In this document: piece after piece, positions 1 through 62,716 of the stretch
Layout of the letters: every line of letters starts with the position of its first letter
How positions within the stretch are numbered: position 1 is the stretch's first letter
Source: Gemmatimonadales bacterium
GTDB lineage: Bacteria; Gemmatimonadota; Gemmatimonadetes; Gemmatimonadales; GWC2-71-9
Direction of reading: 5' to 3'
DNA: 62,716 nucleotides
Assembly (NCBI GenBank): GCA_019637315.1
Contig: JAHBVU010000021.1
Coordinates: 1 to 62,716 of the forward strand
The notes under the pieces: model-generated
Database searches by the model: none
What the model was told of the DNA's origin: nothing
The model's input: only the letters and a program-made list of their open reading frames with translations
Translations under genes and position numbers: made by a program

Positions 1-69
1 CTCGACGATCCGGTCTGCCACTCGGCGCCCCAGCTCGAGAGGATCCTCCGTGATGGAAATCCTTGCCAT
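1..69 (-). CDS. partial gene, glucosamine-6-phosphate deaminase-like N-terminus
   Basis: The left edge holds the first 23 codons of a minus-strand gene starting with ATG at 67-69. The peptide begins MARISITEDPLELGRRVADR, which resembles the N-terminus of NagB/6-phosphogluconolactonase-type sugar-phosphate enzymes. A very strong GGGGAGGGG ribosome-binding site lies just before the ATG, so the start is well supported. The gene runs off the window, so no active-site residue is visible. It is divergent from the EAL/HDOD gene, with the shared promoter space in 70-197. The family call is only suggestive. Confidence 0.5.
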   Translation of the reverse strand, partial: MARISITEDPLELGRRVADRIVE

Positions 70-197
70 TGCCCCTCCCCTGACCTCTGCCGGAACAGTA
101 CCCTCTGCACCGGTTCAATCTGTCGCCCAAGACACCACGGCGCCACGACCCCTCGGAGAGCTCAGCTTTCGGCCATACTGTGCCGATAATAAGCCCC

Positions 198-1418
198 ATG
201 CAAACCGGTGACGTCTTCATTGCGCGGCAACCCATCCTCGACCGCAACGACCTCGTTGCCGGCTACGAGATCCTCTTTCGATCCGGCCCCGAGAACCGCT
301 TTGCGGGCGGCGACTCCGACCTGGCATCGAGCCAAGGCCTCGAACGAGCCCTGATGACGTTCGGGTTCGACCAGCTGACCAACGGACGGCCAGCCTTCAT
401 CAACCTCTCGCGGCGAGTCCTCCTCACCGAGCTCTACACCCTGCTCCCGGCCGACCGGTCGGTCATCGAACTGCTCGAAACGGTCGAGCCGGACGCCGAG
501 GTCATTGCGGCAGCTGAGCGCCTCAAGCGCAGCGGGTACCGACTGGCCCTCGACGACTTTGTTTATACCCCGAGCGCCGACCCTCTGCTCGCATTGGCCG
601 ACATCGTCAAAATCGACTTTCGGAACCCCGAGGCACGATCGCCCGAGGCCATTGCCCTGGCCAGGCGCCACGGCGCGAAACTGCTGGCCGAAAAGGTCGA
701 AACTCGTGAGGAACGGGACACGGCCGCAGATCAGGGCTTCGACTGGTTCCAGGGCTACTACTTCTGCCGGCCAGAGATGCTGCAGAACAAGTCCCAGGCG
801 CCGAGCCGGATCAACTACCTCCGGATGCTGAAGGAGGTAGGCCAGCAGGACATTGAGTTTGAGCGGGTCGAAGCCATTATTCGGGAAGAAGTGGCCTTCT
901 CGGTCCGACTGCTTCGTTATCTCAACTCGGCCGGGTTCGGATGGCGGCATCAGGTTGAAACCATCGATCATGCCCTCCGACTGCTGGGAGTGAAGCAGCT
1001 CCGGAAGTGGGTCTCGGCGGTGGCCACCGTCGGCCTTTCGAGCGGGAAGCCGCCCGAGCTGGTCACGACAGCGCTCCTCCGAGCCCGTCTGGCAGAGCTG
1101 CTGGCCGGCCCCGTAGGGCTCGACCACTCCGATCTCGACCTCTTCTTTGCCGGGCTCCTGTCGGTCATGGACGCCGTCATGGACCAGCCGCTCGAGCAGT
1201 TGGTCAGCTCGCTGTCCCTGTCGCAGCCACTGGCCGCAGCGCTGCTCCGGCGGGAACCGCCGTTTGGCCCCGTGCTCGACCTCGTCGTGGCTCAGGAACG
1301 AGGCGAGTGGAGCCGGATGGAGTCGCTGGCCAACCAGTTGGGGGCCGGAACCGCCAACGTTCAGGAAGCCTACCAGACCGCCTCGAACTGGGCGACCGAG
1401 ATCTCCAAAGCCGCCTGA
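198..1418 (+). CDS. EAL-HDOD (YuxH-type) signalling protein
   Basis: This 406-residue protein has a degenerate EAL-like domain at the N-terminus (FIARQPILDRNDLVAGYEIL, with EIL in place of EAL, and KLLAEKVE further on), followed from about residue 200 by an HDOD domain (RLLRYLNSAGF, LLGVKQLRKWV). The family is known as a regulatory scaffold linked to c-di-GMP signalling and motility; loss of the EAL signature suggests no phosphodiesterase activity. A GTG at 180 is an in-frame alternative start, but ATG 198 gives the usual family N-terminus. An intrinsic terminator follows the stop, so the gene is probably monocistronic. Confidence 0.85.
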   Translation: MQTGDVFIARQPILDRNDLVAGYEILFRSGPENRFAGGDSDLASSQGLERALMTFGFDQLTNGRPAFINLSRRVLLTELYTLLPADRSVIELLETVEPDAEVIAAAERLKRSGYRLALDDFVYTPSADPLLALADIVKIDFRNPEARSPEAIALARRHGAKLLAEKVETREERDTAADQGFDWFQGYYFCRPEMLQNKSQAPSRINYLRMLKEVGQQDIEFERVEAIIREEVAFSVRLLRYLNSAGFGWRHQVETIDHALRLLGVKQLRKWVSAVATVGLSSGKPPELVTTALLRARLAELLAGPVGLDHSDLDLFFAGLLSVMDAVMDQPLEQLVSSLSLSQPLAAALLRREPPFGPVLDLVVAQERGEWSRMESLANQLGAGTANVQEAYQTASNWATEISKAA

Positions 1419-1445
1419 TATCCGGGCCGAAACCGCCCGCCCCCC

Positions 1446-1491
1446 GAGACCCCGAGTCAGCGCTGCGGCGCCGGCTCGGGGTCTCGCTTTT
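1446..1491 (+). terminator. Rho-independent terminator of the EAL/HDOD gene
   Basis: A perfect 11-bp stem (GAGACCCCGAG at 1446-1456, CTCGGGGTCTC at 1475-1485) is followed by GCTTTT, 28 bases after the stop codon. Confidence 0.85.
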
Positions 1492-1629
1492 CAGCTGCAT
1501 AGCCCCTCCAAGCCACCGCCACCTCTTGACGAGTCCCGGAATCGGTCGGACAATGGCATACGGTTCGCAAATTAGACAGTCAAATTCTACGACGGTGCGA
1601 GCGTGCAAAGGTTGTCGCGATTCCACAAC

Positions 1630-2070
1630 ATGCGTCTGTTTTTTGAGGGGCAGCGGCGCTCACTGTCTCTCGTCGCAGTCATGATCGGCGGATGCTCCTC
1701 ATTGGCCCCCTCGGCTCCGGAGCTTCCGGTCGGAGCAATTCGGATGTTGGCAGACGCCGAGTACCAGGCCTGGTTCGACCGCACCAAGGAGTGCAGTGGC
1801 ATTGGCGGTCAAATCAATGAAATTCAATGGTTTATCGTGCCTGGCGTAGAAACTTTCGAGACCTCTGCAGGCCCCAAGGTCGGCATGTGGGAAAAGACCG
1901 GTGGGGTTGCCCGGATCACGATCGCCGGGAACTACGCCCGCCATGAGATGGTTGTCCGACACGAAATGTTGCACCATCTGCTCGATCGCGAGGGGCATCC
2001 TGGCGAGTTCTTTGGCGATCGGTGCAAGCTGACCTGGGAAACGTGGGCGGATTCGCACCACGCCGATTGA
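1630..2070 (+). CDS. small lipoprotein with an HExxH zincin motif
   Basis: A 146-residue lipoprotein. The ATG at 1630 gives a compact signal peptide ending in the lipobox IGGC at about residue 21; a GTG at 1603 is in frame but would lengthen the n-region. Near the C-terminus is HEMLHHLL (HExxH), followed by more acidic residues, then GHPGEFF and a Cys. This is the signature of a zinc metallopeptidase minimal core, although the protein is much shorter than known zincin families. It could be a peptidase, an inactive relic or a metal-binding lipoprotein. It is convergent with the next gene, and no strong terminator lies between them. Confidence 0.7.
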   Translation: MRLFFEGQRRSLSLVAVMIGGCSSLAPSAPELPVGAIRMLADAEYQAWFDRTKECSGIGGQINEIQWFIVPGVETFETSAGPKVGMWEKTGGVARITIAGNYARHEMVVRHEMLHHLLDREGHPGEFFGDRCKLTWETWADSHHAD

Positions 2071-2130
2071 TGCTCGGGTGACACGACCGCTGCTCGAGGG
2101 CCACATTTGTGGTAACAGCCCTACAACCCC

Positions 2131-4023
2131 TCAGGGCGTGACGATCGGCCCCATCCGAACTACTTCGAAATCGTTTCCACGCAGTTGCTTGAGCGTGTTC
2201 ATCTGGGCGTCGTTCCAGCGGGAGTCGGCAACCCCGCTGACGTACCAGTCGCTGCCGTTGTCGGCCACGATCATACCGTACTTCTTGAGCGCCCGGAGCA
2301 CGACCTGGGCGTGGGCCGGATAGCCCGAGATGTCAAAGCCCGCCTTGAGGCGAACTCGCATGCCCATCGGAGGGCGGTTGGCGGAGTTGTCGCTGCTGGC
2401 CCAGTGACGAGCCGGATGTACGTATGCCCGGCGGGTTCGACTCACGGTAAACCGAAGCGCGTGGGTAATCTCCCCCGCTGCCACTTCGTCGTAGCGCACC
2501 AGCCCGGGCAGAATCGGCAGGCCGGCCGCATCCGCTGAAGTCCATCCTGCCGGTCGCAGGGCATTCGAGTTGAGGTCGAAGATCGCCCCCGAGCCCGCCC
2601 GCCACGAGCCGTCCGGCTGCGGATACGCAGCGTACAGCTCGTAGAGCCGCCAGTTGTCCCGATCAACCACCAGTACGTGGCGGTCTCCCGTCGATGCGGG
2701 GCCGCCTTCAATGGGCGCGTTCGGGGGAATCGGATACGGGCCCGGATCACTCTCACTGTGATATTGAAACGTGACCGGAACCCTGGGCTGGCTGCCGGAC
2801 ACGACGACGTACGGGATCCCGAACGGTCCGCCATTCCAGTTGGCCCCGAAATCGGGATGGAACCGCTTGGTCGGCCCGATCGCAGTGATGATGGCGTCTG
2901 AGTTCGGATCCACCTGGGCCGAATCAACCGGCTGGTTCCACGGATTGTCCGCGGGAAAGAGGCGCCGGCCCACCAGGTCCGCATTGGGTCCCAGCCCGAC
3001 GGCGGGCGGTGGTGGAGGCGGCGGTGGTGGAGGCGGCGGTGGTGGCGGTGGCGACGAAGCCACGACGACGACCCGACTGGTATCCGCGAGGGTTCCATGG
3101 CGGAACCAGACGAGATAGACCCCCGGGTTGGATCCGGCCGTAAACCGCCCGCTCGGTGACACCGAGCCTCCAGTCGCCTCGAACGCACCCGTGACACTTA
3201 CCGCGGTCCCGTCAGAACGGCGCCCGAGCACGGCAAACTGAAGAGCCGCGCCGGGATTCAGATTGACCGAGTCGGGAGAGAGCTCGACAGCCACCAGCAG
3301 CGGTCCTGTGGGGTCGGCCCGCACCACGACCACCGCCGTGTCCGCAAAGAGTTGGCCCGCCACGACAACGGAGACCACGATCCGGTCGATGCCGACCGCC
3401 GGCCCGGCCTGATACCGACCTGGCGCACCGAAAGACCCTGCCAGAGCAGACCAGGATGCGGTGGCGGTGACGGACAGTGGCCCACTACCCTGGTACTGCA
3501 GCCAAGCGCCCAACTCGAATAAGCCGCGCGGCCCGACCGAGATCGAGTCCGGCACGACCCAGAACCGCTCGACAACCGAATCAGGCGGCGGCGGCGGCGG
3601 AGGAGGTGGTAGTGGTGGTGGAGGTGGCGGTGGCGGCGGCGGAGGTGGTGGCGGCGGCGACACGGGAACGACGACCTGAATGAACGCGGATGCCGAGAGT
3701 CCGGCCCCAGGAACGGTGGCGTCGACCCGGTAGTTCCCGGGGGTCGCCCCAGCCTGATAGAGCCCGCTCGCCGAGATCACCCCACCCTGAGCGACGTAAA
3801 CGACCTCAGCCTGCGGCACGGTATCGCCTCGGACCCGAACGGCCCTGGTCGTGAAACGCAGGGTGTCGCCCGTTCCGAGTTCCGCCGAGTCGGGTCGAAG
3901 CACCAGTGACCGGAACGCAAGCGGGTCCGGGCCAAGACCATCCCGCTCGGGGGAGGTCTGGCAGGCGGCGATGCCAAGAACGCCGACCAACAGCAGCGCC
4001 TGCAGAGAGGTCGAGCGGAGCAT
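2131..4023 (-). CDS. Ig-like repeat lipoprotein with polyproline linkers
   Basis: A 630-residue surface lipoprotein. ATG 4023 is chosen because it gives a typical lipoprotein signal (MLRSTSLQALLLVGVLGIAA then Cys); an upstream in-frame ATG at 4146 would bury the signal. Three Ig-like or invasin-like beta modules (phrases such as LRPDSAELGTGDTLRF and ELSPDSVNLNPGAALQF) are separated by two long, almost pure proline linkers. The C-terminal ~250 residues form a compact domain of unknown function (NPWNQPVD, HVLVVDRDNWRLYELY, YVHPARHW, KKYGMIVADNGSDW) that I recognise only as recurrent in secreted bacterial proteins. The linkers suggest a stalk that holds the C-terminal domain away from the outer membrane. 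Confidence 0.8.
   Translation of the reverse strand: MLRSTSLQALLLVGVLGIAACQTSPERDGLGPDPLAFRSLVLRPDSAELGTGDTLRFTTRAVRVRGDTVPQAEVVYVAQGGVISASGLYQAGATPGNYRVDATVPGAGLSASAFIQVVVPVSPPPPPPPPPPPPPPPLPPPPPPPPPDSVVERFWVVPDSISVGPRGLFELGAWLQYQGSGPLSVTATASWSALAGSFGAPGRYQAGPAVGIDRIVVSVVVAGQLFADTAVVVVRADPTGPLLVAVELSPDSVNLNPGAALQFAVLGRRSDGTAVSVTGAFEATGGSVSPSGRFTAGSNPGVYLVWFRHGTLADTSRVVVVASSPPPPPPPPPPPPPPPPAVGLGPNADLVGRRLFPADNPWNQPVDSAQVDPNSDAIITAIGPTKRFHPDFGANWNGGPFGIPYVVVSGSQPRVPVTFQYHSESDPGPYPIPPNAPIEGGPASTGDRHVLVVDRDNWRLYELYAAYPQPDGSWRAGSGAIFDLNSNALRPAGWTSADAAGLPILPGLVRYDEVAAGEITHALRFTVSRTRRAYVHPARHWASSDNSANRPPMGMRVRLKAGFDISGYPAHAQVVLRALKKYGMIVADNGSDWYVSGVADSRWNDAQMNTLKQLRGNDFEVVRMGPIVTP
3004..3051. repeat. 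GGN trinucleotide repeat encoding a polyproline linker
   Basis: An uninterrupted run of GGC/GGT/GGA triplets on the plus strand is read as CCN proline codons in the minus-strand lipoprotein. The third base varies, so selection on the peptide is more likely than simple slippage. Confidence 0.85.
3584..3659. repeat. second GGN trinucleotide repeat (polyproline linker)
   Basis: About 25 GGN triplets, broken by a single AGT/GGT-type variation, encode the N-terminal polyproline linker (one Leu within the prolines) of the same lipoprotein. Confidence 0.85.
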
Positions 4024-4384
4024 GGTACAGGCAAATCTAGCAATCCACAGGATTGCCAACAAGTACAAGAATTTGACAATGCAACTTATCAACATCGAGT
4101 CGCTATTCTGTAAATAGCCTTTTTGTAATGGTTTAAATAGATACACCTCGGGTCTACCACTCGCTGTTGCTGTTTATTATTCCGACATTGTTGACAAGAT
4201 TGCTTGCCGAAATTCCACCCCGGAACGGGTGGAAACACTGAGAGAACGGCTGCGCTCCAGCGGCTTGCAATCTCGCTACGCAGCTCCGGCCGGAGTTCGG
4301 GCAGCGTCCATCAACTCGTCGGCAACGAGTTGGCGGGTTGCGTAAGCTGCCCTTCATCTCCACTTTTCCGCCCTTCGCTGTTCC
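4024..4384. other. 361-base intergenic region upstream of the lipoprotein and tRNA-Ser
   Basis: No protein gene is supported here. The first half is clearly AT-richer than the surrounding DNA. It holds a perfect inverted repeat GCAATCC-ACA-GGATTGC at 4040-4056, 17 bases before the lipoprotein start, a direct repeat TAAATAG (4111-4117 and 4134-4140), and an 8-bp hairpin TTCCACCC/GGGTGGAA at 4213-4234. Promoters for both flanking genes must lie here, but no clean -35/-10 pair stands out. Confidence 0.6.
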
Positions 4385-4475
4385 GGAGCGGTGGCCGAGA
4401 GGCTGAAGGCGGCGGTTTGCTAAACCGTTATAGGGTTGAAAAGCCCTATCGAGGGTTCGAATCCCTCCCGCTCCG
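4385..4475 (+). tRNA. tRNA-Ser (anticodon GCT)
   Basis: A 91-base class II tRNA. The 7-bp acceptor stem is GGAGCGG/CCGCTCC with discriminator G; the D-arm GGCCGAGAGGCTGAAGGC is typical of tRNA-Ser. The anticodon stem is GCGGT/ACCGT around loop TTGCTAA (anticodon GCT), followed by a long variable arm and GGTTCGAATCC. The 3' CCA is not encoded. It reads AGC/AGU codons. Confidence 0.97.
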
Positions 4476-4580
4476 TTGTCTGAATCCCAGCTGTTCGCGC
4501 GTCGAGCGTGCCGACCGATCGGCCGCTCGACGTTGCGCTTCCGCTCACCTGAATGACCTGACCTGACCACAGCTGCCGGT

Positions 4581-6023
4581 ATGCCTGCCCCTTCCGCCGA
4601 GCGACCTCGGCTTCGGTTCGCCCCCTCCCCGACCGGATACCTCCATGTCGGCGGCGCCCGTACCGCGCTGTTCAACTGGCTCTTCGCCCGAAAGACGGGG
4701 GGAACCCTGATCCTGCGTGTCGAAGACACAGATCAGGCTCGGAGCACCGAGGCCCACACGCAGGTCATCCTCGACGGGCTTCGGTGGCTCGGTATCGACT
4801 GGGACGAAGGACCTTACTTCCAGGGCGCAGAAATCGAACGGCATCAGCGCGACGCTGAGCAAATTCTGGCTACCGGACAGGGATATCGATGCTTCTGCAC
4901 CCGGGAGGACTTGGAGGCTCAGCGCGCGGCGGCGCCCGGGGGACCCGAGACCTTCAAGTACGATCGGCGCTGCCGCCTACTGGCACCGGAGGAGGTTGCC
5001 CGGCGGGTCGACACAGGCATGCCCTTTGTGATTCGTTTCGCCATGCCGGAGGAAGAAATCGCCTGGGATGATGCGGTGCATGGTCGAATTGCCTTTCATG
5101 GCCGGGACCTGGACGACATGGTCGTACTCCGAAGCAATCGGACCCCGATCTACAACCTGGCCGTGGTCTCCGACGACATCGCGATGGGGATCACCCACGT
5201 GATTCGGGGGGATGACCACATCTCCAACACGCCGAAACAGATCGCGCTCTATCGCGCGCTGGGGAAAGTGCCTCCCGTCTTTGCCCATGTGCCGATGATC
5301 CTGGGGCCGGATGGCAAGAAGTTGTCGAAGCGACATGGCGCGACCGCCGTGGGCGACTACCAGGACAAGGGGATCTATCCGACGGCCATGCGGAACTTCC
5401 TGGCCCTGCTTGGTTGGTCGCCGGGCGATGATCGGGAGCTGATGAGCGACAGCGAGATGGCCGCGGCCTTCAGGCTGGAAGCCATCCAGAAAAAGCCGGC
5501 AGTGTTCGACCTGACCAAGCTGGAATGGATGAACGGTCAGTACCTTTCGTCCCTGCCGGCATCGACGTTCGAGCCTGAAGTTCGCCGTTTCCTCGACGAT
5601 CGCGGCATCGACCCCGGCAGCCGCAACCTCGGCCCGATCATCGACGCCGTGAAGACCCGCGCCAGGACCGTCGTCGACATGGCTGAGCGGGTCGCCGTTC
5701 GTCTGGACCCGAGCCGTGCCTCGCTCGAGCCCCGGGGTGAGGCGCTGATACAGAAGCTCGGGCCGGCCTACCCCATGCGATTGGAGTGGGCCCTCGAGGC
5801 GCTCACCCAGGTCCCGGAGGCCGAGTGGCAGGCCGACCGCCTGCTCGAGGCACTGACCTCGGCGGCTTCAAACCGCGGGGTCAAGCTCGGAGACGTGATG
5901 CAGCCGATCCGAGTCGCCATTACCGGAGACACGGTGTCCGAGCCCGCCAACGAGCTCCTGGCGGTGGTGGGACGGGCGGCGACCCTTGCTTCGCTTACTC
6001 GCGCGCGTACGGCGCGCTCTTAA
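4581..6023 (+). CDS. gltX: glutamyl-tRNA synthetase
   Basis: A 480-residue class I aminoacyl-tRNA synthetase that charges tRNA-Glu in the cytoplasm. The HIGH-type motif (SPTGYLHVGG, residues ~16-25) and the KMSKS-type motif (KLSKRHG, ~residue 248) are both intact, and the length is normal. The ATG lies about 100 bases after tRNA-Ser. The C-terminal anticodon-binding helical domain appears complete. A small lipoprotein gene follows by 18 bases. Whether the enzyme is discriminating or non-discriminating cannot be read from the motifs. Confidence 0.97.
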   Translation: MPAPSAERPRLRFAPSPTGYLHVGGARTALFNWLFARKTGGTLILRVEDTDQARSTEAHTQVILDGLRWLGIDWDEGPYFQGAEIERHQRDAEQILATGQGYRCFCTREDLEAQRAAAPGGPETFKYDRRCRLLAPEEVARRVDTGMPFVIRFAMPEEEIAWDDAVHGRIAFHGRDLDDMVVLRSNRTPIYNLAVVSDDIAMGITHVIRGDDHISNTPKQIALYRALGKVPPVFAHVPMILGPDGKKLSKRHGATAVGDYQDKGIYPTAMRNFLALLGWSPGDDRELMSDSEMAAAFRLEAIQKKPAVFDLTKLEWMNGQYLSSLPASTFEPEVRRFLDDRGIDPGSRNLGPIIDAVKTRARTVVDMAERVAVRLDPSRASLEPRGEALIQKLGPAYPMRLEWALEALTQVPEAEWQADRLLEALTSAASNRGVKLGDVMQPIRVAITGDTVSEPANELLAVVGRAATLASLTRARTARS

Positions 6024-6041
6024 CGCAGTCGGAGGTTACCT

Positions 6042-6461
6042 ATGCGGACCTTGCTCCTTGCCGGCTCAGTCCTCCTCGGGGGATGTCTCTTCTCGAGCGA
6101 CGACGACCGGCTCAACATCGGGGTGCAATTCGAGATTGTCGACCCTGATCCCGCCGCAGAGCCCCGGGTGATCCGAGGGCCGAACATCGTCCAGGTCGAT
6201 CATCGATTCCAGACCACGACCGAATGCGCCAACTTCACGGCCAGCGCCAGGCAGAACGTCTCGGTCATCGAAGTGACGATTGGGGTCGAGAGCGTGAGCA
6301 ACAGCACCTGCCCGACTGGAACGACGGAGTGGCGCTACTCTGCGTTGATCACAGGGTACAAAGGAGTGGTGAGCCGAGTCGGGATCACCCGCACCGGAGG
6401 CCTCAACCCGGGTCGGGTCGAGTACGCCATTCCGGACGAGGTCTCAACCGGACAGGACTGA
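6042..6461 (+). CDS. small lipoprotein of unknown function
   Basis: A 139-residue protein with a clear lipoprotein signal (MRTLLLAGSVLLGGC). The mature part contains two Cys (ECANF and NSTCPTG) and is rich in beta-forming Val/Thr. No family is recognised. A good GGAGG-type ribosome-binding site precedes the ATG. It lies 18 bases after gltX and ends at a strong hairpin shared with the convergent gene. Confidence 0.7.
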   Translation: MRTLLLAGSVLLGGCLFSSDDDRLNIGVQFEIVDPDPAAEPRVIRGPNIVQVDHRFQTTTECANFTASARQNVSVIEVTIGVESVSNSTCPTGTTEWRYSALITGYKGVVSRVGITRTGGLNPGRVEYAIPDEVSTGQD

Positions 6462-6467
6462 ACACCA

Positions 6468-6501
6468 CCGGCCGACGACCTACATCTGGGTCGTCGGCCG
6501 G
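6468..6501. terminator. bidirectional hairpin between convergent genes
   Basis: A perfect 13-bp inverted repeat (CCGGCCGACGACC at 6468-6480, GGTCGTCGGCCGG at 6489-6501) with an 8-base loop. It covers the last codons and stop of the minus-strand gene. There is no U-tract on either strand, so it may block RNA decay or assist Rho instead of acting as a classical terminator. Confidence 0.55.
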
Positions 6502-6917
6502 GTCCGCCAGACCCGGTCGAGCAGGACCTCCAGAAAGCCTTCGGAAAGAAAGGCGTCGGCCGCTCGACTGGTCGCCGTCGCATCCGCCCCCCACAGCGCG
6601 ACCCGTCTGCTCTCATCCAGCTCAGCTTGCACGAAGCACCGGTCCTCGTGCTGCCAGAGCGTCGGGAGTTCGCGCACGAACCGCTGCGCCAGCACGTTGG
6701 CGCCGGGGCCCCCGATCACGATGGTCGGGTGTCGATGCAACTCGGGCCGATCGAGGAACTCGATGTCGCCCACGATGACCGCCCGGCGATAGGCCTGGCC
6801 GTCTGCGCGGCTATCGATCTCGCGGCACAGGGTGACCGCGACGGTCCGGTCTCCCCCGGCATCGGTCGCTTCGCCGATGACGATCAGGATCGTTTCTTCC
6901 CGGTCTACCAGCTTCAT
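6480..6917 (-). CDS. conserved-looking hypothetical protein coupled to a TonB-like gene
   Basis: A 145-residue cytoplasmic-looking protein (MKLVDREETILIVIGEATDA at the start; a glycine-rich turn IVIGGPGANVLAQRF in the middle). No family is recognised. The ATG overlaps the stop of the upstream gene as ATGA, which is strong evidence for translational coupling and for this start; longer in-frame extensions are antisense shadows. The alternating beta/alpha look and the GGPGAN turn suggest a small alpha/beta fold. Confidence 0.65.
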   Translation of the reverse strand: MKLVDREETILIVIGEATDAGGDRTVAVTLCREIDSRADGQAYRRAVIVGDIEFLDRPELHRHPTIVIGGPGANVLAQRFVRELPTLWQHEDRCFVQAELDESRRVALWGADATATSRAADAFLSEGFLEVLLDRVWRTRPTTQM

Positions 6918-7837
6918 GGTGTTCGCCCCGACGTATCCGCCGGCGGCGACGGAGGGGTCCGTTGATTGCGTGCAAACTCGCGCTGCCGCTCTCGCTCCAC
7001 TCGCAACTGCTGGATAGCCCGCTTGAAGTCTTCCATGGTTTGGGCCCGCCGCGCCGCCCGCTGGACGTCCTCGCGCATCTGCTGGAGGGACCGGAAGCGG
7101 GTATAGTCTGACATCTCCGCGCTGGCCCCGGACGGCAGGGCACCAAGCGCATTCAGGAGCCCGGCGACCAGGGTCGTCGGAACCTTGATTGGTCCAAGAT
7201 AGATCCATTGGGCATCCAGGCCGAGTTGCTGCTGGCCGACCTGGGTTGTCCAGCGCGGCAACGGCTCGTTGGCCGGCGCCACCGAGAGGACCGAGTCGAT
7301 GTACGCCTGCACAATAGCAGTCACCGCGCTGTCGACCAGTTCCGCGTGTGATCGCACCACGGCGCGGGCCAGGTCCTGTGGCGGCAGCGGAAGGGGGCGG
7401 ACCCACAGGTTGCCGTCCCCGGCCGCCGGGGCAATCCGAATCTGCCCTTGACGCTGTACCGGCCCAGGCGGCAGTTGAGGGCCCTCGCGTTCGGGTGCTG
7501 CGGGCGCCGGCTCGAGGGCAGGTTCGGTCGGCTCGGTTTCCGGCGGCGGACCGGTTTCTTCGCGAGGTAGTGCCGAGATGCCGCTCGTCGGCGTCCGCGG
7601 CGGCGTTCCGCCCCCAGAAGGCTCCAGATAGATCATCTGGATCGCGCGCGGCCCCTCGGTCCCCATCGGAATGAGGGCGATCTGCTCCCGCGAAGGAAGA
7701 TTGGGCGACCAGTTCGGCACCCGGAACAGAAACAGGCTGGCGTGAACCCCCAGGCTGACCGCGATGGCCACCCAGGAGATCCGCCGCCGGCGCGGCAGGA
7801 ACAGCTCACGCCGTGGCGGCGCTGCTCCCGACTCCAC
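6914..7837 (-). CDS. single-pass, proline-rich TonB-like envelope protein
   Basis: A 307-residue protein with a positively charged N-terminus (PRRRR), one membrane segment (about residues 21-38) and then a long Pro/Glu-rich periplasmic stretch, the architecture of TonB N-termini. A folded helical region follows (TAIVQAYIDSVL; later an R/Q/E-rich coiled coil near the C-terminus). There is no recognisable TonB C-terminal beta domain. The GTG start lies 32 bases inside the end of the aminotransferase gene, and its stop overlaps the next gene as ATGA. Confidence 0.65.
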   Translation of the reverse strand: MESGAAPPRRELFLPRRRRISWVAIAVSLGVHASLFLFRVPNWSPNLPSREQIALIPMGTEGPRAIQMIYLEPSGGGTPPRTPTSGISALPREETGPPPETEPTEPALEPAPAAPEREGPQLPPGPVQRQGQIRIAPAAGDGNLWVRPLPLPPQDLARAVVRSHAELVDSAVTAIVQAYIDSVLSVAPANEPLPRWTTQVGQQQLGLDAQWIYLGPIKVPTTLVAGLLNALGALPSGASAEMSDYTRFRSLQQMREDVQRAARRAQTMEDFKRAIQQLRVERERQREFARNQRTPPSPPADTSGRTP

Positions 7838-9002
7838 GTCCTGCTACCAATTCCAGCCGTGCAATCGCCTCGACGAGCCGCGCCGGTCCTACCGTCAGTG
7901 CAATCCGGAAGTACCCTTCGCCGGCCGGACCGAACGCCCGACCTGGCAACGTGACCACCCCCTGCTCCTCGAGCGCCGCACGACTCCAGGCGCTCGAGTC
8001 TGTTCCCGGCGGAAGCCGGACCCACAAGTACATCGCTGCCTGCGGACGATCGACCGCAAATCCGTGCGCCCGCAGCGCATCGACCCCGGCATCCCGCCGA
8101 GCCGCCAGCTCCGTACGGATCGGCTCCACGAACTCCTCGGCCCGGTCCAGCGCCACCACCCCGGCGCGCTGCACCGCCAGAAAGGGGCCGGTGTCGGTGT
8201 AACTCTTGATCTTGGTCAGTGCCCCGATCAACTCGCGATTCCCCACCGCAAAACCGATCCGCCACCCCGTCATCGAGAAACTCTTCGACAGCGAGAAGAA
8301 CTCCACCGCAATGTCGCGGGCCCCGGGCAGATCGAAGATGCTGGGCGCCCGATATCCGTCGAAGGTCAGATCGCAGTACGCATTGTCATACGCCAGAACG
8401 ATGCCCCGCGACCGGCAGATCGCCACCGTTCGTGCCAGATACTCCAATGGCGCGATGGCCGCCGTCGGATTGTTGGGATAGTTGAGATAGACGAGCCGAG
8501 TTCGGTCCAGCACCGCGGTCGGCAGCGCGTCCAGGTCGAGCAGAAAGCCATTGTCCGCCGCCAGACCAACCACGAAAGGCTCGGCGCCGGTCAGGATGGC
8601 GCCCCCGACGTAGGCCTGATACCCCGGCTCCGGCAAGATCACGACATCACCGGGATTGACCAGCGCAAAGGGCAGGTGCGCAAGGCCTTCTTTGGAACCA
8701 ATCAGCGGAAGCAGCTCCGCACTGGGGTCGAAGCCATGTCCGAAGCGGCGCTCGACGTACCTCGCTGCGGCGCGCCGGTACTCGGCGTGGCCCTGCTGGA
8801 AACCGTACTTGCTCATTGCCGGGTCACGAATCGCTTCGATCATGGCCTCCCGGACTGGCTGCGGGGGGGGTGCATCGTTGTCACCGGCGCCGAGATCGAT
8901 CACATCCACGCCAGCCTCGAGCAGCCGACGCTTGATGGCCGGCACCTCGGCGAGCGGGTAGCTCGGCAGCCGCGCCAGTCGATCGCTCAGACGGAGGCTC
9001 AC
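7806..9002 (-). CDS. class I/II PLP-dependent aminotransferase (DapL/AspC type)
   Basis: A 398-residue fold-type I aminotransferase. It has the substrate-binding N-terminus GAGDNDAPPP, the PLP-phosphate region GSKEGLAHLPFAL, NYPNNPT (Asn/Pro motif), AYDNAYCD (Asp contacting the pyridine N) and the Schiff-base Lys in SLSKSFSMTGWRIGF. The GxGDxDxPPP start resembles LL-diaminopimelate and related aminotransferases, but substrate cannot be fixed from motifs. The GTG start overlaps the stop of the FAH-family gene (GTGA), so the two are coupled. Confidence 0.88.
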   Translation of the reverse strand: MSLRLSDRLARLPSYPLAEVPAIKRRLLEAGVDVIDLGAGDNDAPPPQPVREAMIEAIRDPAMSKYGFQQGHAEYRRAAARYVERRFGHGFDPSAELLPLIGSKEGLAHLPFALVNPGDVVILPEPGYQAYVGGAILTGAEPFVVGLAADNGFLLDLDALPTAVLDRTRLVYLNYPNNPTAAIAPLEYLARTVAICRSRGIVLAYDNAYCDLTFDGYRAPSIFDLPGARDIAVEFFSLSKSFSMTGWRIGFAVGNRELIGALTKIKSYTDTGPFLAVQRAGVVALDRAEEFVEPIRTELAARRDAGVDALRAHGFAVDRPQAAMYLWVRLPPGTDSSAWSRAALEEQGVVTLPGRAFGPAGEGYFRIALTVGPARLVEAIARLELVAGRGVGSSAATA

Positions 9003-9613
9003 TCGGCCACCACCGGGTTCCGGAGCAAGCCGACGCCGGGAATCTCCACTTCGACGACGTCACCGGGCGCCAGCCGTCCGACGCCGGCAGGCGTGCCCGT
9101 GGACACGATATCGCCCGGCTCCAGCGTCATGATGTGACTGATCAGGGACAGCACGAACGGCACGCCGAAGTGCATCGCGCTGGTATGCCCCTGTTGACGG
9201 ATCTGTCCATTGACCCGGCAGATGATGTCGAGATTGCGCCAGTCGACATCGGCAACGACCTCGCTGCTGATCGGGCAGAAGGTGTCGTGCCCCTTGGCCC
9301 GCACCCACTGCGATTCCCGCTTCTGCCAGTCACGTGACGTCACGTCGTTGAGACACACATAGCCCCGGACCCCCTGCATGGCCTCCGCCTCCGATACGCG
9401 GCGGAGTCGGGATCCGATTACCACGGCCAGTTCGGCCTCATGTTCGACGTGGCTCGCAATCTTCGGGAGGACGATGGCCTCGCCGGACCCGATCAGCGAA
9501 CTGGGGGGTTTGAGGAAGAGGAGCGGCTCGGCCGGAATCTCGCCACCCATCTCTTTGGCATGCTCGAAATAGTTCTTGCCGACGCAGACGATCTTGGAGG
9601 GTGTCTGGTTCAC
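8999..9613 (-). CDS. fumarylacetoacetate hydrolase (FAH) family protein
   Basis: A 204-residue single-domain FAH enzyme. KIVCVGKNYFEHAKEMG opens the fold. The metal-binding glutamates appear in HEAELAVVIG, with the distal Asp in CLNDVTSRD. The family cleaves or decarboxylates acylpyruvates and 2-oxo-acids with Mg2+. The start is GTG at 9613. A TAAGAT-like -10 on the minus strand (9673-9678) suggests that its operon (FAH, aminotransferase, TonB-like, hypothetical) has its own promoter in the 111-base gap after the helicase gene. Confidence 0.85.
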   Translation of the reverse strand: MNQTPSKIVCVGKNYFEHAKEMGGEIPAEPLLFLKPPSSLIGSGEAIVLPKIASHVEHEAELAVVIGSRLRRVSEAEAMQGVRGYVCLNDVTSRDWQKRESQWVRAKGHDTFCPISSEVVADVDWRNLDIICRVNGQIRQQGHTSAMHFGVPFVLSLISHIMTLEPGDIVSTGTPAGVGRLAPGDVVEVEIPGVGLLRNPVVAE

Positions 9614-9724
9614 TCGTGCACTCGAGGAGGGTGAGAGTCGGGGCGCAGCCGGAAAGCCGACCCGCCGGGCCTATCTTAAGAATAATGCCTGCGGGGCCCG
9701 GATGGTCGCGGTGCGCCGCCCCGG

Positions 9725-12238
9725 TCAGACCTCCGCCCCGATGCCGTGGCCCGCAAAAAAGTCCTCAGCGGCCGTCCGAACCTGGGCCCAGGGACCGTCG
9801 ACCCGGGGGGCTGCTGGCAGTCCGCTCAGGATCCAGGGTCCGTACCGACGCGTCAGCACGCGGCTGTCGAGCAGCACGACCACCCCGGCATCGGACCGGG
9901 ATCGAATCAGCCGCCCGAACCCTTGCTTGAGCTTGAGCGCCGCGTGCGGCAGCAGGTACTGGAAGAAGCCGTCGACCCCCTGCTCCGCCAGGCGTTCGAG
10001 TCGGGCCGCAGTCAGCGGCTCCGACGGCACCTTGAACGGCAGCTTGGCAAGCACCAGCGTTCGCAGCGCCCGCCCGGGCACATCGACCCCCTCCCAGAAC
10101 GAATCGGTACCGAGCAGGATGGCGTTGCCTGCCTCGCGGAACCGCCGCAGCAGGGCATCGCGCGAGCCCTGGCCCTGAACCAGCAGCGGCCAGCGTGGGT
10201 CGAGCTGGGATCGCAAGCGCTCTGCCGCCCGCCGCAAGGCTCCGTGACTCGTAAAGAGCGCGAACATCCCGCCGTCGGAGGCGTAGGCCAGATCCTCGAT
10301 GATCGTAGCCACCGCGGCGTCATGGGCTGCCTCATTCTCCCGTGGATCCGGCAAGTCGGTCGGGATGCCGAACAGGCATTGCGACGGATAGTCGAAGGGC
10401 GAAGGCAGCATTTCCCGCACCGTGACTGGCGAGGGACTCGCCGCAAGCCCAAGGCGGGATTCGAGAAAGTCGAACTCGCCCCCCGCAGCAAGCGTTGCGC
10501 TGGTGAGCACGACCGTCTTGTTGCGCTCGAACACGAGTTCCCTCAGAATCGGCGCCAGATCGAGCGGCACGGCGGCGAGCGATACCGTCTGCCCTTTGAG
10601 GCCGGATCGCTGCACCCAGCGGACGATCGGCGGACCTCCGCCCACAGGCCGAAGCGTCTGATTGAGAGCGTCACGGCCCGAATCGAGCCGACGAACCACG
10701 CCCTTCACTTCCTGCAGCAACTGGGTCCTCCGCTCGCTTGCTTCGCCAAGACTCATCCGATCGGCGACAGTCTCGACGTCGTCGGCAACCCGCTTGAATG
10801 CCCCGACCAGCGCGTCGACCTCCCGCCTGAGCCCCTCGTCCCAGATCGGATCCTTGCTGAAGTCATCGGCCAAGCGAATCGGTCCGCCGCCATCGGCCAT
10901 CAGCCGGAGCAGCAGGCGCTGAAACATCGCCTCCGCCGCGCCGCGGGCCTCGGCGATGGCCGGGCCCAGTCGCTCCGCAATCAGCGCAAGACTGGCGCGG
11001 GAAAGCACATCGCCGTCCCGCATCAACTCTCGGGCAAGGGTCGGCACCAACCCACGTCCGTTCCGCTCGAGCCGACCCAGTAAACGGCGTACGCCGGCGC
11101 TCGAGATCTGCTTGCCGAGATGCGTTGCCGAGACGTCCTCCAAATGGTGGGCCTCATCCAGGATGAGCCGCTGGTAGGGCGGCAGCACGGCGGCATCCTC
11201 CCAATTGTCGGAGGCCTGCCGGACCGCAAGGTCCGCAGCAAGCAGATGGTGATTGACCACCACTACATCGGCCTCCGCGGCCTTCCGTCGGGCCCGGAAG
11301 AGAAAGCACTTGTCGAACTTGGGGCATTTGAGCCGGGGGCAGAGATCCGATTCCGCCGAGACCTCGTCCCAGACCTCGCCCGAGGGCGGCGTCGCCAGAT
11401 CGCCAATGGTGCCGTCGGCAGTTCGGGTGGCCCACTCCGCGATGCTGACGAGTTCGGCCACCCGTCCTTCGTCCAGCAAGGACTGCTGCCCGAAGGACGC
11501 CATTTCGAGACGGGCCAGGCAGACGTAGTTCCGCCACCCCTTGAGCAGCGCAAAGGTCGGCTGCCGTTCCTCGGTGCCCAGCGCATCGCGGAGCAACGGC
11601 AGGTCTTTGCCTACCAGCTGCTCCTGCAGGTTGATGGTGTTGGTGGAAATGACCGTGCGCTCGTCGTTCTTGCGGGCCCACTCGAGCGCGGGCAACAGAT
11701 ACGCAAATGATTTGCCGACGCCGGTACCCGCCTCGAGCAGCAGCACGCCGCCGTCGTTGTAGCCGTCGGCAATGTACGCGGCCATGTCGCGCTGACTCTG
11801 GCGATCCTCGTACTGACCGAGATGCCTGGCTACCGGCCCATGCTCCCCCAGCTGGGCTACGATCTCGGGCGGATCGATCGGTACCTGAACGCGAGCCCGC
11901 GGGACCTCGACGACGACATAGAGTTCGGTCGCTGCGTTGTCGATGATGCCGAATCCGACCCCTGCATCGTGAAAGCGAGCAGCGACGTTGAGGTCGGCAA
12001 ACGAGGGTTCCAGCACGCCCGTGGGGTGGTTATGGAGCACCATCTCGCCCCGCCGGGCAATGCCAGACAGGGCCAGCACCATTTCCGGGGTGCCGCGCGC
12101 TACCGTCCTCGCATCGGCAATCCGACCCTCGGCATCGAGTGACGCGACGAAACAGACCTCGCGCCCGCCCGCATCGGCGATCTCACGCGCGAGGTAGTTC
12201 TGTACGGAGGGGAGCCACCGAGGAGAAGCACCGGCCAT
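9725..12238 (-). CDS. JAMM (RadC-like) domain fused to a DinG/XPD-family helicase
   Basis: An 837-residue protein. Residues ~20-115 form a RadC-like JAB/JAMM domain with the full metal and catalytic set: Glu27 (REVCF), His69 and His71 (LHNHPTG), Ser79 and Asp82 (PSFAD). The rest is a superfamily 2 iron-sulfur helicase: Walker A GTGVGKS (171-177), four Fe-S cysteines (NYVC, LC, KC, KC), a DEAH box, motif V (DSFWEGVDVPG) and motif VI (QGFGRLIRS). DinG helicases unwind DNA and R-loops. In Firmicutes an exonuclease occupies this N-terminal position. ATG 12238 is preferred; a GTG at 12268 is in frame. Confidence 0.9.
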   Translation of the reverse strand: MAGASPRWLPSVQNYLAREIADAGGREVCFVASLDAEGRIADARTVARGTPEMVLALSGIARRGEMVLHNHPTGVLEPSFADLNVAARFHDAGVGFGIIDNAATELYVVVEVPRARVQVPIDPPEIVAQLGEHGPVARHLGQYEDRQSQRDMAAYIADGYNDGGVLLLEAGTGVGKSFAYLLPALEWARKNDERTVISTNTINLQEQLVGKDLPLLRDALGTEERQPTFALLKGWRNYVCLARLEMASFGQQSLLDEGRVAELVSIAEWATRTADGTIGDLATPPSGEVWDEVSAESDLCPRLKCPKFDKCFLFRARRKAAEADVVVVNHHLLAADLAVRQASDNWEDAAVLPPYQRLILDEAHHLEDVSATHLGKQISSAGVRRLLGRLERNGRGLVPTLARELMRDGDVLSRASLALIAERLGPAIAEARGAAEAMFQRLLLRLMADGGGPIRLADDFSKDPIWDEGLRREVDALVGAFKRVADDVETVADRMSLGEASERRTQLLQEVKGVVRRLDSGRDALNQTLRPVGGGPPIVRWVQRSGLKGQTVSLAAVPLDLAPILRELVFERNKTVVLTSATLAAGGEFDFLESRLGLAASPSPVTVREMLPSPFDYPSQCLFGIPTDLPDPRENEAAHDAAVATIIEDLAYASDGGMFALFTSHGALRRAAERLRSQLDPRWPLLVQGQGSRDALLRRFREAGNAILLGTDSFWEGVDVPGRALRTLVLAKLPFKVPSEPLTAARLERLAEQGVDGFFQYLLPHAALKLKQGFGRLIRSRSDAGVVVLLDSRVLTRRYGPWILSGLPAAPRVDGPWAQVRTAAEDFFAGHGIGAEV

Positions 12239-12301
12239 GCTGGAAGATAGTGAGCCTGCCCGCGCCACGCGGATCGGAAAAACGCAGCGGCGCCGGCAGG
12301 A

Positions 12302-13591
12302 TCAGGTCTTGAGTTCCTTCTTCTTGGCTGCCGGGAACAGCACATTGTTGAGGATCAGGCGGTACCCGGGCGAATGGGGGTGGAGCGACAGATCGGTCGG
12401 GGCATCGCCGATCTGGTGCTGCGGATCCTCCGGATCGTGGCCCCCAAAGAAGCACCAGGTGCCCTGCCCTCGCTCCCCCCGGATGTACTTGGCCCAGGCG
12501 GCACCTGGCTCATCCCCCAGAACCGTCACACCGGGTTTGAGCCGATCCTTCCTGAACGAGGTGGTGATTCCGTAAAAGTCCGGAATGACCTGACGGTGAT
12601 TCTGGACCAGCATGGTGGCGACCGGATCGATCTTCGCGCTGAAGTTGAACAGCGTGAAGGTGCCGAGCTGCTGACGACGGTCCGGCGCGTTGACCTGGTG
12701 GCCGTCGATGTCCGCAAACACGGCCAGCGACGGGCTCGGCTCGAGACGGGCCCCCTGAAACGCCAGGGCGCGATCCCACTTCATCTTGGCCGTGGCGTTG
12801 GGATCCATGGGAGTGCCGTCGGCATAGCTGGCGGCGATGTCGACACCGTCGCTGGCCAGCGCCAGGTCGAGCGTCTCGGTTGCCGTGCACATGGCAAACA
12901 GGAACCCGCCCCGCTCGACGAACGCGCCGATCGTCTGCGCCACCGCCCGCTTGGTGCTGGGCACGTTCGGGAAGCCGAGTTTTCTGGCGGTGGCCTCATT
13001 CCGTTCGACCATGGCATGGAGCCACGAGGCGCCGGTGTAGTTGAGATAAAACTTGGAGTACTGACCCGTGAAGTCTTCGTGATGGAGATGCAGCCAGTCG
13101 TAGGTGGTTAGCTTGCCTCCCACCACCTCCTCGTCCCAGATCTGATCGAACTTGATCCCGGCAAACTGCAGCGCCATCGTGACCGCATCGTCCCAGGGCG
13201 CTGCATTCGGTGGGGCATAGACGGCCATCTTCGGGGCCTTTTCCAGCGGCACGGCGTCCATGTTGCCGTCTCGGATCTCGGCCCGAATCCCCATGACCGT
13301 TGCCATGTCGACGGGGTGAACCGTCACCCCGGAGAGCGCCGCATCGCGAGCAGTGAGCGCATCGGCCGGCAGCAGGAAGGAACCGTTCCGGTAGTTGAGG
13401 AACCACTCCGCCTTGAGTTCCCGCTCGAGCACCCGGAAGGTCAAACCGTAGGCTTTGAGATGGTTGCTCTGTGTCTCATCCATCGGAACGAGGAGGTAGT
13501 CCGCTGCACCGAGCGGCACGGCAGGCCAGCCGCCGAGCGCAATGCCGCCAGCGCCAAACGCACCAAGCTGAAGGAAGGTTCGTCGCTTCAT
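12302..13591 (-). CDS. secreted 'asparagine synthetase B-like' protein, function unknown
   Basis: A 429-residue protein with a twin-arginine-like N-terminus (MKRRTFLQLGAFGAGG). The mature part opens YLLVPMDETQSNHLKAYG and contains GGFLFAMCTATETLDLAL, which has the look of a class I glutamine amidotransferase-like fold with a possible Cys nucleophile. Databases often label this family asparagine synthetase B, but no synthetase or AsnB N-terminal Cys signature is visible, so I regard that label as misleading. It is translationally coupled (ATGA) to the TPR gene and is the last gene of the envelope block. Confidence 0.75.
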   Translation of the reverse strand: MKRRTFLQLGAFGAGGIALGGWPAVPLGAADYLLVPMDETQSNHLKAYGLTFRVLERELKAEWFLNYRNGSFLLPADALTARDAALSGVTVHPVDMATVMGIRAEIRDGNMDAVPLEKAPKMAVYAPPNAAPWDDAVTMALQFAGIKFDQIWDEEVVGGKLTTYDWLHLHHEDFTGQYSKFYLNYTGASWLHAMVERNEATARKLGFPNVPSTKRAVAQTIGAFVERGGFLFAMCTATETLDLALASDGVDIAASYADGTPMDPNATAKMKWDRALAFQGARLEPSPSLAVFADIDGHQVNAPDRRQQLGTFTLFNFSAKIDPVATMLVQNHRQVIPDFYGITTSFRKDRLKPGVTVLGDEPGAAWAKYIRGERGQGTWCFFGGHDPEDPQHQIGDAPTDLSLHPHSPGYRLILNNVLFPAAKKKELKT

Positions 13592-15309
13592 CCGGGAGGA
13601 ATCACTCCTTTGGCCTGATCGAGCAGGCGGCGAGCCTGCGGAGCCACTGCGCTCGTCGGATAGCTGAGCAGCACCGTCTCGAGCGTTGCGATTGCCTCCG
13701 GCTTCCGATCGAGGTCGATCTGGATCCGGGCCAGTTCGAATCCGGCGGCCGCCGCGCTGGCGGGAATCTTGAGCTCGGCAACCCGGCTCAGAAGCCGAGC
13801 GGCGCCTTGCGGATCAGCAGCGCCGAGTCGCACCCGACCGGCCAGCAGCAGCAGCTCCGCCCCGCCCCGCTCGGCGGGCAGGCCTGCCCCGAGCCGTTCG
13901 AGCTGACTCGCCGCCTCCAGGCTGTCCCGCCGCTCGAGGCCCAGCAGCGCCTGGCCCAGGGCCGGCATGCTGTCGCCGTCGATGACCTGCAGCAGCGCGA
14001 GAACCGCGGTGCGAGACACGGAGGCTTCCCGCGCACCCGCGAACGGACCGGCAAAACGGAGCAACTCGGCAGCTGCCCGGATATCGCCCTGATAGAGCTT
14101 GATCCAACCCTGCAGAGCCAGACCCTCGACCGTGCTGTCCTCCGCCACCGCCGCGGCCGCCGCATCCAGCTTACCCGCACGAATCCAGCCCTCGGCCAAT
14201 CGCAGGGTCAGGGCCTGGCGATCCTCCTCCTTGAGGCTCGCGCGAAGCTGACCGAGCTGTTCGGCCGCTTCCTCCATCTTCCCTTCGGCAATCAGCACCG
14301 ACACCAGGGTCGCAGTGGCCGAGGCTGCCGCGCCGGGGGAAGCCTTGGCTTCGCTCGCGACCCTCGCGAGCAATCGGCGCGCCCCCTCCCGATCGCCGGC
14401 GTCGGCATACGCTTGCGCAGCTTCCATCCAGGCCCGGTTGGCCTGGGTGGGATCCTTGCCGCCGATGAACTCGAGCGCGGTAGCTTTGGCGAGGAACGCA
14501 TCGCGCCCGGACATGCCACGGACTTCCGCCAGAGCATCCTGCATGGCCTCGGTGACCCGCCCGCCCAGGTCCGTCGACGACGCCACCCGCCGAACCCCGC
14601 CGACAGGATCACCCCACCGAATCATCAGCAGCGACGCGATCCGGGTGCCCTCCGCGCCGTGTGCGCCAAGCGCCTCGAGTACCGCCGGCTGGACCCCGGT
14701 GGCCAGCTGACCGAGCATCGAGACCGCCGCCGGTCGATAGGCCGGCACCGCGGTGACAGCCGCGACCCACTCGCGGGCGGCGGTATCGAGATCTCGTTCG
14801 ATCGTCGCAAGCTGGGCAATCTCACCGGCCAGCGCACTGCCGCCGAGCTTGGCGCGCCCCAGGGTGTATGCCGCCCGGGCGGCGTTGCGATCGCGGGCCC
14901 CCAGCGCCGCCGACCCCCACTCCTGAAACGGTGCCTCCGAACCGGGCTCGAGCACCGCCCACCGTTCCACCACGGCGCGGGCACTGTCGGGCGCCGCAGC
15001 CGCCATGTACACCCGGACAGCCAGACCGTAGATGGGGATCGAAGGCTGCGCACTCTGGACCGCCCGCCGCACCTCAGGCACCATGTCCGCAACCTTGCCA
15101 CTCTGCCCGAGACTGCGTTCGAGGCCGAGCAAGGCACTGATATCGGCCGGCTGGGCCGCCAGCACCGAGCGATAGAGCTCGACCGCTGCGTCGTACTGCC
15201 CGCGCCGCTCCAGGTCGAGCCCCCGGCTGACAGGATCCGCCGAAGGGCGCGAAGGCTGGGCCAGAACCGGTGCCACCAGCAGGAGTGACAGGATCAGACC
15301 ACGAATCAC
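13588..15309 (-). CDS. periplasmic TPR-repeat protein
   Basis: A 573-residue protein with a Sec signal peptide (MIRGLILSLLLVAPVLAQ) and nearly continuous tetratricopeptide-like helical repeats (RGQYDAAVELYRSVLAAQPA is a canonical one; PEAIATLETVLLSYPTSA lies near the end). It probably acts as a protein-binding scaffold in the periplasm. Its start overlaps the DUF4175 gene stop by 4 bases and its stop overlaps the next gene by 4, so the three are made as a coupled unit. Confidence 0.85.
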   Translation of the reverse strand: MIRGLILSLLLVAPVLAQPSRPSADPVSRGLDLERRGQYDAAVELYRSVLAAQPADISALLGLERSLGQSGKVADMVPEVRRAVQSAQPSIPIYGLAVRVYMAAAAPDSARAVVERWAVLEPGSEAPFQEWGSAALGARDRNAARAAYTLGRAKLGGSALAGEIAQLATIERDLDTAAREWVAAVTAVPAYRPAAVSMLGQLATGVQPAVLEALGAHGAEGTRIASLLMIRWGDPVGGVRRVASSTDLGGRVTEAMQDALAEVRGMSGRDAFLAKATALEFIGGKDPTQANRAWMEAAQAYADAGDREGARRLLARVASEAKASPGAAASATATLVSVLIAEGKMEEAAEQLGQLRASLKEEDRQALTLRLAEGWIRAGKLDAAAAAVAEDSTVEGLALQGWIKLYQGDIRAAAELLRFAGPFAGAREASVSRTAVLALLQVIDGDSMPALGQALLGLERRDSLEAASQLERLGAGLPAERGGAELLLLAGRVRLGAADPQGAARLLSRVAELKIPASAAAAGFELARIQIDLDRKPEAIATLETVLLSYPTSAVAPQARRLLDQAKGVIPPG

Positions 15310-18300
15310 GGCGGACTCCCTGCCGACAAACGCCGGAAGTACTCGGTGACCAACCGACGCTCCTCGGGCGACAGACGCTGCAGCTCCTCCCAGCTCGGCA
15401 GCCGCACCGCCCCGGCACCGGACTGCAATCGTCGCAGCGGAGCCGGAATGCTGACGGCATCGGTCCGGGCCGTCTCACCCTGTCGCTCCTTCTTCTCATC
15501 CGACTCTTCGCCCTGCAGGGTCCGTCCGGCATCCAGCATCCGCCGGAACAAACGTTCCTGTCGCCCCACCGTTTCCCGATCGAGTCGGCCCGCCTCGAGC
15601 CGTCGGGCCAACTCCCGCGCTTCTTCAGCCAGCTGTTGCGCCCCCGGCGTCTGCATCTCAGCCCGGAATCGTTCCAGCTCTTCGGCCATCTTGCGCTGCC
15701 GCTCGGCCAGGGCCTGCATCTGCCCCCCGACCTGCTGCTGACTCATCATCATCGACAGCAGGTTGTTGCCGTCCTGACTCAGGCTGCCCTGCTGGCCGGC
15801 CATCTGCTGCATCCGCTGCATCGCTTCGGCCACGCCTGATGCCGACGACGAGCCGGACACATCGTCCCGGGACCGGAGCATCTGAAAGGCGGCGACGTTG
15901 AGCGCATCGACCGCCTCACCCGATTGCTGCGCCGCCTCCCGCAGATTGGCCGACGCCGACGAGACCGCATCCCGAGCTCGGGCCATCTGCAACCGGGCCT
16001 GCAGCAACGCCGTGCCGATCTGCGGAGAGATCAGCGCGTTCTTGCCGCTCACGGCCAGCACCTGCTCGACAATCTTCTGAACCCCTTCTTCGATGACCGC
16101 CTGCTCCTGGCGCGTCTGACTCACCGGCATCCCGCGACCGATGGCCGTGCTGAGGGCAAGCTGACGCTGACTCAGGCGGGCCGTTTCCGCCAGCGCCCGA
16201 TCGAGCGCATCCACGACCTCCTGGCGCCAGGCGTCTTGCTGCTCCTCCCGCTGCTCCTGGACCTGCTGCTCGACCTGCTCCATCTGCTGCGCGGCCTGCT
16301 CGCCCTTGGACTTGGCCTCCTGCGCTTTGCCCTGTTGAGCCGACTGCGCCGCCTCACGCATCTTGTCGGCGGCCTGCTTGGCCTGCTGCGCACTCGACTC
16401 GAGCGCGGATTTGCGCTCCTCGCTGTCGAGTTGCTTGGCAGCCTGCTCGAGTCCTTGCGCTACGGAATCGGTTCGCGCCGCGAGCTGCTCCTCTGCCGCC
16501 GCCGACGCCGCCGCGCCCGCACTGTCGCTCGAGGCCACCTTCTGATTCCATGCCTCCTGCTGCTCCCGGACTTCGCGCGACTCCTGTTCCAGGCTCGAGA
16601 GCTCGCCCTCGAGCGCCGCGCGACGGAATAGCTCTTTGCTGCGCTCGAGCGCCTCCCGCAGTTTCTGCTGCGCCTCGGCCAGGTTGGCCAGCGCGTCCTT
16701 GGTCGCTTGCGGGTCGAGTTTCTCGAGCGCCTGTCGAAGCTGCTCCAGATGCTGCCGCATCTCGGGCGAAATCGCCTTGTCGAGCTGGGCTCGAATCTCG
16801 TCGAGTTGCCGTCGGAAGGACGAGTCGGTAATCCCACCCTGCTCGGCCGAGCGCTGCAGCTGCTCCAGCCGTTCGCCCAGCGCCTCGGCCTGATCGATCA
16901 GATCCTGCTGATCACGGGCGACCTGCTCGGCGCGCTTGGCTTCGTCGAACGAGAGCGACTGCTCACCACGCCGGCTGCCCTCGCTGGTCCGCTGCCGCTC
17001 GCGACTGAGATCCTCAGTCTGGCGCTGCAAGGCCCGGCTTTCCGCCACCAGCGAGTCGAGCGTCTTGGCGATGTCCTGGCTGGCCGACCGTTGCTCCTGC
17101 CTGGTTTCACTCCGGGTCGGTACGATCAGGACGAAATTGCGGGAACGCCCCAGCTGCGCCCGGGGTGCGTTGTCGCGCGCCTCGACCCAGTAGGACAGCG
17201 TGTCGCCAGGTACCAGGCCCAGTCCGGTGAGATCGAGGCGGGTATCGAGGAGCGCTCGCTCCGCAACACCGCCCGCCAACGGCAGGCTCACCACAGCCGT
17301 CTGCCGGTTACGATGGACCCTGGTGTGCAGCGAGACACCCACCACGCCGTAGTCGTCGCGAACATCGATGACCAGCGGAACCTCGCCCGTCATGGCCGGC
17401 ATGGTGTCACGGCCTGGCACCGGAACCTCGACCTGCGGAACCTGATCCGGCACCAGGAGGACCGGGATGCGCACCGGGTCTCCTCCGAGGGGCGCCCCGT
17501 CGGAGGTGATGAGCTCCAGCCCCAGGACGCCAGACTCCGTCGGTGTGATGGCGCCGCCGAACGTGGTGCCCTCCACCCGCATCGCCACGCTGCGTGATCC
17601 CTGACTCCAGCCGGCGGACGCCAGCTCCGCCGTCGTCTCCCCCGCCGCGGTCAGGCGGGTTCCTTCCGGAAGCAGCAACGTATCACCGGCAATCGGCAAG
17701 ACCTCGTCTTCCAGCTTGAGATAGGCCGGATAACTCGCCGTCAGAGTCAGCCGACCGAGAAAGACGGGCAGGCGGACCCGGACCATGACCGTATCGGATG
17801 ACCGGCCTCCGCTGGCGACGAACGCAAAGAGGTCGCCTTCGAGCGGACCAATCGTCCGGCTTGCCCGCCCGGTCGAATCCAGCTCGACCCGCTCCCGGCG
17901 CCACTGCTCGCCCTTGCCGCGCAGCCAGAGTTCCGCGTCCCGCCGCCCCGCCGCCCGCAGGCCAAGCGCAATCGACTCGCCCCGATCGACCGCGTTCCGG
18001 TCGACCGTGACTTGCACCGGAGCGACGAAGGTGGCCCACGCCTCGGCCGGGGACCACAGCAGCGCCACCGGACCCGACAAGGGGCGGGTGCCCAGCAAGG
18101 CAATCACACCGAGCCCCACGGCCACCAGGCCCAGTCGACCGGACGAACGCCAGCGCAGACGGATCGGATCGAGCGCCTCGGTGCCCCGCTGATCCAGGGC
18201 CGCGGCAGCCGCCTGGTCCGCAGCCGCAAAGAGCGCGGCGCTGGTCCCGGCGGAGGCTCCATCGAGCACCCCGATCAGCACACCGTGTCGCCACCCCGGA

Positions 18301-18575
18301 GCGCCTTCTACTGTCCGGGCCACGGCCCGCATCCCAACCCGGCGGGACCGGCCCCAGGCGACGACCACGGCCGCAACCACGGCGACGAGCGCCAGCAGCC
18401 ACGTCACCACCACCCAGAGCGGCGACCGAACCGCACCCAGCCGTACCAGCCACGCCGCGATCGCCATCGCCAGCAGGGCCGCACCAATACCGCTTGCAGC
18501 GGCCGCTCCGTATCCCAGCCGCCTGAGCGGGCGGGCCAGATCTGCCAGGGCGCGCGGAGTCCGGTCTGCCGTCAC
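15306..18575 (-). CDS. DUF4175-family membrane protein with a large Gln/Glu-rich coiled coil
   Basis: A 1089-residue protein. Three predicted membrane helices lie in the first ~160 residues (GIGAALLAMAIAAWLV, WVVVTWLLALVAVVAAVVV, LGLVAVGLGVIALLG), then about 300 residues of beta-rich periplasmic sequence. A very long Gln/Glu/Arg/Ala-rich coiled coil follows (~residues 490-880, SQDIAKTLDSLVAESRALQ onward), with a helical C-terminus. This matches the DUF4175 architecture. The neighbouring DUF4159 gene starts its own product 1 base upstream of the GTG start. The coiled coil could span the periplasm or organise a complex with the TPR protein. Confidence 0.82.
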   Translation of the reverse strand: MTADRTPRALADLARPLRRLGYGAAAASGIGAALLAMAIAAWLVRLGAVRSPLWVVVTWLLALVAVVAAVVVAWGRSRRVGMRAVARTVEGAPGWRHGVLIGVLDGASAGTSAALFAAADQAAAAALDQRGTEALDPIRLRWRSSGRLGLVAVGLGVIALLGTRPLSGPVALLWSPAEAWATFVAPVQVTVDRNAVDRGESIALGLRAAGRRDAELWLRGKGEQWRRERVELDSTGRASRTIGPLEGDLFAFVASGGRSSDTVMVRVRLPVFLGRLTLTASYPAYLKLEDEVLPIAGDTLLLPEGTRLTAAGETTAELASAGWSQGSRSVAMRVEGTTFGGAITPTESGVLGLELITSDGAPLGGDPVRIPVLLVPDQVPQVEVPVPGRDTMPAMTGEVPLVIDVRDDYGVVGVSLHTRVHRNRQTAVVSLPLAGGVAERALLDTRLDLTGLGLVPGDTLSYWVEARDNAPRAQLGRSRNFVLIVPTRSETRQEQRSASQDIAKTLDSLVAESRALQRQTEDLSRERQRTSEGSRRGEQSLSFDEAKRAEQVARDQQDLIDQAEALGERLEQLQRSAEQGGITDSSFRRQLDEIRAQLDKAISPEMRQHLEQLRQALEKLDPQATKDALANLAEAQQKLREALERSKELFRRAALEGELSSLEQESREVREQQEAWNQKVASSDSAGAAASAAAEEQLAARTDSVAQGLEQAAKQLDSEERKSALESSAQQAKQAADKMREAAQSAQQGKAQEAKSKGEQAAQQMEQVEQQVQEQREEQQDAWRQEVVDALDRALAETARLSQRQLALSTAIGRGMPVSQTRQEQAVIEEGVQKIVEQVLAVSGKNALISPQIGTALLQARLQMARARDAVSSASANLREAAQQSGEAVDALNVAAFQMLRSRDDVSGSSSASGVAEAMQRMQQMAGQQGSLSQDGNNLLSMMMSQQQVGGQMQALAERQRKMAEELERFRAEMQTPGAQQLAEEARELARRLEAGRLDRETVGRQERLFRRMLDAGRTLQGEESDEKKERQGETARTDAVSIPAPLRRLQSGAGAVRLPSWEELQRLSPEERRLVTEYFRRLSAGSPP

Positions 18576-18576
18576 G

Positions 18577-19230
18577 TCAGCGGCTTCCTACCGCGTACAC
18601 GAACAGATTGACACCCATCCGAAGCGCCTGCTCATGGAGTTCCGGCGTGTTGTTGTGCACTTCGATATCCTCCCAGCCGTCGCCCAGATCCGACTCGTAG
18701 CTGTAGTAGATCACCAGTCGCCCGTCGAGAAAGATTCCAAACCCCTGCGCCGGCTTGCCGTCGTGCTCGTGGATTTTGGGAAGCCCCTTGGGAAACGGAT
18801 AGACCACGCGGTAGACCGGATGGTCCCAGGGCACTTCAACCATGGGACGATCCGGATAGAGCCGCACCAGTTCACGGCGGATCGACTCATCCATACCATA
18901 GTTGTCGTCGATGTGCAAAAAGCCGCCCTGCTCGAGGTAACGCCGGAGAGTCGCCAGGTCCGCATCACTCCATTTGACGTTGCCGTGCCCGGTCATGTGG
19001 AGGTACGGCACCTGCCACAACTCGTCATCGCTCAAGCGGACCACGCGCTCCCGTTCCGCCACCCGGAGCGGGGTCCGCTGAGCAATCGCCTTGAGCAGAT
19101 TGGGAAGGCTCGACGGATTGGCGTACCAGTCGCCGCCCCCATCGTAGTGCAGACGACCGATGGTCATTCGTTCCTGAGCCGCGAGGCCCATCGGCCCGAG
19201 CAGCAGGGCCAACACGATCCAGCGTTTCAC
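18577..19230 (-). CDS. DUF4159-domain secreted protein
   Basis: A 217-residue protein with a Sec signal peptide (MKRWIVLALLLGPMGLAAQ) and a DUF4159 domain: HYDGGGDWYANPSSLPNLL, PYLHMTGHGNVKWSD, GGFLHIDDNYG, FDGRLVIYYSYESDLGDGW-like C-terminus. This family has a GATase-like fold and often sits with DUF4175, as here. The start overlaps the rsmI stop by 4 bases. Function is unknown; co-occurrence suggests an envelope or stress-tolerance complex. Confidence 0.87.
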   Translation of the reverse strand: MKRWIVLALLLGPMGLAAQERMTIGRLHYDGGGDWYANPSSLPNLLKAIAQRTPLRVAERERVVRLSDDELWQVPYLHMTGHGNVKWSDADLATLRRYLEQGGFLHIDDNYGMDESIRRELVRLYPDRPMVEVPWDHPVYRVVYPFPKGLPKIHEHDGKPAQGFGIFLDGRLVIYYSYESDLGDGWEDIEVHNNTPELHEQALRMGVNLFVYAVGSR

Positions 19231-20060
19231 CGATCCTCCGCCACCAGGCGATAACTCTCGTTTCGCCGCAATCCGAATGCCTGGGCCACCGCCTTTGCCA
19301 CCCGGCTCCGCTCGAGCCCGGCAGCAACCAGCGCAGTGGCGACTCGCGCGGCCTGATCGAGTTCCGGCACCGGAGGGACGAACGGCACACCCTCTATCAC
19401 CAACGTCACCTCACCGCGGAGTTCCCCCCCACTGGCGAGTCCTTCTGCCAACTCGCCCAGCGTTCCCGCGCGATACTCCTCGAACCGTTTGGTCATTTCG
19501 CGGCCGAGGAGCGCACGTCGATCCGCCCCGGCCGCCTCTGCCAGATCGGCAAGCAAAGCGGCCGAGCGACCGGGGGCCTCAAAACACACTACGGTTGCCG
19601 TCTCGATTTTGATGCGTTCGAGCCAGGCTGCGCGCTCCGGACCCTTTCTCGGCGCGAAACCAGCGAAGAAGTACCGATCCGCCGGAAAACCAGACACCAT
19701 CAGCGCGGTCGCCACCGCCGAGGGACCGGGAATCGGAATCACGAGAATGCCGGCTTCTCGAGCACGTGCCACCAGGGCCGGACCGGGATCACTCACGCCA
19801 GGCGTTCCCGCGTCCGTGGTCAGTGCGACATCCTGGCCGGATTCGAGCGCCGCCAGAATCTCCGCTAGCCTGGCCGGATCAGAATGCGCATGGCAACTGA
19901 TCAGTCGGGCTGTGGACCCGGCATGATCGACCAACTTTCGGGTCTCCCGGGTATCCTCCGCCGCGACGAGGGCAACCCGCCGCAGAATGTCAGCGGCGCG
20001 CGGCGAAAGGTCGCCCAGGTTGCCGATTGGCGTCGCAACAACGTAGAGGACTCCAGCCAT
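19227..20060 (-). CDS. rsmI: 16S rRNA (cytidine-1402-2'-O)-methyltransferase
   Basis: A 277-residue SAM-dependent tetrapyrrole-methylase-fold enzyme that methylates C1402 in the ribosomal P site. Signatures are VATPIGNLGDLSPRA at the N-terminus, AEDTRETRKLV, TDAGTPGVSDPG and the PGPSA loop followed by SGFPADRYFFAGFAPRKG. ATG 20060 gives the family N-terminus; the longer in-frame start at 20111 would translate through a terminator hairpin and is rejected. No obvious ribosome-binding site is visible because the U-tract of the trxA terminator occupies that position. Confidence 0.92.
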   Translation of the reverse strand: MAGVLYVVATPIGNLGDLSPRAADILRRVALVAAEDTRETRKLVDHAGSTARLISCHAHSDPARLAEILAALESGQDVALTTDAGTPGVSDPGPALVARAREAGILVIPIPGPSAVATALMVSGFPADRYFFAGFAPRKGPERAAWLERIKIETATVVCFEAPGRSAALLADLAEAAGADRRALLGREMTKRFEEYRAGTLGELAEGLASGGELRGEVTLVIEGVPFVPPVPELDQAARVATALVAAGLERSRVAKAVAQAFGLRRNESYRLVAEDR

Positions 20061-20065
20061 ACCGA

Positions 20066-20109
20066 AATGAAAACGTCGAGTCGCCGCGACGCTACCGCGA
20101 CGACTCGAC
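20066..20109 (-). terminator. intrinsic terminator after trxA, abutting the rsmI start
   Basis: On the minus strand GTCGAGTCG (20101-20109) pairs with CGACTCGAC (20075-20083), with further inner CGCG pairing, followed by GTTTTCATTT. It ends only a few bases before the rsmI ATG at 20060. Confidence 0.75.
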
Positions 20110-20135
20110 AAAACCCGCCGGGCGGGGCCGACGCC

Positions 20136-20474
20136 TCAGGCGGCGCTGGCCGTGTGTTTGTTGATCCGCTCCTGCAATGTCGTCTTCGGCACCAGGCCGA
20201 CGACCGTATCGACGTGCTTTCCGTCCTTGAAAAACAGCAGCGTCGGGATCGACCGGACGTTCCAGCGCATCGAGGTGCGCTGGTTGGCGTCGACGTCCAG
20301 TTTGGTGATCTTCACCTTGCCCGCATTGTTCTTGGCCAGATCCTCGAGGATCGGCGCAATGGCCCGGCAGGGACCGCACCACTCCGCCCAGAAATCCACC
20401 AGTACCAGCCCCTGGGCCTGCTCGACACTGGCAGCAAACGTGTCGTCGGTGACGTGGGTGATCGTGTCGCTCAT
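20136..20474 (-). CDS. trxA: thioredoxin
   Basis: A 112-residue cytoplasmic thioredoxin with the classical redox motif WCGPCRA (Cys33 and Cys36), buried Asp in VDFWAEW and cis-Pro region RSIPTLLFFKDGK. It reduces protein disulfides using thioredoxin reductase. An intrinsic terminator follows. It is divergent from the methylmalonyl-CoA epimerase gene, with a 70-base gap that must hold both promoters. Confidence 0.97.
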   Translation of the reverse strand: MSDTITHVTDDTFAASVEQAQGLVLVDFWAEWCGPCRAIAPILEDLAKNNAGKVKITKLDVDANQRTSMRWNVRSIPTLLFFKDGKHVDTVVGLVPKTTLQERINKHTASAA

Positions 20475-20544
20475 CGAAACCTCTTGTTCGGAAACCTGTT
20501 AATTTTGCCGCTACTACGGTCTAAATATGCTTGGAGAGCCTGCT

Positions 20545-20940
20545 GTGCCCAACTCCCGGATTGCCCACGTGGGAATTGCCGTCGAACAGATCGAAGCCAG
20601 CCTGGCGTTTTACCGCGATGTGCTGGGCCTCGTCCCCCACGGCAACCCGGAAGTCCGTGACGGCGCAACCATCGTGTCGCTGCCATTCGGGGAGTCGGAG
20701 GTCGAACTGCTCGAGCCACTCGCGCCCGATGGCCCGATTGCCAAGTTTCTCGCGAAACGCGGGCCCGGTATCCATCACATCTGCTACCGAGTGGACGATT
20801 TGGACGCCGCGCTCGAACGCTGCCGAGCCCACGGCTACCGACTGATCGACGAGACTCCGCGAATCGGGGCAGCCGGAAAGCGGATTGCTTTCGTGCACCC
20901 CAAAGCCGCGACCGGCATCCTGCTCGAGCTTACCGAGTAG
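20545..20940 (+). CDS. mce: methylmalonyl-CoA epimerase (VOC fold)
   Basis: A 131-residue glyoxalase/VOC-fold enzyme that interconverts (R)- and (S)-methylmalonyl-CoA in propionate metabolism. Metal ligands are visible: RIAHVGIAV (His), GPGIHHICYRVDDL (His) and a C-terminal Glu in LLELTE. GTG 20545 has a GGAGAG site at 20531-20536; ATG 20527 is an alternative that adds six residues. The last 11 bases overlap the convergent lipoprotein gene. The mutase genes are not in the window. Confidence 0.9.
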   Translation: MPNSRIAHVGIAVEQIEASLAFYRDVLGLVPHGNPEVRDGATIVSLPFGESEVELLEPLAPDGPIAKFLAKRGPGIHHICYRVDDLDAALERCRAHGYRLIDETPRIGAAGKRIAFVHPKAATGILLELTE

Positions 20941-21394
20941 GACTGGTGCTGGAAGGCCCGCAGGGTCGGCCCGGGACCCCGGCGGCCGCGAGGTCGACGG
21001 CCGAGACGAGCCAGGAACCATCGCGGGTCTGGACCATGGTGAACGGAACGTTCTTGACGCAGCCTGCTCGGGTCAGCTCGACCACCAGCTGTCGGCGGCC
21101 CGCCCCGCCGGCTCCGGGATTCTCGCCGACCACTTTGGAGGTTCCGCCCTTGAGGTACGCATGAACGACCGAAAGTCGCTGGAGCCAGTCTGGAGGGCGG
21201 TTCGTCGTTGCCGCCGGGCCGCGGTCGGTGCCCCACAGCAAGCCCATCTGGGTCAGATTGCTGTCGGCCACCGCCTGCATGAATGCGCTGGCCACGACGG
21301 CAGGCGCACCGGACGTCGAAACCTGAGCAGGCTGGATCGCCTTGGTCGTGCACGCCAGCGTCGCGACGGTACTGATTAGCAACCAAGTACGCAT
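20930..21394 (-). CDS. small lipoprotein, unknown function
   Basis: A 154-residue protein with a short lipoprotein signal (MRTWLLISTVATLAC). The mature part has an NTF2-like feel (VASAFMQAVADSNLTQMGLLWG; TRDGSWLVSAVDL at the end) and two further Cys (AGCVKN, GRPCG). Much longer in-frame extensions run antisense to pdxJ and are discarded. It is convergent with mce, overlapping by 11 bases. Confidence 0.7.
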   Translation of the reverse strand: MRTWLLISTVATLACTTKAIQPAQVSTSGAPAVVASAFMQAVADSNLTQMGLLWGTDRGPAATTNRPPDWLQRLSVVHAYLKGGTSKVVGENPGAGGAGRRQLVVELTRAGCVKNVPFTMVQTRDGSWLVSAVDLAAAGVPGRPCGPSSTSPTR

Positions 21395-21454
21395 GAGGGT
21401 CCTCTCGGGTGGCCTTCGTGCGCGAAAGTAAACCGACCCGGAGGCGCTCTGCAA

Positions 21455-22186
21455 ATGCGGCATATGCGACTCTACATCAACATCGATCATGTGGCCACCG
21501 TCCGACAGGCGCGGCGGACCGATGAACCCGACCCGGTTCGCGCCGCAGCGTTGGCAGAAGCGGCAGGTGCGCACGGCATTACGGCCCACCTTCGCGAAGA
21601 TCGTCGCCATATCCAGGACGACGACGTCGAGCGCCTGGCCACCACCGTCACGACGGTGCTCAACCTCGAGCTCGCGCTGGCCCCGGATGTGGTGGCCCTG
21701 ACCGAACGCCTGGCCCCCTACCAGGTGACGCTCGTGCCCGAACGACGCGAGGAAGTGACCACGGAAGGCGGCCTCGACCTGTCCCGCGACACGACCCGCC
21801 TTGCCCAGGTCATCGAGACGCTGGGAGCTGCCGGCAGCCGGGTCAGCCTCTTTATCGACCCCGACCACGACGCTATCCGGCGCTCCCGCGATCTCGGCGT
21901 CCCCGCCATCGAGCTCCACACTGGGCGTTACGCGCACAGCTGGCGCGAAGGGCCCGACGCCCTGAGCCAGCTCGCCGACGCCGCCGATTTTGCCGCCACA
22001 CTCGGCCTTGCTGTGCACGCGGGGCATGGACTGACCTATCTCAACGTGCAGCCGGTTGCCGCCATCGAAGTCATCGAAGAGCTCAACATCGGCCACAGCG
22101 TGGTGAGCCGCGCCGTGATGACCGGGATGACGGAAGCAGTGACCGAAATGGGGCGATTGATCCGCGATGCCCGCGGGTCGCGTTGA
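21455..22186 (+). CDS. pdxJ: pyridoxine 5'-phosphate synthase
   Basis: A 243-residue TIM-barrel enzyme that condenses 1-deoxyxylulose-5-phosphate with 3-amino-2-oxopropyl phosphate in DXP-dependent vitamin B6 synthesis. Hallmarks: YINIDHVATVRQARRTDEPDP, the phosphate and active-site segment HLREDRRHIQDDDV, FIDPDHDAI, ELHTGRYA and HAGHGLTYLNV. The ATG at 21455 follows a GGAGG site. The DXP route agrees with ispE downstream, which also implies the MEP pathway. Confidence 0.96.
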   Translation: MRHMRLYINIDHVATVRQARRTDEPDPVRAAALAEAAGAHGITAHLREDRRHIQDDDVERLATTVTTVLNLELALAPDVVALTERLAPYQVTLVPERREEVTTEGGLDLSRDTTRLAQVIETLGAAGSRVSLFIDPDHDAIRRSRDLGVPAIELHTGRYAHSWREGPDALSQLADAADFAATLGLAVHAGHGLTYLNVQPVAAIEVIEELNIGHSVVSRAVMTGMTEAVTEMGRLIRDARGSR

Positions 22187-22218
22187 CCCAACCGCCGCTC
22201 CGTCCGTACTCTTCACCC

Positions 22219-23913
22219 ATGAGCGTGCCCTCCGGCCGACTGCAATTCTTCGTCCTCGAGGCGTCGGACTACCTCGAGCGACTTGCCCTCGTGGTCGGAC
22301 GGCCGGTGCCGCCCGACCCCGGCGAACTCGTCCGTTTGACCCGGGCACTGCGCGGGGCGGCGCTGATGGCGGGACTCGCACCATACGCCCGCGCCGCCGG
22401 TGCCCTCGAACTCCTGGCCAAGGCGCACCGGAGTGCGCCGGGGTCGTGGACGCCGGACCGTGCGGCCTCGCTGGCCGATGCGGTCGACGAGCTTCGTCGG
22501 CTCGCCTCCAGAGGCGTCGATTGGACCGATGCCGACTCCGATGCCGCCGCCGCGCTTGCCGATTCGCTCGCGGCGGGACTCGAGACCGATCCGGACGGCA
22601 CGCCCGCCGCACCGCGGCGGGCCGCAGGGCAAGGCGAAGAGCTGCAGCCCAGCGTCCGTGCCTTCATTGGCCGGGAAGGTGCGCATATCGCGGCAACGCT
22701 GGAGGACGCGGCGGCCGCACTCGACCAGGGCCGGCTGGCCGGTGCTACCGACGCCGTACTGGCGCGCCTGCAGCCACTCCGGGGGCTCGCCACGCTGCCC
22801 TCGCTCTCGCCCCTGCCGGAGTTTCTCGACGCGGTCGAACTCACCATCCGGAACCTCCGTGACGCCTCGGCACCACCGGGCGGCGCCCGGGCACTGCGCC
22901 ATGCGGCCACCGCCGTGGCGCAGCTGGCACGGGGCGTTGCCGCGGGCTCGGCGACGGGCAGCGAGACCCCGGACGTGCTGCTCGGCGCCGCCAGCCTGCT
23001 GGAGTCCTTCGGGCGGGACGACGACGTGGTGGACATCGCGACCCTGTTCCGGGACGACGACGCCAATCCGATCCTGGCCCATGGCAACGCACCATCGGCC
23101 GACGACAGCAGCGATTCGATGCTCGAACTGGTCAGTTTGGCCGACCGCCTCCGCCAGGCGGGCGACCAACTGACGCAGCCCGCATCGATAACCGGTCGCA
23201 CGCTGTATCTCTATGGCCTGGTGGTGCAACTGCGCCCGCTGACCGCCGCGGCCCCCCGGCAGCGGCCCCACCTGGCACCCTTGCTGGGCAGCATCGCCGC
23301 CGCCATCGGCCAGGGTCGGGCCGCGCGCGACCCACTGGCCTTCGCCTCCTCTCTTCGCGAAGCGGCAACCGCAATCGGGAGCGCAGCAAGCGCACGCAAT
23401 GCCATCTTCCTGGGCGACGAGCTCGAACCAGTCGTCACCATGGTGAGGCAGCTCGGCAGCGAAGCCACAGCCCCCCCCGCGGCCGATGAATCCGATGTGG
23501 TGCCGATCGAATCGCTCGCTCCGGACCCGGCTCCGCAGACATCGCCAGACCTGGCGACGCCCGATCCGGGCGACGTGGTGCCGATCCAGGCCCTTGCGCC
23601 TGACCTGCCCGACCCCGCCGTGCCGGGCGCGTTCGAGCAGAGCTTTTCCACCTACCACCGTCTGGTCGGCGCCGCTCCCGCTGCCGGCAACCTCGGAATC
23701 ACCCCGCCGGCGGCTGCCATCACGAGCCCCGACGACGACGCCGATGTCGTCGACATCGGGACCCTGCTCTTCCAAGGCCGCCGAGCCCTCGAACGCGCCG
23801 ATATCGTTCGCCTCGAGCTGAGCGGTGCGCTCAAGGCCGAGCGGCCCTTCAGCGAGATCGAACCGCTGGTGAGCGAACTCATCGACCTGGTTCCCTTGGC
23901 CCTTGCGGAATAA
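22219..23913 (+). CDS. degenerate HPt-domain protein with four short linear motifs
   Basis: A 564-residue, low-complexity acidic protein. Residues ~10-75 align with a CheA/HPt helical bundle (FVLEASDYLERL, then ELVRLTRALRGAALMAGL), but the phospho-accepting His of the usual HTLKG is replaced by Arg (RALRG). A second helical region follows at ~150-250. Four copies of a short motif DVV[DP]I-x-x-L occur: DVVDIATL (~269), DVVPIESL (~426), DVVPIQAL (~452), DVVDIGTL (~509). No enzymatic domain is seen. A TTG start at 22183 overlapping pdxJ is possible; ATG 22219 is preferred. Confidence 0.75.
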   Translation: MSVPSGRLQFFVLEASDYLERLALVVGRPVPPDPGELVRLTRALRGAALMAGLAPYARAAGALELLAKAHRSAPGSWTPDRAASLADAVDELRRLASRGVDWTDADSDAAAALADSLAAGLETDPDGTPAAPRRAAGQGEELQPSVRAFIGREGAHIAATLEDAAAALDQGRLAGATDAVLARLQPLRGLATLPSLSPLPEFLDAVELTIRNLRDASAPPGGARALRHAATAVAQLARGVAAGSATGSETPDVLLGAASLLESFGRDDDVVDIATLFRDDDANPILAHGNAPSADDSSDSMLELVSLADRLRQAGDQLTQPASITGRTLYLYGLVVQLRPLTAAAPRQRPHLAPLLGSIAAAIGQGRAARDPLAFASSLREAATAIGSAASARNAIFLGDELEPVVTMVRQLGSEATAPPAADESDVVPIESLAPDPAPQTSPDLATPDPGDVVPIQALAPDLPDPAVPGAFEQSFSTYHRLVGAAPAAGNLGITPPAAAITSPDDDADVVDIGTLLFQGRRALERADIVRLELSGALKAERPFSEIEPLVSELIDLVPLALAE

Positions 23914-24943
23914 AGTCATCGGCCTCGTCGTCGGCGCGGCCATCACGGTCGGGCTGCTCGCCTGGGTGCTCCGCGACGTCGTGTTTGCCGAGGTCTGGCA
24001 AAGCGCCCTTGCTGCGCACTGGGGGTACCTGCTCGCCGCCGTCGTCGTGGCCACTTTTGGATTCGTGCTCCGGATTCCCCGCTGGCAGATCCTGCTCCGC
24101 GGCGAGGAGGATCGGATCCTGCCCGCCCGGTCGCTCTGGCACAGTATTGCCATCGGCTTCATGGCCAACAACCTGATTCCCTTTCGTGCCGGCGAGTTCT
24201 TGCGCGCCGCAGCGATCCACCGCCTCGAACGCGTCAGCGTACCGACGGCACTCTCATCTCTCGTTGCCGAGCGGCTCTTCGATGCGCTCACGGTTCTGGC
24301 CCTGCTCTTCCTTGGACTCCTGACCGCCGGAATCCCCGCCGACGCGGAGATCGGCGGCTTTGCGATTCACCGGATTGCCCGTCAGCTGGCCGTGGCGCCT
24401 GCGCTCCTGTTGGCGGCGTGCCTGATTGCCCTCTTCTTTCCGGCGCTGATGCAGCGCATCATCCGGAGCGTGGTGCCGTCGCCGCGCCTGGCCGATTGGC
24501 TTTGCGGCTTCATCGACGGAATCACGGCGGGGCTCAGCGTCTTCCGATCGCCATCGCGGGTGGTTGTGACGGCGTTCTGGTCGATCCTGCACTGGCTCAA
24601 CAATGCATTCTCGTTCTACCTCGGCTTCAAGGCGTTCGGAATCGAGGTGGGACTGGGCGGGGCCATCCTGATGCAGAGCGTGCTCGTCGTGCTGATCGCG
24701 GTACCGTCGACCCCCGGATACTTTGGGGTCTTCGAGGCCGCCATCAAGTCCGTGCTCGTCGTGCTCGGGGTCTCAGCCACGACGGCAGTTGCCTATGCCG
24801 TGACCTACCACTTTACGACCTTCGTTCCGATCACGCTGCTGGGCCTCTGGTCGGCAGCCCGTACGCCGACCCGGCTCGGGACCGCACCGATCGGCACCGG
24901 CCCGACCCCATCAGCCCCGCAGAACCGTGACCACGCTTCGTAG
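23903..24943 (+). CDS. UPF0104/LPG-synthase-type integral membrane protein
   Basis: A 346-residue protein with about eight membrane helices, belonging to the lysylphosphatidylglycerol synthase transmembrane family (AglD/YbhN-like, MprF flippase-like): FVLRIPRWQILLRG, HSIAIGFMANNLIPFRAGEFLRA, SSLVAERLFDALT, STPGYFGVFEAAIKSVL. The family is linked to lipid or lipid-linked intermediate translocation; no synthase domain is attached. The TTG start overlaps the previous gene by 11 bases, and the end overlaps ispE by 17 bases. Confidence 0.85.
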   Translation: MRNKVIGLVVGAAITVGLLAWVLRDVVFAEVWQSALAAHWGYLLAAVVVATFGFVLRIPRWQILLRGEEDRILPARSLWHSIAIGFMANNLIPFRAGEFLRAAAIHRLERVSVPTALSSLVAERLFDALTVLALLFLGLLTAGIPADAEIGGFAIHRIARQLAVAPALLLAACLIALFFPALMQRIIRSVVPSPRLADWLCGFIDGITAGLSVFRSPSRVVVTAFWSILHWLNNAFSFYLGFKAFGIEVGLGGAILMQSVLVVLIAVPSTPGYFGVFEAAIKSVLVVLGVSATTAVAYAVTYHFTTFVPITLLGLWSAARTPTRLGTAPIGTGPTPSAPQNRDHAS

Positions 24944-25790
24944 CCCCGCCCACGCCAAGCTCAACCTGCTGCTGCGGGTCCTCGGTCGCGAGACCTCGGG
25001 ATACCATGGCATCGAAACCCTGTTCTGCCGCCTCGACTTGGCCGACGAACTCGTCGTCGAACAACGTGATGAGCCCGGGCGCATCACCCTCGACACCCAA
25101 GGCGTCGACCTCGGTCCGCCGGAACGCAATCTTGCCTACCTTGCGGCCGAACGGGTTCTGACGGCCACCGGTGCGCGGTTCGGGGTTCACCTGACGCTCG
25201 CCAAGCGGATTCCCGCCGGCGCCGGACTGGGCGGCGGTTCGGCCAACGCTGCCGCGGCGCTCGAGCTGGTCAATCAGCTGGCGGGTAACGCGGTCCCGAG
25301 GTCCGAGCTGTTTCATTTCGCCAGCCGGCTGGGGGCCGACGTCCCGTTCCTCCTGTCCGGCGCGTCGCTGGCACTCGGCTGGGGCCACGGCGATCGCTTG
25401 CTGCGCCTGCCGAGCCTTCCGGCGGCGCCGGTGCTGCTGATCATGCCGCCGATTCCGATTCGGACCCCGGATGCATACCAGTGGGTCGACGCGGCCCGCG
25501 GCAATGTGGGGTCTCGCGGGGCGCTGGCCCTCGACCTCGACAGCGTCAGCCGCTGGAGTGATGTAGCCCGAATGGCCGGTAACGATTTCGAGTCGGTCGT
25601 CTTCGGCCGCGAGCCTCGGATCCGTGACGCCTTCGACGCGCTGGCCCGCACCAATCCGACGCTCTGCCGGATGACCGGCTCTGGCTCGACGCTCTTTGCC
25701 GTCTACCGGACCGATCGCGACCGCGATGACGCCCGGATGATGATGGGCAAGAAACACGGAGCCGTCATCGCCACCCGCACCAGCGGCTGA
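24927..25790 (+). CDS. ispE: 4-diphosphocytidyl-2-C-methyl-D-erythritol kinase
   Basis: A 287-residue GHMP kinase of the MEP isoprenoid pathway, which phosphorylates CDP-methylerythritol with ATP. Motif 1 is SPAHAKLNLLLRVLGR, the GHMP ATP loop is PAGAGLGGGSANAAAAL (residues ~92-108), and motif 3 is RMTGSGSTLFAVY. The GTG start lies inside the end of the membrane protein gene, which suggests coupling. ispE next to prs, rplY and pth is a common bacterial synteny. Confidence 0.95.
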   Translation: MTTLRSPAHAKLNLLLRVLGRETSGYHGIETLFCRLDLADELVVEQRDEPGRITLDTQGVDLGPPERNLAYLAAERVLTATGARFGVHLTLAKRIPAGAGLGGGSANAAAALELVNQLAGNAVPRSELFHFASRLGADVPFLLSGASLALGWGHGDRLLRLPSLPAAPVLLIMPPIPIRTPDAYQWVDAARGNVGSRGALALDLDSVSRWSDVARMAGNDFESVVFGREPRIRDAFDALARTNPTLCRMTGSGSTLFAVYRTDRDRDDARMMMGKKHGAVIATRTSG

Positions 25791-25976
25791 GCCCCCTTTC
25801 GATGTGCCAGCCACGGGCCGGAAAGGCTTCCGAGCCTCCTCGCCGAGACCAGGCTTCGCACCAGGTACCGGGCTTATATATTGGAACCCGCGCAATCGGC
25901 GCGGCGGCCGGGACTGCAGCGCCGACCTCGCCAGGCAACAGAGCGCCGAGTCGTAACTAGCTGTAAATAAACGCTT

Positions 25977-26047
25977 TGGCCCTTCGTCCAATGGCAGGAC
26001 ATCAGACTTTGACTCTGAGAATGGTGGTTCGAATCCACCAGGGCCAA
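25977..26047 (+). tRNA. tRNA-Gln (anticodon TTG)
   Basis: A 71-base tRNA. The acceptor stem is TGGCCCT/AGGGCCA with discriminator A. The D-arm is TCGTCCAATGGCAGGACA, the anticodon stem TCAGA/TCTGA surrounds loop CTTTGAC (anticodon TTG), and the T-arm is GGTGGTTCGAATCCACC. CCA is not encoded. The stretch 25791-25976 upstream carries no gene; TATATATT at ~25874 and TAAATA just before the tRNA may be promoter elements. Confidence 0.96.
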
Positions 26048-26133
26048 CTCCGAATCCCCAGGGTCACTCGGGCCAGCTCCGCGCTGAACCGCTTTCGACC
26101 AGGATCCCCTGACCTGCGTCCTGGCCGGCTTGC

Positions 26134-26163
26134 TTGCCGCCAAACCCAATTCAGAGCTATATT
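26134..26163 (+). promoter_or_regulatory. candidate sigma-70-type promoter for prs
   Basis: TTGCCG (26134-26139) and TATATT (26158-26163) are separated by 18 bases. A transcription start about 7 bases on would fall at ~26170, almost at the first ATG of prs. Confidence 0.45.
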
Positions 26164-26171
26164 TAGGGGCT

Positions 26172-27131
<960 letters not shown>

Positions 27132-27152
27132 TTCGGTAGAGGAAACGGTATC

Positions 27153-27806
27153 ATGTCAAAGACGGCAGTTCTCAGCGCATCGGTTCGGAACCAGAACGGC
27201 AAAGGCGCCGCCCGGGCGCTCCGGCGCGACGGCAAGGTTCCCGCGGTTGTCTATGGTCGGGGCCGGGCCCCGGAGTCCCTGACGCTCGACGCCGTGGCGC
27301 TCGAGCGCCTGCTGGCCAAGACCCGGGCCACCACGCTGCTCGACGTCTCAGTCGACGATCGTCAGCCGGTCAAAGCGCTGATCCGCGAAGTACAGCGGAA
27401 TCCGCTTCGCCCGATCGACATCCTCCATGTCGACCTCTACGAGGTTCATGCCGACGAGGAAATCGCGGTGGACGTGCCGATCAAGTTCGTCGGAACGGCC
27501 GACGGAGTGAAGAACGCCGGTGGCGTCTTCGAGGCTGTGCTGCACCAGTTGCAGATTCGCGTGCTCCCCGGCGACATCCCGGACCATATCGAAGTCGATG
27601 TGAGCCCGCTCGGCCTGGGTCAGTCGATTCACGTCAGCGACCTCACGCTTGCCAAGGGCGAGTTTCTGACCGACGGTGGTGTGACCCTCTGCACCGTGGT
27701 GGCTCCGAAGACCGAGGCCACGACCGAGGGAGCGGAGGGCGGCGCCGAGCCGGAACTGATCCGGAAGCCGAAGCCCGCCGAGGACGAGGCCAACGCAAAG
27801 GGCTGA
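27153..27806 (+). CDS. rplY: ribosomal protein bL25, long CTC/TL5 form
   Basis: A 217-residue 5S rRNA-binding protein of the large subunit. The N-terminal bL25 core contains GKGAARALRRDGKVPAVVYG; the C-terminal beta domain (HVDLYEVHADEEIAVDVPI, SIHVSDLTL) marks the long general-stress CTC form. It ends in an acidic/Lys-rich tail (TTEGAEGGAEPELIRKPKPA). GAGGAAACGGT before the ATG is a good ribosome-binding site. The TGA stop is followed after only three bases by pth in the same reading frame. Confidence 0.95.
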   Translation: MSKTAVLSASVRNQNGKGAARALRRDGKVPAVVYGRGRAPESLTLDAVALERLLAKTRATTLLDVSVDDRQPVKALIREVQRNPLRPIDILHVDLYEVHADEEIAVDVPIKFVGTADGVKNAGGVFEAVLHQLQIRVLPGDIPDHIEVDVSPLGLGQSIHVSDLTLAKGEFLTDGGVTLCTVVAPKTEATTEGAEGGAEPELIRKPKPAEDEANAKG

Positions 27807-27809
27807 CCC

Positions 27810-28397
27810 CTGCGTACCATCGTCGGGCTGGGCAATCCCGGCGCGGAGTACGAAGGCACCCGGCACAACGCCGGGTTCATTCTGGTAGATCATCTCGCGG
27901 CGCGCTGGGGGTTTCCCTCCTTCCGCCGCGACGGCCCGGCCCGCAGCACCCGGGGCACAGTCGATGGGGTCGCGGTACAGTTGCTCAAGCCGCAGACCTA
28001 CATGAACCGGAGTGGCGCGGCGCTGGCCGAACTCAAAGGTTCCCCCGAGTTCGATCATGCCCGCGACCTCCTGATCGTGGTCGACGAAACTGCGCTGCCG
28101 ATCGGTCGGTTCCGGTTGCGCGCCAAGGGGTCCGCTGGCGGGCACAACGGGCTCAAGAGCATCGAAGGGGCCCTGCGAAGCCAGGAGTACGCCCGACTCC
28201 GCATTGGGGTTGGTCCTGTTCCGCCTGGTTATGACGACCTCGCGGACTACGTTCTCGATGGATTCACCCGCGACGAAGCGGACGTCCTGCGGAGCCTGCT
28301 CGACCCGATGGCTGACGCCGTAGAGTGCTGGATAGCCGATGGCATCGAACTGGCAATGACCAGGCACAACCGGAGCACCGGTAGCGCTGAGCCCTGA
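27810..28397 (+). CDS. pth: peptidyl-tRNA hydrolase, apparent CTG start
   Basis: A 195-residue enzyme that frees tRNA from peptidyl-tRNAs dropped by the ribosome. The conserved N-terminus reads (L)RTIVGLGNPGAEYEGTRHN, and the family residues Asn9, His19, Asp (IVVDE) and Asn (GGHNGLKS) are present. No ATG, GTG or TTG lies between the rplY stop (27804-27806) and this conserved region; the only plausible initiator is CTG at 27810, after TGA-CCC. The first in-frame ATG (27981) would delete the catalytic His. Termination-reinitiation from rplY is likely. Confidence 0.9.
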   Translation: MRTIVGLGNPGAEYEGTRHNAGFILVDHLAARWGFPSFRRDGPARSTRGTVDGVAVQLLKPQTYMNRSGAALAELKGSPEFDHARDLLIVVDETALPIGRFRLRAKGSAGGHNGLKSIEGALRSQEYARLRIGVGPVPPGYDDLADYVLDGFTRDEADVLRSLLDPMADAVECWIADGIELAMTRHNRSTGSAEP

Positions 28398-28466
28398 ACA
28401 GTACGTCACTAACCCTGTACCGAGCGCCGGCCGGCCGCGGCCGACGCCCGCAACGAGAGTCTCTGC

Positions 28467-30521
28467 ATGCTTTCCTTGGTCCAATACGCCCCATATATCG
28501 GCGCGGCCGGTCTTCTCATGGCGCTGTTCGTCTACTGGCGCATCACGCAGGCTCCCCCCGGTGAAGCCCGGACGGTAGCGATCGGCTCGTTGATCGAACG
28601 CGGCGCCATGGCGTTCCTCCGCCGTCAGTACATCGTCCTCCTGCCGGTCATCATCCTGGTTGCCGCGGCGCTCAGCGCCACCGTCGGCTGGAAGATCGCT
28701 GCGGCTTTCGTCTTCGGCGGCATCTCTTCGGTCGTCGCGGGCTACCTCGGCATGAAGGCCGCCACCAAGACCAACGTGCGGACAGCCGAGGCCGCCCGGG
28801 TTTCCGGACGCCAGCAGGCGCTGATCATCGCCTTCGGCGGCGGCTCCGTAATGGGGCTCGCGGTCGCGGCGCTCGGCCTCCTCGGGCTGGGTCTGATTGC
28901 CAATGTGATGATCAACTTCAACGATCAAGCGTCGTTGAGTCCCTATCAGCTCTGGCTCTTCAGTGAAGTGACCGCCGGATTTGCCATGGGCGCCTCGTCG
29001 ATTGCCCTCTTTGCGAGGGTCGGCGGCGGCATTTACACCAAGGCCGCCGACGTCGGCGCCGACCTCGTCGGTAAAGTCGAGGCCGGGATTCCCGAGGACG
29101 ATCCGCGGAATCCCGCCACCATCGCCGACAACGTCGGCGACAACGTCGGCGACGTGGCCGGTATGGGGGCGGACATTTTCGAGAGCTATGTCGATGCCGT
29201 GGTCGCCGCGATTGCGCTGGCTGCCGTCGGCCCGGCCATCGTACAGGCGTCGCGCGTCAACGCGCTGGCGCTGCCTCTGCTGCTCGCCGTCGCCGGCTTT
29301 GGGGCGTCGGTGCTCGGGATGGCCGCGATCCGGGCGCTGTCGAAGGGCAGCCCGGCTGTGGCACTCCGGCTGGTGTCCTTCATCGCGGCCGGCGCATTCC
29401 TCGCCGTGGCGTACTTCCTCTGCCAGGCGCTTCCGATCGAGTCGACCGGACCGATGAATCCGTTCACCGCCGTGGTCACGGGCACGCTCGCCGGCGTTCT
29501 AATCGGGCTGATCACCGAATACTACACTGCAGGCAAGCCGGTCCGGGATATTGCCGAGGCATCGCTTTCGGGCCCCGGCACCAACATCATCGCCGGCCTC
29601 GCGGTTGGTAAGCAGTCGGTCGCCATCCCGATTCTGATCATCTGCGTCACCACCTGGATTGCCTATCAGTCGACCGGGTTCTACGGCATCGCGCTGGCCG
29701 CCGTCAGCATGCTGGGCACGGTCGGCGTGACGATGACGGTCGATGCCTACGGCCCGATTGCGGACAACGCCGGCGGCATCGCCGAGATGAGTCACATGGG
29801 GCCCGAGGTTCGCGCCGTAACGGACGAACTCGACGCGCTGGGCAACACCACAGCAGCCATCGGAAAAGGCTTTGCCATCGGTTCGGCGGTACTCACCGCG
29901 CTGGCGCTCTTCACGGCGTACACCGCCGCGGTCGCCCCGAATGCCGAGCCGATCACCCTCAACCTGGTCGATCCCAAAGTCATCATTGGCGTCTTCCTCG
30001 GCGCGACGCTGGCGTATCTCGTGGCCTCACTGACCATGACGGCCGTCGGACGCGCGGCCCAGAAAGTCGTGCACGAGGTCCGGCGCCAGTTCCGCGAGAT
30101 TCCCGGTATCCTCGCTGGCACGGCGGAAGCCGACAGCACTCAGTGCGTCGATATCGCCACCAAGGCAGCACTCCGCGAGATGCTGTTGCCCGGGCTCCTG
30201 GCCGTCTTCACGCCGTTCCTGGTGGGGGTCGTCTTCGGGGTCGAATCGCTGGGCGGCCTGCTCGCTGGCGTGACCGTGTGCGGCGCCCTGCTCGCCCTGA
30301 TGATGGCCAACGCCGGTGGCGCCTGGGACAATGCCAAGAAGTACATCGAGAAAGGCAATCATGGCGGCAAGCGCTCCGAGCCGCACAAGGCTGCCGTGGT
30401 CGGCGACACCGTCGGCGATCCGTACAAAGACACGTCCGGCCCCGCGATCAGCATTCTGATCAAGGTGACCTGCGTGGTCGCGCTGGTGCTGGCCCCGTGG
30501 CTGGCCAAGCTGCACTCATAA
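28467..30521 (+). CDS. hppA: membrane-bound, K+-dependent-type ion-pumping pyrophosphatase
   Basis: A 684-residue protein with about 16 membrane helices that couples PPi hydrolysis to H+ or Na+ export. The substrate-binding signature is complete: [83 protein letters not shown] has Ala where K+-independent enzymes have Lys, so K+ dependence is expected. Whether the pumped ion is H+ or Na+ cannot be told here. It sits between pth and ychF on the same strand. Confidence 0.95.
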
Positions 30522-30542
30522 GCTCGATCCGCAGGTAGCGCC

Positions 30543-31640
30543 ATGCTCCGACTCGGTATCGTGGGACTTCCCAATGTCGGGAAGTCCACGCTCTTCAACG
30601 CTCTGACCTCTGCCAAGGCCCTGGTCGCGAACTACCCGTTCGCGACCATCGAGCCCAACACCGGGGTCGTCGAAGTCCCGGACGCTCGGCTCCAGGCCAT
30701 TGCCGCCTTCGTCAATCCGCAGCGCATCCTGCCGGCCACGGTCGAGTTCCTCGATATTGCCGGCCTCGTCAAAGGCGCCAGCCAGGGCGAAGGACTGGGC
30801 AACCAGTTCCTGGCCAACATCCGCGAAGTCGATGCGGTGGTGCAGGTGGTGCGCTGTTTCGAAGACGATGACATCCAGCACGTGATGGGTTCGGTCGACC
30901 CGGCCCGTGACCGCGACATCATCAACATCGAACTCGGTCTGGCCGACCTGGCGGCGGTTGAGAAGCGTCTCGACAAGACGGTGCGTCTCGCCAAATCCGG
31001 TGATCCGCAGGCCAAGCTCGAGGCGCGCCTGCTGGAGCAGCTCAAGGCCGTCCTCTCGGAAGGCAAGCCTGCCCGGGCAGTCGTCCCCACGGCCGAAGAG
31101 TTGCCGACCTATCGGCAGTTCAACTTACTGACGTCCAAGCCGGTGCTCTACGCAGCCAATGTCAGCGAAACCGAACTCGACAGCGGCAATGCCCACACCC
31201 GGGCTTTGGCCGACGCCATCGAGGCGTCAGGAGAAGACGCCGGCCTGATACTCTTCTCGGCCAAGGTCGAGGCGGAGTTGGCCGAGTTGCCGGTGGAGGA
31301 CCGAAAGGACTTCCTCGATGCACTGGGCCTCACCGAATCCGGTCTCGATCGGCTTGCCCGGGCCGCCTACAGCCTGCTCGGCCTGCGGAGCTACTTCACC
31401 GCCGGCGAGAAGGAAGTTCGCGCCTGGACGATTCGGGTCGGTGACAAGGCTCCGCAGGCAGCGGCGGTCATCCACACGGATTTCGAAAAGGGCTTCATCC
31501 GCGCGGAAACGGTTGCCTACGACGACTTCGTCCGGGTCAGCGGCTGGAAGGCCGCGCGCGAACAGGGCCTGGTGCGCTCCGAAGGCAAAGAGTACGTCGT
31601 GCAGGACGGCGACGTGATTCTGTTCCGCTTCAACGTCTGA
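30543..31640 (+). CDS. ychF: YchF/Obg-family ribosome-associated ATPase
   Basis: A 365-residue P-loop NTPase. Walker A is GLPNVGKST (residues 8-16), with switch region [20 protein letters not shown]. The G4 region reads [14 protein letters not shown], lacking the NKxD guanine specificity motif, as is normal for YchF, which prefers ATP. A coiled-coil insert and C-terminal TGS domain follow ([23 protein letters not shown]). It is linked to translation start-site selection and oxidative-stress responses. ychF beside pth is a widespread gene order. Confidence 0.95.
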
Positions 31641-31653
31641 ACGGCCGGCACGA

Positions 31654-31677
31654 GCGCTGGGGCACGAGCTCCAGCGC
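31654..31677 (+). terminator. hairpin after ychF, no U-tract
   Basis: GCGCTGG (31654-31660) and CCAGCGC (31671-31677) form a perfect 7-bp stem 14 bases after the ychF stop. Without a T-run it is at best a weak or Rho-assisted terminator. Confidence 0.3.
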
Positions 31678-31704
31678 CGCACGGACTGCTGGAAGGGTGA
31701 CACC

Positions 31705-32514
31705 ATGCGCCCCTGCCTGATCGGCCTTCCTTACGACGCGAGTTCCTCCTTCCTGCGCGGCCCCGCCGAGGCGCCGCCCCTGATCCGCGCCGCACTCAAC
31801 AGCCCCGCCGGCAACAGCTGGACCGAGACGAATCACGACCTGAGCGCGCCGACCGGTCTCACCGACGCCGGTGACCTCGTCCTGCCGCCCGACGAACGGG
31901 CCCGCGCCCTGATCGAAGCGGGAGTCCGCTCCGTCCTGGAGGCGGGCAACCGACCGATTGCTCTGGGCGGCGACCATGCCGTGACCTACCCTGCGGTACG
32001 CGCAGTAGCCGCGCACCATCCGGGCCTGACCATCGTGCATATCGACGCCCACACTGACCTCTACGAGGATTTCGAGGGCGACCGGTATTCGCACGCCTGC
32101 CCGTTCGCCCGGATCATGGAAGCCGGCCTGGCGAGCCGGTTGATTCAGATCGGGATCCGAACCCAGACGGGGCACCTGCGGCAGCAGGCCGAGCGATTCG
32201 GGGTGGAAGTCATCACGATGGACCGGTGGGTCGAGGGGGTCCGGCCCCGGCCGGAGGGTGCGGTGTACTGGTCGATCGACCTCGATGGTATCGACCCCGG
32301 TGCAGCGCCCGGCGTCTCACATCGGGAGCCGGGTGGACTCTCGGTTCGCGAGGTCATCACCCTGATTCACGAGCTCGGGGGCACGATGGTAGGGGCCGAC
32401 GTCGTCGAGTACAACCCGCGCGAGGACCTTGGAGGTATGACGGCAGTCGTCGCCGCCAAGCTCGTCAAGGAGCTGGCCGGGCGGATCATGTCCGAGGCCT
32501 CACCCCAGTCTTAG
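31705..32514 (+). CDS. arginase/agmatinase/formiminoglutamase-family ureohydrolase
   Basis: A 269-residue dinuclear-manganese hydrolase. All metal ligands are present: His91 in GGDHAVTYP, Asp114/His116/Asp118 in HIDAHTDLYEDF, and Asp192/Asp194 in SIDLDGIDPG. It cleaves guanidino groups to urea, or formimino groups to formamide; the substrate cannot be assigned. It has an independent hairpin downstream (palindrome CCGCCGGATCCGGCGG, 32516-32531). It neighbours, but is convergent to, the nitrogen catabolic operon at 33.7-41.6 kb, so a shared role in nitrogen use is possible. Confidence 0.88.
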   Translation: MRPCLIGLPYDASSSFLRGPAEAPPLIRAALNSPAGNSWTETNHDLSAPTGLTDAGDLVLPPDERARALIEAGVRSVLEAGNRPIALGGDHAVTYPAVRAVAAHHPGLTIVHIDAHTDLYEDFEGDRYSHACPFARIMEAGLASRLIQIGIRTQTGHLRQQAERFGVEVITMDRWVEGVRPRPEGAVYWSIDLDGIDPGAAPGVSHREPGGLSVREVITLIHELGGTMVGADVVEYNPREDLGGMTAVVAAKLVKELAGRIMSEASPQS

Positions 32515-32658
32515 CCCGCCGGATCCGGCGGAGCCCGGCCCGGCAGGACGTGTGAACAGGACCACCCCCCCACCGTCAACCGTCACGTCCATCCTTCAAG
32601 ATTCACCCGCTCAGGATTGATATCCATTCATATTGTCGTGTAGAATGGTTTGAATTGG

Positions 32659-32674
32659 TTGTAAATGGTTACAA
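32659..32674. promoter_or_regulatory. palindromic candidate operator of the fic gene
   Basis: TTGTAA-ATGG-TTACAA is a perfect inverted repeat in an unusually AT-rich stretch (about 32595-32700), 28 bases before the fic ATG. The flanking sequence also carries TTGAAT and GGTTGAAC repeats. Confidence 0.5.
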
Positions 32675-32701
32675 ATAGGTTGAACTGCCGTATCATTGGG
32701 T

Positions 32702-33748
32702 ATGATCGCACCGCAATCGGTCCAGGTTGGCCCTGAAATCATCCGGCTCGTCGCCGAGATCGAGGAGTTCAAGGGCGCATGGAATGTGATGGGACGGCTG
32801 ACTCCCGAGCGGCTCTCTGCGCTCAAGCGCATCGCAACGATCGAGAGCATCGCTTCGTCGACCCGGCTCGAGGGTGCCACGCTGACTGACCGAGAGGTCG
32901 AAGCCCTTCTCTCCAACCGCCAAGCGACCTCTTTTGCCTCCCGCGATCAGCGGGAGGTGGCCGGGTATGCGGCCGTACTGGAGCTCGTGTTCTCCTCTTG
33001 GAGCGCCATGCCGCTGACCGAGAACCACATCAGGCAGCTGCATCGCGACCTGCTCCGGCACAGCGACCAGGATGCCCGGTATCGGGGGCGGTACAGGACC
33101 GTGCCGAACGGTATCGCGGCTTTCGACACGGAGGGCCAGCGGCTGGACGTCCCGTTCGAGACCGCCCCGCCGTTCGAGATCCCTCGGCGCATGACGGAGC
33201 TAACGGCGTGGCTGACCGATGCCCAGGGAGGCGGACAGCTGCATCCGCCCCTGCGCATCGGACTCTGGCTGGGCATGTTTCTGGCCATCCATCCCTTTCA
33301 GGATGGCAACGGCAGGGTCAGCCGCGTTCTGGCGGCGTTGCTCCTGCTCCAGGCGGGGTACAGCTATGTGCCGTACAGCTCATTGGAACGCGTAGTCGAG
33401 CATCACAAAGACGCCTACAATCTGGTGGTGCGGCGCACTCAGCGCGCCGCATGGAGCGACACCCCGGACTGGCAGCCGTGGCTCCACTTCTTTCTTAAGG
33501 CGCTCGCGGAGCAAACTCGGCGGCTCGGTCAAAGGCTCGAGCAGGAACAACGGCTCGACTCGCTACCGACGATGTCGCTGCAGATCGTGGATGTGCTCGA
33601 GGCGCGACGTCGCGCTACGATGGGCGAGATCATCACCCTCACCGGAGGAAAGCGCGATACGATCAAATCGCACTTGCGAACACTGGTCGAACAGGCGCGC
33701 CTCCTCCGTCATGGCCGCGGACGGGGCGTCTGGTACCAGCTGCCATAG
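32702..33748 (+). CDS. Fic-domain protein with inhibitory helix and C-terminal winged helix
   Basis: A 348-residue protein. The Fic active-site loop is HPFQDGNGRVSR with catalytic His197; family members transfer AMP or another nucleotide moiety to hydroxyls of target proteins. An N-terminal inhibitory helix motif SSTRLEG (Ser53, Glu57) marks a class II, self-inhibited enzyme. The last ~70 residues look like a winged helix (MGEIITLTGGKRDTIKSHLRTLVEQ), so the protein may bind its own operator. TTG 32696 is an alternative start. The gene ends 5 bases from a convergent gene. Confidence 0.9.
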   Translation: MIAPQSVQVGPEIIRLVAEIEEFKGAWNVMGRLTPERLSALKRIATIESIASSTRLEGATLTDREVEALLSNRQATSFASRDQREVAGYAAVLELVFSSWSAMPLTENHIRQLHRDLLRHSDQDARYRGRYRTVPNGIAAFDTEGQRLDVPFETAPPFEIPRRMTELTAWLTDAQGGGQLHPPLRIGLWLGMFLAIHPFQDGNGRVSRVLAALLLLQAGYSYVPYSSLERVVEHHKDAYNLVVRRTQRAAWSDTPDWQPWLHFFLKALAEQTRRLGQRLEQEQRLDSLPTMSLQIVDVLEARRRATMGEIITLTGGKRDTIKSHLRTLVEQARLLRHGRGRGVWYQLP

Positions 33749-33753
33749 CCTTA

Positions 33754-35217
33754 TCAGCTCCTGCGCCACCGAGGACGCGTGATCACCCGACCGCTGCCTG
33801 GTACAGCACCGACGCGCCCAGCCTCGGCCACCACCTCTCCACGGCGGATCGTCATGACCGGCCTGCCGGTAACCTCCCAGCCTTCGTATACCGAGTAGTC
33901 CGCACGGGAGTGGTCGTCGGCTGCGCGGACGGTCCAGCGCGCCTCGGGATCCCAGATAGCCAGGTCCGCATCGGAGCCCTCGCGAATGACGCCCTTCTGC
34001 GGATACAGCCCGAATATCCGGGCGGGATTGGTCGAGGTCGTCGCGACGAATCGTTCGAGCGACAAGCCCCGTTTGCGAACGCCCTCCGAGTAGTAAATCG
34101 GCAGCATGGCCTGGAGGTCGCTCATGCCCGGTCGCAGGTTGCTGATCGAGAGCGCCGGATCGAGCTTCTGTGCCCGCGTCCACGGGGCGTGATCGGTCGC
34201 CAGGACGTCGATCGTGCCGTCGGCAAGTCCGGCCCACAGCGCGTCAGAATCCTCCCGGGCCCGGAGCGGCGGCTGCCCGACGAAGAGTGGGCCATCCGGT
34301 CCCGCCAGCTTGTCTGCGGTGTAGTGGAGATAGAGCGGACGCGTCTCGACATAGAACGGCAGTCCTCGGCGGCGGGCTGCATGGCAGACGGCAAGTGCCC
34401 GGGCCGAGGAGAGGTGCACCACGTAAATCGGCGCTCCGGTACTTTCGCAGAGCGCCACCGCCAGCTCCGTTGCGGCCACCTCCGCGATTTCCGGACGGCT
34501 CTCGGCGTAATGCGCCAACGAGGTCCTTCCTGCAGCGGTCAGCCTCCGCACCGCGGCGGCCAGCAACGCCGGATCTTCGCAATGCGCCATGCAGACGACG
34601 CCCGCCGCGCTGGCTGCTTCCAGCATGCCGATCACGTCGCTCAGCTGCGCATGGAAATCCGGCATCGGCATGAAGAGTTTCGAGCTGGGATGCCCCGCCG
34701 CTGCCATCCCGTCGAGCCCCGACCTGAACTCGGCGGTCGGCGGCCAGGCAATGCCGTGGAGGAAGAGGTCTGCGATAGTCTGCGTCACGGCCTGCGCTTG
34801 CATCCGACCAATCGCGTCCAGCACGGTTTCGCCCGAGCGCGCAAAGGCAAAGGTGCCCACACTGGTAATGCCGCCGGCGAGGGCGGCGCGGGAGCCGCTT
34901 TCCAGGTCGTCGGCAAACGACCCGTCGATATGCGTATGCGGATCGACCCCACCCGGCATGACGAGCTTGCCCCGGGCGTCGACGACGCGCGTGGCACCCG
35001 TCGAGCGGAGCCCCGGACCAACCTCCGCGATCTTCTCACCTCGGATCCGAACGTCGACCTGGCGTACCCCATCGGCGTTGACGACTCGCCCGCCCTGGAT
35101 CAGCAGGTCCGGGGTCTGCGCAAACAGCGGACGATACCCCCCGGCTGCGTAGCCCAGGGAGCTCGCGGCCGCGAGTTGAATCACCTGCCGACGACTTGGT
35201 GTGACCGTCATGAGCAC
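33754..35217 (-). CDS. hydantoinase/dihydropyrimidinase-type amidohydrolase with Tat-like signal
   Basis: A 487-residue metallo-dependent hydrolase. Metal ligands: HTHID, carbamylated-Lys region SSKLFMPMP, MAHCED, VVHLSS and ATDHAP. This pattern is typical of cyclic-amide hydrolases (hydantoinase, dihydropyrimidinase, allantoinase). The N-terminus PSRRQVIQLAAASSLGYAAG followed by FAQ looks like a twin-arginine signal, which would place the enzyme outside the cytoplasm, unusual for the family. It is the last gene of the seven-gene operon, 60 bases after the aminotransferase. Confidence 0.88.
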   Translation of the reverse strand: MLMTVTPSRRQVIQLAAASSLGYAAGGYRPLFAQTPDLLIQGGRVVNADGVRQVDVRIRGEKIAEVGPGLRSTGATRVVDARGKLVMPGGVDPHTHIDGSFADDLESGSRAALAGGITSVGTFAFARSGETVLDAIGRMQAQAVTQTIADLFLHGIAWPPTAEFRSGLDGMAAAGHPSSKLFMPMPDFHAQLSDVIGMLEAASAAGVVCMAHCEDPALLAAAVRRLTAAGRTSLAHYAESRPEIAEVAATELAVALCESTGAPIYVVHLSSARALAVCHAARRRGLPFYVETRPLYLHYTADKLAGPDGPLFVGQPPLRAREDSDALWAGLADGTIDVLATDHAPWTRAQKLDPALSISNLRPGMSDLQAMLPIYYSEGVRKRGLSLERFVATTSTNPARIFGLYPQKGVIREGSDADLAIWDPEARWTVRAADDHSRADYSVYEGWEVTGRPVMTIRRGEVVAEAGRVGAVPGSGRVITRPRWRRS

Positions 35218-35277
35218 TCTTCGCGGAGAAGGAGAGGCGGATACTTATCCCGCCCAGCGGGCCACGATAACCGGGGC

Positions 35278-36570
35278 TTACCAGCCGCTCCATGCCGCCG
35301 CAGCGGCCGCGTCGACCCGACCGGCAGCCACATCGGCAATCGCCTGTTCGAGGAGCGACACGCCGCGCTCCGCTTCGCCCTCGGACAGCACCAGCGGTGG
35401 GGTCAGCTCGAGCACCTTGCTCTCTGCCCCGACATAGTAGAACAAGAGGCCAAGCTCCCAGGCACGATAGCAGATCAGCCGGGCATGATCGGCAGAAGAG
35501 TGCCTCTCTGAGGCACCGAGCTCGACGCCCAGGATCATACCACGCCCCCGCACCTCACGAACGAGCGGACACCGCGCCGCCATCTCGTCGAGGCGCTGGC
35601 GCAGAACCCCGCCGACGCGCTCGACATGCCGGGCAACTTCGTCGGACCGGATGGCCGTTACGACGGCCAGCGCGGCGGATGCTGCGACCGGATTGCCCAG
35701 CGTGGTCAGCATCGCCCCGGAGGGCATCGTATCCATCAAGTCGGCCGGCCCGATCACGGCCGAGATCGGGAGCCCACCGCCGAGCCCCTTGCCCAGCACG
35801 AGCAGGTCCGGAACGATGCCATCCCATTGGTGCGCATACTTCTTACCGGTGCGCCCCATCCCGACCTTGACCTCGTCGGCAACCAGCAGCGTGCCGTGCT
35901 TACTGCACCGCTCGGCAACTCCAGCCAGAAATCCTTCCGGCGGAACGATCAGGCCGCCATCCGACAGAATCGGCTCGACAAAGAGGGCCGCGAACGTCCC
36001 GGCAGCCAGCACCTGATCCAGACTATCGAGCACCGCAGCGGCGGCGGCGGCATCGCGGGGGTAGTCGAGTTGGGTCAGACTGGCATGGCTGCCCGCCCCG
36101 GCAAGCGCAGCGTGTCCGGAGATGTCCATCCCTCCGCCGAAGCCGCCGTGATAGGATCCTTTGAAGCTGATGACACCCTTTCTCGATGCACGGGTTGCCA
36201 ACCGCAGCGCCATGTCACACGCGTCAGTGCCCGAGTGTCCGAACCAGACGCGACGATCAACCCCGTCGGCAATGCTGTCGAGCAGCGCCTCGGCGAGCAG
36301 CACGGCTGGCGGACTGACGAGCGAGAGCGAGCCTACCCCTGCCGTGGTGCGGACACTGTGACTGACGGCATCGACCACGGCATGATGGGCATATCCCAAG
36401 GACGCCGCGCCCCAGCCGGCCGAGAAGTCGAGGATCCGACGACCGCTTGGTTCGATCAGATAGGGACCTTCGCCGCGCAGCGCAACCATGGGATGAAAAC
36501 GCAGCTTACCGGGTTCGCCGATGGCGGCCCGGTCGCGGGACAGCCAGATGTCGCGGCTCTGATCAGACAT
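35278..36570 (-). CDS. class III PLP-dependent aminotransferase
   Basis: A 430-residue fold-type I enzyme of the GABA/beta-alanine/glutamate-1-semialdehyde group: SGWGAASLGYAHHAVVDAV-like N-terminal region, GHSGTDACDMALRLA, SFKGSYHGG, VADEVKVGMGRTGKKYA and the PLP Lys in VLGKGLGGGLP. It would move an omega- or beta-amino group to a keto acid. The ATG overlaps the end of the permease gene by 8 bases. In this operon it could act on the amine product of the amidohydrolase/cysteine hydrolase pair. Confidence 0.87.
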   Translation of the reverse strand: MSDQSRDIWLSRDRAAIGEPGKLRFHPMVALRGEGPYLIEPSGRRILDFSAGWGAASLGYAHHAVVDAVSHSVRTTAGVGSLSLVSPPAVLLAEALLDSIADGVDRRVWFGHSGTDACDMALRLATRASRKGVISFKGSYHGGFGGGMDISGHAALAGAGSHASLTQLDYPRDAAAAAAVLDSLDQVLAAGTFAALFVEPILSDGGLIVPPEGFLAGVAERCSKHGTLLVADEVKVGMGRTGKKYAHQWDGIVPDLLVLGKGLGGGLPISAVIGPADLMDTMPSGAMLTTLGNPVAASAALAVVTAIRSDEVARHVERVGGVLRQRLDEMAARCPLVREVRGRGMILGVELGASERHSSADHARLICYRAWELGLLFYYVGAESKVLELTPPLVLSEGEAERGVSLLEQAIADVAAGRVDAAAAAAWSGW

Positions 36571-37915
36571 CGAGCCTGGTCCTGATGCCGCGGGCCGAAT
36601 TCACTGCAAGGACCACCCCGCCAACGGCAACCCATCCCAGGCCCAGCAGCTTGGCCTGCGAATCGAGGCCCCACCAGACATAGCCGATCACGATCGCGCC
36701 AAGGAGGGGACAGATCAGATGGACCAGGTAGTTCCGGCTGCGGTGACGGATCATATAGTGGGCCACCACGCTCGCGTGAAGACAGAGAAACCCGGTCAGC
36801 GCACCGAAGTTGACAATGTACGTTATCCCGCTCGGGTCGCGCTGATAGATCAGGCCGACGACGAGTGAAATGACCGCCACCGCCAGCAGGGCAACATACG
36901 GCGTCCGGAACCTGGGATGCACCTGCGCCAGCGGCGCTGGCAGGAGGCGATCGCGTGCCATGCTGAAGAGAATCCGCGAAACGGCGCTCTGGGAAGCCTG
37001 TGCTGCAGTGATGCCCCAGGAGAACGCCGTCATGCCAGCACAGAGGGTATAGAGCCACTTGCCGCCCGCAATGGCCGCAACGTTGTAGAAGCCATTGTCC
37101 GGATCGGCCGCGAGCGCCTGCCAGTCGGGCTGCAGATTTCCCGCAACGAAGGTCAGGAGCATGAAGAATCCGGCCACCAGAAACAGCACCGTGAGGGTGG
37201 CTCGGCCGGCACTGCGCCCCCCGCCGCGTGCTTCCTCGGCAAGCGTCGAGATTGCGTCGAACCCGAGAAAGCTGAGCACGGCAATACTTGCAGCGGTCAT
37301 CAGGGCCCGAAAGTCGAGATTGGTGGCGTCGAAGACTGGTTTGATGGTCCACCCTTCCCCGGCGCTTCCGGTGCTGACAGCGAGGATGCCGAAACCGAGG
37401 AAGACGGCCAGCGTCACGATCTGAAGCGCCAGGACGACCCGGTTGAACCGTGCGCTCACCACGACTCCACGGTAGTTGATACCCGTGTTGGCCAGCGCAA
37501 AGAGAACCAGCCAGCCCCAGAGCGGCACGGCTGGAATCATGCCAGCCAGGGCAATCGAGGCAAAAACGTAGCAGAGGCTCGGAATCAGCAGATAGTCGAT
37601 CAGGATCATCCAGCCCGCGAGGAAGCCGAACCGACTGCCGAATGCTCGCGAGGCGTAACCATAGACGGAACCTGCCGTCGGCACCGCCTTGGCCATTTCG
37701 CTGTAGGCCAGTGCGGTAAAGAAAATTCCGACAGCGCAGATCAAATAGGTGAGCACCGGCAAGCCATGCGACTCGGTTGCCACGTATCCGTAGATACCCA
37801 TCGGAGCAATCGGCATGATGAACACCAGGCCGTAGACCACCAGGTCCCAGGTCGAGAGTCCCCGGTGCAGCTCCTCCTGATATCCCAGGTCCTGCAGCGT
37901 GCTATCATCCGCCAT
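36563..37915 (-). CDS. APC-family amino acid permease
   Basis: A 450-residue permease with about 12 membrane helices. The opening LSTWDLVVYGLVFIMPIAPM and PTAGSVYGYASRAFG, and ISTLAEEARGGGRSAGRAT after TM6, are typical of APC superfamily amino acid/amine transporters. It would import the substrate of the surrounding catabolic genes. ATG 37915 lies 11 bases inside the end of the formylglutamate amidohydrolase-like gene. The long in-frame extension upstream to 38419 is antisense and rejected. Confidence 0.88.
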   Translation of the reverse strand: MADDSTLQDLGYQEELHRGLSTWDLVVYGLVFIMPIAPMGIYGYVATESHGLPVLTYLICAVGIFFTALAYSEMAKAVPTAGSVYGYASRAFGSRFGFLAGWMILIDYLLIPSLCYVFASIALAGMIPAVPLWGWLVLFALANTGINYRGVVVSARFNRVVLALQIVTLAVFLGFGILAVSTGSAGEGWTIKPVFDATNLDFRALMTAASIAVLSFLGFDAISTLAEEARGGGRSAGRATLTVLFLVAGFFMLLTFVAGNLQPDWQALAADPDNGFYNVAAIAGGKWLYTLCAGMTAFSWGITAAQASQSAVSRILFSMARDRLLPAPLAQVHPRFRTPYVALLAVAVISLVVGLIYQRDPSGITYIVNFGALTGFLCLHASVVAHYMIRHRSRNYLVHLICPLLGAIVIGYVWWGLDSQAKLLGLGWVAVGGVVLAVNSARGIRTRLDV

Positions 37916-38690
37916 CGACGGTGGCCTCCGTGGCGTAATGGATCGTTGCCTCGAGCACGGCGGCGAGACGGTCAGCCCACGCCCCGACGTCGGCTGCGCT
38001 ATCGAGCAGGTCGTTCCGGACTTCGAACAGCACTGCGGGCAGCCTTCGGCCATCGCCATGCACGGGCACCGTGTAGTCGCCATCGGGGTGGATCGAATAG
38101 GGTTGGTTGGCGCCAATGATGAGTCCCGGCGCCCCCAGCGCGGCGACGAGCGCACGACCGTAGCGGGAAGCCGCGCCGAACAGCACGCCAGCATGCCAGG
38201 GGCGCCGGACGCCTCGAAACACCGGGGTAAAGGTGTGGACGCCGACGACGACCGTGGGCCGTCCGCTCGCCTGCCGATGGTCGAGATGAGTCGCGACGGC
38301 GTCGTGATAGGGCGTGAAGTAGCGCTCCGCCCGAAGCTGCCGCTCCCGCCGATCGATGCCGGCATTGCCCGGAATGATGGTGCTCTCGCTGCTGGTTGGA
38401 ATGCTGTCCAGCGCGGCAAGCGGTCGGTTCGGATCGATCAGAAGCCGTGAGTAGCCGTGCAGAAAGAGCGGCGCATCGAGCCGGGCAGCGAGGTCCCGCG
38501 CCAAGGCGGCCGCGCCAATGTCCCAGGCGATATGCCGAGACAGCTCGGGCTCCGCGAGGCCGAGGTTGCCGTAACGGATCGGGATGAAGCGCGAGGCGTG
38601 CTCGCAGAGCAGCACTACAGGCGAGCGTCCCTGCTCGTTGACCCTCTCGACGACCGGTGGGTCCGGCCGATCACTCCCTCCGCGCGACAC
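37905..38690 (-). CDS. N-formylglutamate amidohydrolase-family protein
   Basis: A 261-residue zinc hydrolase of the FGase family: VVLLCEHASRFIP (metal and active-site region), HIAWDIGAAALARDLAARLDAPL, SRLLIDPNRP, VGVHTFTPVFRG and VLFEVRNDLL. Known members hydrolyse N-formyl-L-glutamate. Here the neighbours are a glutamine synthetase-like ligase and a class III aminotransferase and not histidine-utilisation genes, so the true substrate may be another N-acyl or gamma-glutamyl compound. The gap to the next gene is only 3 bases. Confidence 0.87.
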   Translation of the reverse strand: MSRGGSDRPDPPVVERVNEQGRSPVVLLCEHASRFIPIRYGNLGLAEPELSRHIAWDIGAAALARDLAARLDAPLFLHGYSRLLIDPNRPLAALDSIPTSSESTIIPGNAGIDRRERQLRAERYFTPYHDAVATHLDHRQASGRPTVVVGVHTFTPVFRGVRRPWHAGVLFGAASRYGRALVAALGAPGLIIGANQPYSIHPDGDYTVPVHGDGRRLPAVLFEVRNDLLDSAADVGAWADRLAAVLEATIHYATEATVDGG

Positions 38691-38693
38691 CGC

Positions 38694-40049
38694 TCAATAC
38701 ACCGATGCGTACTTGGCGGCGAGGTCTGCCGACGAAAGCCGCTCGACGATCTCGCGCTCCTTGGCCCGCATGGCGCGATACCCGGCCAGCATCTCCTCGC
38801 TGAACCACCCCGACACCACAGGATCAGTTTCCAGCGCTGCCAGCGCCTCGAGCTGCGACCCGGGCAAGCGCCGCACTCCCAGCGCCTGACGCTCGCCGTC
38901 GCTCAGGAAGCCGGGGTCGACGTCGACCAGCGGCGGGGCCGGCAGGTTGGCCCGCAACCCTTCGATACCTGCCCGAATGATGGCACCGAGCGCGAGGTGG
39001 GGACACGCCGACCCATCGAGGGCCCGGTACTCGTAGTGCAGCTGGCGAGCGGGGTCGCCGCCGGCGAGGGTGGTCGTGGGACAGATCCGGAGCGTCGCCT
39101 CCCGATTGCGATCGCCAAAGCAGGTCCAGGCGGCACTCCAGTGGTGCGGCACCAGCCGCGCATACGAGATCACGCTCGGCGCGGTCAAAGCACACAACGC
39201 CGGGAGATGCCGGACGATCCCCGCCGCGAAGCGACCGGACACTTCCGAGACTCGCCCCGGGCGCGCGGCATCGAAGCCGACCGGCTGACCGGCAAGATCG
39301 GTCAGACTGAGGTGCACATGGACGCCGTTCCCGACGCCCTCGGCTGCGGTCCGCGGAGCAAAGCTCGCCCGGCTTCCCAGCAGACGAGCGACCTCCCGGG
39401 TAACCTCCCGAACTACCACGGCGCGATCTGCCGCCGCCAGCGCGCCCGCAGGACGACAGGTCACCTCGAACTGACGCCGGCCGTACTCGGGAAAGAACAT
39501 TTCCGGTTCTGCCCCCGCGTCATCGAGCGCGCGAACGAGCAGCGGGCCCAGCGGATCGGCAATCCGCTGACCCTGGAGCGAGAATGCGGGCGCCACCGGG
39601 CCCTCGCCCAGCAACTGGAACTCATGTTCGAAGGCCGCGACGATCCCGAAACCAAGCGCCTCCAAGTCGCGAATCGCCCCGCGGAGGAAGCTGCGCGGGC
39701 AGCAACCCCACGGCACCCCGTCCGTGTCGACGATGTCGCACTGATAGACGTGCAACGGCGTGGCGCCAGGAAGATCCGTCACCGAGAAGCCGGCCTGCGG
39801 ATCGGGCAGCAGTCGCAGGTCGCCACTCGAGCCCCAGGGATTGTCGGCACCGATCGGATCGAATGCAGTGATGGCAGCATTGGCGGGCACCCAACCGCAG
39901 CCCTTGGCAAGCCAGCGGTCGAGGTCGGCGTATGGCACCGCCCTGCCGCGCGTGATGCCTGCCCAGTCGGTCGTCACGAAGCTGACGAGTTCCGAGCCCC
40001 AGCCCGGATCGATATCCCGCGCGTTACCCATCCGTACCCCGTCTCCCAT
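38694..40049 (-). CDS. glutamine synthetase-family ligase (PuuA/GlnT-like)
   Basis: A 451-residue protein with the glutamine synthetase fold: a beta-grasp N-terminal part (VSFVTTDWAGITRGRAVP), AAFEHEFQLL (metal Glu), GVHVHLSLTD (metal His), and NREATLRICP (nucleotide/glutamate Arg). It lacks the adenylylation loop of housekeeping GlnA. Relatives gamma-glutamylate amines such as putrescine or ethanolamine. Next to an APC permease and an aminotransferase, gamma-glutamylation of an imported amine is plausible. A second ATG six codons downstream is an alternative start. Confidence 0.87.
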   Translation of the reverse strand: MGDGVRMGNARDIDPGWGSELVSFVTTDWAGITRGRAVPYADLDRWLAKGCGWVPANAAITAFDPIGADNPWGSSGDLRLLPDPQAGFSVTDLPGATPLHVYQCDIVDTDGVPWGCCPRSFLRGAIRDLEALGFGIVAAFEHEFQLLGEGPVAPAFSLQGQRIADPLGPLLVRALDDAGAEPEMFFPEYGRRQFEVTCRPAGALAAADRAVVVREVTREVARLLGSRASFAPRTAAEGVGNGVHVHLSLTDLAGQPVGFDAARPGRVSEVSGRFAAGIVRHLPALCALTAPSVISYARLVPHHWSAAWTCFGDRNREATLRICPTTTLAGGDPARQLHYEYRALDGSACPHLALGAIIRAGIEGLRANLPAPPLVDVDPGFLSDGERQALGVRRLPGSQLEALAALETDPVVSGWFSEEMLAGYRAMRAKEREIVERLSSADLAAKYASVY

Positions 40050-40076
40050 GGTTAGGGCTCAGGCCGAGTCGCGGCC

Positions 40077-40742
40077 TCACTGAACAAGCCCTGCGAGGCG
40101 GCCGACGACCGTGGCGGTATCGGCAGTCCAGCAGTAGCCGCTGAGCGCGCGCAGTGCCGATTCATGGCGCTCCACCGATGCCGCTGCGCAGGCGTCGTGC
40201 ACCAGGGTGACGAGATAGCCGCGATCGGCGGCATCCCGGACGGCCATGTCGACGCACTGATCCGTGACCATTCCGGCGACGATCAGGAATCGTGTCTCGA
40301 GATTGGTGAGCACGTAGTCGATCGCGGTCGAGTTGAAGACCCCGGACGAGGTCTTGGGCAGCACGATCTCGTTGGTGATCGGCTCGAGTTCCGGAATCAC
40401 CCGCCCCAGCGGGGAACCCTTGGGCACATGAATCGGCGAGAGCTTGTGATCGAGCGAGCGGTCCCGCCCGTCCTCGGTCAGGCTTTCGATGACCGTGTGA
40501 ACCACCTGGGCCCCGCCCGCCCGCGCGGCCGCCAGCAACCGACGTTGATTCGGGATGACGCGCTCTCGGAGTTCGCGATAGAGATAGTCGTCGGGTGAGG
40601 CGTCGGGATAGTCGGGATCGAGACCAGGTTCCACCCAGATCCGCTGCATGTCGACGAGGAGCAGCGTGACATGGTGCGGGGCATACGGCATATCGCGAGC
40701 AATGATGCTGCCAGCCCGAACAATCTCGACGCGACGGCCCAT
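40077..40742 (-). CDS. isochorismatase-like cysteine hydrolase
   Basis: A 221-residue alpha/beta hydrolase of the isochorismatase superfamily with its Asp-Lys-Cys triad visible: LLLVDMQ (Asp), LPKTSSGVFNST (Lys) and VTDQCVD (Cys). Members include N-carbamoylsarcosine amidase and ureidoacrylate amidohydrolase, so removal of a carbamoyl group is attractive next to a hydantoinase-type enzyme. Only 3 bases separate its start from the end of the RpiR regulator gene. Confidence 0.88.
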   Translation of the reverse strand: MGRRVEIVRAGSIIARDMPYAPHHVTLLLVDMQRIWVEPGLDPDYPDASPDDYLYRELRERVIPNQRRLLAAARAGGAQVVHTVIESLTEDGRDRSLDHKLSPIHVPKGSPLGRVIPELEPITNEIVLPKTSSGVFNSTAIDYVLTNLETRFLIVAGMVTDQCVDMAVRDAADRGYLVTLVHDACAAASVERHESALRALSGYCWTADTATVVGRLAGLVQ

Positions 40743-40745
40743 TGA

Positions 40746-41627
40746 TCAATCCGCTTTCTCAACGAGTACGTGGTTGGTCATCTCGGCACGAAGCGCCTCG
40801 AGCCGGCTCAACCGGCCGCGCGCCTTGTCACCCAGACGGGCCGTGACCGCCGCAACGAACGCCTCGACCTGGGCCAAGGCCGGCACCAGTGAGTCGAACG
40901 GCGAGATCGTTTCGACCGGCGCTGCAATGACCGCATCAGCCAGCCGCGCAAGCGGCGACCCCGAGCCATCGGTAAAGAGCAGCAATTGCGCGCCAGAGCC
41001 AACCGCCTGCTCGGCAAAGGCAATCACATCCGGCTGATAGCGTCGATAGTCGAACACCACAATCACATCGCGGGCGGTCATGTCGATCAGGCTGTCGATC
41101 AGCACGGCGCCGCTGCCGTCGAGCCAGGCACAGTCACGCCGCAGCAACCGCAGGTGCTCCCAGAGATATCCCGCCAGGAAGCGACTGAACCGGCCGCCCA
41201 GACAGTGAATCCGCTGGCGCCGATCGGCGGCCAGTTCGACCGCCCGGTCCCATTCCGGCTCCGCAATCAGGTCGCGGGCGCCCGCCAGACCATGCGCCGC
41301 CGAGGCGAGAAACGCCCCATAGAGGTCGTCCTGGGCCAGGGCCTTCCGCCGCGAGGCAAGCAGTGTCAGCGGCGAGCTCATTCGCTCGCTCACCTCGGCC
41401 AGCACCGCCTGCTGAAACTCTCCGAACTGCCGGAAACCAAGCTTCTGGACCAGCCGCAGCACGGTGGGGTCGCTCACGCCGGCCCGCTCGGCCAGGGAGG
41501 CTACCGTCCCGAGCCCCGAAGCCGGGTAGTCGGCCAACAGGGTCCGAACCACCTTCCGCTCGGACCGGGTGTAGACGTGGGCCGGTTGGCGGAGCAGTTG
41601 GCGAATGGTCTGGCGAGCTCGGGCCAT
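40746..41627 (-). CDS. MurR/RpiR-family transcriptional regulator
   Basis: A 293-residue regulator. The N-terminal HTH_6 domain contains TRSERKVVRTLLADYP and the recognition helix DPTVLRLVQKLGFRQFGEFQ; the SIS ligand-binding domain occupies ~120-260 (IHCLGGRFSRFLAGYL, DVIVVFDYRRYQPDVIAFA). It is the first gene of the catabolic operon and probably controls it. SIS domains usually bind phosphosugars, but RpiR members beside amine or hydantoin genes also exist. ATG 41627 starts it; the long extension to 42953 is antisense. Confidence 0.9.
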   Translation of the reverse strand: MARARQTIRQLLRQPAHVYTRSERKVVRTLLADYPASGLGTVASLAERAGVSDPTVLRLVQKLGFRQFGEFQQAVLAEVSERMSSPLTLLASRRKALAQDDLYGAFLASAAHGLAGARDLIAEPEWDRAVELAADRRQRIHCLGGRFSRFLAGYLWEHLRLLRRDCAWLDGSGAVLIDSLIDMTARDVIVVFDYRRYQPDVIAFAEQAVGSGAQLLLFTDGSGSPLARLADAVIAAPVETISPFDSLVPALAQVEAFVAAVTARLGDKARGRLSRLEALRAEMTNHVLVEKAD

Positions 41628-41646
41628 CGGGAACTGCCTCGATCGA

Positions 41647-41662
41647 TGTTGCAGTATCAACA
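41647..41662. promoter_or_regulatory. candidate RpiR operator
   Basis: The inverted repeat TGTTG-CAGTAT-CAACA lies 20 bases upstream of the rpiR-type regulator start, in the AT-rich divergent intergenic region. A half-site GGCAACA follows at 41674-41680. This fits autoregulation of the operon. Confidence 0.45.
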
Positions 41663-41795
41663 ATATCGTACCTGGCAACAAAAATGTAGGCCAATCAACA
41701 GTCGTTCTTTCCGTTGCCGGGCGGCCCTTTGTCAGGTAAGCTTGAAACTTGTCCCCAAGATCATAGGCATCGCCCGCTCCCCCGAGGAGGACCGT

Positions 41796-43838
41796 ATGCT
41801 CCCCATTCCGACGCTCAGGCTTGGCCTCGTGCTCGGGCTGACCGTTGCCGGCACCGGTCTGCTCACGGCCCAGGCACCGCGCACCGACCGTCTGCAGCTC
41901 GCCGACTATCTCGACTTCGAGCAGGTCCAGTCGCCTCAGCTTTCGCCCGACGGCCGCCAGGTCATCTACGGGCGCCGCTGGGTGGACAAGCTGAACGACC
42001 GCTGGGAGTCGTCGATCTTCCTGATGAACAGTGATGGATCCCGACCCCGGGCGCTGGTGACGGGCGGCTCGCCGCGCTGGTCGCCGGATGGTTCCCGGAT
42101 TGCCTATGTGGCGCGGGGCGAACCGAGCGGCAGCCAGATCTGGGTGCGCTGGATGGACGCGGAGGGAGCAACGACGCAGATCACCCGCCTGCTCGAGGCC
42201 CCAACGGACCTGGCGTGGTCGCCGGATGGCAAATGGATTGCCTTCCGGATGCTGGTGCCCGAGACCGAAGGATGGAAGATCGAAGGTCAGGTCAGCGCAC
42301 TCCGACCACGGGGCGCCACCTGGACCCAGGCCCCGCGGGTGGTCGAGCAGCTCTCCTATCGCCGCGATGGTCAGGGCTTCATCCGGTCCGGCACCCAGCA
42401 GCTCTTCGTCGTCCCGGCCGATGGCGGCACACCGCGTCAGGTGAGCAGCGGCGCCTGGAGCGTCGGTGCTCCGGCCTGGCTGCCCGACGGCCGCACCATC
42501 ACCTTCTCCTCCGGTCCTCGAACCGAGGACGCCGAGTATGCCTGGCGCGAGTCGGACGTGTTCTCGATCGATGTCGAGACCGGCGCCATCAAGCAGCTGA
42601 CGACGCGCAAGGGCCCGGACAACAATCCGGTTCCCTCCCCTGACGGCAAGCAGATCGCCTATACCGGCTACGACTGGTCGACCGACACCTGGGTCGACTC
42701 GAAGCTCTACGTGATGAACGCCGACGGCAGCGGTTCGCGCGTGCTGGCCGACATCGATCGCAGTCCCGCCAACCTGACCTGGGCCCATGACGGCAGTGGC
42801 GTCTACTTCACTGCCCAGAGCGAGGGCAGTCAGAATCTCTGGTTCGCGCCGTTGCGGGGCTCGGCACGCCAGGTCACCAAGGGCGTCCAGATGCTCGCAA
42901 TCTCGGACATCGCCCGCGACGGCACCGTGCTGGGCACCCTGAGTTCGTTCCACGAACCGGGCGATGTCGTGCGATTCAACCTGCGCGCACCCGACGCGAT
43001 CACGAAGCTGACGGACGTCAACGCCGATATCCTGGCCGGCAAGCGCCTCGGCCAGGTCGAAGAGATCTGGTACACCTCGGTCGACGACTTCCGGGTGCAG
43101 GGCTGGATCATCAAGCCGCCCGACTTCGATCCGTCACGCAAGTATCCGATGATGCTGGTCATCCATGGTGGCCCGCATTCGATGTACAGCGTGGCTTTCA
43201 ACTTCGGCTGGCAGGAGCATGCGGCCAACGGCTACGTCGTGCTCTACACCAACCCGCGGGGCAGTACCGGCTATGGCAGCGCCTTCGGCAATGCGATCAA
43301 GAATGCCTACCCGGGCAAGGACTACGACGATCTGATGCGCGGTGTCGACGTCACCATTGCCAAAGGCTACATCGACGAGCAGAACATGTTCGTCTACGGC
43401 TGCAGCGGCGGCGGAGTCCTGACCTCCTGGATCGTCGGCAAGACCGATCGTTTCGCCGCTGCCTCGGCCAACTGTCCGGTCACGAACTGGCTCAGCTTCG
43501 TCGGCACCACCGACGGCGCCACCTGGTACCGGAACTTCGAAAAGTTCCCCTGGGAGGATCCGAGCGAGCATCTCCGCCGGTCGCCGCTGATGTACGTTGG
43601 CAACGTCAAGACGCCCACCATGCTGATGACTGGTGTCAATGACCTGAGGACCCCGATGCCGCAGACGGAGGAGTACTACCAGGCGCTCCGGATGCTCAAG
43701 GTGCCGACCGCGATGATTCGCTTCAACGACGAATGGCACGGCACCAGCTCCAAGCCGTCGAACTTCCTGCGGACACAGCTCTACCTCCGCGAGTGGTTCA
43801 AGAAGTACGCTCGAGGAGAGCAGCGGACCACGCAGTGA
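41796..43838 (+). CDS. secreted S9-family (prolyl oligopeptidase/acylaminoacyl) peptidase
   Basis: A 680-residue serine peptidase with a Sec signal peptide (TLRLGLVLGLTVAGTGLLTAQ). Several beta-propeller blades (SPQLSPDGRQVIYGRR, PRWSPDGSRIAYVAR) precede a C-terminal alpha/beta hydrolase with triad Ser537 (GCSGGG), Asp616 (GVNDLR) and His648 (EWHGTS). It would trim oligopeptides in the periplasm. The ATG follows a strong GAGGAGG site. The next gene starts with GTG overlapping its stop. It is divergent from the RpiR operon. Confidence 0.92.
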   Translation: MLPIPTLRLGLVLGLTVAGTGLLTAQAPRTDRLQLADYLDFEQVQSPQLSPDGRQVIYGRRWVDKLNDRWESSIFLMNSDGSRPRALVTGGSPRWSPDGSRIAYVARGEPSGSQIWVRWMDAEGATTQITRLLEAPTDLAWSPDGKWIAFRMLVPETEGWKIEGQVSALRPRGATWTQAPRVVEQLSYRRDGQGFIRSGTQQLFVVPADGGTPRQVSSGAWSVGAPAWLPDGRTITFSSGPRTEDAEYAWRESDVFSIDVETGAIKQLTTRKGPDNNPVPSPDGKQIAYTGYDWSTDTWVDSKLYVMNADGSGSRVLADIDRSPANLTWAHDGSGVYFTAQSEGSQNLWFAPLRGSARQVTKGVQMLAISDIARDGTVLGTLSSFHEPGDVVRFNLRAPDAITKLTDVNADILAGKRLGQVEEIWYTSVDDFRVQGWIIKPPDFDPSRKYPMMLVIHGGPHSMYSVAFNFGWQEHAANGYVVLYTNPRGSTGYGSAFGNAIKNAYPGKDYDDLMRGVDVTIAKGYIDEQNMFVYGCSGGGVLTSWIVGKTDRFAAASANCPVTNWLSFVGTTDGATWYRNFEKFPWEDPSEHLRRSPLMYVGNVKTPTMLMTGVNDLRTPMPQTEEYYQALRMLKVPTAMIRFNDEWHGTSSKPSNFLRTQLYLREWFKKYARGEQRTTQ

Positions 43839-45013
43839 CTCCTCCCGCTGCCGACCTGGCGCCTGTCCGTCTCCGCGGCTGGCGCCGGATCGGCAGGGAC
43901 ATTGGGCTGCTGGGCATCCTGACCGGCCTGCCGGGCTGCGCGCCTGATACGCCGGCCGATACGGCAGCTGCAGCAGAGGCACTCGAGCCCCTGCTGATCA
44001 TCCAGTCGCCCGATACGGGCAACGTCTTCTTTTCCCGAACCGGCAGCGCTATCGTCACCCCGGATTCCCAGGTCATCGTCGATGCGGGAGATGCCGGGCA
44101 GCTCCTCGTTTTCGACCAGAGCGGACGATTGCTGCACACAATCGGCAGACGTGGTCAAGGCCCGGGCGAGTTCCGGTCAGTGGCGTCGTTCGGCATCCGA
44201 GCCGACTCGCTCTGGGTTTTCGATTACGTCGCTCGGCGCGTCACAACGTTCTCGCTCGCCACCGGGCGCGTCGCAAGCTCGCTCGCAACGTCCCCGTCCC
44301 TTCCCGGCTGGAGCGGTCCGATCCGAATCGCGGCCCTGCTCGAAGGCGGGGGCATGCTGGTTCAGGGGCACTCGCGGCTTGGCGATGCTTCGGGGCCAAG
44401 CGTCATTCCATTCGGCGTCGTGAGCTCATCCGGTCGATACACACCCATTGGTACGCTAGACCTGGCTGGGACGAGCTTTCAACTCGTCCAGCCCAACGGC
44501 ACGAGCATCGTCGGGATCCAGCCGTTCACGCCGCGACCCTCGCTGGTGCCCGCGCCACGAGGCGATCGCTTCGCCTTCGTGGAACCCGGCGATACGGGGG
44601 TCAGCATCACCATGTTCGGCAGCGACGGGCGGGTCCGGTACCAGACGCACCTGGCGATACGCGGAGAAGAGCTCACCCGCTCGGTCGCAGATTCGATCCT
44701 GACCCGGATGGCACCGCACGTCGCGTCCGCCGAGGGAGGGGCCATCCACAGACCGCGACGACTCCCTGCCGTATCGTGGGCACTCGCCGACAATGACGGC
44801 AGTCTGTGGCTCGCGCTCGATCCGCCGGGACTCGAGCGCACGGCCTTGCGATGGCTCATCGTCGACCCGGACGGTCGACAGGCGGGCACGGTACTCGTAC
44901 CAAGCGAGCACCGCGTCGTCCGCCCCGACGGGTCGAGCTACTGGGCGTGGGTGCTCGACTCGCTCGACGTGCCTGCCCTTGGCCGCTACTCGTGGACGGC
45001 AGCAGTGCGGTAG
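43835..45013 (+). CDS. beta-propeller lipoprotein of unknown function
   Basis: A 392-residue protein. The GTG at 43835 overlaps the peptidase stop (GTGA) and gives a signal ending in the lipobox LPGC at about residue 36. The mature part has 6-bladed propeller features: VIVDAGDAGQLLVFDQSGRLLHTIG, GRRGQGPGEFRSV, SLWVFDYVARRVTTF, GSLWLALDPPG. Such BF-type propellers occur widely in Gemmatimonadota and Bacteroidota. No catalytic residues are recognised. Confidence 0.8.
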   Translation: MTPPAADLAPVRLRGWRRIGRDIGLLGILTGLPGCAPDTPADTAAAAEALEPLLIIQSPDTGNVFFSRTGSAIVTPDSQVIVDAGDAGQLLVFDQSGRLLHTIGRRGQGPGEFRSVASFGIRADSLWVFDYVARRVTTFSLATGRVASSLATSPSLPGWSGPIRIAALLEGGGMLVQGHSRLGDASGPSVIPFGVVSSSGRYTPIGTLDLAGTSFQLVQPNGTSIVGIQPFTPRPSLVPAPRGDRFAFVEPGDTGVSITMFGSDGRVRYQTHLAIRGEELTRSVADSILTRMAPHVASAEGGAIHRPRRLPAVSWALADNDGSLWLALDPPGLERTALRWLIVDPDGRQAGTVLVPSEHRVVRPDGSSYWAWVLDSLDVPALGRYSWTAAVR

Positions 45014-45071
45014 CGGATAGCGGCCGACCCCGGGACCGGTTACAATCAGCCGTCCCCAAAGGAGTTGTCGC

Positions 45072-45389
45072 ATGCCGGCACCCGGCGTCATCGTCGTCAT
45101 CGAGTATCACGCGCGCGCTGATCGGGTCGATGCGGCCCGAGCGGCCCTGCAGGACCTGATCGAGATCGTGGTTCGCGAAGAGCCCAACTGTTTCGGGATC
45201 CGGCTGCATCAGCACGTCGAGGACCCCGCCCGCATCCTGCTTTGGGAAGCATGGACCGATCAGGCCGCGTTTACGGGACCGCATCTGGAGACACCGCATC
45301 TCACGGCATTCCGGGAGCGCGCTCCGGAGCTCTTCACCGGCCCGCCGGCGCTGTCGTTCTGGACCCAGCATTCGGACGTAACGCGATGA
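45072..45389 (+). CDS. ABM-domain (antibiotic biosynthesis monooxygenase-like) protein
   Basis: A 105-residue dimeric alpha-beta barrel protein: VIVVIEYHARADRVDAARAAL opens the fold, PNCFGIRLHQHVEDPARILLWEAWTD is the characteristic central strand, and ETPHLTAFRE closes it. Members act as small cofactor-free oxygenases or quinone/haem handlers; the substrate is unknown. AAAGGAG precedes the ATG. The stop overlaps the next gene as ATGA. Confidence 0.85.
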   Translation: MPAPGVIVVIEYHARADRVDAARAALQDLIEIVVREEPNCFGIRLHQHVEDPARILLWEAWTDQAAFTGPHLETPHLTAFRERAPELFTGPPALSFWTQHSDVTR

Positions 45390-45859
45390 TCGACGGGTCG
45401 GGTCGCCTGGCCATTGCCGGTGTGGCCCTGCTGTTCGGATTGGGATGCAAGCACACGCCGACTCACGCCATCGAGTTTGCCGGCGAGGCGAGCGGGGTGC
45501 GGATCTGCCGGGATTCGTTTGCGCAGGGCGCATTCGAGTGCCGATACACCCGCACCCACCATCGTCTCTGGATGATGTACGACCCTAACTCCGGCATCGA
45601 GACCTTCCTTCGGTATGAGGACCTGCCTGGCGCAACGGCAGCGTCGGCCTATGACTCGGCACGCAGCCGGATCGAGGCCGATCTGGGACCGGGCACGCCT
45701 TGCGCCAATCAGCACTTGTCCTGGTTGATCGGTACCGATGTACTGCACCTGATTCTCCGCGCGCCCGACTCTGCCCCAGCGGACAGTTCCGCGCGGATTT
45801 GGACCATCGCCACCTTTGGCGGCCGAAGCACCGGCGGCGCCTGCCAGCCGGCCGGTTGA
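45386..45859 (+). CDS. small lipoprotein, unknown function
   Basis: A 157-residue protein starting at an ATG that overlaps the ABM gene stop (ATGA). The signal peptide ends in the lipobox GLGC at about residue 19. Cys pairs (ICRDS, FECRY, TPCANQ, GACQPAG) suggest two disulfides in the periplasm. No family is recognised. The following HD-domain gene starts 16 bases on. Confidence 0.7.
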   Translation: MIDGSGRLAIAGVALLFGLGCKHTPTHAIEFAGEASGVRICRDSFAQGAFECRYTRTHHRLWMMYDPNSGIETFLRYEDLPGATAASAYDSARSRIEADLGPGTPCANQHLSWLIGTDVLHLILRAPDSAPADSSARIWTIATFGGRSTGGACQPAG

Positions 45860-45874
45860 GGCCGAACCGGACGG

Positions 45875-46498
45875 ATGTCGACCCATCAAGAGCGATGGCG
45901 GCGAGACTGGGCAGACGCCAAGCTCGAGCCGCCGGACGCTGTCGCGCCGCTTCTGAACCGGTATCGGGAACCCCACCGCGCCTACCACACCGTCCAGCAC
46001 CTGGATGAGTGTTTTGCCTGGCTCGACCGGGTTCGGCATGACGCGGTCGAGCCCCATCTGGTATCGCTGGCGCTCTGGTATCACGATGCCATTTACGATC
46101 CGCATCGCTCCGACAACGAAGCGGCGAGTGCGGACCTTGCGGTCGCGTCGCTCCGTCATGCCGGTGCGGACGCGACTGTCCTGGCGCGGGTCACCGAGCT
46201 AATCCTGGCCACCCGCCACAGCGCGCTGCCCTCACCCGGCGACCCGACCCTGCTGGTCGACATCGACCTCGCGATACTCGGCGCGCCTCCCGCTCGCTTC
46301 GCGGAGTACGAAGCCCAGATTCGAGCGGAGTACCGTTGGGTTCCCGGGCTCGTCTTCCGGCGTCGCCGCGCCATGATCCTCCGCGGATTTCTCGATCGAC
46401 CCGCCTTGTATCACACTGCTCTGCTGCATCAGGAGCTCGAGGCCCGGGCCCGCAGCAACCTCGCAGCCGCGCTGTCGGAGCTCGGCGGGCAACGCTAG
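45875..46498 (+). CDS. HD-superfamily metal-dependent phosphohydrolase
   Basis: A 207-residue HD-domain protein: YHTVQHLDECFAWLD (first His), ALWYHDAIYDPHRSDNEAASA (His-Asp pair) and ILATRHS, then LLVDIDLAILG (distal Asp). This pattern is a recognised family of predicted metal-dependent phosphohydrolases with no settled substrate. Start ATG at 45875. It is followed directly by the guanidine-II riboswitch. Confidence 0.85.
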   Translation: MSTHQERWRRDWADAKLEPPDAVAPLLNRYREPHRAYHTVQHLDECFAWLDRVRHDAVEPHLVSLALWYHDAIYDPHRSDNEAASADLAVASLRHAGADATVLARVTELILATRHSALPSPGDPTLLVDIDLAILGAPPARFAEYEAQIRAEYRWVPGLVFRRRRAMILRGFLDRPALYHTALLHQELEARARSNLAAALSELGGQR

Positions 46499-46508
46499 AT
46501 TATGGCCG

Positions 46509-46558
46509 GCTCGGACGACCGGGCGAGGTCACCGTGACACCCCGGGGGACGACCCCCG
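46509..46558 (+). promoter_or_regulatory. guanidine-II (mini-ykkC) riboswitch
   Basis: Two stem-loops, each capped by the diagnostic tetraloop ACGA (ACGR consensus): GCTCGG-ACGA-CCGGGC at 46509-46524 and CGGGGG-ACGA-CCCCCG at 46543-46558, joined by 18 bases. Binding of two guanidinium ions stabilises the paired loops. The second hairpin ends 6 bases before the AGGGAG ribosome-binding site (46565-46570) of the Gdx exporter gene, so translational control is expected. Both loops, both stems and the downstream gene match the known class. Confidence 0.88.
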
Positions 46559-46576
46559 AGCACCAGGGAGCGCGTG

Positions 46577-46894
46577 ATGGCATGGGTCGTTCTGGTCGTG
46601 GCCGGCCTCTTTGAAGTAGGCTGGGCCATCGGCCTCAAGTACACCGACGGCTTCAGTCGTCCGGGGCCGAGCCTGCTCACCATACTGTCCATCATCGCGA
46701 GCATGGGGCTGCTGGCCGTCAGCCTCAAGACGCTGCCGGTCAGCATTGCCTACCCGATCTGGACCGGCATTGGCACCGTGGGCGCGGCCACGCTGGGCGT
46801 GATCTTGTTCAAGGAGCTTCTCTCCGCCACCCAGGTGGTCTTTCTGCTGATGATCGTGATCGGTATCGTGGGCCTCAAGTTCTCAGTCAAGTAA
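46577..46894 (+). CDS. gdx: SMR-family guanidinium exporter (Gdx, formerly SugE)
   Basis: A 105-residue, four-helix small multidrug resistance protein working as a dimer. The essential Glu13 (AGLFEVGWAIGLKYTDGF) and the Gdx-type WTGIGTVGA segment are present. Gdx proteins swap guanidinium for protons across the inner membrane. The riboswitch directly upstream supports this substrate over quaternary ammonium compounds. ATG 46577 is spaced 6 bases from AGGGAG; a GTG at 46574 is adjacent. A membrane protein gene follows after 10 bases. Confidence 0.92.
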   Translation: MAWVVLVVAGLFEVGWAIGLKYTDGFSRPGPSLLTILSIIASMGLLAVSLKTLPVSIAYPIWTGIGTVGAATLGVILFKELLSATQVVFLLMIVIGIVGLKFSVK

Positions 46895-46904
46895 GGGAGG
46901 TCCG

Positions 46905-47318
46905 GTGCGATTCTCGCTGATCATCATTCCGCTCGTCATGGGCACCTTTGCGCTCGTCAACGCTCGGAAGCTAGGCAAGAATCCACAGGTGCGCCGGGAC
47001 CATGTACAGATGCTGTACGCCATGGGGGCGCTGCTGCTCCTGCTGCCGCTCGCGCTCGAGCTTGGCATCTGGGGACTGGCCGCGATTCTCGGGATTGCCG
47101 GTCTGATCTACCTCTGGCTGGCGCAGCAGGCGGCCCACCTGCCTGGCGCGAACCCGCGCGGCGATGTGCTGATGGGGTGTATTCTCTTTGCCGCGGCCGG
47201 ACTGTGCGCCTGGACCGCGATGACCGGTCGGACGATTCCGCCCTGGGTGATTCTGCTCCTCCTGCTGATCGGCGCGGTCGGCCGTCCGCTGCTCAAACGG
47301 CGCAACGTTCCGCAGTAG
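46905..47318 (+). CDS. small integral membrane protein, unknown function
   Basis: A 137-residue protein with four likely membrane helices (FSLIIIPLVMGTFALVNA, LYAMGALLLLLPLALELG, LAAILGIAGLIYLWLA, GCILFAAAGLCAWTAM plus a hydrophobic C-terminus). The GTG start has an excellent AAGGGAGG site. It is 10 bases from gdx, so it probably shares the riboswitch-controlled transcript. No family is recognised. Confidence 0.75.
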   Translation: MRFSLIIIPLVMGTFALVNARKLGKNPQVRRDHVQMLYAMGALLLLLPLALELGIWGLAAILGIAGLIYLWLAQQAAHLPGANPRGDVLMGCILFAAAGLCAWTAMTGRTIPPWVILLLLLIGAVGRPLLKRRNVPQ

Positions 47319-47372
47319 GTAGCGCTGTCGCCCTGAACCATTGAGCATTACCTGCTGCCCGGGAGGCCCCTG

Positions 47373-47843
47373 ATGAAGCACGCTCGCCCTGCCCTCGTTC
47401 TCTGGTTGCTGCCGGCGCTTGCCGGCTGCGGCTCCAAGCCCGCGGCCGACCACGACGCCGCGCCGGCGCAGGCGGCCGCTGCGCATGCGGACCATGGCTC
47501 CGGGCATGGCATCGTCGACCGTGACTGGCACCTGACGTCGGTCGGCAGCCTGGTCAACCCTCGCGGCGCGGGCGACCAGCCGGTGACACTGCGATTCGAC
47601 GGCGCCGCCGGCCGCGCATCCGGCTTCGCGGGCTGCAACCGTTACTCCGGCGGATATGCGCTCGTCGGCGACAGCCTTCGCTTCCTGGCTCCGATCTCGA
47701 CCAGGATGGCCTGCGATCGCGGTATGGATGTGGAAGACGCCTATCTCAAAATGCTCGAGCAAGTTCAGTCCTACACAGCAACTGACTCGACGCTGACGCT
47801 GACCGGCCCGGCGGGTCCGCTGGCGCGGTTCCGGGCGCCTTGA
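47373..47843 (+). CDS. META-domain lipoprotein with His-rich linker
   Basis: A 156-residue protein. The lipoprotein signal ends in LAGC (about residue 19). A linker with several His (DHDAAP, AHADHGSGHG) follows, then a META/HslJ domain: WHLTSVGSLV, FAGCNRYSGGY, ISTRMACDRGMDVEDAYLKML. META domains are found in envelope-stress and novobiocin-tolerance proteins. The CNRYSGGY motif is diagnostic. The His cluster might bind metal. Confidence 0.85.
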   Translation: MKHARPALVLWLLPALAGCGSKPAADHDAAPAQAAAAHADHGSGHGIVDRDWHLTSVGSLVNPRGAGDQPVTLRFDGAAGRASGFAGCNRYSGGYALVGDSLRFLAPISTRMACDRGMDVEDAYLKMLEQVQSYTATDSTLTLTGPAGPLARFRAP

Positions 47844-47877
47844 GCGGGGCAGGTGTTCGGGTGCGCCGATAGCACCG

Positions 47878-48609
47878 ATGGCACTGCGCGAAGAGTTGGA
47901 GCGAAGCGGAGCCTGGCTGTTCCGGTATCGGAGCTGGATCCCGCCCGTCGTCCTCGTCCTCCTGGTGTTTGCCGGGGCGGGCCGGTCCGAACCGGCTGGG
48001 TTGTCGCGGGCCGGTACTGCCGTCGGGCTGTCGGTCGCGGCCCTCGGGCTGCTGTTCCGCGCCTGGGTCATTGGCCATGCGCCGTCGGGAACCTCGGGCA
48101 AGAACCGGGCACTGCAGGTCGCTGCCTCGCTCAGCACCACCGGTCCCTACTCGCTGGTGCGCCACCCGCTCTACCTGGGCAACTATCTCCTCTGGCTGGG
48201 CCCGGCGCTGGCGCTGGGCGTGTGGTGGGCTCCGGTTCTCATTTCGCTCCTGTTCGCGCTATACTACGAGCGTATCATGTTCGTCGAGGAAGAGTTCCTC
48301 CGACGAACCTTCGGGCCCCAGTACCTCGATTGGGCCGCTCAGACACCTGCATTCATACCCCGTCTGTCGTGCTGGCAGCCTGCGGCGCTGCGATTCTCGC
48401 TGCGGACGGTGCTTCGGCAAGAGTACTACGCGTGGTTCTCGACGGTGGCACTCTTCGTGCTTCTCGAAGTGGGAATCCGGTTCGTCGACACCGGCCGCCT
48501 GGCGCTCTCTCGTCCCTGGATTGGGCTCCTGGTCGTCACTGGCGGTGTCGCAGGCCTGTTGCGCACACTCCAACGGTACACCAAGGTGCTCCATGTCGAA
48601 GGCCGCTAG
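47878..48609 (+). CDS. isoprenylcysteine carboxyl methyltransferase-like membrane methyltransferase
   Basis: A 243-residue protein with about five membrane helices and the ICMT/PEMT signature: SLVRHPLYLGNYLLWLG (His-Pro SAM-binding segment) and YYERIMFVEEEFLRRTFG with PQYLDWAAQTPAFIP. Bacterial members methylate lipid or small-molecule substrates in the inner membrane. The PAP2 phosphatase gene starts within its last 17 bases, so the two are probably co-translated. Confidence 0.85.
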   Translation: MALREELERSGAWLFRYRSWIPPVVLVLLVFAGAGRSEPAGLSRAGTAVGLSVAALGLLFRAWVIGHAPSGTSGKNRALQVAASLSTTGPYSLVRHPLYLGNYLLWLGPALALGVWWAPVLISLLFALYYERIMFVEEEFLRRTFGPQYLDWAAQTPAFIPRLSCWQPAALRFSLRTVLRQEYYAWFSTVALFVLLEVGIRFVDTGRLALSRPWIGLLVVTGGVAGLLRTLQRYTKVLHVEGR

Positions 48610-49339
48610 GCTCGCCATTGGTCTCTCCCTGGTCGGATCGCACCTCCCTGGTTCACTGTCCGCACAACAGCAGCAGCTCTTCACCGTTCCCGACCTGCCA
48701 ACCTTGGAATTCAGTCGAGTCCCGATCATCGACCGCGAGGAGGGGCTCAAGCTCGCGGGCCTGGTGTTGCTGGCGGCCACCTTTGACGGAACGGTGCAGC
48801 GCCGGGCCCAGGCGGTACGCGGAGCCGGAAGCAATCAGGTTGCGGAGTGGGGTAACGCGGCCGGTCACCTGCGGTATGCGGGGCCGGTCCTGGCCGCCGG
48901 GTGGGTGGTTGGCCAGCTCAGCGGACGATCCCACCTTTCCGACGCAGCGGCGCAGGCAACCGGTGCAGGCCTGATTGCGGGCGGCATCGCGACCGTGCTC
49001 AAGCGGGGGTTCGGACGGCTGCGGCCCAATCAGGGCTCGTCGGAGCGTTTCGCGCCGTTCAGCGACCACAGCGCGTTTCCTTCCGGACACACCACCCTCG
49101 CCGTCGCCATTGCCACGAGTCTGGCGCATTCGACGGCGGACAAGCGGGCTGACGTGCTGTTGTACGGTACCGCAGCCCTGACCGGGTTTGCCCGGATCAA
49201 CGACAACAAGCACTGGTTTTCCGACGTTGTGGCGGGTGCCGCTCTTGGATACCTGGTGGGCCGGCAGGTCAATGCCGGCCTCAAGGACACCCGACCCTTG
49301 GTTGGGCCTGGGTTCGCCGGCTTGTCGGTCGCCTTCTGA
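48593..49339 (+). CDS. PAP2-family phosphatase with signal sequence
   Basis: A 248-residue protein with a signal peptide (ARLAIGLSLVGSHLPGSLSAQ) and all three phosphatase motifs: KRGFGRLRP, FPSGHTTLA and ARINDNKHWFSDVVAG. The catalytic His residues are in PSGH and KHWFSD. Such enzymes dephosphorylate lipid phosphates (PgpB/undecaprenyl-PP type) on the periplasmic face. The first Arg of the third motif reads ARI in place of the usual SRV. Confidence 0.88.
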   Translation: MSKAARLAIGLSLVGSHLPGSLSAQQQQLFTVPDLPTLEFSRVPIIDREEGLKLAGLVLLAATFDGTVQRRAQAVRGAGSNQVAEWGNAAGHLRYAGPVLAAGWVVGQLSGRSHLSDAAAQATGAGLIAGGIATVLKRGFGRLRPNQGSSERFAPFSDHSAFPSGHTTLAVAIATSLAHSTADKRADVLLYGTAALTGFARINDNKHWFSDVVAGAALGYLVGRQVNAGLKDTRPLVGPGFAGLSVAF

Positions 49340-49447
49340 GGGGAGCCTGACCGCCGACGGGCCACCCGGGGTTGACGTAACTCGGCCTGCCGATCCGTAG
49401 TTAGATTCATGGCAGTTCCAACCGCAATCTCCTCCTCGAGAGAGCTC

Positions 49448-50572
49448 ATGACGTCACGTCGCACCTTCGTCCGTTCCCTGGCCGCCACCAGCGGTGCGCT
49501 GTCCTTCGGCCTGCCGAAGGGACTCTGGGAAAGAGCCGAAGCGTTTCCGCGCCAAGGCAAGCCGCTCAACATCCTGGTACTCGGCGGAACCGGCCAAACA
49601 GGACCGTTCCAGATTCACTACGCCGTGGCCCGCGGGCACAAGGTGACGGTGTTCAACCGGGGCCGGCGCCAGACCGAGCTGCCCAGTGGTGTCGAGCACC
49701 TGATCGGCGACCGGAACGACAACCTCGAGGCGTTGAAGGGCAGCAAGACCTGGGACGTCATCATCGACAACCCGACGACCTTTCCCCGGTGGGTGCGCAG
49801 CGCGGGCGAGGTTCTCAAGGGGCGGACCGATCAGTACGTCTTCATCTCGACCATCTCGGTTTTCGACAAGTGGGATCAGCCGAACATGGACGAGAACGCG
49901 CCGCTCGCGACCATGCCCGACCCCACCGTCGAGAGTATGCAGTACTATGGCGCGATGAAGGCGCTCTCCGAACAGGAGTCGGAGAAGTACTACCCCGGCA
50001 AGGTCACCGTGATCCGGCCCGGGCTCATCTCCGGACCGCGGGATGAGACCGATCGGTTCAGCTATTGGCCGATCCGAATGGCCCGCGGCGGCGAGGTCTT
50101 GACCGCGCCCCTCGATCACGCCGCCCAGATCATCGACGGCCGCGACCTCGCCGAGTGGACGGTGCGGATGTGCGAGGCACGAACCTATGGGATCTACAAC
50201 GCCACCGGACTTTCCACGACCCACCGTGAGATGCTGAACGGGATCCGTTCGGTGCTCCCGAGCGAGACGCAGCGGACGATCACGCTGACCTCGCCGGACC
50301 TCGCATTCCTCAGGGAACACAAGGTCCGACCCTGGGCCGAACTGCCGGTCTGGATGCCCAATGAAGGCGAGACCCTGTACTGGAACAAGTGCATCGTGTC
50401 GAAGGCGATCGCAGCCGGTCTGACCTTCCGGCCGTTTGCCACGACGGTGCAGGATACGCTTTCCTGGCACCTGACGCGTCCCGCTGAAAACCAGGCCAAG
50501 CTGCGCTCCGGTCTAACGCCGGAGCGTGAAGCGGAAATTCTCAAGGCATGGCACGCCAGGAAGAAATCCTGA
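49448..50572 (+). CDS. Tat-exported NAD-dependent epimerase/dehydratase-like protein
   Basis: A 374-residue extended SDR protein with a twin-arginine leader (MTSRRTFVRSLAATSGALSF) and the Rossmann motif LVLGGTGQTGPFQIHYA. The SDR catalytic Tyr is probably in MQYYGAMKALSE (YxxxK). ATG 49448 is preferred for the Tat signal and the GAGAG site; ATG 49409 adds 13 residues. The family (isoflavone reductase/epimerase-like) is normally cytoplasmic; the signal implies export with bound cofactor. TTGACG at 49372-49377 may be a -35 element. Confidence 0.82.
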   Translation: MTSRRTFVRSLAATSGALSFGLPKGLWERAEAFPRQGKPLNILVLGGTGQTGPFQIHYAVARGHKVTVFNRGRRQTELPSGVEHLIGDRNDNLEALKGSKTWDVIIDNPTTFPRWVRSAGEVLKGRTDQYVFISTISVFDKWDQPNMDENAPLATMPDPTVESMQYYGAMKALSEQESEKYYPGKVTVIRPGLISGPRDETDRFSYWPIRMARGGEVLTAPLDHAAQIIDGRDLAEWTVRMCEARTYGIYNATGLSTTHREMLNGIRSVLPSETQRTITLTSPDLAFLREHKVRPWAELPVWMPNEGETLYWNKCIVSKAIAAGLTFRPFATTVQDTLSWHLTRPAENQAKLRSGLTPEREAEILKAWHARKKS

Positions 50573-51918
50573 GCTCTACCGCCTCGGCCGAGTCGACCGA
50601 CCCGGTCACTCGCCTGCTGCAACGTGTCGTCGAAGTGCGCCCGGATGAAGTCCGGGCGCTCCTGCTTTCCTGCGGGTACTTTTTCTGCATTCTGTCGGCC
50701 TGGTTCATCATGCGGCCGATTCGGGAGCAGACCGGCGTTGCGGGTGGAATCAGTAACCTGCCCTGGCTCTATACCGGCACGCTGATCGCGACCCTGGTGG
50801 TTCATCCACCCTTCGCCGCGATGGTTGCGCGGCTGCCGCGGCGAACCTTCGTCACCATCGCCAACCGGTTCTTCCTCGCCAACATCCTGATTTTCTTCGG
50901 GTTGTTCCAAACGCTGCCGGAGGCCCAACTGGTCTGGCTGGGCCGCGTCTTCTTCGTCTGGACCAGTGTCTTCAGCTTGTTCGTGACGTCGGTGTTCTGG
51001 TCCTTCATGGTCGATGTCTTCCGAACCGATCAGGCCAAGCGGCTCTTCGGGTTTATCGGGTTCGGGGGGACGTTAGGCAGCGTCACCGGCGCCGCCGTGA
51101 CGGCCACGCTCGCACCCAGGATCGGCCCGGTTTACCTCTTTCTCGTGTCTGCGGTGCTGCTCGAGCTTGCGGTGCAGTGCGTGCGCCGGTTGAGCGCGTC
51201 GACGGCGGCCGCGCGGCCAGGGGCACCCGCAGGGGAGGCGCTGATCGGGGGTCAGACCCTTGCGGGCATCAAGCACGTGATTCGGTCGCCGTACCTGCTC
51301 AATATCTGCGTGTACATGCTGCTGTTCACCATCGGCTCGACGGTGCTGTACTTCCAGCAGGCGCAGATCGTGGTGCAGGCGTACTCTGACCGCGCGGCGC
51401 AGACGGCGTTCTTTGCGCGAATCGACCTTGCCGTCAACATCCTGACTCTGCTGACACAAGCCTTTCTGACCGGCCGACTGATCAAGGCGCTGGGGGTCTC
51501 GGTTACCCTGGCGTTGCTGCCGGCCCTCACCGTCATCGGGTTCCTGGCGCTGGGCAGCTTTCCGATCCTGGCCGTGTTCGTGGTGTTTCAGGTCCTGCGG
51601 CGCGCAGGCGAGTACGCGGTTGCCCGACCAACTCGCGAAGTGCTCTACACCGTGCTGGACCGCGAGGACAAGTATAAGGCCAAGCACTTCATCGATACGT
51701 TCGTCTATCGTGGCGGCGATCAGGTTGGCGCCTGGAGCATGCGCGGCCTGACCGCGCTGGGGGTGGGTTTTGCCGGCGCGTCCTATCTGGCCGCGCCGTT
51801 CGCTGTGGTGTGGTTAGGCATTGCCTTGTGGCTGGGACGACGTCATGCGGTGCTGGCACGTGTCAGCGAGGCGGCTCGAGCTCCAGCAGCGCCATCCGGC
51901 TCGCCGCGATTCCCGTGA
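50548..51918 (+). CDS. ATP/ADP-translocase-like (Npt1/MFS) carrier
   Basis: A 456-residue protein with about 12 membrane helices. VRALLLSCGYFFCILSAWFI with MRPIREQTG, FWSFMVDVFRTDQAKRLFGF and GGTLGSVTGAAVTA match the nucleotide-transporter-like branch of the MFS (Npt1/Tlc relatives). True Tlc carriers serve intracellular bacteria, but related proteins occur in free-living ones with unknown substrates. The C-terminal YKAKHFIDTFVYRGGDQVG is also conserved in the family. It overlaps the epimerase gene by 25 bases and the convergent gene by 56. Confidence 0.78.
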   Translation: MARQEEILSSTASAESTDPVTRLLQRVVEVRPDEVRALLLSCGYFFCILSAWFIMRPIREQTGVAGGISNLPWLYTGTLIATLVVHPPFAAMVARLPRRTFVTIANRFFLANILIFFGLFQTLPEAQLVWLGRVFFVWTSVFSLFVTSVFWSFMVDVFRTDQAKRLFGFIGFGGTLGSVTGAAVTATLAPRIGPVYLFLVSAVLLELAVQCVRRLSASTAAARPGAPAGEALIGGQTLAGIKHVIRSPYLLNICVYMLLFTIGSTVLYFQQAQIVVQAYSDRAAQTAFFARIDLAVNILTLLTQAFLTGRLIKALGVSVTLALLPALTVIGFLALGSFPILAVFVVFQVLRRAGEYAVARPTREVLYTVLDREDKYKAKHFIDTFVYRGGDQVGAWSMRGLTALGVGFAGASYLAAPFAVVWLGIALWLGRRHAVLARVSEAARAPAAPSGSPRFP

Positions 51919-52729
51919 GCCCGTCGGTCCGAGCGGCAAAGTAGGAGTCCTGCTCGGCCGGCCCAACGGTTTCCAACACCCGAAATCCGGTCGCCTCGAC
52001 CGCCTCCACGAACGCGGCCTCGGTCGGCTGCGCCCGGTGCGCTCCGTACCCCTCTCGGGTCATGGCATCGAGCACTCGATTGCCGCCGGCACCGTCCAGT
52101 TGCTCGGCAACGAGATACCCGACCGCCACCCGGGTGCCGGGCACAGCAACCTCCGCCAGACCGTACAGAACATCGACCAGCGGCTGCTCGTCGAGGCAGC
52201 GCGAGAATCCCAGCCAGGAAACGAAGGCCGGCCGGTGGAAGCGAAAGGTGGAGCGGCGGAGGGCGTCATGCAGGGACTCGCGCGCGTCGTCCAACGGGAT
52301 CCATTCGACATTTTCGGGCTCGAGCCCGAGACTGCTGACGCGATCTCGCTTGGCACGCTGCGCCGCCTGCCGATCGACCTCGAAGACCCGGAGCTGGCTT
52401 GCCAGGTCGGTTCGTCTGAGCGCAAACGAATCGAGCCCGGCACCGACCAGGACGTACTGCCGTCCCCCGGCATCGACAAACTGCTCGAGCCAGTCTTCTG
52501 CGATCCGGGCCTGGTACAGCAAGTGCCCCCGAAGCGGCCGGTACTTTCCGTACAGCCGCTCGAACACAAAGTGCCGGACCGGGCCGTAGCGGCAGATCGC
52601 TCGCCACCCCGGACTCGCGAGCCGGAGCGCAAAAGGATCGGCAAAGATGAGGGGTCGCTCGTCCCGGTAATGCGCTGCACGGAACGCTGCCGCCAGCTCG
52701 GCGGCCCGATCGGGCAAAGCAGTCAGCAT
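51863..52729 (-). CDS. PPM1/LCM-type SAM-dependent methyltransferase
   Basis: A 288-residue class I methyltransferase of the leucine carboxyl methyltransferase-like family: ARIAEDWLEQFVDAGGRQYVLVGAGLDSFALR (motif I region), VFEVDRQAAQRAKRD, EWIPLDDARESL and FVSWLGFSRCLDE. Bacterial members often act in polyketide or secondary metabolism, or on small acids. ATG 52729 gives the normal N-terminus; upstream in-frame codons to 52822 are rejected. The 3' end overlaps the convergent carrier gene by 56 bases. Confidence 0.85.
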   Translation of the reverse strand: MLTALPDRAAELAAAFRAAHYRDERPLIFADPFALRLASPGWRAICRYGPVRHFVFERLYGKYRPLRGHLLYQARIAEDWLEQFVDAGGRQYVLVGAGLDSFALRRTDLASQLRVFEVDRQAAQRAKRDRVSSLGLEPENVEWIPLDDARESLHDALRRSTFRFHRPAFVSWLGFSRCLDEQPLVDVLYGLAEVAVPGTRVAVGYLVAEQLDGAGGNRVLDAMTREGYGAHRAQPTEAAFVEAVEATGFRVLETVGPAEQDSYFAARTDGLTGIAASRMALLELEPPR

Positions 52730-52852
52730 GGCGATTCGATTGTCAGGCGTTGTACTACGATGGCCAAATGACAGAATACCGTTTGTCAGTCCGTTTGGCG
52801 AGGGGGCAAGTGGCCCCGGCACCAGTTGACTGGCGCCGAGGCCGAAAGTCGG

Positions 52853-53488
52853 TCAGCGGTTAGGCTGGGGCGTGACCCTGAGATACGGCTTCTTGGCAAC
52901 CCACCCCTTCGGGAATTTGGCCTTGGCGTCCTCGTCGGAGACGGCGGGCACGATGATGACGTCCTCCCCATCCTTCCAGTCCGCAGGTGTCGACACCTGG
53001 AAATCGGCTGTCAGCTGGAGCGAGTCGATGACGCGCAGAATCTCTTCGAAATTCCGCCCCGTGCTGGCCGGATAGGTCAGCGTCAGCTTGATCTTGTTGT
53101 CGGGACCGATCACGAACACGGAACGAACCGTCGTGGTATCGGAGGCATTGGGGTGGATCATGCCGTACAGCCCAGCCACGGTGCGGTCGGGATCGCCGAT
53201 CATCGGGAAGTTGACCGTATTGCCGGTCACCTCGGCGATGTCGCCCTCCCACTGCACGTGCGAAGCAACCGGATCGACGCTCAAACCGATCACCTTGGTG
53301 TTCCGCCGCTCGAACTCCGGCTTGAGCTTGGCTACGACGCCCAATTCGGTGGTACAAACTGGCGTAAAGTCCTTCGGGTGGGAAAAGAGCACCGCCCAAC
53401 TGGCGCCCTTCCACTGATAGAACCGCAGCGGACCTGCGGTCGTATCCGCCGTGAAATCCGGGGCCAGGTCGCCGAGCTGCAGAGCCAT
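52853..53488 (-). CDS. 1-Cys peroxiredoxin (Prx6 type)
   Basis: A 211-residue peroxidase. The peroxidatic Cys45 is in FTPVCTTELG; the Prx6 signature continues with GLSVDPVASHVQWEGDI, FPMIGDPDRTVAGLYGMIHP and the long C-terminal arm (TPADWKDGEDVIIVPAVSDE). No resolving Cys is seen, so an external thiol is needed; thioredoxin in this window is a candidate. It reduces peroxides in the cytoplasm. ATG 53488 has a GAAGGA-type site. Confidence 0.93.
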   Translation of the reverse strand: MALQLGDLAPDFTADTTAGPLRFYQWKGASWAVLFSHPKDFTPVCTTELGVVAKLKPEFERRNTKVIGLSVDPVASHVQWEGDIAEVTGNTVNFPMIGDPDRTVAGLYGMIHPNASDTTTVRSVFVIGPDNKIKLTLTYPASTGRNFEEILRVIDSLQLTADFQVSTPADWKDGEDVIIVPAVSDEDAKAKFPKGWVAKKPYLRVTPQPNR

Positions 53489-53561
53489 GCCGAACCATCC
53501 TTCGCGAGAGGGTAAACAGACCTCCAAACTAGTCGGTGGCCCCAGTCCGGCAAGATCCGAG

Positions 53562-56500
53562 TCAGACACCTCCCGCGGCGCCCGCACGACGAGCCACCCA
53601 CCGTTCCACCACGACGTACAGCGTCGGCAGAACCACGAGCGTCAGGGCGGTTGCCGTCACCAGACCACCAATGACGACCGTAGCCAGCGGACGCTGCAAC
53701 TCCGCACCGGGCGAGGTCGAGAGCGCCATCGGCACGAAGCCGAACCCTGCCACCAGCGCCGTCATCAGCACCGGCCGGAGCCGGGTCGCGGCGCCGTTGA
53801 GCACTGCCTCTTCCAGGGTCGAGCCCGCGGCGCGCAGCTCGTTGATATAGCTCACCATCACGACGCCGTTGAGCACTGCGATGCCAAAAAGCGCAATGAA
53901 GCCGATGGCGGCCGAAATGCTCAAGTTGAGGCCGGCAATCCAGAGCGACGCCACCCCGCCGACCAGCGCAAACGGCACATTGGTCATGATGAGCGCCGCG
54001 TGTCGTCCGGTGCCAAATGCCCAACTGAGCAGCAGAAAGATTCCCAGGATGGCCAGCGGCACCAGGACCGCGAGCCGCTTCATAGCGCTCTGCTGGTGCT
54101 GATACTGTCCCCCCCATTCGAAGCGATAGCCTTCCGGTAGCGGCACCGCCTTGGCCAGCGCCGCAGCCGCATCGTCAACGAAGCTGCCAACATCCCGACC
54201 GCGAATGTTGGCACCCACCACGACCATGCGCTCGGCCCCTTCATGGGCAAACGCCTCGGGCGTCTCGACGACCTGAAGTCGGGCCACCGTACCGAGCGGC
54301 ACCCGGCCGCCGACCGGGGTCGGAATCGGCAGCTCCGTGAAGCCTTCCGGACTCAGGGTCGACGCCCCGGCCATTCGTACGGCCACACCGATTCGGCGTG
54401 GCCCGTCGATCACCGTCGTGGCCACCGAGGCACCGAGCGCCAGTTCGACCTCGCGGCCAACCTCCGCGGTCCCGATACCGTACCGCGCCAGCGCATTCCG
54501 ATCCAGGTCGAGCTGTACCTGGTGGACCCGTGCCGCTGCGGTTGCTTTGACGTCTGCCGCCCCGCGAACCTCATGCAGCACCGATTCCACCCGGGCGGCG
54601 AGGGCCGCAAGCCGATTCGGATCAGCGCCGATGATCTTGACGCCGACATCGGTTGTGATGCCGCTCTCCGCCTCATCGAGCCGCATCTGAATCGGCTGCG
54701 TGAAAGCATAGCTGATGCCAGGCACCTCTCGCAGCGTACTGTCCATGGCGACGAGCAGCGCATCCTTACCGCCGCGACGCCAGGTCTTGCGCGGTTCGAG
54801 GATGATGTAGGTATCGGACTCGTAGGTGCCCATCGCTTCAGTGGCCAGATCGGGGCGACCAAGCTTGGACACGACCGTGCGCACCTCTGGTAAGCTCTGG
54901 AGCGCACGCTCGATAGCCAGCGAATACTCGACGCCTTCACCCAGCGCTGTCGACGGCAGACGACGAACCTGAACCAGGACGCTCCCTTCATCGAGCCGAG
55001 GCATGAACTCCCGTCCCAGGCCGCCGATCCCGATCACCGCCAGCGTGATCAGGACCAGGGCAGCGGCGAACACCGGCGTCTGGCGAACCAGGGTGCCCTC
55101 GAGCATGCGACGGTAGCGAAGCCTGAGGCGTTCGAACCATGCTGAGTGAGGTTCGTGGACGTTGGCCAGCCAGGTGCGCGCAGCTGCCGGGACCACCGTG
55201 AGCGCGAGTACCAGCGACCCCAGCACCGCGACCACCACGGTAAACGCCATGGGCACGAACATCTTGCGTTCGGTACCCTGAAGGGCAAAGAGCGGCAGAT
55301 ACACCGCGATGATGATGGTAATGCCAAAAAGGACCGGTCGCCCGACCTCACGGGCCGCGCGATGCATTCGGTTGGTCGTGTCCTCGACAGACTCCGGCCC
55401 CGTCGCCGACCGGCGCAGCATGTTCTCGATCATCACGACTGACCCGTCGACCAGCAGTCCGAAGTCGAGCGCGCCCAGGCTCATCAGGTTGGCGGAGAAT
55501 CCGAACCACTTCATCGCGACGAATGCCCAGAGCATCGACAGCGGGATCACCGCGGCAACGATCAGACTCGCCCTGACGTTCCGCAGAAAGACCCAGAGCA
55601 GCACCACGACCAGCATGCCCCCCATGACCAGGTTCTTGCCGATCGTGGCCGTGGTCTGCCCCACCAGTTCGGTCTGGTCGTAGAATGCTACCAGCTCGAC
55701 GCCCGGCGGCAGGTTCGGAACGATCTCCGCCACCCGAGCTCTGATTCCGGCAATGACCCGCTGGGCGTTCTCGCCCTTGCGCATGATCACCATGCCCGAC
55801 ACGACCTCGCCCTTGCCATCCCAGGTAATCGCACCCTGCCGAGGCAGCGCGCCGGTCGTCACCTGTGCGATGTCACGGATCAGGATCGGCGCGCCGCTAC
55901 GCGTCGCGACCGGCACTCGCTCGATGTCGGCGGGCCCGGTGAGCCGACCACGGCCGTACACAATGAAGCGTTCACCACGGTCCTCGGTGTGCGCCCCGCC
56001 AAAGTTGGCGTTATTGGCTGCGAGCGCAGCCTCGATTTGCGAGAGCGACAATCCGGCCAGCGCCAAGCGATGCGGGTCGACGACCACGTGGTATTGTTCG
56101 GTTTCACCGCCCCAACTGTTGACCTCCGCCACGCCCGGCACCGTGCGCAGCATCGGCGCCAGCGTGTAGTCCTGAAGCGCCTTGAGCTGACCGAGCCCCC
56201 ACTCCCTGGTCCGGCTGGTGAGCACGTACTGATAGACCTCGCCCATGGCCGTCGACACAGGACCAAGCACCGGAATCACCCCGGCAGGTAAGTCCGCAGC
56301 GACATCACCGAGCCGCTGCGCAACCAACTGCCGCGCAAAGTAGCCGTCGACCCGATCCTCGAAGATGACCTGGGTGAGGGCCAGCCCGAACTTCGTGGTC
56401 GAACGGACTGCCGTGGCGCCGGGGAGACCGAGCAATGCCCGCTCGATCGGAAAGGTGACCAGTTGCTCGACTTCCTGCGGCGCGATGCCGGGAACCTCTG

Positions 56501-56651
56501 CAATCACACTGACTGCGTTGGCCGTGATATCGGGGAACGGCTCGAAAGGAATGGTGCGAAAGGCCCAGAGTCCCAGGCCGACCACGAGGGTCGTGGCGCC
56601 GGCAACCAGCCAGCGATGATTGAGCGAGAACCGCAGCAGGAGTGACAGCAC
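53562..56651 (-). CDS. czcA: heavy-metal efflux RND pump, CzcA/CusA type
   Basis: A 1029-residue inner-membrane RND transporter with 12 helices and two large periplasmic loops. The HME-RND motif DFGLLVDGSVVMIENML (~residues 395-411) carries the proton-relay Asp. FPDITANAVSVIAEVPG and TFPIERALLGLPG are conserved family segments. It expels divalent or monovalent metal ions with the adaptor and TolC-like proteins encoded beside it. The GTG start follows the adaptor gene by 3 bases. The metal cannot be deduced with certainty. Confidence 0.93.
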   Translation of the reverse strand: MLSLLLRFSLNHRWLVAGATTLVVGLGLWAFRTIPFEPFPDITANAVSVIAEVPGIAPQEVEQLVTFPIERALLGLPGATAVRSTTKFGLALTQVIFEDRVDGYFARQLVAQRLGDVAADLPAGVIPVLGPVSTAMGEVYQYVLTSRTREWGLGQLKALQDYTLAPMLRTVPGVAEVNSWGGETEQYHVVVDPHRLALAGLSLSQIEAALAANNANFGGAHTEDRGERFIVYGRGRLTGPADIERVPVATRSGAPILIRDIAQVTTGALPRQGAITWDGKGEVVSGMVIMRKGENAQRVIAGIRARVAEIVPNLPPGVELVAFYDQTELVGQTTATIGKNLVMGGMLVVVLLWVFLRNVRASLIVAAVIPLSMLWAFVAMKWFGFSANLMSLGALDFGLLVDGSVVMIENMLRRSATGPESVEDTTNRMHRAAREVGRPVLFGITIIIAVYLPLFALQGTERKMFVPMAFTVVVAVLGSLVLALTVVPAAARTWLANVHEPHSAWFERLRLRYRRMLEGTLVRQTPVFAAALVLITLAVIGIGGLGREFMPRLDEGSVLVQVRRLPSTALGEGVEYSLAIERALQSLPEVRTVVSKLGRPDLATEAMGTYESDTYIILEPRKTWRRGGKDALLVAMDSTLREVPGISYAFTQPIQMRLDEAESGITTDVGVKIIGADPNRLAALAARVESVLHEVRGAADVKATAAARVHQVQLDLDRNALARYGIGTAEVGREVELALGASVATTVIDGPRRIGVAVRMAGASTLSPEGFTELPIPTPVGGRVPLGTVARLQVVETPEAFAHEGAERMVVVGANIRGRDVGSFVDDAAAALAKAVPLPEGYRFEWGGQYQHQQSAMKRLAVLVPLAILGIFLLLSWAFGTGRHAALIMTNVPFALVGGVASLWIAGLNLSISAAIGFIALFGIAVLNGVVMVSYINELRAAGSTLEEAVLNGAATRLRPVLMTALVAGFGFVPMALSTSPGAELQRPLATVVIGGLVTATALTLVVLPTLYVVVERWVARRAGAAGGV

Positions 56652-56654
56652 GGA

Positions 56655-57776
56655 CTACTCGTCCCAGACGTTTTCGAGCGCCGACTTGAGCCTGAACGCG
56701 CCAACGGTGACCACGGGAATCCCAGCCGGAAGCCCCGCAATCGCCATCTGCCCATTGCCCAGCGCAACAGCCTGTACCACGCGCTGTCGGAACCGGTTGT
56801 TGCCGTCGGCAATGAAGACGACATCTCCTTCGCTTGTACGCTGCACAGCCGGGGCTGGGAGCACGACCCGGTCGACCGGATCTGCCGATGGAAGCAGGAT
56901 CGAAGCGAACATCCCGGGCCTGACGCCGGTCGGAATGACGAGCAACTCGACCCGCACATCGACCGCACGGCGAAGGGAATCGACGACCCCCGACACCCGG
57001 ACCACCCGCCCTGGAATCAGACTGTCAGGCAGCGCATCGATCCGCACCGCAACCGAGTCACGCGGCCGAAGCTGCAATGCGGCATGCTCCGGAACGAATC
57101 CGATGACCCACAGTCTGCTGGCATCGCCCAGCGTGGCCAGCGGCGACCCTACCAGCACGGCCTCGCCCGGCCTCACCTTGACATCGATCACCGTGCCCGC
57201 CCGGGGAGCACGCACCACCACCTCCCCGGTCGCCGAGGGCGACAGGTGGCGCATGATCTCCTCGCTGCGGACCTGCTCGGCCTGGGCCGCCTCGAACTGC
57301 GCCCGTCGCCGCTCGACTTCCTCCTTCGACACCGCCTCCGCCTCCAGCAGGGTGCGAGATCGCTCATAGGCCGCCCGTGCCATGGTCAGTTCGGCCTGCG
57401 CCGTGACCACGTCCCGGTGCGCCACGGCCATTTCGTGGGAGTGGATGTGAAACAGCGGGGCGCCGGCAGCCACCCAATCCCCGGGCAGTACCAGGACGTC
57501 ATCGATACGGCCCTCGACAATCGAGCCGACATGTGAGGTCCGGGTGTCCGGGGTCGTGACGGTGCCCGGGACCACCAGGGGAATCGTCACGCGTCGCAGC
57601 ACGGTCGTGTCGACGACGATCCGGGTCGCCTCCATTTGCGCCGCCGTCAATTCCACCACGCCACGCGGCAGCGCAGCTGGTGGTCGGTCTGCGGTCTCGC
57701 CAGCACATGCGGCCGAACCACCCAACAGAACGGGAACGGCCAGGCGCACCATCGTCATCCGAGACATCATCATCAC
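56655..57776 (-). CDS. czcB: RND efflux adaptor lipoprotein, CzcB type
   Basis: A 373-residue membrane-fusion protein. A lipoprotein signal with lipobox SAAC lies near residue 24. Barrel-sandwich hybrid halves are split around a coiled coil (GRIDDVLVLPGDWVAAGAPLF, then MARAAYERSRTLLEAEAVSKEEVE, then VVRAPRAGTVIDVKVRPGE), followed by the beta-barrel. The GTG start overlaps the TolC-like gene stop (GTGA). No long His-rich metal-binding N-terminus, as found in some CzcB proteins, is present. Confidence 0.9.
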   Translation of the reverse strand: MMMMSRMTMVRLAVPVLLGGSAACAGETADRPPAALPRGVVELTAAQMEATRIVVDTTVLRRVTIPLVVPGTVTTPDTRTSHVGSIVEGRIDDVLVLPGDWVAAGAPLFHIHSHEMAVAHRDVVTAQAELTMARAAYERSRTLLEAEAVSKEEVERRRAQFEAAQAEQVRSEEIMRHLSPSATGEVVVRAPRAGTVIDVKVRPGEAVLVGSPLATLGDASRLWVIGFVPEHAALQLRPRDSVAVRIDALPDSLIPGRVVRVSGVVDSLRRAVDVRVELLVIPTGVRPGMFASILLPSADPVDRVVLPAPAVQRTSEGDVVFIADGNNRFRQRVVQAVALGNGQMAIAGLPAGIPVVTVGAFRLKSALENVWDE

Positions 57777-59047
57777 TCCGAAGGATCGTCACAGAGCACG
57801 GCGGCCTCGACCGGTGCTCCTCGTGCCCGGGCCAGCGCCGCCCGCGCCATCCGGCGTTCAGCACGCCAGCTCGCATAGTCATCCAGCGCAGCAAGCCTGG
57901 CACGGCGCGCATCCAGCAGCTCGGCGAGGGTTGCCTCGCCGGCACCATAGCGGGCCTCAGCCGCGGTCAGCGCCCGGACCAGGTCGCGCCGCCACTCTGC
58001 ATCGAACCGGCGCCGTGAGACCTCGAGGACCGCAACTGCTTGCTCCGCATGATGGCGTTCCGCCGCCAGTCGCGTCACGATGGCCTGGTACTCAACCTCC
58101 CGCGCCTCGGCTTCCGCCCGGGCGGCGGCAGCAGCAGCCCGACCGCGTGACAGCACCGGGAGGTCGACCGACAGCCCCACGATCAGGCCGGAGAAGCCGC
58201 CGGTGCGCCGCAAGCCGACCTGCGGCATCAGGTCCGGTACGGCCAGGCCCCGCTGCCGGTCAGACTCGGCACGAGCCACGGCAACCTGGGCGGCTGCTGC
58301 CGCCGCTTGGGCGTGTGGCAGGGGCGAGAGTGGCCCCGGTGAGCAAACGCCCGACGCGATCACGAGGGGAGTGCCGGGGACAAACCCGAGCAGGCGCGCC
58401 AGCGTCGCCTCAGACCCCAGAAGGGCCGCCTCGATCCGGGCGACCCGGGCCGCCGCAGCAGCCGATTCCAACCGAGCACGCGCCGCATCGCCCCCAGCAG
58501 TGCGTCCCTCTTCCGCTCGGCGCGTCATGGCCACCGCAAAACGCTCGAGGGCGGCAGCTTCCGCCCGCGCGGCCTCCAGGGCGGCCCGATCCCGCTCGAC
58601 CACCGCGATGCCTTCGACAGCAGCGACGGCCGCCTCCTGCTCGGCCAACGCCAGTCCGGCGGCGGCTCCGGACGCCTGCGCCCGGGCGGCGCGGATGAGG
58701 GCTCCATGATCCCCACCAAGGGGAACCCAGCCGGACAGGGTGACCTGCCCTTCGACACCGGCCAGGCCATCACGCCTCGTGATCTCCTGCTGGGCACCCA
58801 GATTCTCGGCGACGACATTCAACGTGGGGTTGCGCCAGGCCCGCGCTGCCGCAACGCCATAGCGAGTCGCCTCAACTCGCGCCGCGGCAGCAGTCACGCG
58901 CGGGGCCTGCCGCCGCGCCAGATCGAGTGCGTCGGCTGCCTGGAGACGGACCGTATCGACGGGAGTGCTGACCATCGCGAGGACAACCATGAAGACCACC
59001 GGAACATCCTCCGAGAACTCAACTCTCGAAGGGTAACGCTGCAACAT
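57773..59047 (-). CDS. czcC: TolC-family outer membrane factor, CzcC type
   Basis: A 424-residue Ala/Arg-rich helical protein. QAADALDLARRQAPRVTAAAARVEATRYG opens the outer-membrane efflux fold, WRNPTLNVVAENLG is the diagnostic CzcC segment, and a duplicated second half begins AQAAAAAAQVAVARAESDRQRG. It would form the outer-membrane channel of the metal pump. The start used is ATG 59047 with AGGGG just upstream; ATG 58990 would leave too short a signal peptide. First gene of the czcCBA operon, divergent from the two-component system. Confidence 0.9.
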   Translation of the reverse strand: MLQRYPSRVEFSEDVPVVFMVVLAMVSTPVDTVRLQAADALDLARRQAPRVTAAAARVEATRYGVAAARAWRNPTLNVVAENLGAQQEITRRDGLAGVEGQVTLSGWVPLGGDHGALIRAARAQASGAAAGLALAEQEAAVAAVEGIAVVERDRAALEAARAEAAALERFAVAMTRRAEEGRTAGGDAARARLESAAAAARVARIEAALLGSEATLARLLGFVPGTPLVIASGVCSPGPLSPLPHAQAAAAAAQVAVARAESDRQRGLAVPDLMPQVGLRRTGGFSGLIVGLSVDLPVLSRGRAAAAAARAEAEAREVEYQAIVTRLAAERHHAEQAVAVLEVSRRRFDAEWRRDLVRALTAAEARYGAGEATLAELLDARRARLAALDDYASWRAERRMARAALARARGAPVEAAVLCDDPSE

Positions 59048-59114
59048 GAACCCCTGATGAATTCAGCCACCTGGTGCCTTCATTAGCTTTCCGGCTCAAC
59101 CCTCATGCGAAACC

Positions 59115-59795
59115 ATGCGCCTGCTCGTCGTCGAGGACGAACCTCAACTGCTCGACTCCCTGGCCCGCGGACTGCGATCGGCCGGACACGCCGTCGACGG
59201 CGCTTCAACCATTGGTTCGGCACTCGACAAGTTGGCTCGAGACCCGTACGACGGCGTGGTCCTCGACCTGAACCTGCCTGATGGTTCGGGTCTCGACCTC
59301 GCCCGTCGCCTGCGCCAGGACGGAGCCCAACTCGTGATCCTGGCGCTGACCGCATACGACAGCATTGCCGACCGGGTGGCCGGACTCGACGCCGGCGCCG
59401 ACGACTACCTCGTCAAGCCGTTTGCGCTCGATGAACTGCTGGCCCGTCTCCGCGCGCTCGAGCGCCGCCAGGCCAGCATTCGGCCAAGCACACTGGTAAT
59501 CGACGATCTCGTGATCGACCCCGCCGCCCGGACCGCCGCCCGCGGAGGGCAGCCGATCGAACTGACGACGACCGAGTTTTCGCTGCTCGAGTTTCTGGCC
59601 AAGAACGCCGGCCAGGTGGTGGGTCGCGCGACGATCAGCGCGCACGTCTGGGACGAAAACTACGACCCGCTCTCCAACATCATCGACGTCTACATCGCAC
59701 GGCTCCGGCGCAAGCTCGACACTGGCGGCGCCCCGCTGCTTCACACGATTCGTGGCGCCGGCTACGTACTGCGCCCCGAGTATGATGATGCCTAG
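59115..59795 (+). CDS. OmpR-family response regulator
   Basis: A 226-residue regulator. The receiver has the acidic pocket VVEDEP, phospho-acceptor Asp51 (GVVLDLNLPDGSG) and Lys101 region YLVKPFALDELLARL. A winged-helix DNA-binding domain follows from ~125 (PIELTTTEFSLLEFLAKNAG, SNIIDVYIARLRRKLD). It is divergent from czcCBA, 67 bases away, so it most likely controls the metal pump in the manner of CzcR/CusR. Confidence 0.93.
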   Translation: MRLLVVEDEPQLLDSLARGLRSAGHAVDGASTIGSALDKLARDPYDGVVLDLNLPDGSGLDLARRLRQDGAQLVILALTAYDSIADRVAGLDAGADDYLVKPFALDELLARLRALERRQASIRPSTLVIDDLVIDPAARTAARGGQPIELTTTEFSLLEFLAKNAGQVVGRATISAHVWDENYDPLSNIIDVYIARLRRKLDTGGAPLLHTIRGAGYVLRPEYDDA

Positions 59796-61230
59796 ATATC
59801 CGCTCCGTGGGCTTCGGGTTCGCTTGACGGTGGCGGTCGGAGCAAGCTTCGGTCTTCTGCTGGCGGTGTCGGCGCTGCTGCTCTACGCCGCTCTCGAGCG
59901 GCACTGGCGGGAAGAGGTCGACCTCAACCTGAAGCATTCGAGCGAGGGGGCCTACGCCCTGTTCCTGGCCGACACCGAAGACAACGTGACTCCCCGGGCC
60001 ACTCTGATTCACGTTGCCACGGAGCTGGTCTACGGCGACCGCTCGATCGTTGGACTCGATCCCGACGGCCAGATCATTGCCCACAGTCGCTCGATCGAAG
60101 ACACACCGGAGTTCTTCGCCACCGACCTGGGCGCCGTCGACACCGTTCCCGTTACGCTGATGACGGATGAGGGTCCCTCGAGGGTGGTGGCGGTGCGACT
60201 GCCCGAAGGATTTCGACTGATTCTCGGTGTCTCGCTTGGCCCGGTCGAAGAGCGGCTCCGGGATCTCCGCCTGACCCTGACGGCGGGGTTCGTCTTGAGC
60301 CTCCTGGCGGGAACCGTCGTTGCCTTCCTCGTTTCGGGTCGCGCGCTGACACCGGTCACGGACGTTGCCCGCACCGCCGATCGGGTCAGCGACGCACTGG
60401 CCCGAGGGGTGGTCCCGGACGTGGTCCTTCCGACGCCGGCCGCTCCGGACGAGGTGGGTCGGCTGCAGGTGGCGTTTGCTGCGCTGGTGCGTCGTCTCGA
60501 CCTTGCGCTGGGGCGAGAGCGGGAGGTCGCGGCCAACCAGCGGCGCTTCTTCGCCGACGCCGCGCACGAGCTGCGCACCCCGATTACGATCCTGCGCAAC
60601 GAGATCGAAACCGCACGGCAAACCGCTGATCCGCACGCACCGGAGCGGATCATGCTCGACCGGCTCCAGACGGAAGCGGAGCATCTGACCAACCTGGTCA
60701 GCGATCTGCTGCTGCTCGCCCGGGGCGAAACTGCAGGTGACCTGCGGACCGCGTCGGTGCTCTATCTCGACGATATCGTGAGCCGAGTCATCCTCCGCGC
60801 CGGACGACATCCCGCCGCGGCTGGACGGCAGCTGACGACCGGGCGCTTCGACACCAGCGCCGTGCGTGGCGATCCGTCACTGCTCGAACGCGCGGTCATG
60901 GCCCTGGTGGAAAACGCCCTGATCCACGCCCCCGCAAGTGACATCGAGATCACCGTCGGTGCCGAGGACGGCCGCAACCCGCGGCGATGGGTGGCAGTGG
61001 CCGATCACGGACCGGCAATTCCCCCCGAAGCGAAGGAGAAAATCTTCGAGCGGTTCTTCCGAGTCCGTCATGACGTGCCCGGCAGCGGACTGGGGTTGGC
61101 AATCGTACGGTGGATTGCCGAACTGCATGGCGGCTCGCTCCGCCTCGTCCAGTATCCGGACCAAGCCGGTAAAGCGTTTATCCTGGAGCTCCCTGCGCAC
61201 AGCCAGACGCACTCTGGGACGTCAGCCTAA
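59782..61230 (+). CDS. sensor histidine kinase
   Basis: A 482-residue inner-membrane kinase. Helix 1 lies at ~12-35, a ~125-residue periplasmic sensor loop follows, and helix 2 is LTLTAGFVLSLLAGTVVAFLV. A HAMP domain precedes the H-box FADAAHELRTPITIL; the N-box (LVENALIHAP), G1 (VADHGPAIP) and G2 (GSGLGLAIV) are intact. Three ATGs in a row (59782, 59785, 59788) overlap the regulator stop. The periplasmic loop is not His- or Cys-rich. It overlaps the convergent gene by 9 bases. Confidence 0.92.
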   Translation: MMMPRYPLRGLRVRLTVAVGASFGLLLAVSALLLYAALERHWREEVDLNLKHSSEGAYALFLADTEDNVTPRATLIHVATELVYGDRSIVGLDPDGQIIAHSRSIEDTPEFFATDLGAVDTVPVTLMTDEGPSRVVAVRLPEGFRLILGVSLGPVEERLRDLRLTLTAGFVLSLLAGTVVAFLVSGRALTPVTDVARTADRVSDALARGVVPDVVLPTPAAPDEVGRLQVAFAALVRRLDLALGREREVAANQRRFFADAAHELRTPITILRNEIETARQTADPHAPERIMLDRLQTEAEHLTNLVSDLLLLARGETAGDLRTASVLYLDDIVSRVILRAGRHPAAAGRQLTTGRFDTSAVRGDPSLLERAVMALVENALIHAPASDIEITVGAEDGRNPRRWVAVADHGPAIPPEAKEKIFERFFRVRHDVPGSGLGLAIVRWIAELHGGSLRLVQYPDQAGKAFILELPAHSQTHSGTSA

Positions 61231-61965
61231 CGACGCCAGGGAGTCGACCGCATCGCGCAGCTGAGCGAAGTCGTCGAGCACGAAAAGCACCTCGGGTAGC
61301 CGATCGACCGGCACCGGGGTCGCCAGTACCTCGGCAAGGCTGAATGGCCGATGAACGCAGGCCGTTCCCAGCGCGTGCCGGCTCAAAGCCACCGACGGTA
61401 CCAGTTCGCTGCCGTAGACTTTGGTGCGATCTCCCTCTCGGATCAAGCCAAACGTGGCCGTGAACGCGAACAGCCCCGCAAGCCCTTCCCGGGCCTCCGG
61501 CGATTTCGCTGCCAAGGAAACCGCGCCGAATCGCTCGAGGAACCCGGCATACCGCACCTCAGCAAGCAGCGGAACCCGCCCGACCAGATCCGCAAAGATG
61601 TCAGACGCAGGCGGGTGTTCGACCTCGGCCGACGGCCGAATAGCCACCGCGCTCGGCAAACGACGCCGACTGAGACTTCGGGCAAGATGGGCCTCAGGAA
61701 GGTATGACTCCCCCGGAACGACCGCCCACCCGGTCCGCGGCACGAGCCGCCGATTGAGATGGCGAAAGTTGGGAATCCGGGATGGGCCGAGATCGAGGTA
61801 CTCGATCCCACTGAGCACCGGAATGGCAGCATCGGTAAGCAGCGTCGCAAAGCGTCGGCAATAGAGGGCCGTCCACACCGAATGGTCCTTCACCCCGTAC
61901 GCCGAGGGACGCTGGCGCAGGGGCTGCTGGCGGTGGCCGACTGAGACGACGATCTGGGACGACAT
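61222..61965 (-). CDS. aromatic amino acid hydroxylase homologue lacking all iron ligands
   Basis: A 247-residue protein that tracks bacterial phenylalanine hydroxylase throughout: DHSVWTALYCRRFATLL, LDLGPSRIPNFRHLNRRLVP, RTGWAVVPG, SDIFADLVGRVPLLAEVRYA and TFGLIREGDRTKVYGSELV. The two iron-binding His of the usual DxxH-x4-H are Ala125 and Arg130, and the third ligand (Glu of TVEFGL) is Thr171, so no iron centre can form. Arg110 aligns with the substrate-carboxylate Arg. ATG 61965 has a GGAG site 7 bases upstream. It is probably a ligand-binding pseudoenzyme. Confidence 0.82.
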   Translation of the reverse strand: MSSQIVVSVGHRQQPLRQRPSAYGVKDHSVWTALYCRRFATLLTDAAIPVLSGIEYLDLGPSRIPNFRHLNRRLVPRTGWAVVPGESYLPEAHLARSLSRRRLPSAVAIRPSAEVEHPPASDIFADLVGRVPLLAEVRYAGFLERFGAVSLAAKSPEAREGLAGLFAFTATFGLIREGDRTKVYGSELVPSVALSRHALGTACVHRPFSLAEVLATPVPVDRLPEVLFVLDDFAQLRDAVDSLASLG

Positions 61966-61984
61966 CGTGACGCTCCTATCAGGG

Positions 61985-62021
61985 AAAACAAAAAGCGACC
62001 CACAAGTGTTTGCGGGTCGCT
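61985..62021 (-). terminator. intrinsic terminator in the leader of the pseudo-hydroxylase gene
   Basis: On the minus strand AGCGACCC (62014-62021) pairs with GGGTCGCT (61994-62001), with inner CAA/TTG pairs, followed by TTTTTGTTTT. It stops about 20 bases upstream of the gene's ATG, which makes it a good attenuator candidate. Confidence 0.8.
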
Positions 62022-62069
62022 GCCGAGTCATGCTGGATCGTTGATCGATCTATAGACGATGCACTCGGC
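62022..62069 (-). ncRNA. structured leader hairpin upstream of the terminator
   Basis: GCCGAGT (minus-strand reading of 62063-62069) pairs with ACTCGGC (62022-62028), and ATCGT with ACGAT (62056-62060 and 62037-62041) inside it, around a GATCGATC-containing loop. The stem abuts the terminator stem with no spacer. A further weaker CCTCGA/TCGGGG stem lies upstream at ~62074-62092. Confidence 0.5.
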
Positions 62070-62139
62070 CGCAGCCCCGAAACCACTCGAGGCAGCACAT
62101 AATCCGGCCGACCGTGCAAATCCGAACCATAGTGTCGGA

Positions 62140-62167
62140 ATGATAGCAAACCGGGTTTGCCGCGCAA
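62140..62167 (-). promoter_or_regulatory. candidate promoter with palindrome in the spacer
   Basis: Minus-strand TTGCGC (62162-62167) and TATCAT (62140-62145) are 16 bases apart. The spacer is almost entirely the inverted repeat GCAAAC-CCG-GTTTGC (62146-62160). Transcription would begin near 62133, giving a leader of about 168 bases. Confidence 0.5.
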
Positions 62168-62225
62168 GGCTCTGGACGTACCAGGTTCGCAACGCCAGCG
62201 AAGGGGCGGAGGGACCGTCGACGAT

Positions 62226-62716
62226 TCATCGATCGCCCAGCCGTTCGACCCGCGCCACCATGATTCCGTCCTGCGCTTTGATCGAGCGAATCCGACTGGC
62301 GAGGGGTACTTCCGAAATCTCCACGACCCGCCCGACCAGCGGCGCATGCAGCAGGTGCAGCTTGCCGTTCTGCCAAAGCGCCAGGCCGGTGTGCGCCACA
62401 TCGAGGCCCGCCAGCGTGGAGGTGGCGGCGATGATGTCGCCATCGCGAATGCCAGGCGCAGCCTTCGCGATGCTCGCTTCGCGAATGAACCAGCGCGGCC
62501 CCGACGCGTTCAATCCGGCCTCGACGCGTCTGATTGCCGCGAGGTTGTCGCCGTCCGCGAGCTGGCGATACGCCGAGGTGTGTCGGGTCATGAACGAGAT
62601 CGGTTCCGCATCCGCGGCCCCGCCGAGTGAACGGCTGAGCTGCCGCAGCATGCCGCGCCGCTCGTTGTCCGCCAACCATTCTGAGAAGTAGTGCAGCCGG
62701 CTGGGATAGCCGTCGA
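62226..62716 (-). CDS. DUF1460-family protein, 5' end outside the window
   Basis: The last 163 residues of a gene that continues past the right edge. YPSRLHYFSEWLADNERRGML followed by DGDIIAATSTLAGLDVAHTGLALW and KLHLLHAPLVGRVVEI match DUF1460, an NlpC/P60-related amidase fold. The likely catalytic His is in VAHTG, and the Cys should lie in the missing part. TTG 62675 is not the start because the family region extends upstream of it. It precedes the pseudo-hydroxylase leader on the same strand. Confidence 0.82.
   Translation of the reverse strand, partial: DGYPSRLHYFSEWLADNERRGMLRQLSRSLGGAADAEPISFMTRHTSAYRQLADGDNLAAIRRVEAGLNASGPRWFIREASIAKAAPGIRDGDIIAATSTLAGLDVAHTGLALWQNGKLHLLHAPLVGRVVEISEVPLASRIRSIKAQDGIMVARVERLGDR

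Follow-up and report, generated by a model that had tools for sequence, protein, structure and literature searches.

Organization of the Locus

The DNA analysed here (the window, 62,716 nucleotides of a Gemmatimonadales contig) carries close to its end a minus-strand gene for a protein related to phenylalanine hydroxylase (PheH), which is called pseudo-PheH below. The features of the locus are collected in Table 1. The start of the gene lies about 750 bases from the contig end, and its GC content by codon position (0.72/0.50/0.73) is similar to that of the adjacent genes. A promoter scan upstream of pseudo-PheH listed no site, and no notable Rfam match to a known RNA family was obtained there.

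Table 1. Features at the pseudo-PheH locus, in window coordinates
Feature	Position	Strand	Description and basis
Pseudo-PheH gene, 247 aa	61222..61965	minus	ATG at 61965, last base of stop at 61222; profile, alignment and structure
Shine-Dalgarno-like AGGAG of pseudo-PheH	61973..61977	minus	7 nt ahead of the ATG; sequence
Terminator hairpin, 12 bp and U-tract	61994..62021	minus	Located where the HHE relatives have their attenuator terminator
Match to attenuator covariance model R1	61988..62104	minus	21.3 bits, E 0.0003
Candidate leader ORF MVRICTVGRIMCCLEWFRGCGRVHRL	62050..62130	minus	Sits where relatives have Tyr leader peptides
Promoter-like pair TTGCGC (62167) and TATCAT (62145)	62140..62167	minus	Stops ~10 nt short of the leader ATG; weak consensus match
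AmiA-like amidase (PF07313), upstream neighbour	62226..62714	minus	Extends past the contig end
Histidine kinase gene, convergent	59752..61230	plus	Overlap of 9 bases between its 3' end and the pseudo-PheH stop

Farther into the window, genes for a CusB/HlyD-like membrane-fusion protein and an outer-membrane efflux protein (56655-59047) are divergent from a two-component system (59115-61230), and this metal-efflux-like cluster adjoins pseudo-PheH. Gene neighbourhood was considered as a functional clue and set aside: the neighbours in the window do not recur next to the pheH homologues from this genus and family. The comparison returned a single weak and unrelated match, and a distant two-component pair was seen near the Burkholderia pheH copy.

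Homology, Predicted Fold and Loss of the Iron Ligands

Residues 58-242 of pseudo-PheH match the Pfam profile PF00351 (E 3.9e-23), and residues 15-243 match bacterial PheH models including PRK11913 (E 5e-51), under the equivalog cut-offs of these models. The protein aligns with Chromobacterium PheH almost from end to end, and its 247-codon frame is uninterrupted. In alignments with Chromobacterium PheH and with the homologues, Ala125, Arg130 and Thr171 stand at the positions of the His/His/Glu iron ligands, and the stretch around them is ungapped, with no sign that the ligands have moved to nearby residues. Arg110, which corresponds to human Arg270 and contacts the substrate carboxylate, is retained. 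A preliminary description of this DNA had claimed the hydroxylase homology, the open frame, the replaced facial triad and the conserved arginine, and all four claims hold.

The structural comparison with bacterial PheH proposed in that description also found the predicted fold intact. An AlphaFold model computed from an alignment of pseudo-PheH and 31 related proteins reached a pLDDT of 91.1 and a pTM of 0.87, and its best structural matches were to C. violaceum PheH (1LTV; TM 0.87, Z 31). This homologue-based prediction indicates compatibility of the sequence with the PheH fold, and does not imply stability in the cell. By homology and by predicted fold, the protein belongs to PF00351, the PheH catalytic domain. 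Of the hallmarks of a phenylalanine 4-monooxygenase, the 2-His-1-carboxylate iron site, which reads A125/R130/T171, is missing, and most of the conserved contacts with phenylalanine and pterin are replaced. Judged from these residues, pseudo-PheH should not be able to catalyse hydroxylation.

Erosion Beyond the Metal Site

The comparison set comprised 76 near-invariant positions, defined on the nearer group of homologues together with the Burkholderia copy; pseudo-PheH differs at 24 of them. Nineteen of the 76 were assigned to the iron, phenylalanine or pterin site from human PAH ligand contacts. Changes were found at 13 of these 19 active-site positions versus 11 of the 57 other near-invariant positions (Fisher p 0.00015). 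For a second test, the three ligands were dropped, since the finding had been selected on them, and the enrichment persisted (10/16 versus 11/57, Fisher p 0.0016).

The changes affect 9 of the 12 near-invariant residues of the phenylalanine and iron site and 4 of the 7 on the pterin side. In the phenylalanine pocket they comprise Y117H, E120A, P121S, W167A, G187E and S190P, while R110, D126, F172 and S191 are among the residues kept. The pterin loop had been described as conserved; this proved wrong, as it carries V85G, G87S, F94L and F95A. Because both pockets are eroded, beyond the metal site alone, a ligand sensor is unlikely, and the earlier suggestion that the protein senses an aromatic amino acid or a pterin finds no support.

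Relatives of Pseudo-PheH

Homologue searches covered 102 family, 288 order and 394 class genomes, in overlapping sets of which the class set is a sample. The homologues fall into two groups, a nearer one with 36-48% identity to pseudo-PheH and a farther one with ~29-36%. The triad reads His/His/Glu (HHE) in all 64 homologues in which it is complete and readable, and no second case of A/R/T was found among the homologues read from the genus, family, order or class sample. The idea that A/R/T might be conserved in a clade was therefore not borne out by the 64 readable triads, and in the sequences compared pseudo-PheH is a singleton, one sequence from one genome. A direct dN/dS measure of selection is impossible because there is no related A/R/T gene. 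In the tree, the branch of pseudo-PheH measures 4.48 versus 1.46 for its sister L040, with a long-branch warning and an unsure placement. The sister, from genome G253, itself deviates at five invariant sites (e.g., Ser for Glu at 120) and keeps HHE and a Tyr leader.

Pseudo-PheH is the sole PheH-like gene in its own genome, which offers it no active PheH to regulate. The farther PheH group adjoins the gene for HPPD in eight genomes (G085, G084, G083, G079, G078, G076, G077 and G081; for example G085 C5:60782-62842). This position fits a catabolic role, and suggests that separate catabolic and biosynthetic PheH clades exist in the order.

Tyrosine Metabolism in the Genus

No prephenate dehydrogenase (PF02153, TyrA) above the cut-off was found in any of the six members of the genus. 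The carbinolamine dehydratase PF01329, present in 260 of the 288 order genomes, many of them without PheH, was not found in the genome of pseudo-PheH, which is 95% complete, such that absent genes may fall in gaps. Among the five other genus members, PheH was not detectable in two (G089 and G091). G090 encodes an HHE PheH with a Tyr leader, and G092 a divergent HHE PheH with a Tyr leader of its own. G093 carries an intact Tyr leader and a pheH start at a contig end (C134), as well as a broken pheH fragment (L063, G093:C63, 9846-9274, minus strand) with an in-frame TGA; on either side of a deletion, this fragment matches G090 DNA at 97-98% identity. An argument from this broken copy that G093 had lost PheH was dropped, given the Tyr leader and the other pheH start.

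Loss of tyrosine synthesis in the pseudo-PheH lineage is inferred from the lack of both a prephenate dehydrogenase and a working PheH, and at 95% genome completeness tyrosine auxotrophy of the species would be the simplest inference from its gene content. Two broader ideas were rejected: the tyrosine degradation pathway has not been lost entirely, as HPPD is present in the pseudo-PheH genome, and PheH does not generally substitute for TyrA across the order, as both occur in many relatives.

Tyrosine Leaders of the Working Relatives

In 25 of the 31 relatives whose upstream DNA was read, pheH is preceded by a short leader ORF carrying a Tyr run, and five more such leaders were found elsewhere. 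Examples are MIRAPRTPSYRYYYVPLSTGRERRRVRG and MSRRRLATTTYYYTPRIPGRGVRAVRA, with stretches such as ...SYRYYYVP.... The leader ORFs end ~20-40 nt ahead of a GC-rich terminator, which itself lies close upstream of pheH. In many relatives TTGAC is found ~35 nt before the leader ATG, a spacing that suggests leaderless translation of the leader peptide. The Tyr codons are followed by a conserved CGGG complementary to the 5' arm of the terminator, and this candidate antiterminator pairing was individually significant (p <0.05) in only 6 of the 24 relatives scored. From its sequence anatomy, the layout looks like a putative Tyr-responsive, ribosome-mediated attenuator on a biosynthetic PheH. The loci with both Tyr leader and terminator are L002, L004, L032-L034, L036-L041, L043, L044, L046, L048-L054 and L056. 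No published Tyr-responsive attenuator was found among the open-access papers searched, and a Tyr-responsive attenuator of pheH is apparently undescribed.

A covariance model, R1, was built from 19 of these leaders with the pseudo-PheH locus left out. At E 0.1 or better, R1-like leaders were present in 141 of the 288 order genomes. Tyr leaders of this type precede DAHP synthase at L090, L102 and L105, and a comparison of coordinates placed tyrA matches a short distance downstream of such leaders in several genomes. Variants with Phe runs occur before prephenate dehydratase (L106) and before DAHP synthase (L104), and variants with His runs lie before a gene that, from its sequence, reads as hisG (L111 and L117); L115 also has a His-run leader. 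Across the order, the control codons (Tyr, Phe, His) vary on one RNA scaffold.

The Leader of Pseudo-PheH

R1 recognises the segment upstream of pseudo-PheH although that locus is absent from the model. The preliminary description had overlooked this attenuator-like leader, which points to an ancestral role in tyrosine supply. A terminator stands before the gene, and none of its 11 modelled pairs is broken: four pairs differ on both sides from the usual pair of the relatives, giving four double compensatory changes, and one further change is a wobble. Adjacent Tyr codons are absent in every frame, and Tyr sensing by this leader layout is, as far as the sequence can tell, lost at the locus. The candidate antiterminator pairing (-13.2 kcal/mol) was no better than that of shuffled sequence (p 0.30), so the attenuator may no longer work. 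The candidate leader ORF MVRICTVGRIMCCLEWFRGCGRVHRL has Met-Cys-Cys where the relatives, with the same spacing, have the Tyr run, and four Cys in 26 residues; the covariance alignment favours a register other than this frame, which makes the leader frame uncertain. A search of the same genome with R1 gave only two matches, both weak (E 0.17 and E 0.52), of which the better one looks like chance.

Neutral Decay Versus Constraint

Starting from three relatives, we simulated unconstrained mutation up to the point at which active-site erosion equalled that of pseudo-PheH, which needed about 300-380 substitutions. At equal erosion, a stop-free frame was left in 3-5% of the runs, and the probability of a frame free of both stops and frameshifts was 2e-7 to 3e-5 when 0.05 frameshifting indels were assumed for each substitution. 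The core was kept as well in at most 0.35% of the simulated runs. The simulation assumes a neutral rate at the active-site residues; faster change there would mean that less elapsed time was needed, and even so the core would still be constrained relative to the active site. Plain neutral decay is disfavoured by these results. Because neutral simulations rarely keep both frame and core, and because the gene has coding-like GC, we conclude that constraint on the fold outlasted catalysis. From one sequence, such constraint can be claimed for the past only, not for the present day.

The preliminary description had presented the protein as a selected pseudoenzyme. The loss of all ligands, the intact frame and a fold constrained after that loss agree with it, as catalytic loss and constraint elsewhere are both indicated, indirectly and for a single sequence, by the Fisher test without the ligands and by the simulations. 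The sensor role is not supported, and the dead state, a singleton, was not found in the related genomes searched.

Proposed History and Alternative Explanations

These observations leave two broad readings, a repurposed pseudoenzyme and a slowly dying gene. On balance, we lean toward the view that pseudo-PheH descends from a biosynthetic PheH that made tyrosine, and that it lost catalysis but was held to its fold. The ancestral enzyme would have converted phenylalanine to tyrosine and been induced under tyrosine shortage; judging from the leader anatomy of the relatives, ribosomes stalling on the Tyr run would have blocked the terminator before pheH. Tyrosine synthesis would then have been lost in the pseudo-PheH lineage. 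The iron site, phenylalanine pocket and pterin loop presumably eroded afterwards, and the Tyr run disappeared from the leader, with the fold-defining residues, frame, ribosome-binding site and terminator retained. The product most probably persists as a folded, non-hydroxylating protein, weakly expressed or under a changed signal, and a structural or partner-binding role is proposed for it.

It is also quite possible, if less probable, that the gene is a relic on its way to being lost, in which a useless enzyme decays in a tyrosine auxotroph and the frame is open by chance or through short-lived constraint. The absence of TyrA across the genus and of PheH from two of its members would suit such a relic, as would the missing Tyr run, the long branch (4.48 versus 1.46 for L040), an antiterminator pairing not above shuffles, and the changes that have reached the near-invariant core (11/57). 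What speaks against it is that neutral simulations seldom keep frame and core at equal active-site erosion, that changes in the terminator were compensated in pairs, that the fold is predicted with high confidence, and that GC by codon position is coding-like.

A further idea, that the dead PheH was recruited to a non-catalytic role and its attenuator re-targeted, with induction by shortage of, for example, cysteine, derives from the Met-Cys-Cys codons of the candidate leader ORF and from the control-codon variation on this scaffold within the order; we regard it as unlikely. Slightly less credence still is given to a phenylalanine or pterin sensor that lost its chemistry and kept ligand binding: Arg110 and the fold are kept, but 9/12 and 4/7 of the near-invariant residues on the two sides of the site have changed, and the genome has neither a second PheH nor a PF01329 dehydratase. 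Very improbable is a metal enzyme whose ligands have moved and which performs hydroxylation or related chemistry. Several His residues are still present elsewhere in the protein (e.g., the one replacing Tyr at 117), but the alignment around the ligands is neither gapped nor shifted, Ala, Arg and Thr form no facial triad, and the majority of contacts with substrate and cofactor have been lost. An assembly or sequencing artefact, which the closeness of the contig end might invite, is just as remote given more than 20 separate conserved-site substitutions in an intact frame with normal codon-position GC and a compensated terminator.

Significance and Comparison with Known Systems

Among described aromatic amino acid hydroxylases we found none that has lost its whole iron site with the fold kept, and among the open-access papers searched none joining "aromatic amino acid hydroxylase" with "pseudoenzyme". 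If this is so, pseudo-PheH offers a natural test of what the PheH scaffold does without its chemistry. The surroundings may matter more, as there is an apparent tyrosine-responsive attenuator on pheH, with similar ones before DAHP synthase operons. If true, the leader would mark a PheH as tyrosine-making, and biosynthetic and catabolic PheH could be separated by sequence alone.

Pseudo-PheH resembles PheH/PhhA of Chromobacterium violaceum in its predicted whole-chain fold, substrate arginine and structural motifs; it shares ~30% identity with 1LTV and as much as 48% with its relatives. Unlike bacterial PheH/PhhA, it has lost the three iron ligands and most contacts with phenylalanine and pterin, and its genome lacks PF01329. 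As in pseudoenzymes generally, catalytic residues are lost and the fold is retained, but pseudo-PheH is known from one genome.

Biosynthetic PheH is known for Dyella, Legionella and Echinicola (GapMind, PMC7311316). The relatives of pseudo-PheH resemble these systems in that they sit in a genus without detectable prephenate dehydrogenase and look, by their anatomy, like genes for tyrosine supply; compared with what is described there, the copy in the window is predicted to be dead, and the relatives have in addition a Tyr leader peptide and a terminator. Like trpL, pheL, hisL and aroR of C. glutamicum, the relatives carry a leader with control codons, a terminator and a complement of the terminator arm. 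The aroR leader has Phe-Tyr-Phe and responds to phenylalanine only, not to tyrosine (PMC11802643). Compared with these ribosome-mediated attenuators, the relatives use Tyr as the control codon and pheH as the gene, and the copy in the window keeps the terminator without the Tyr run.
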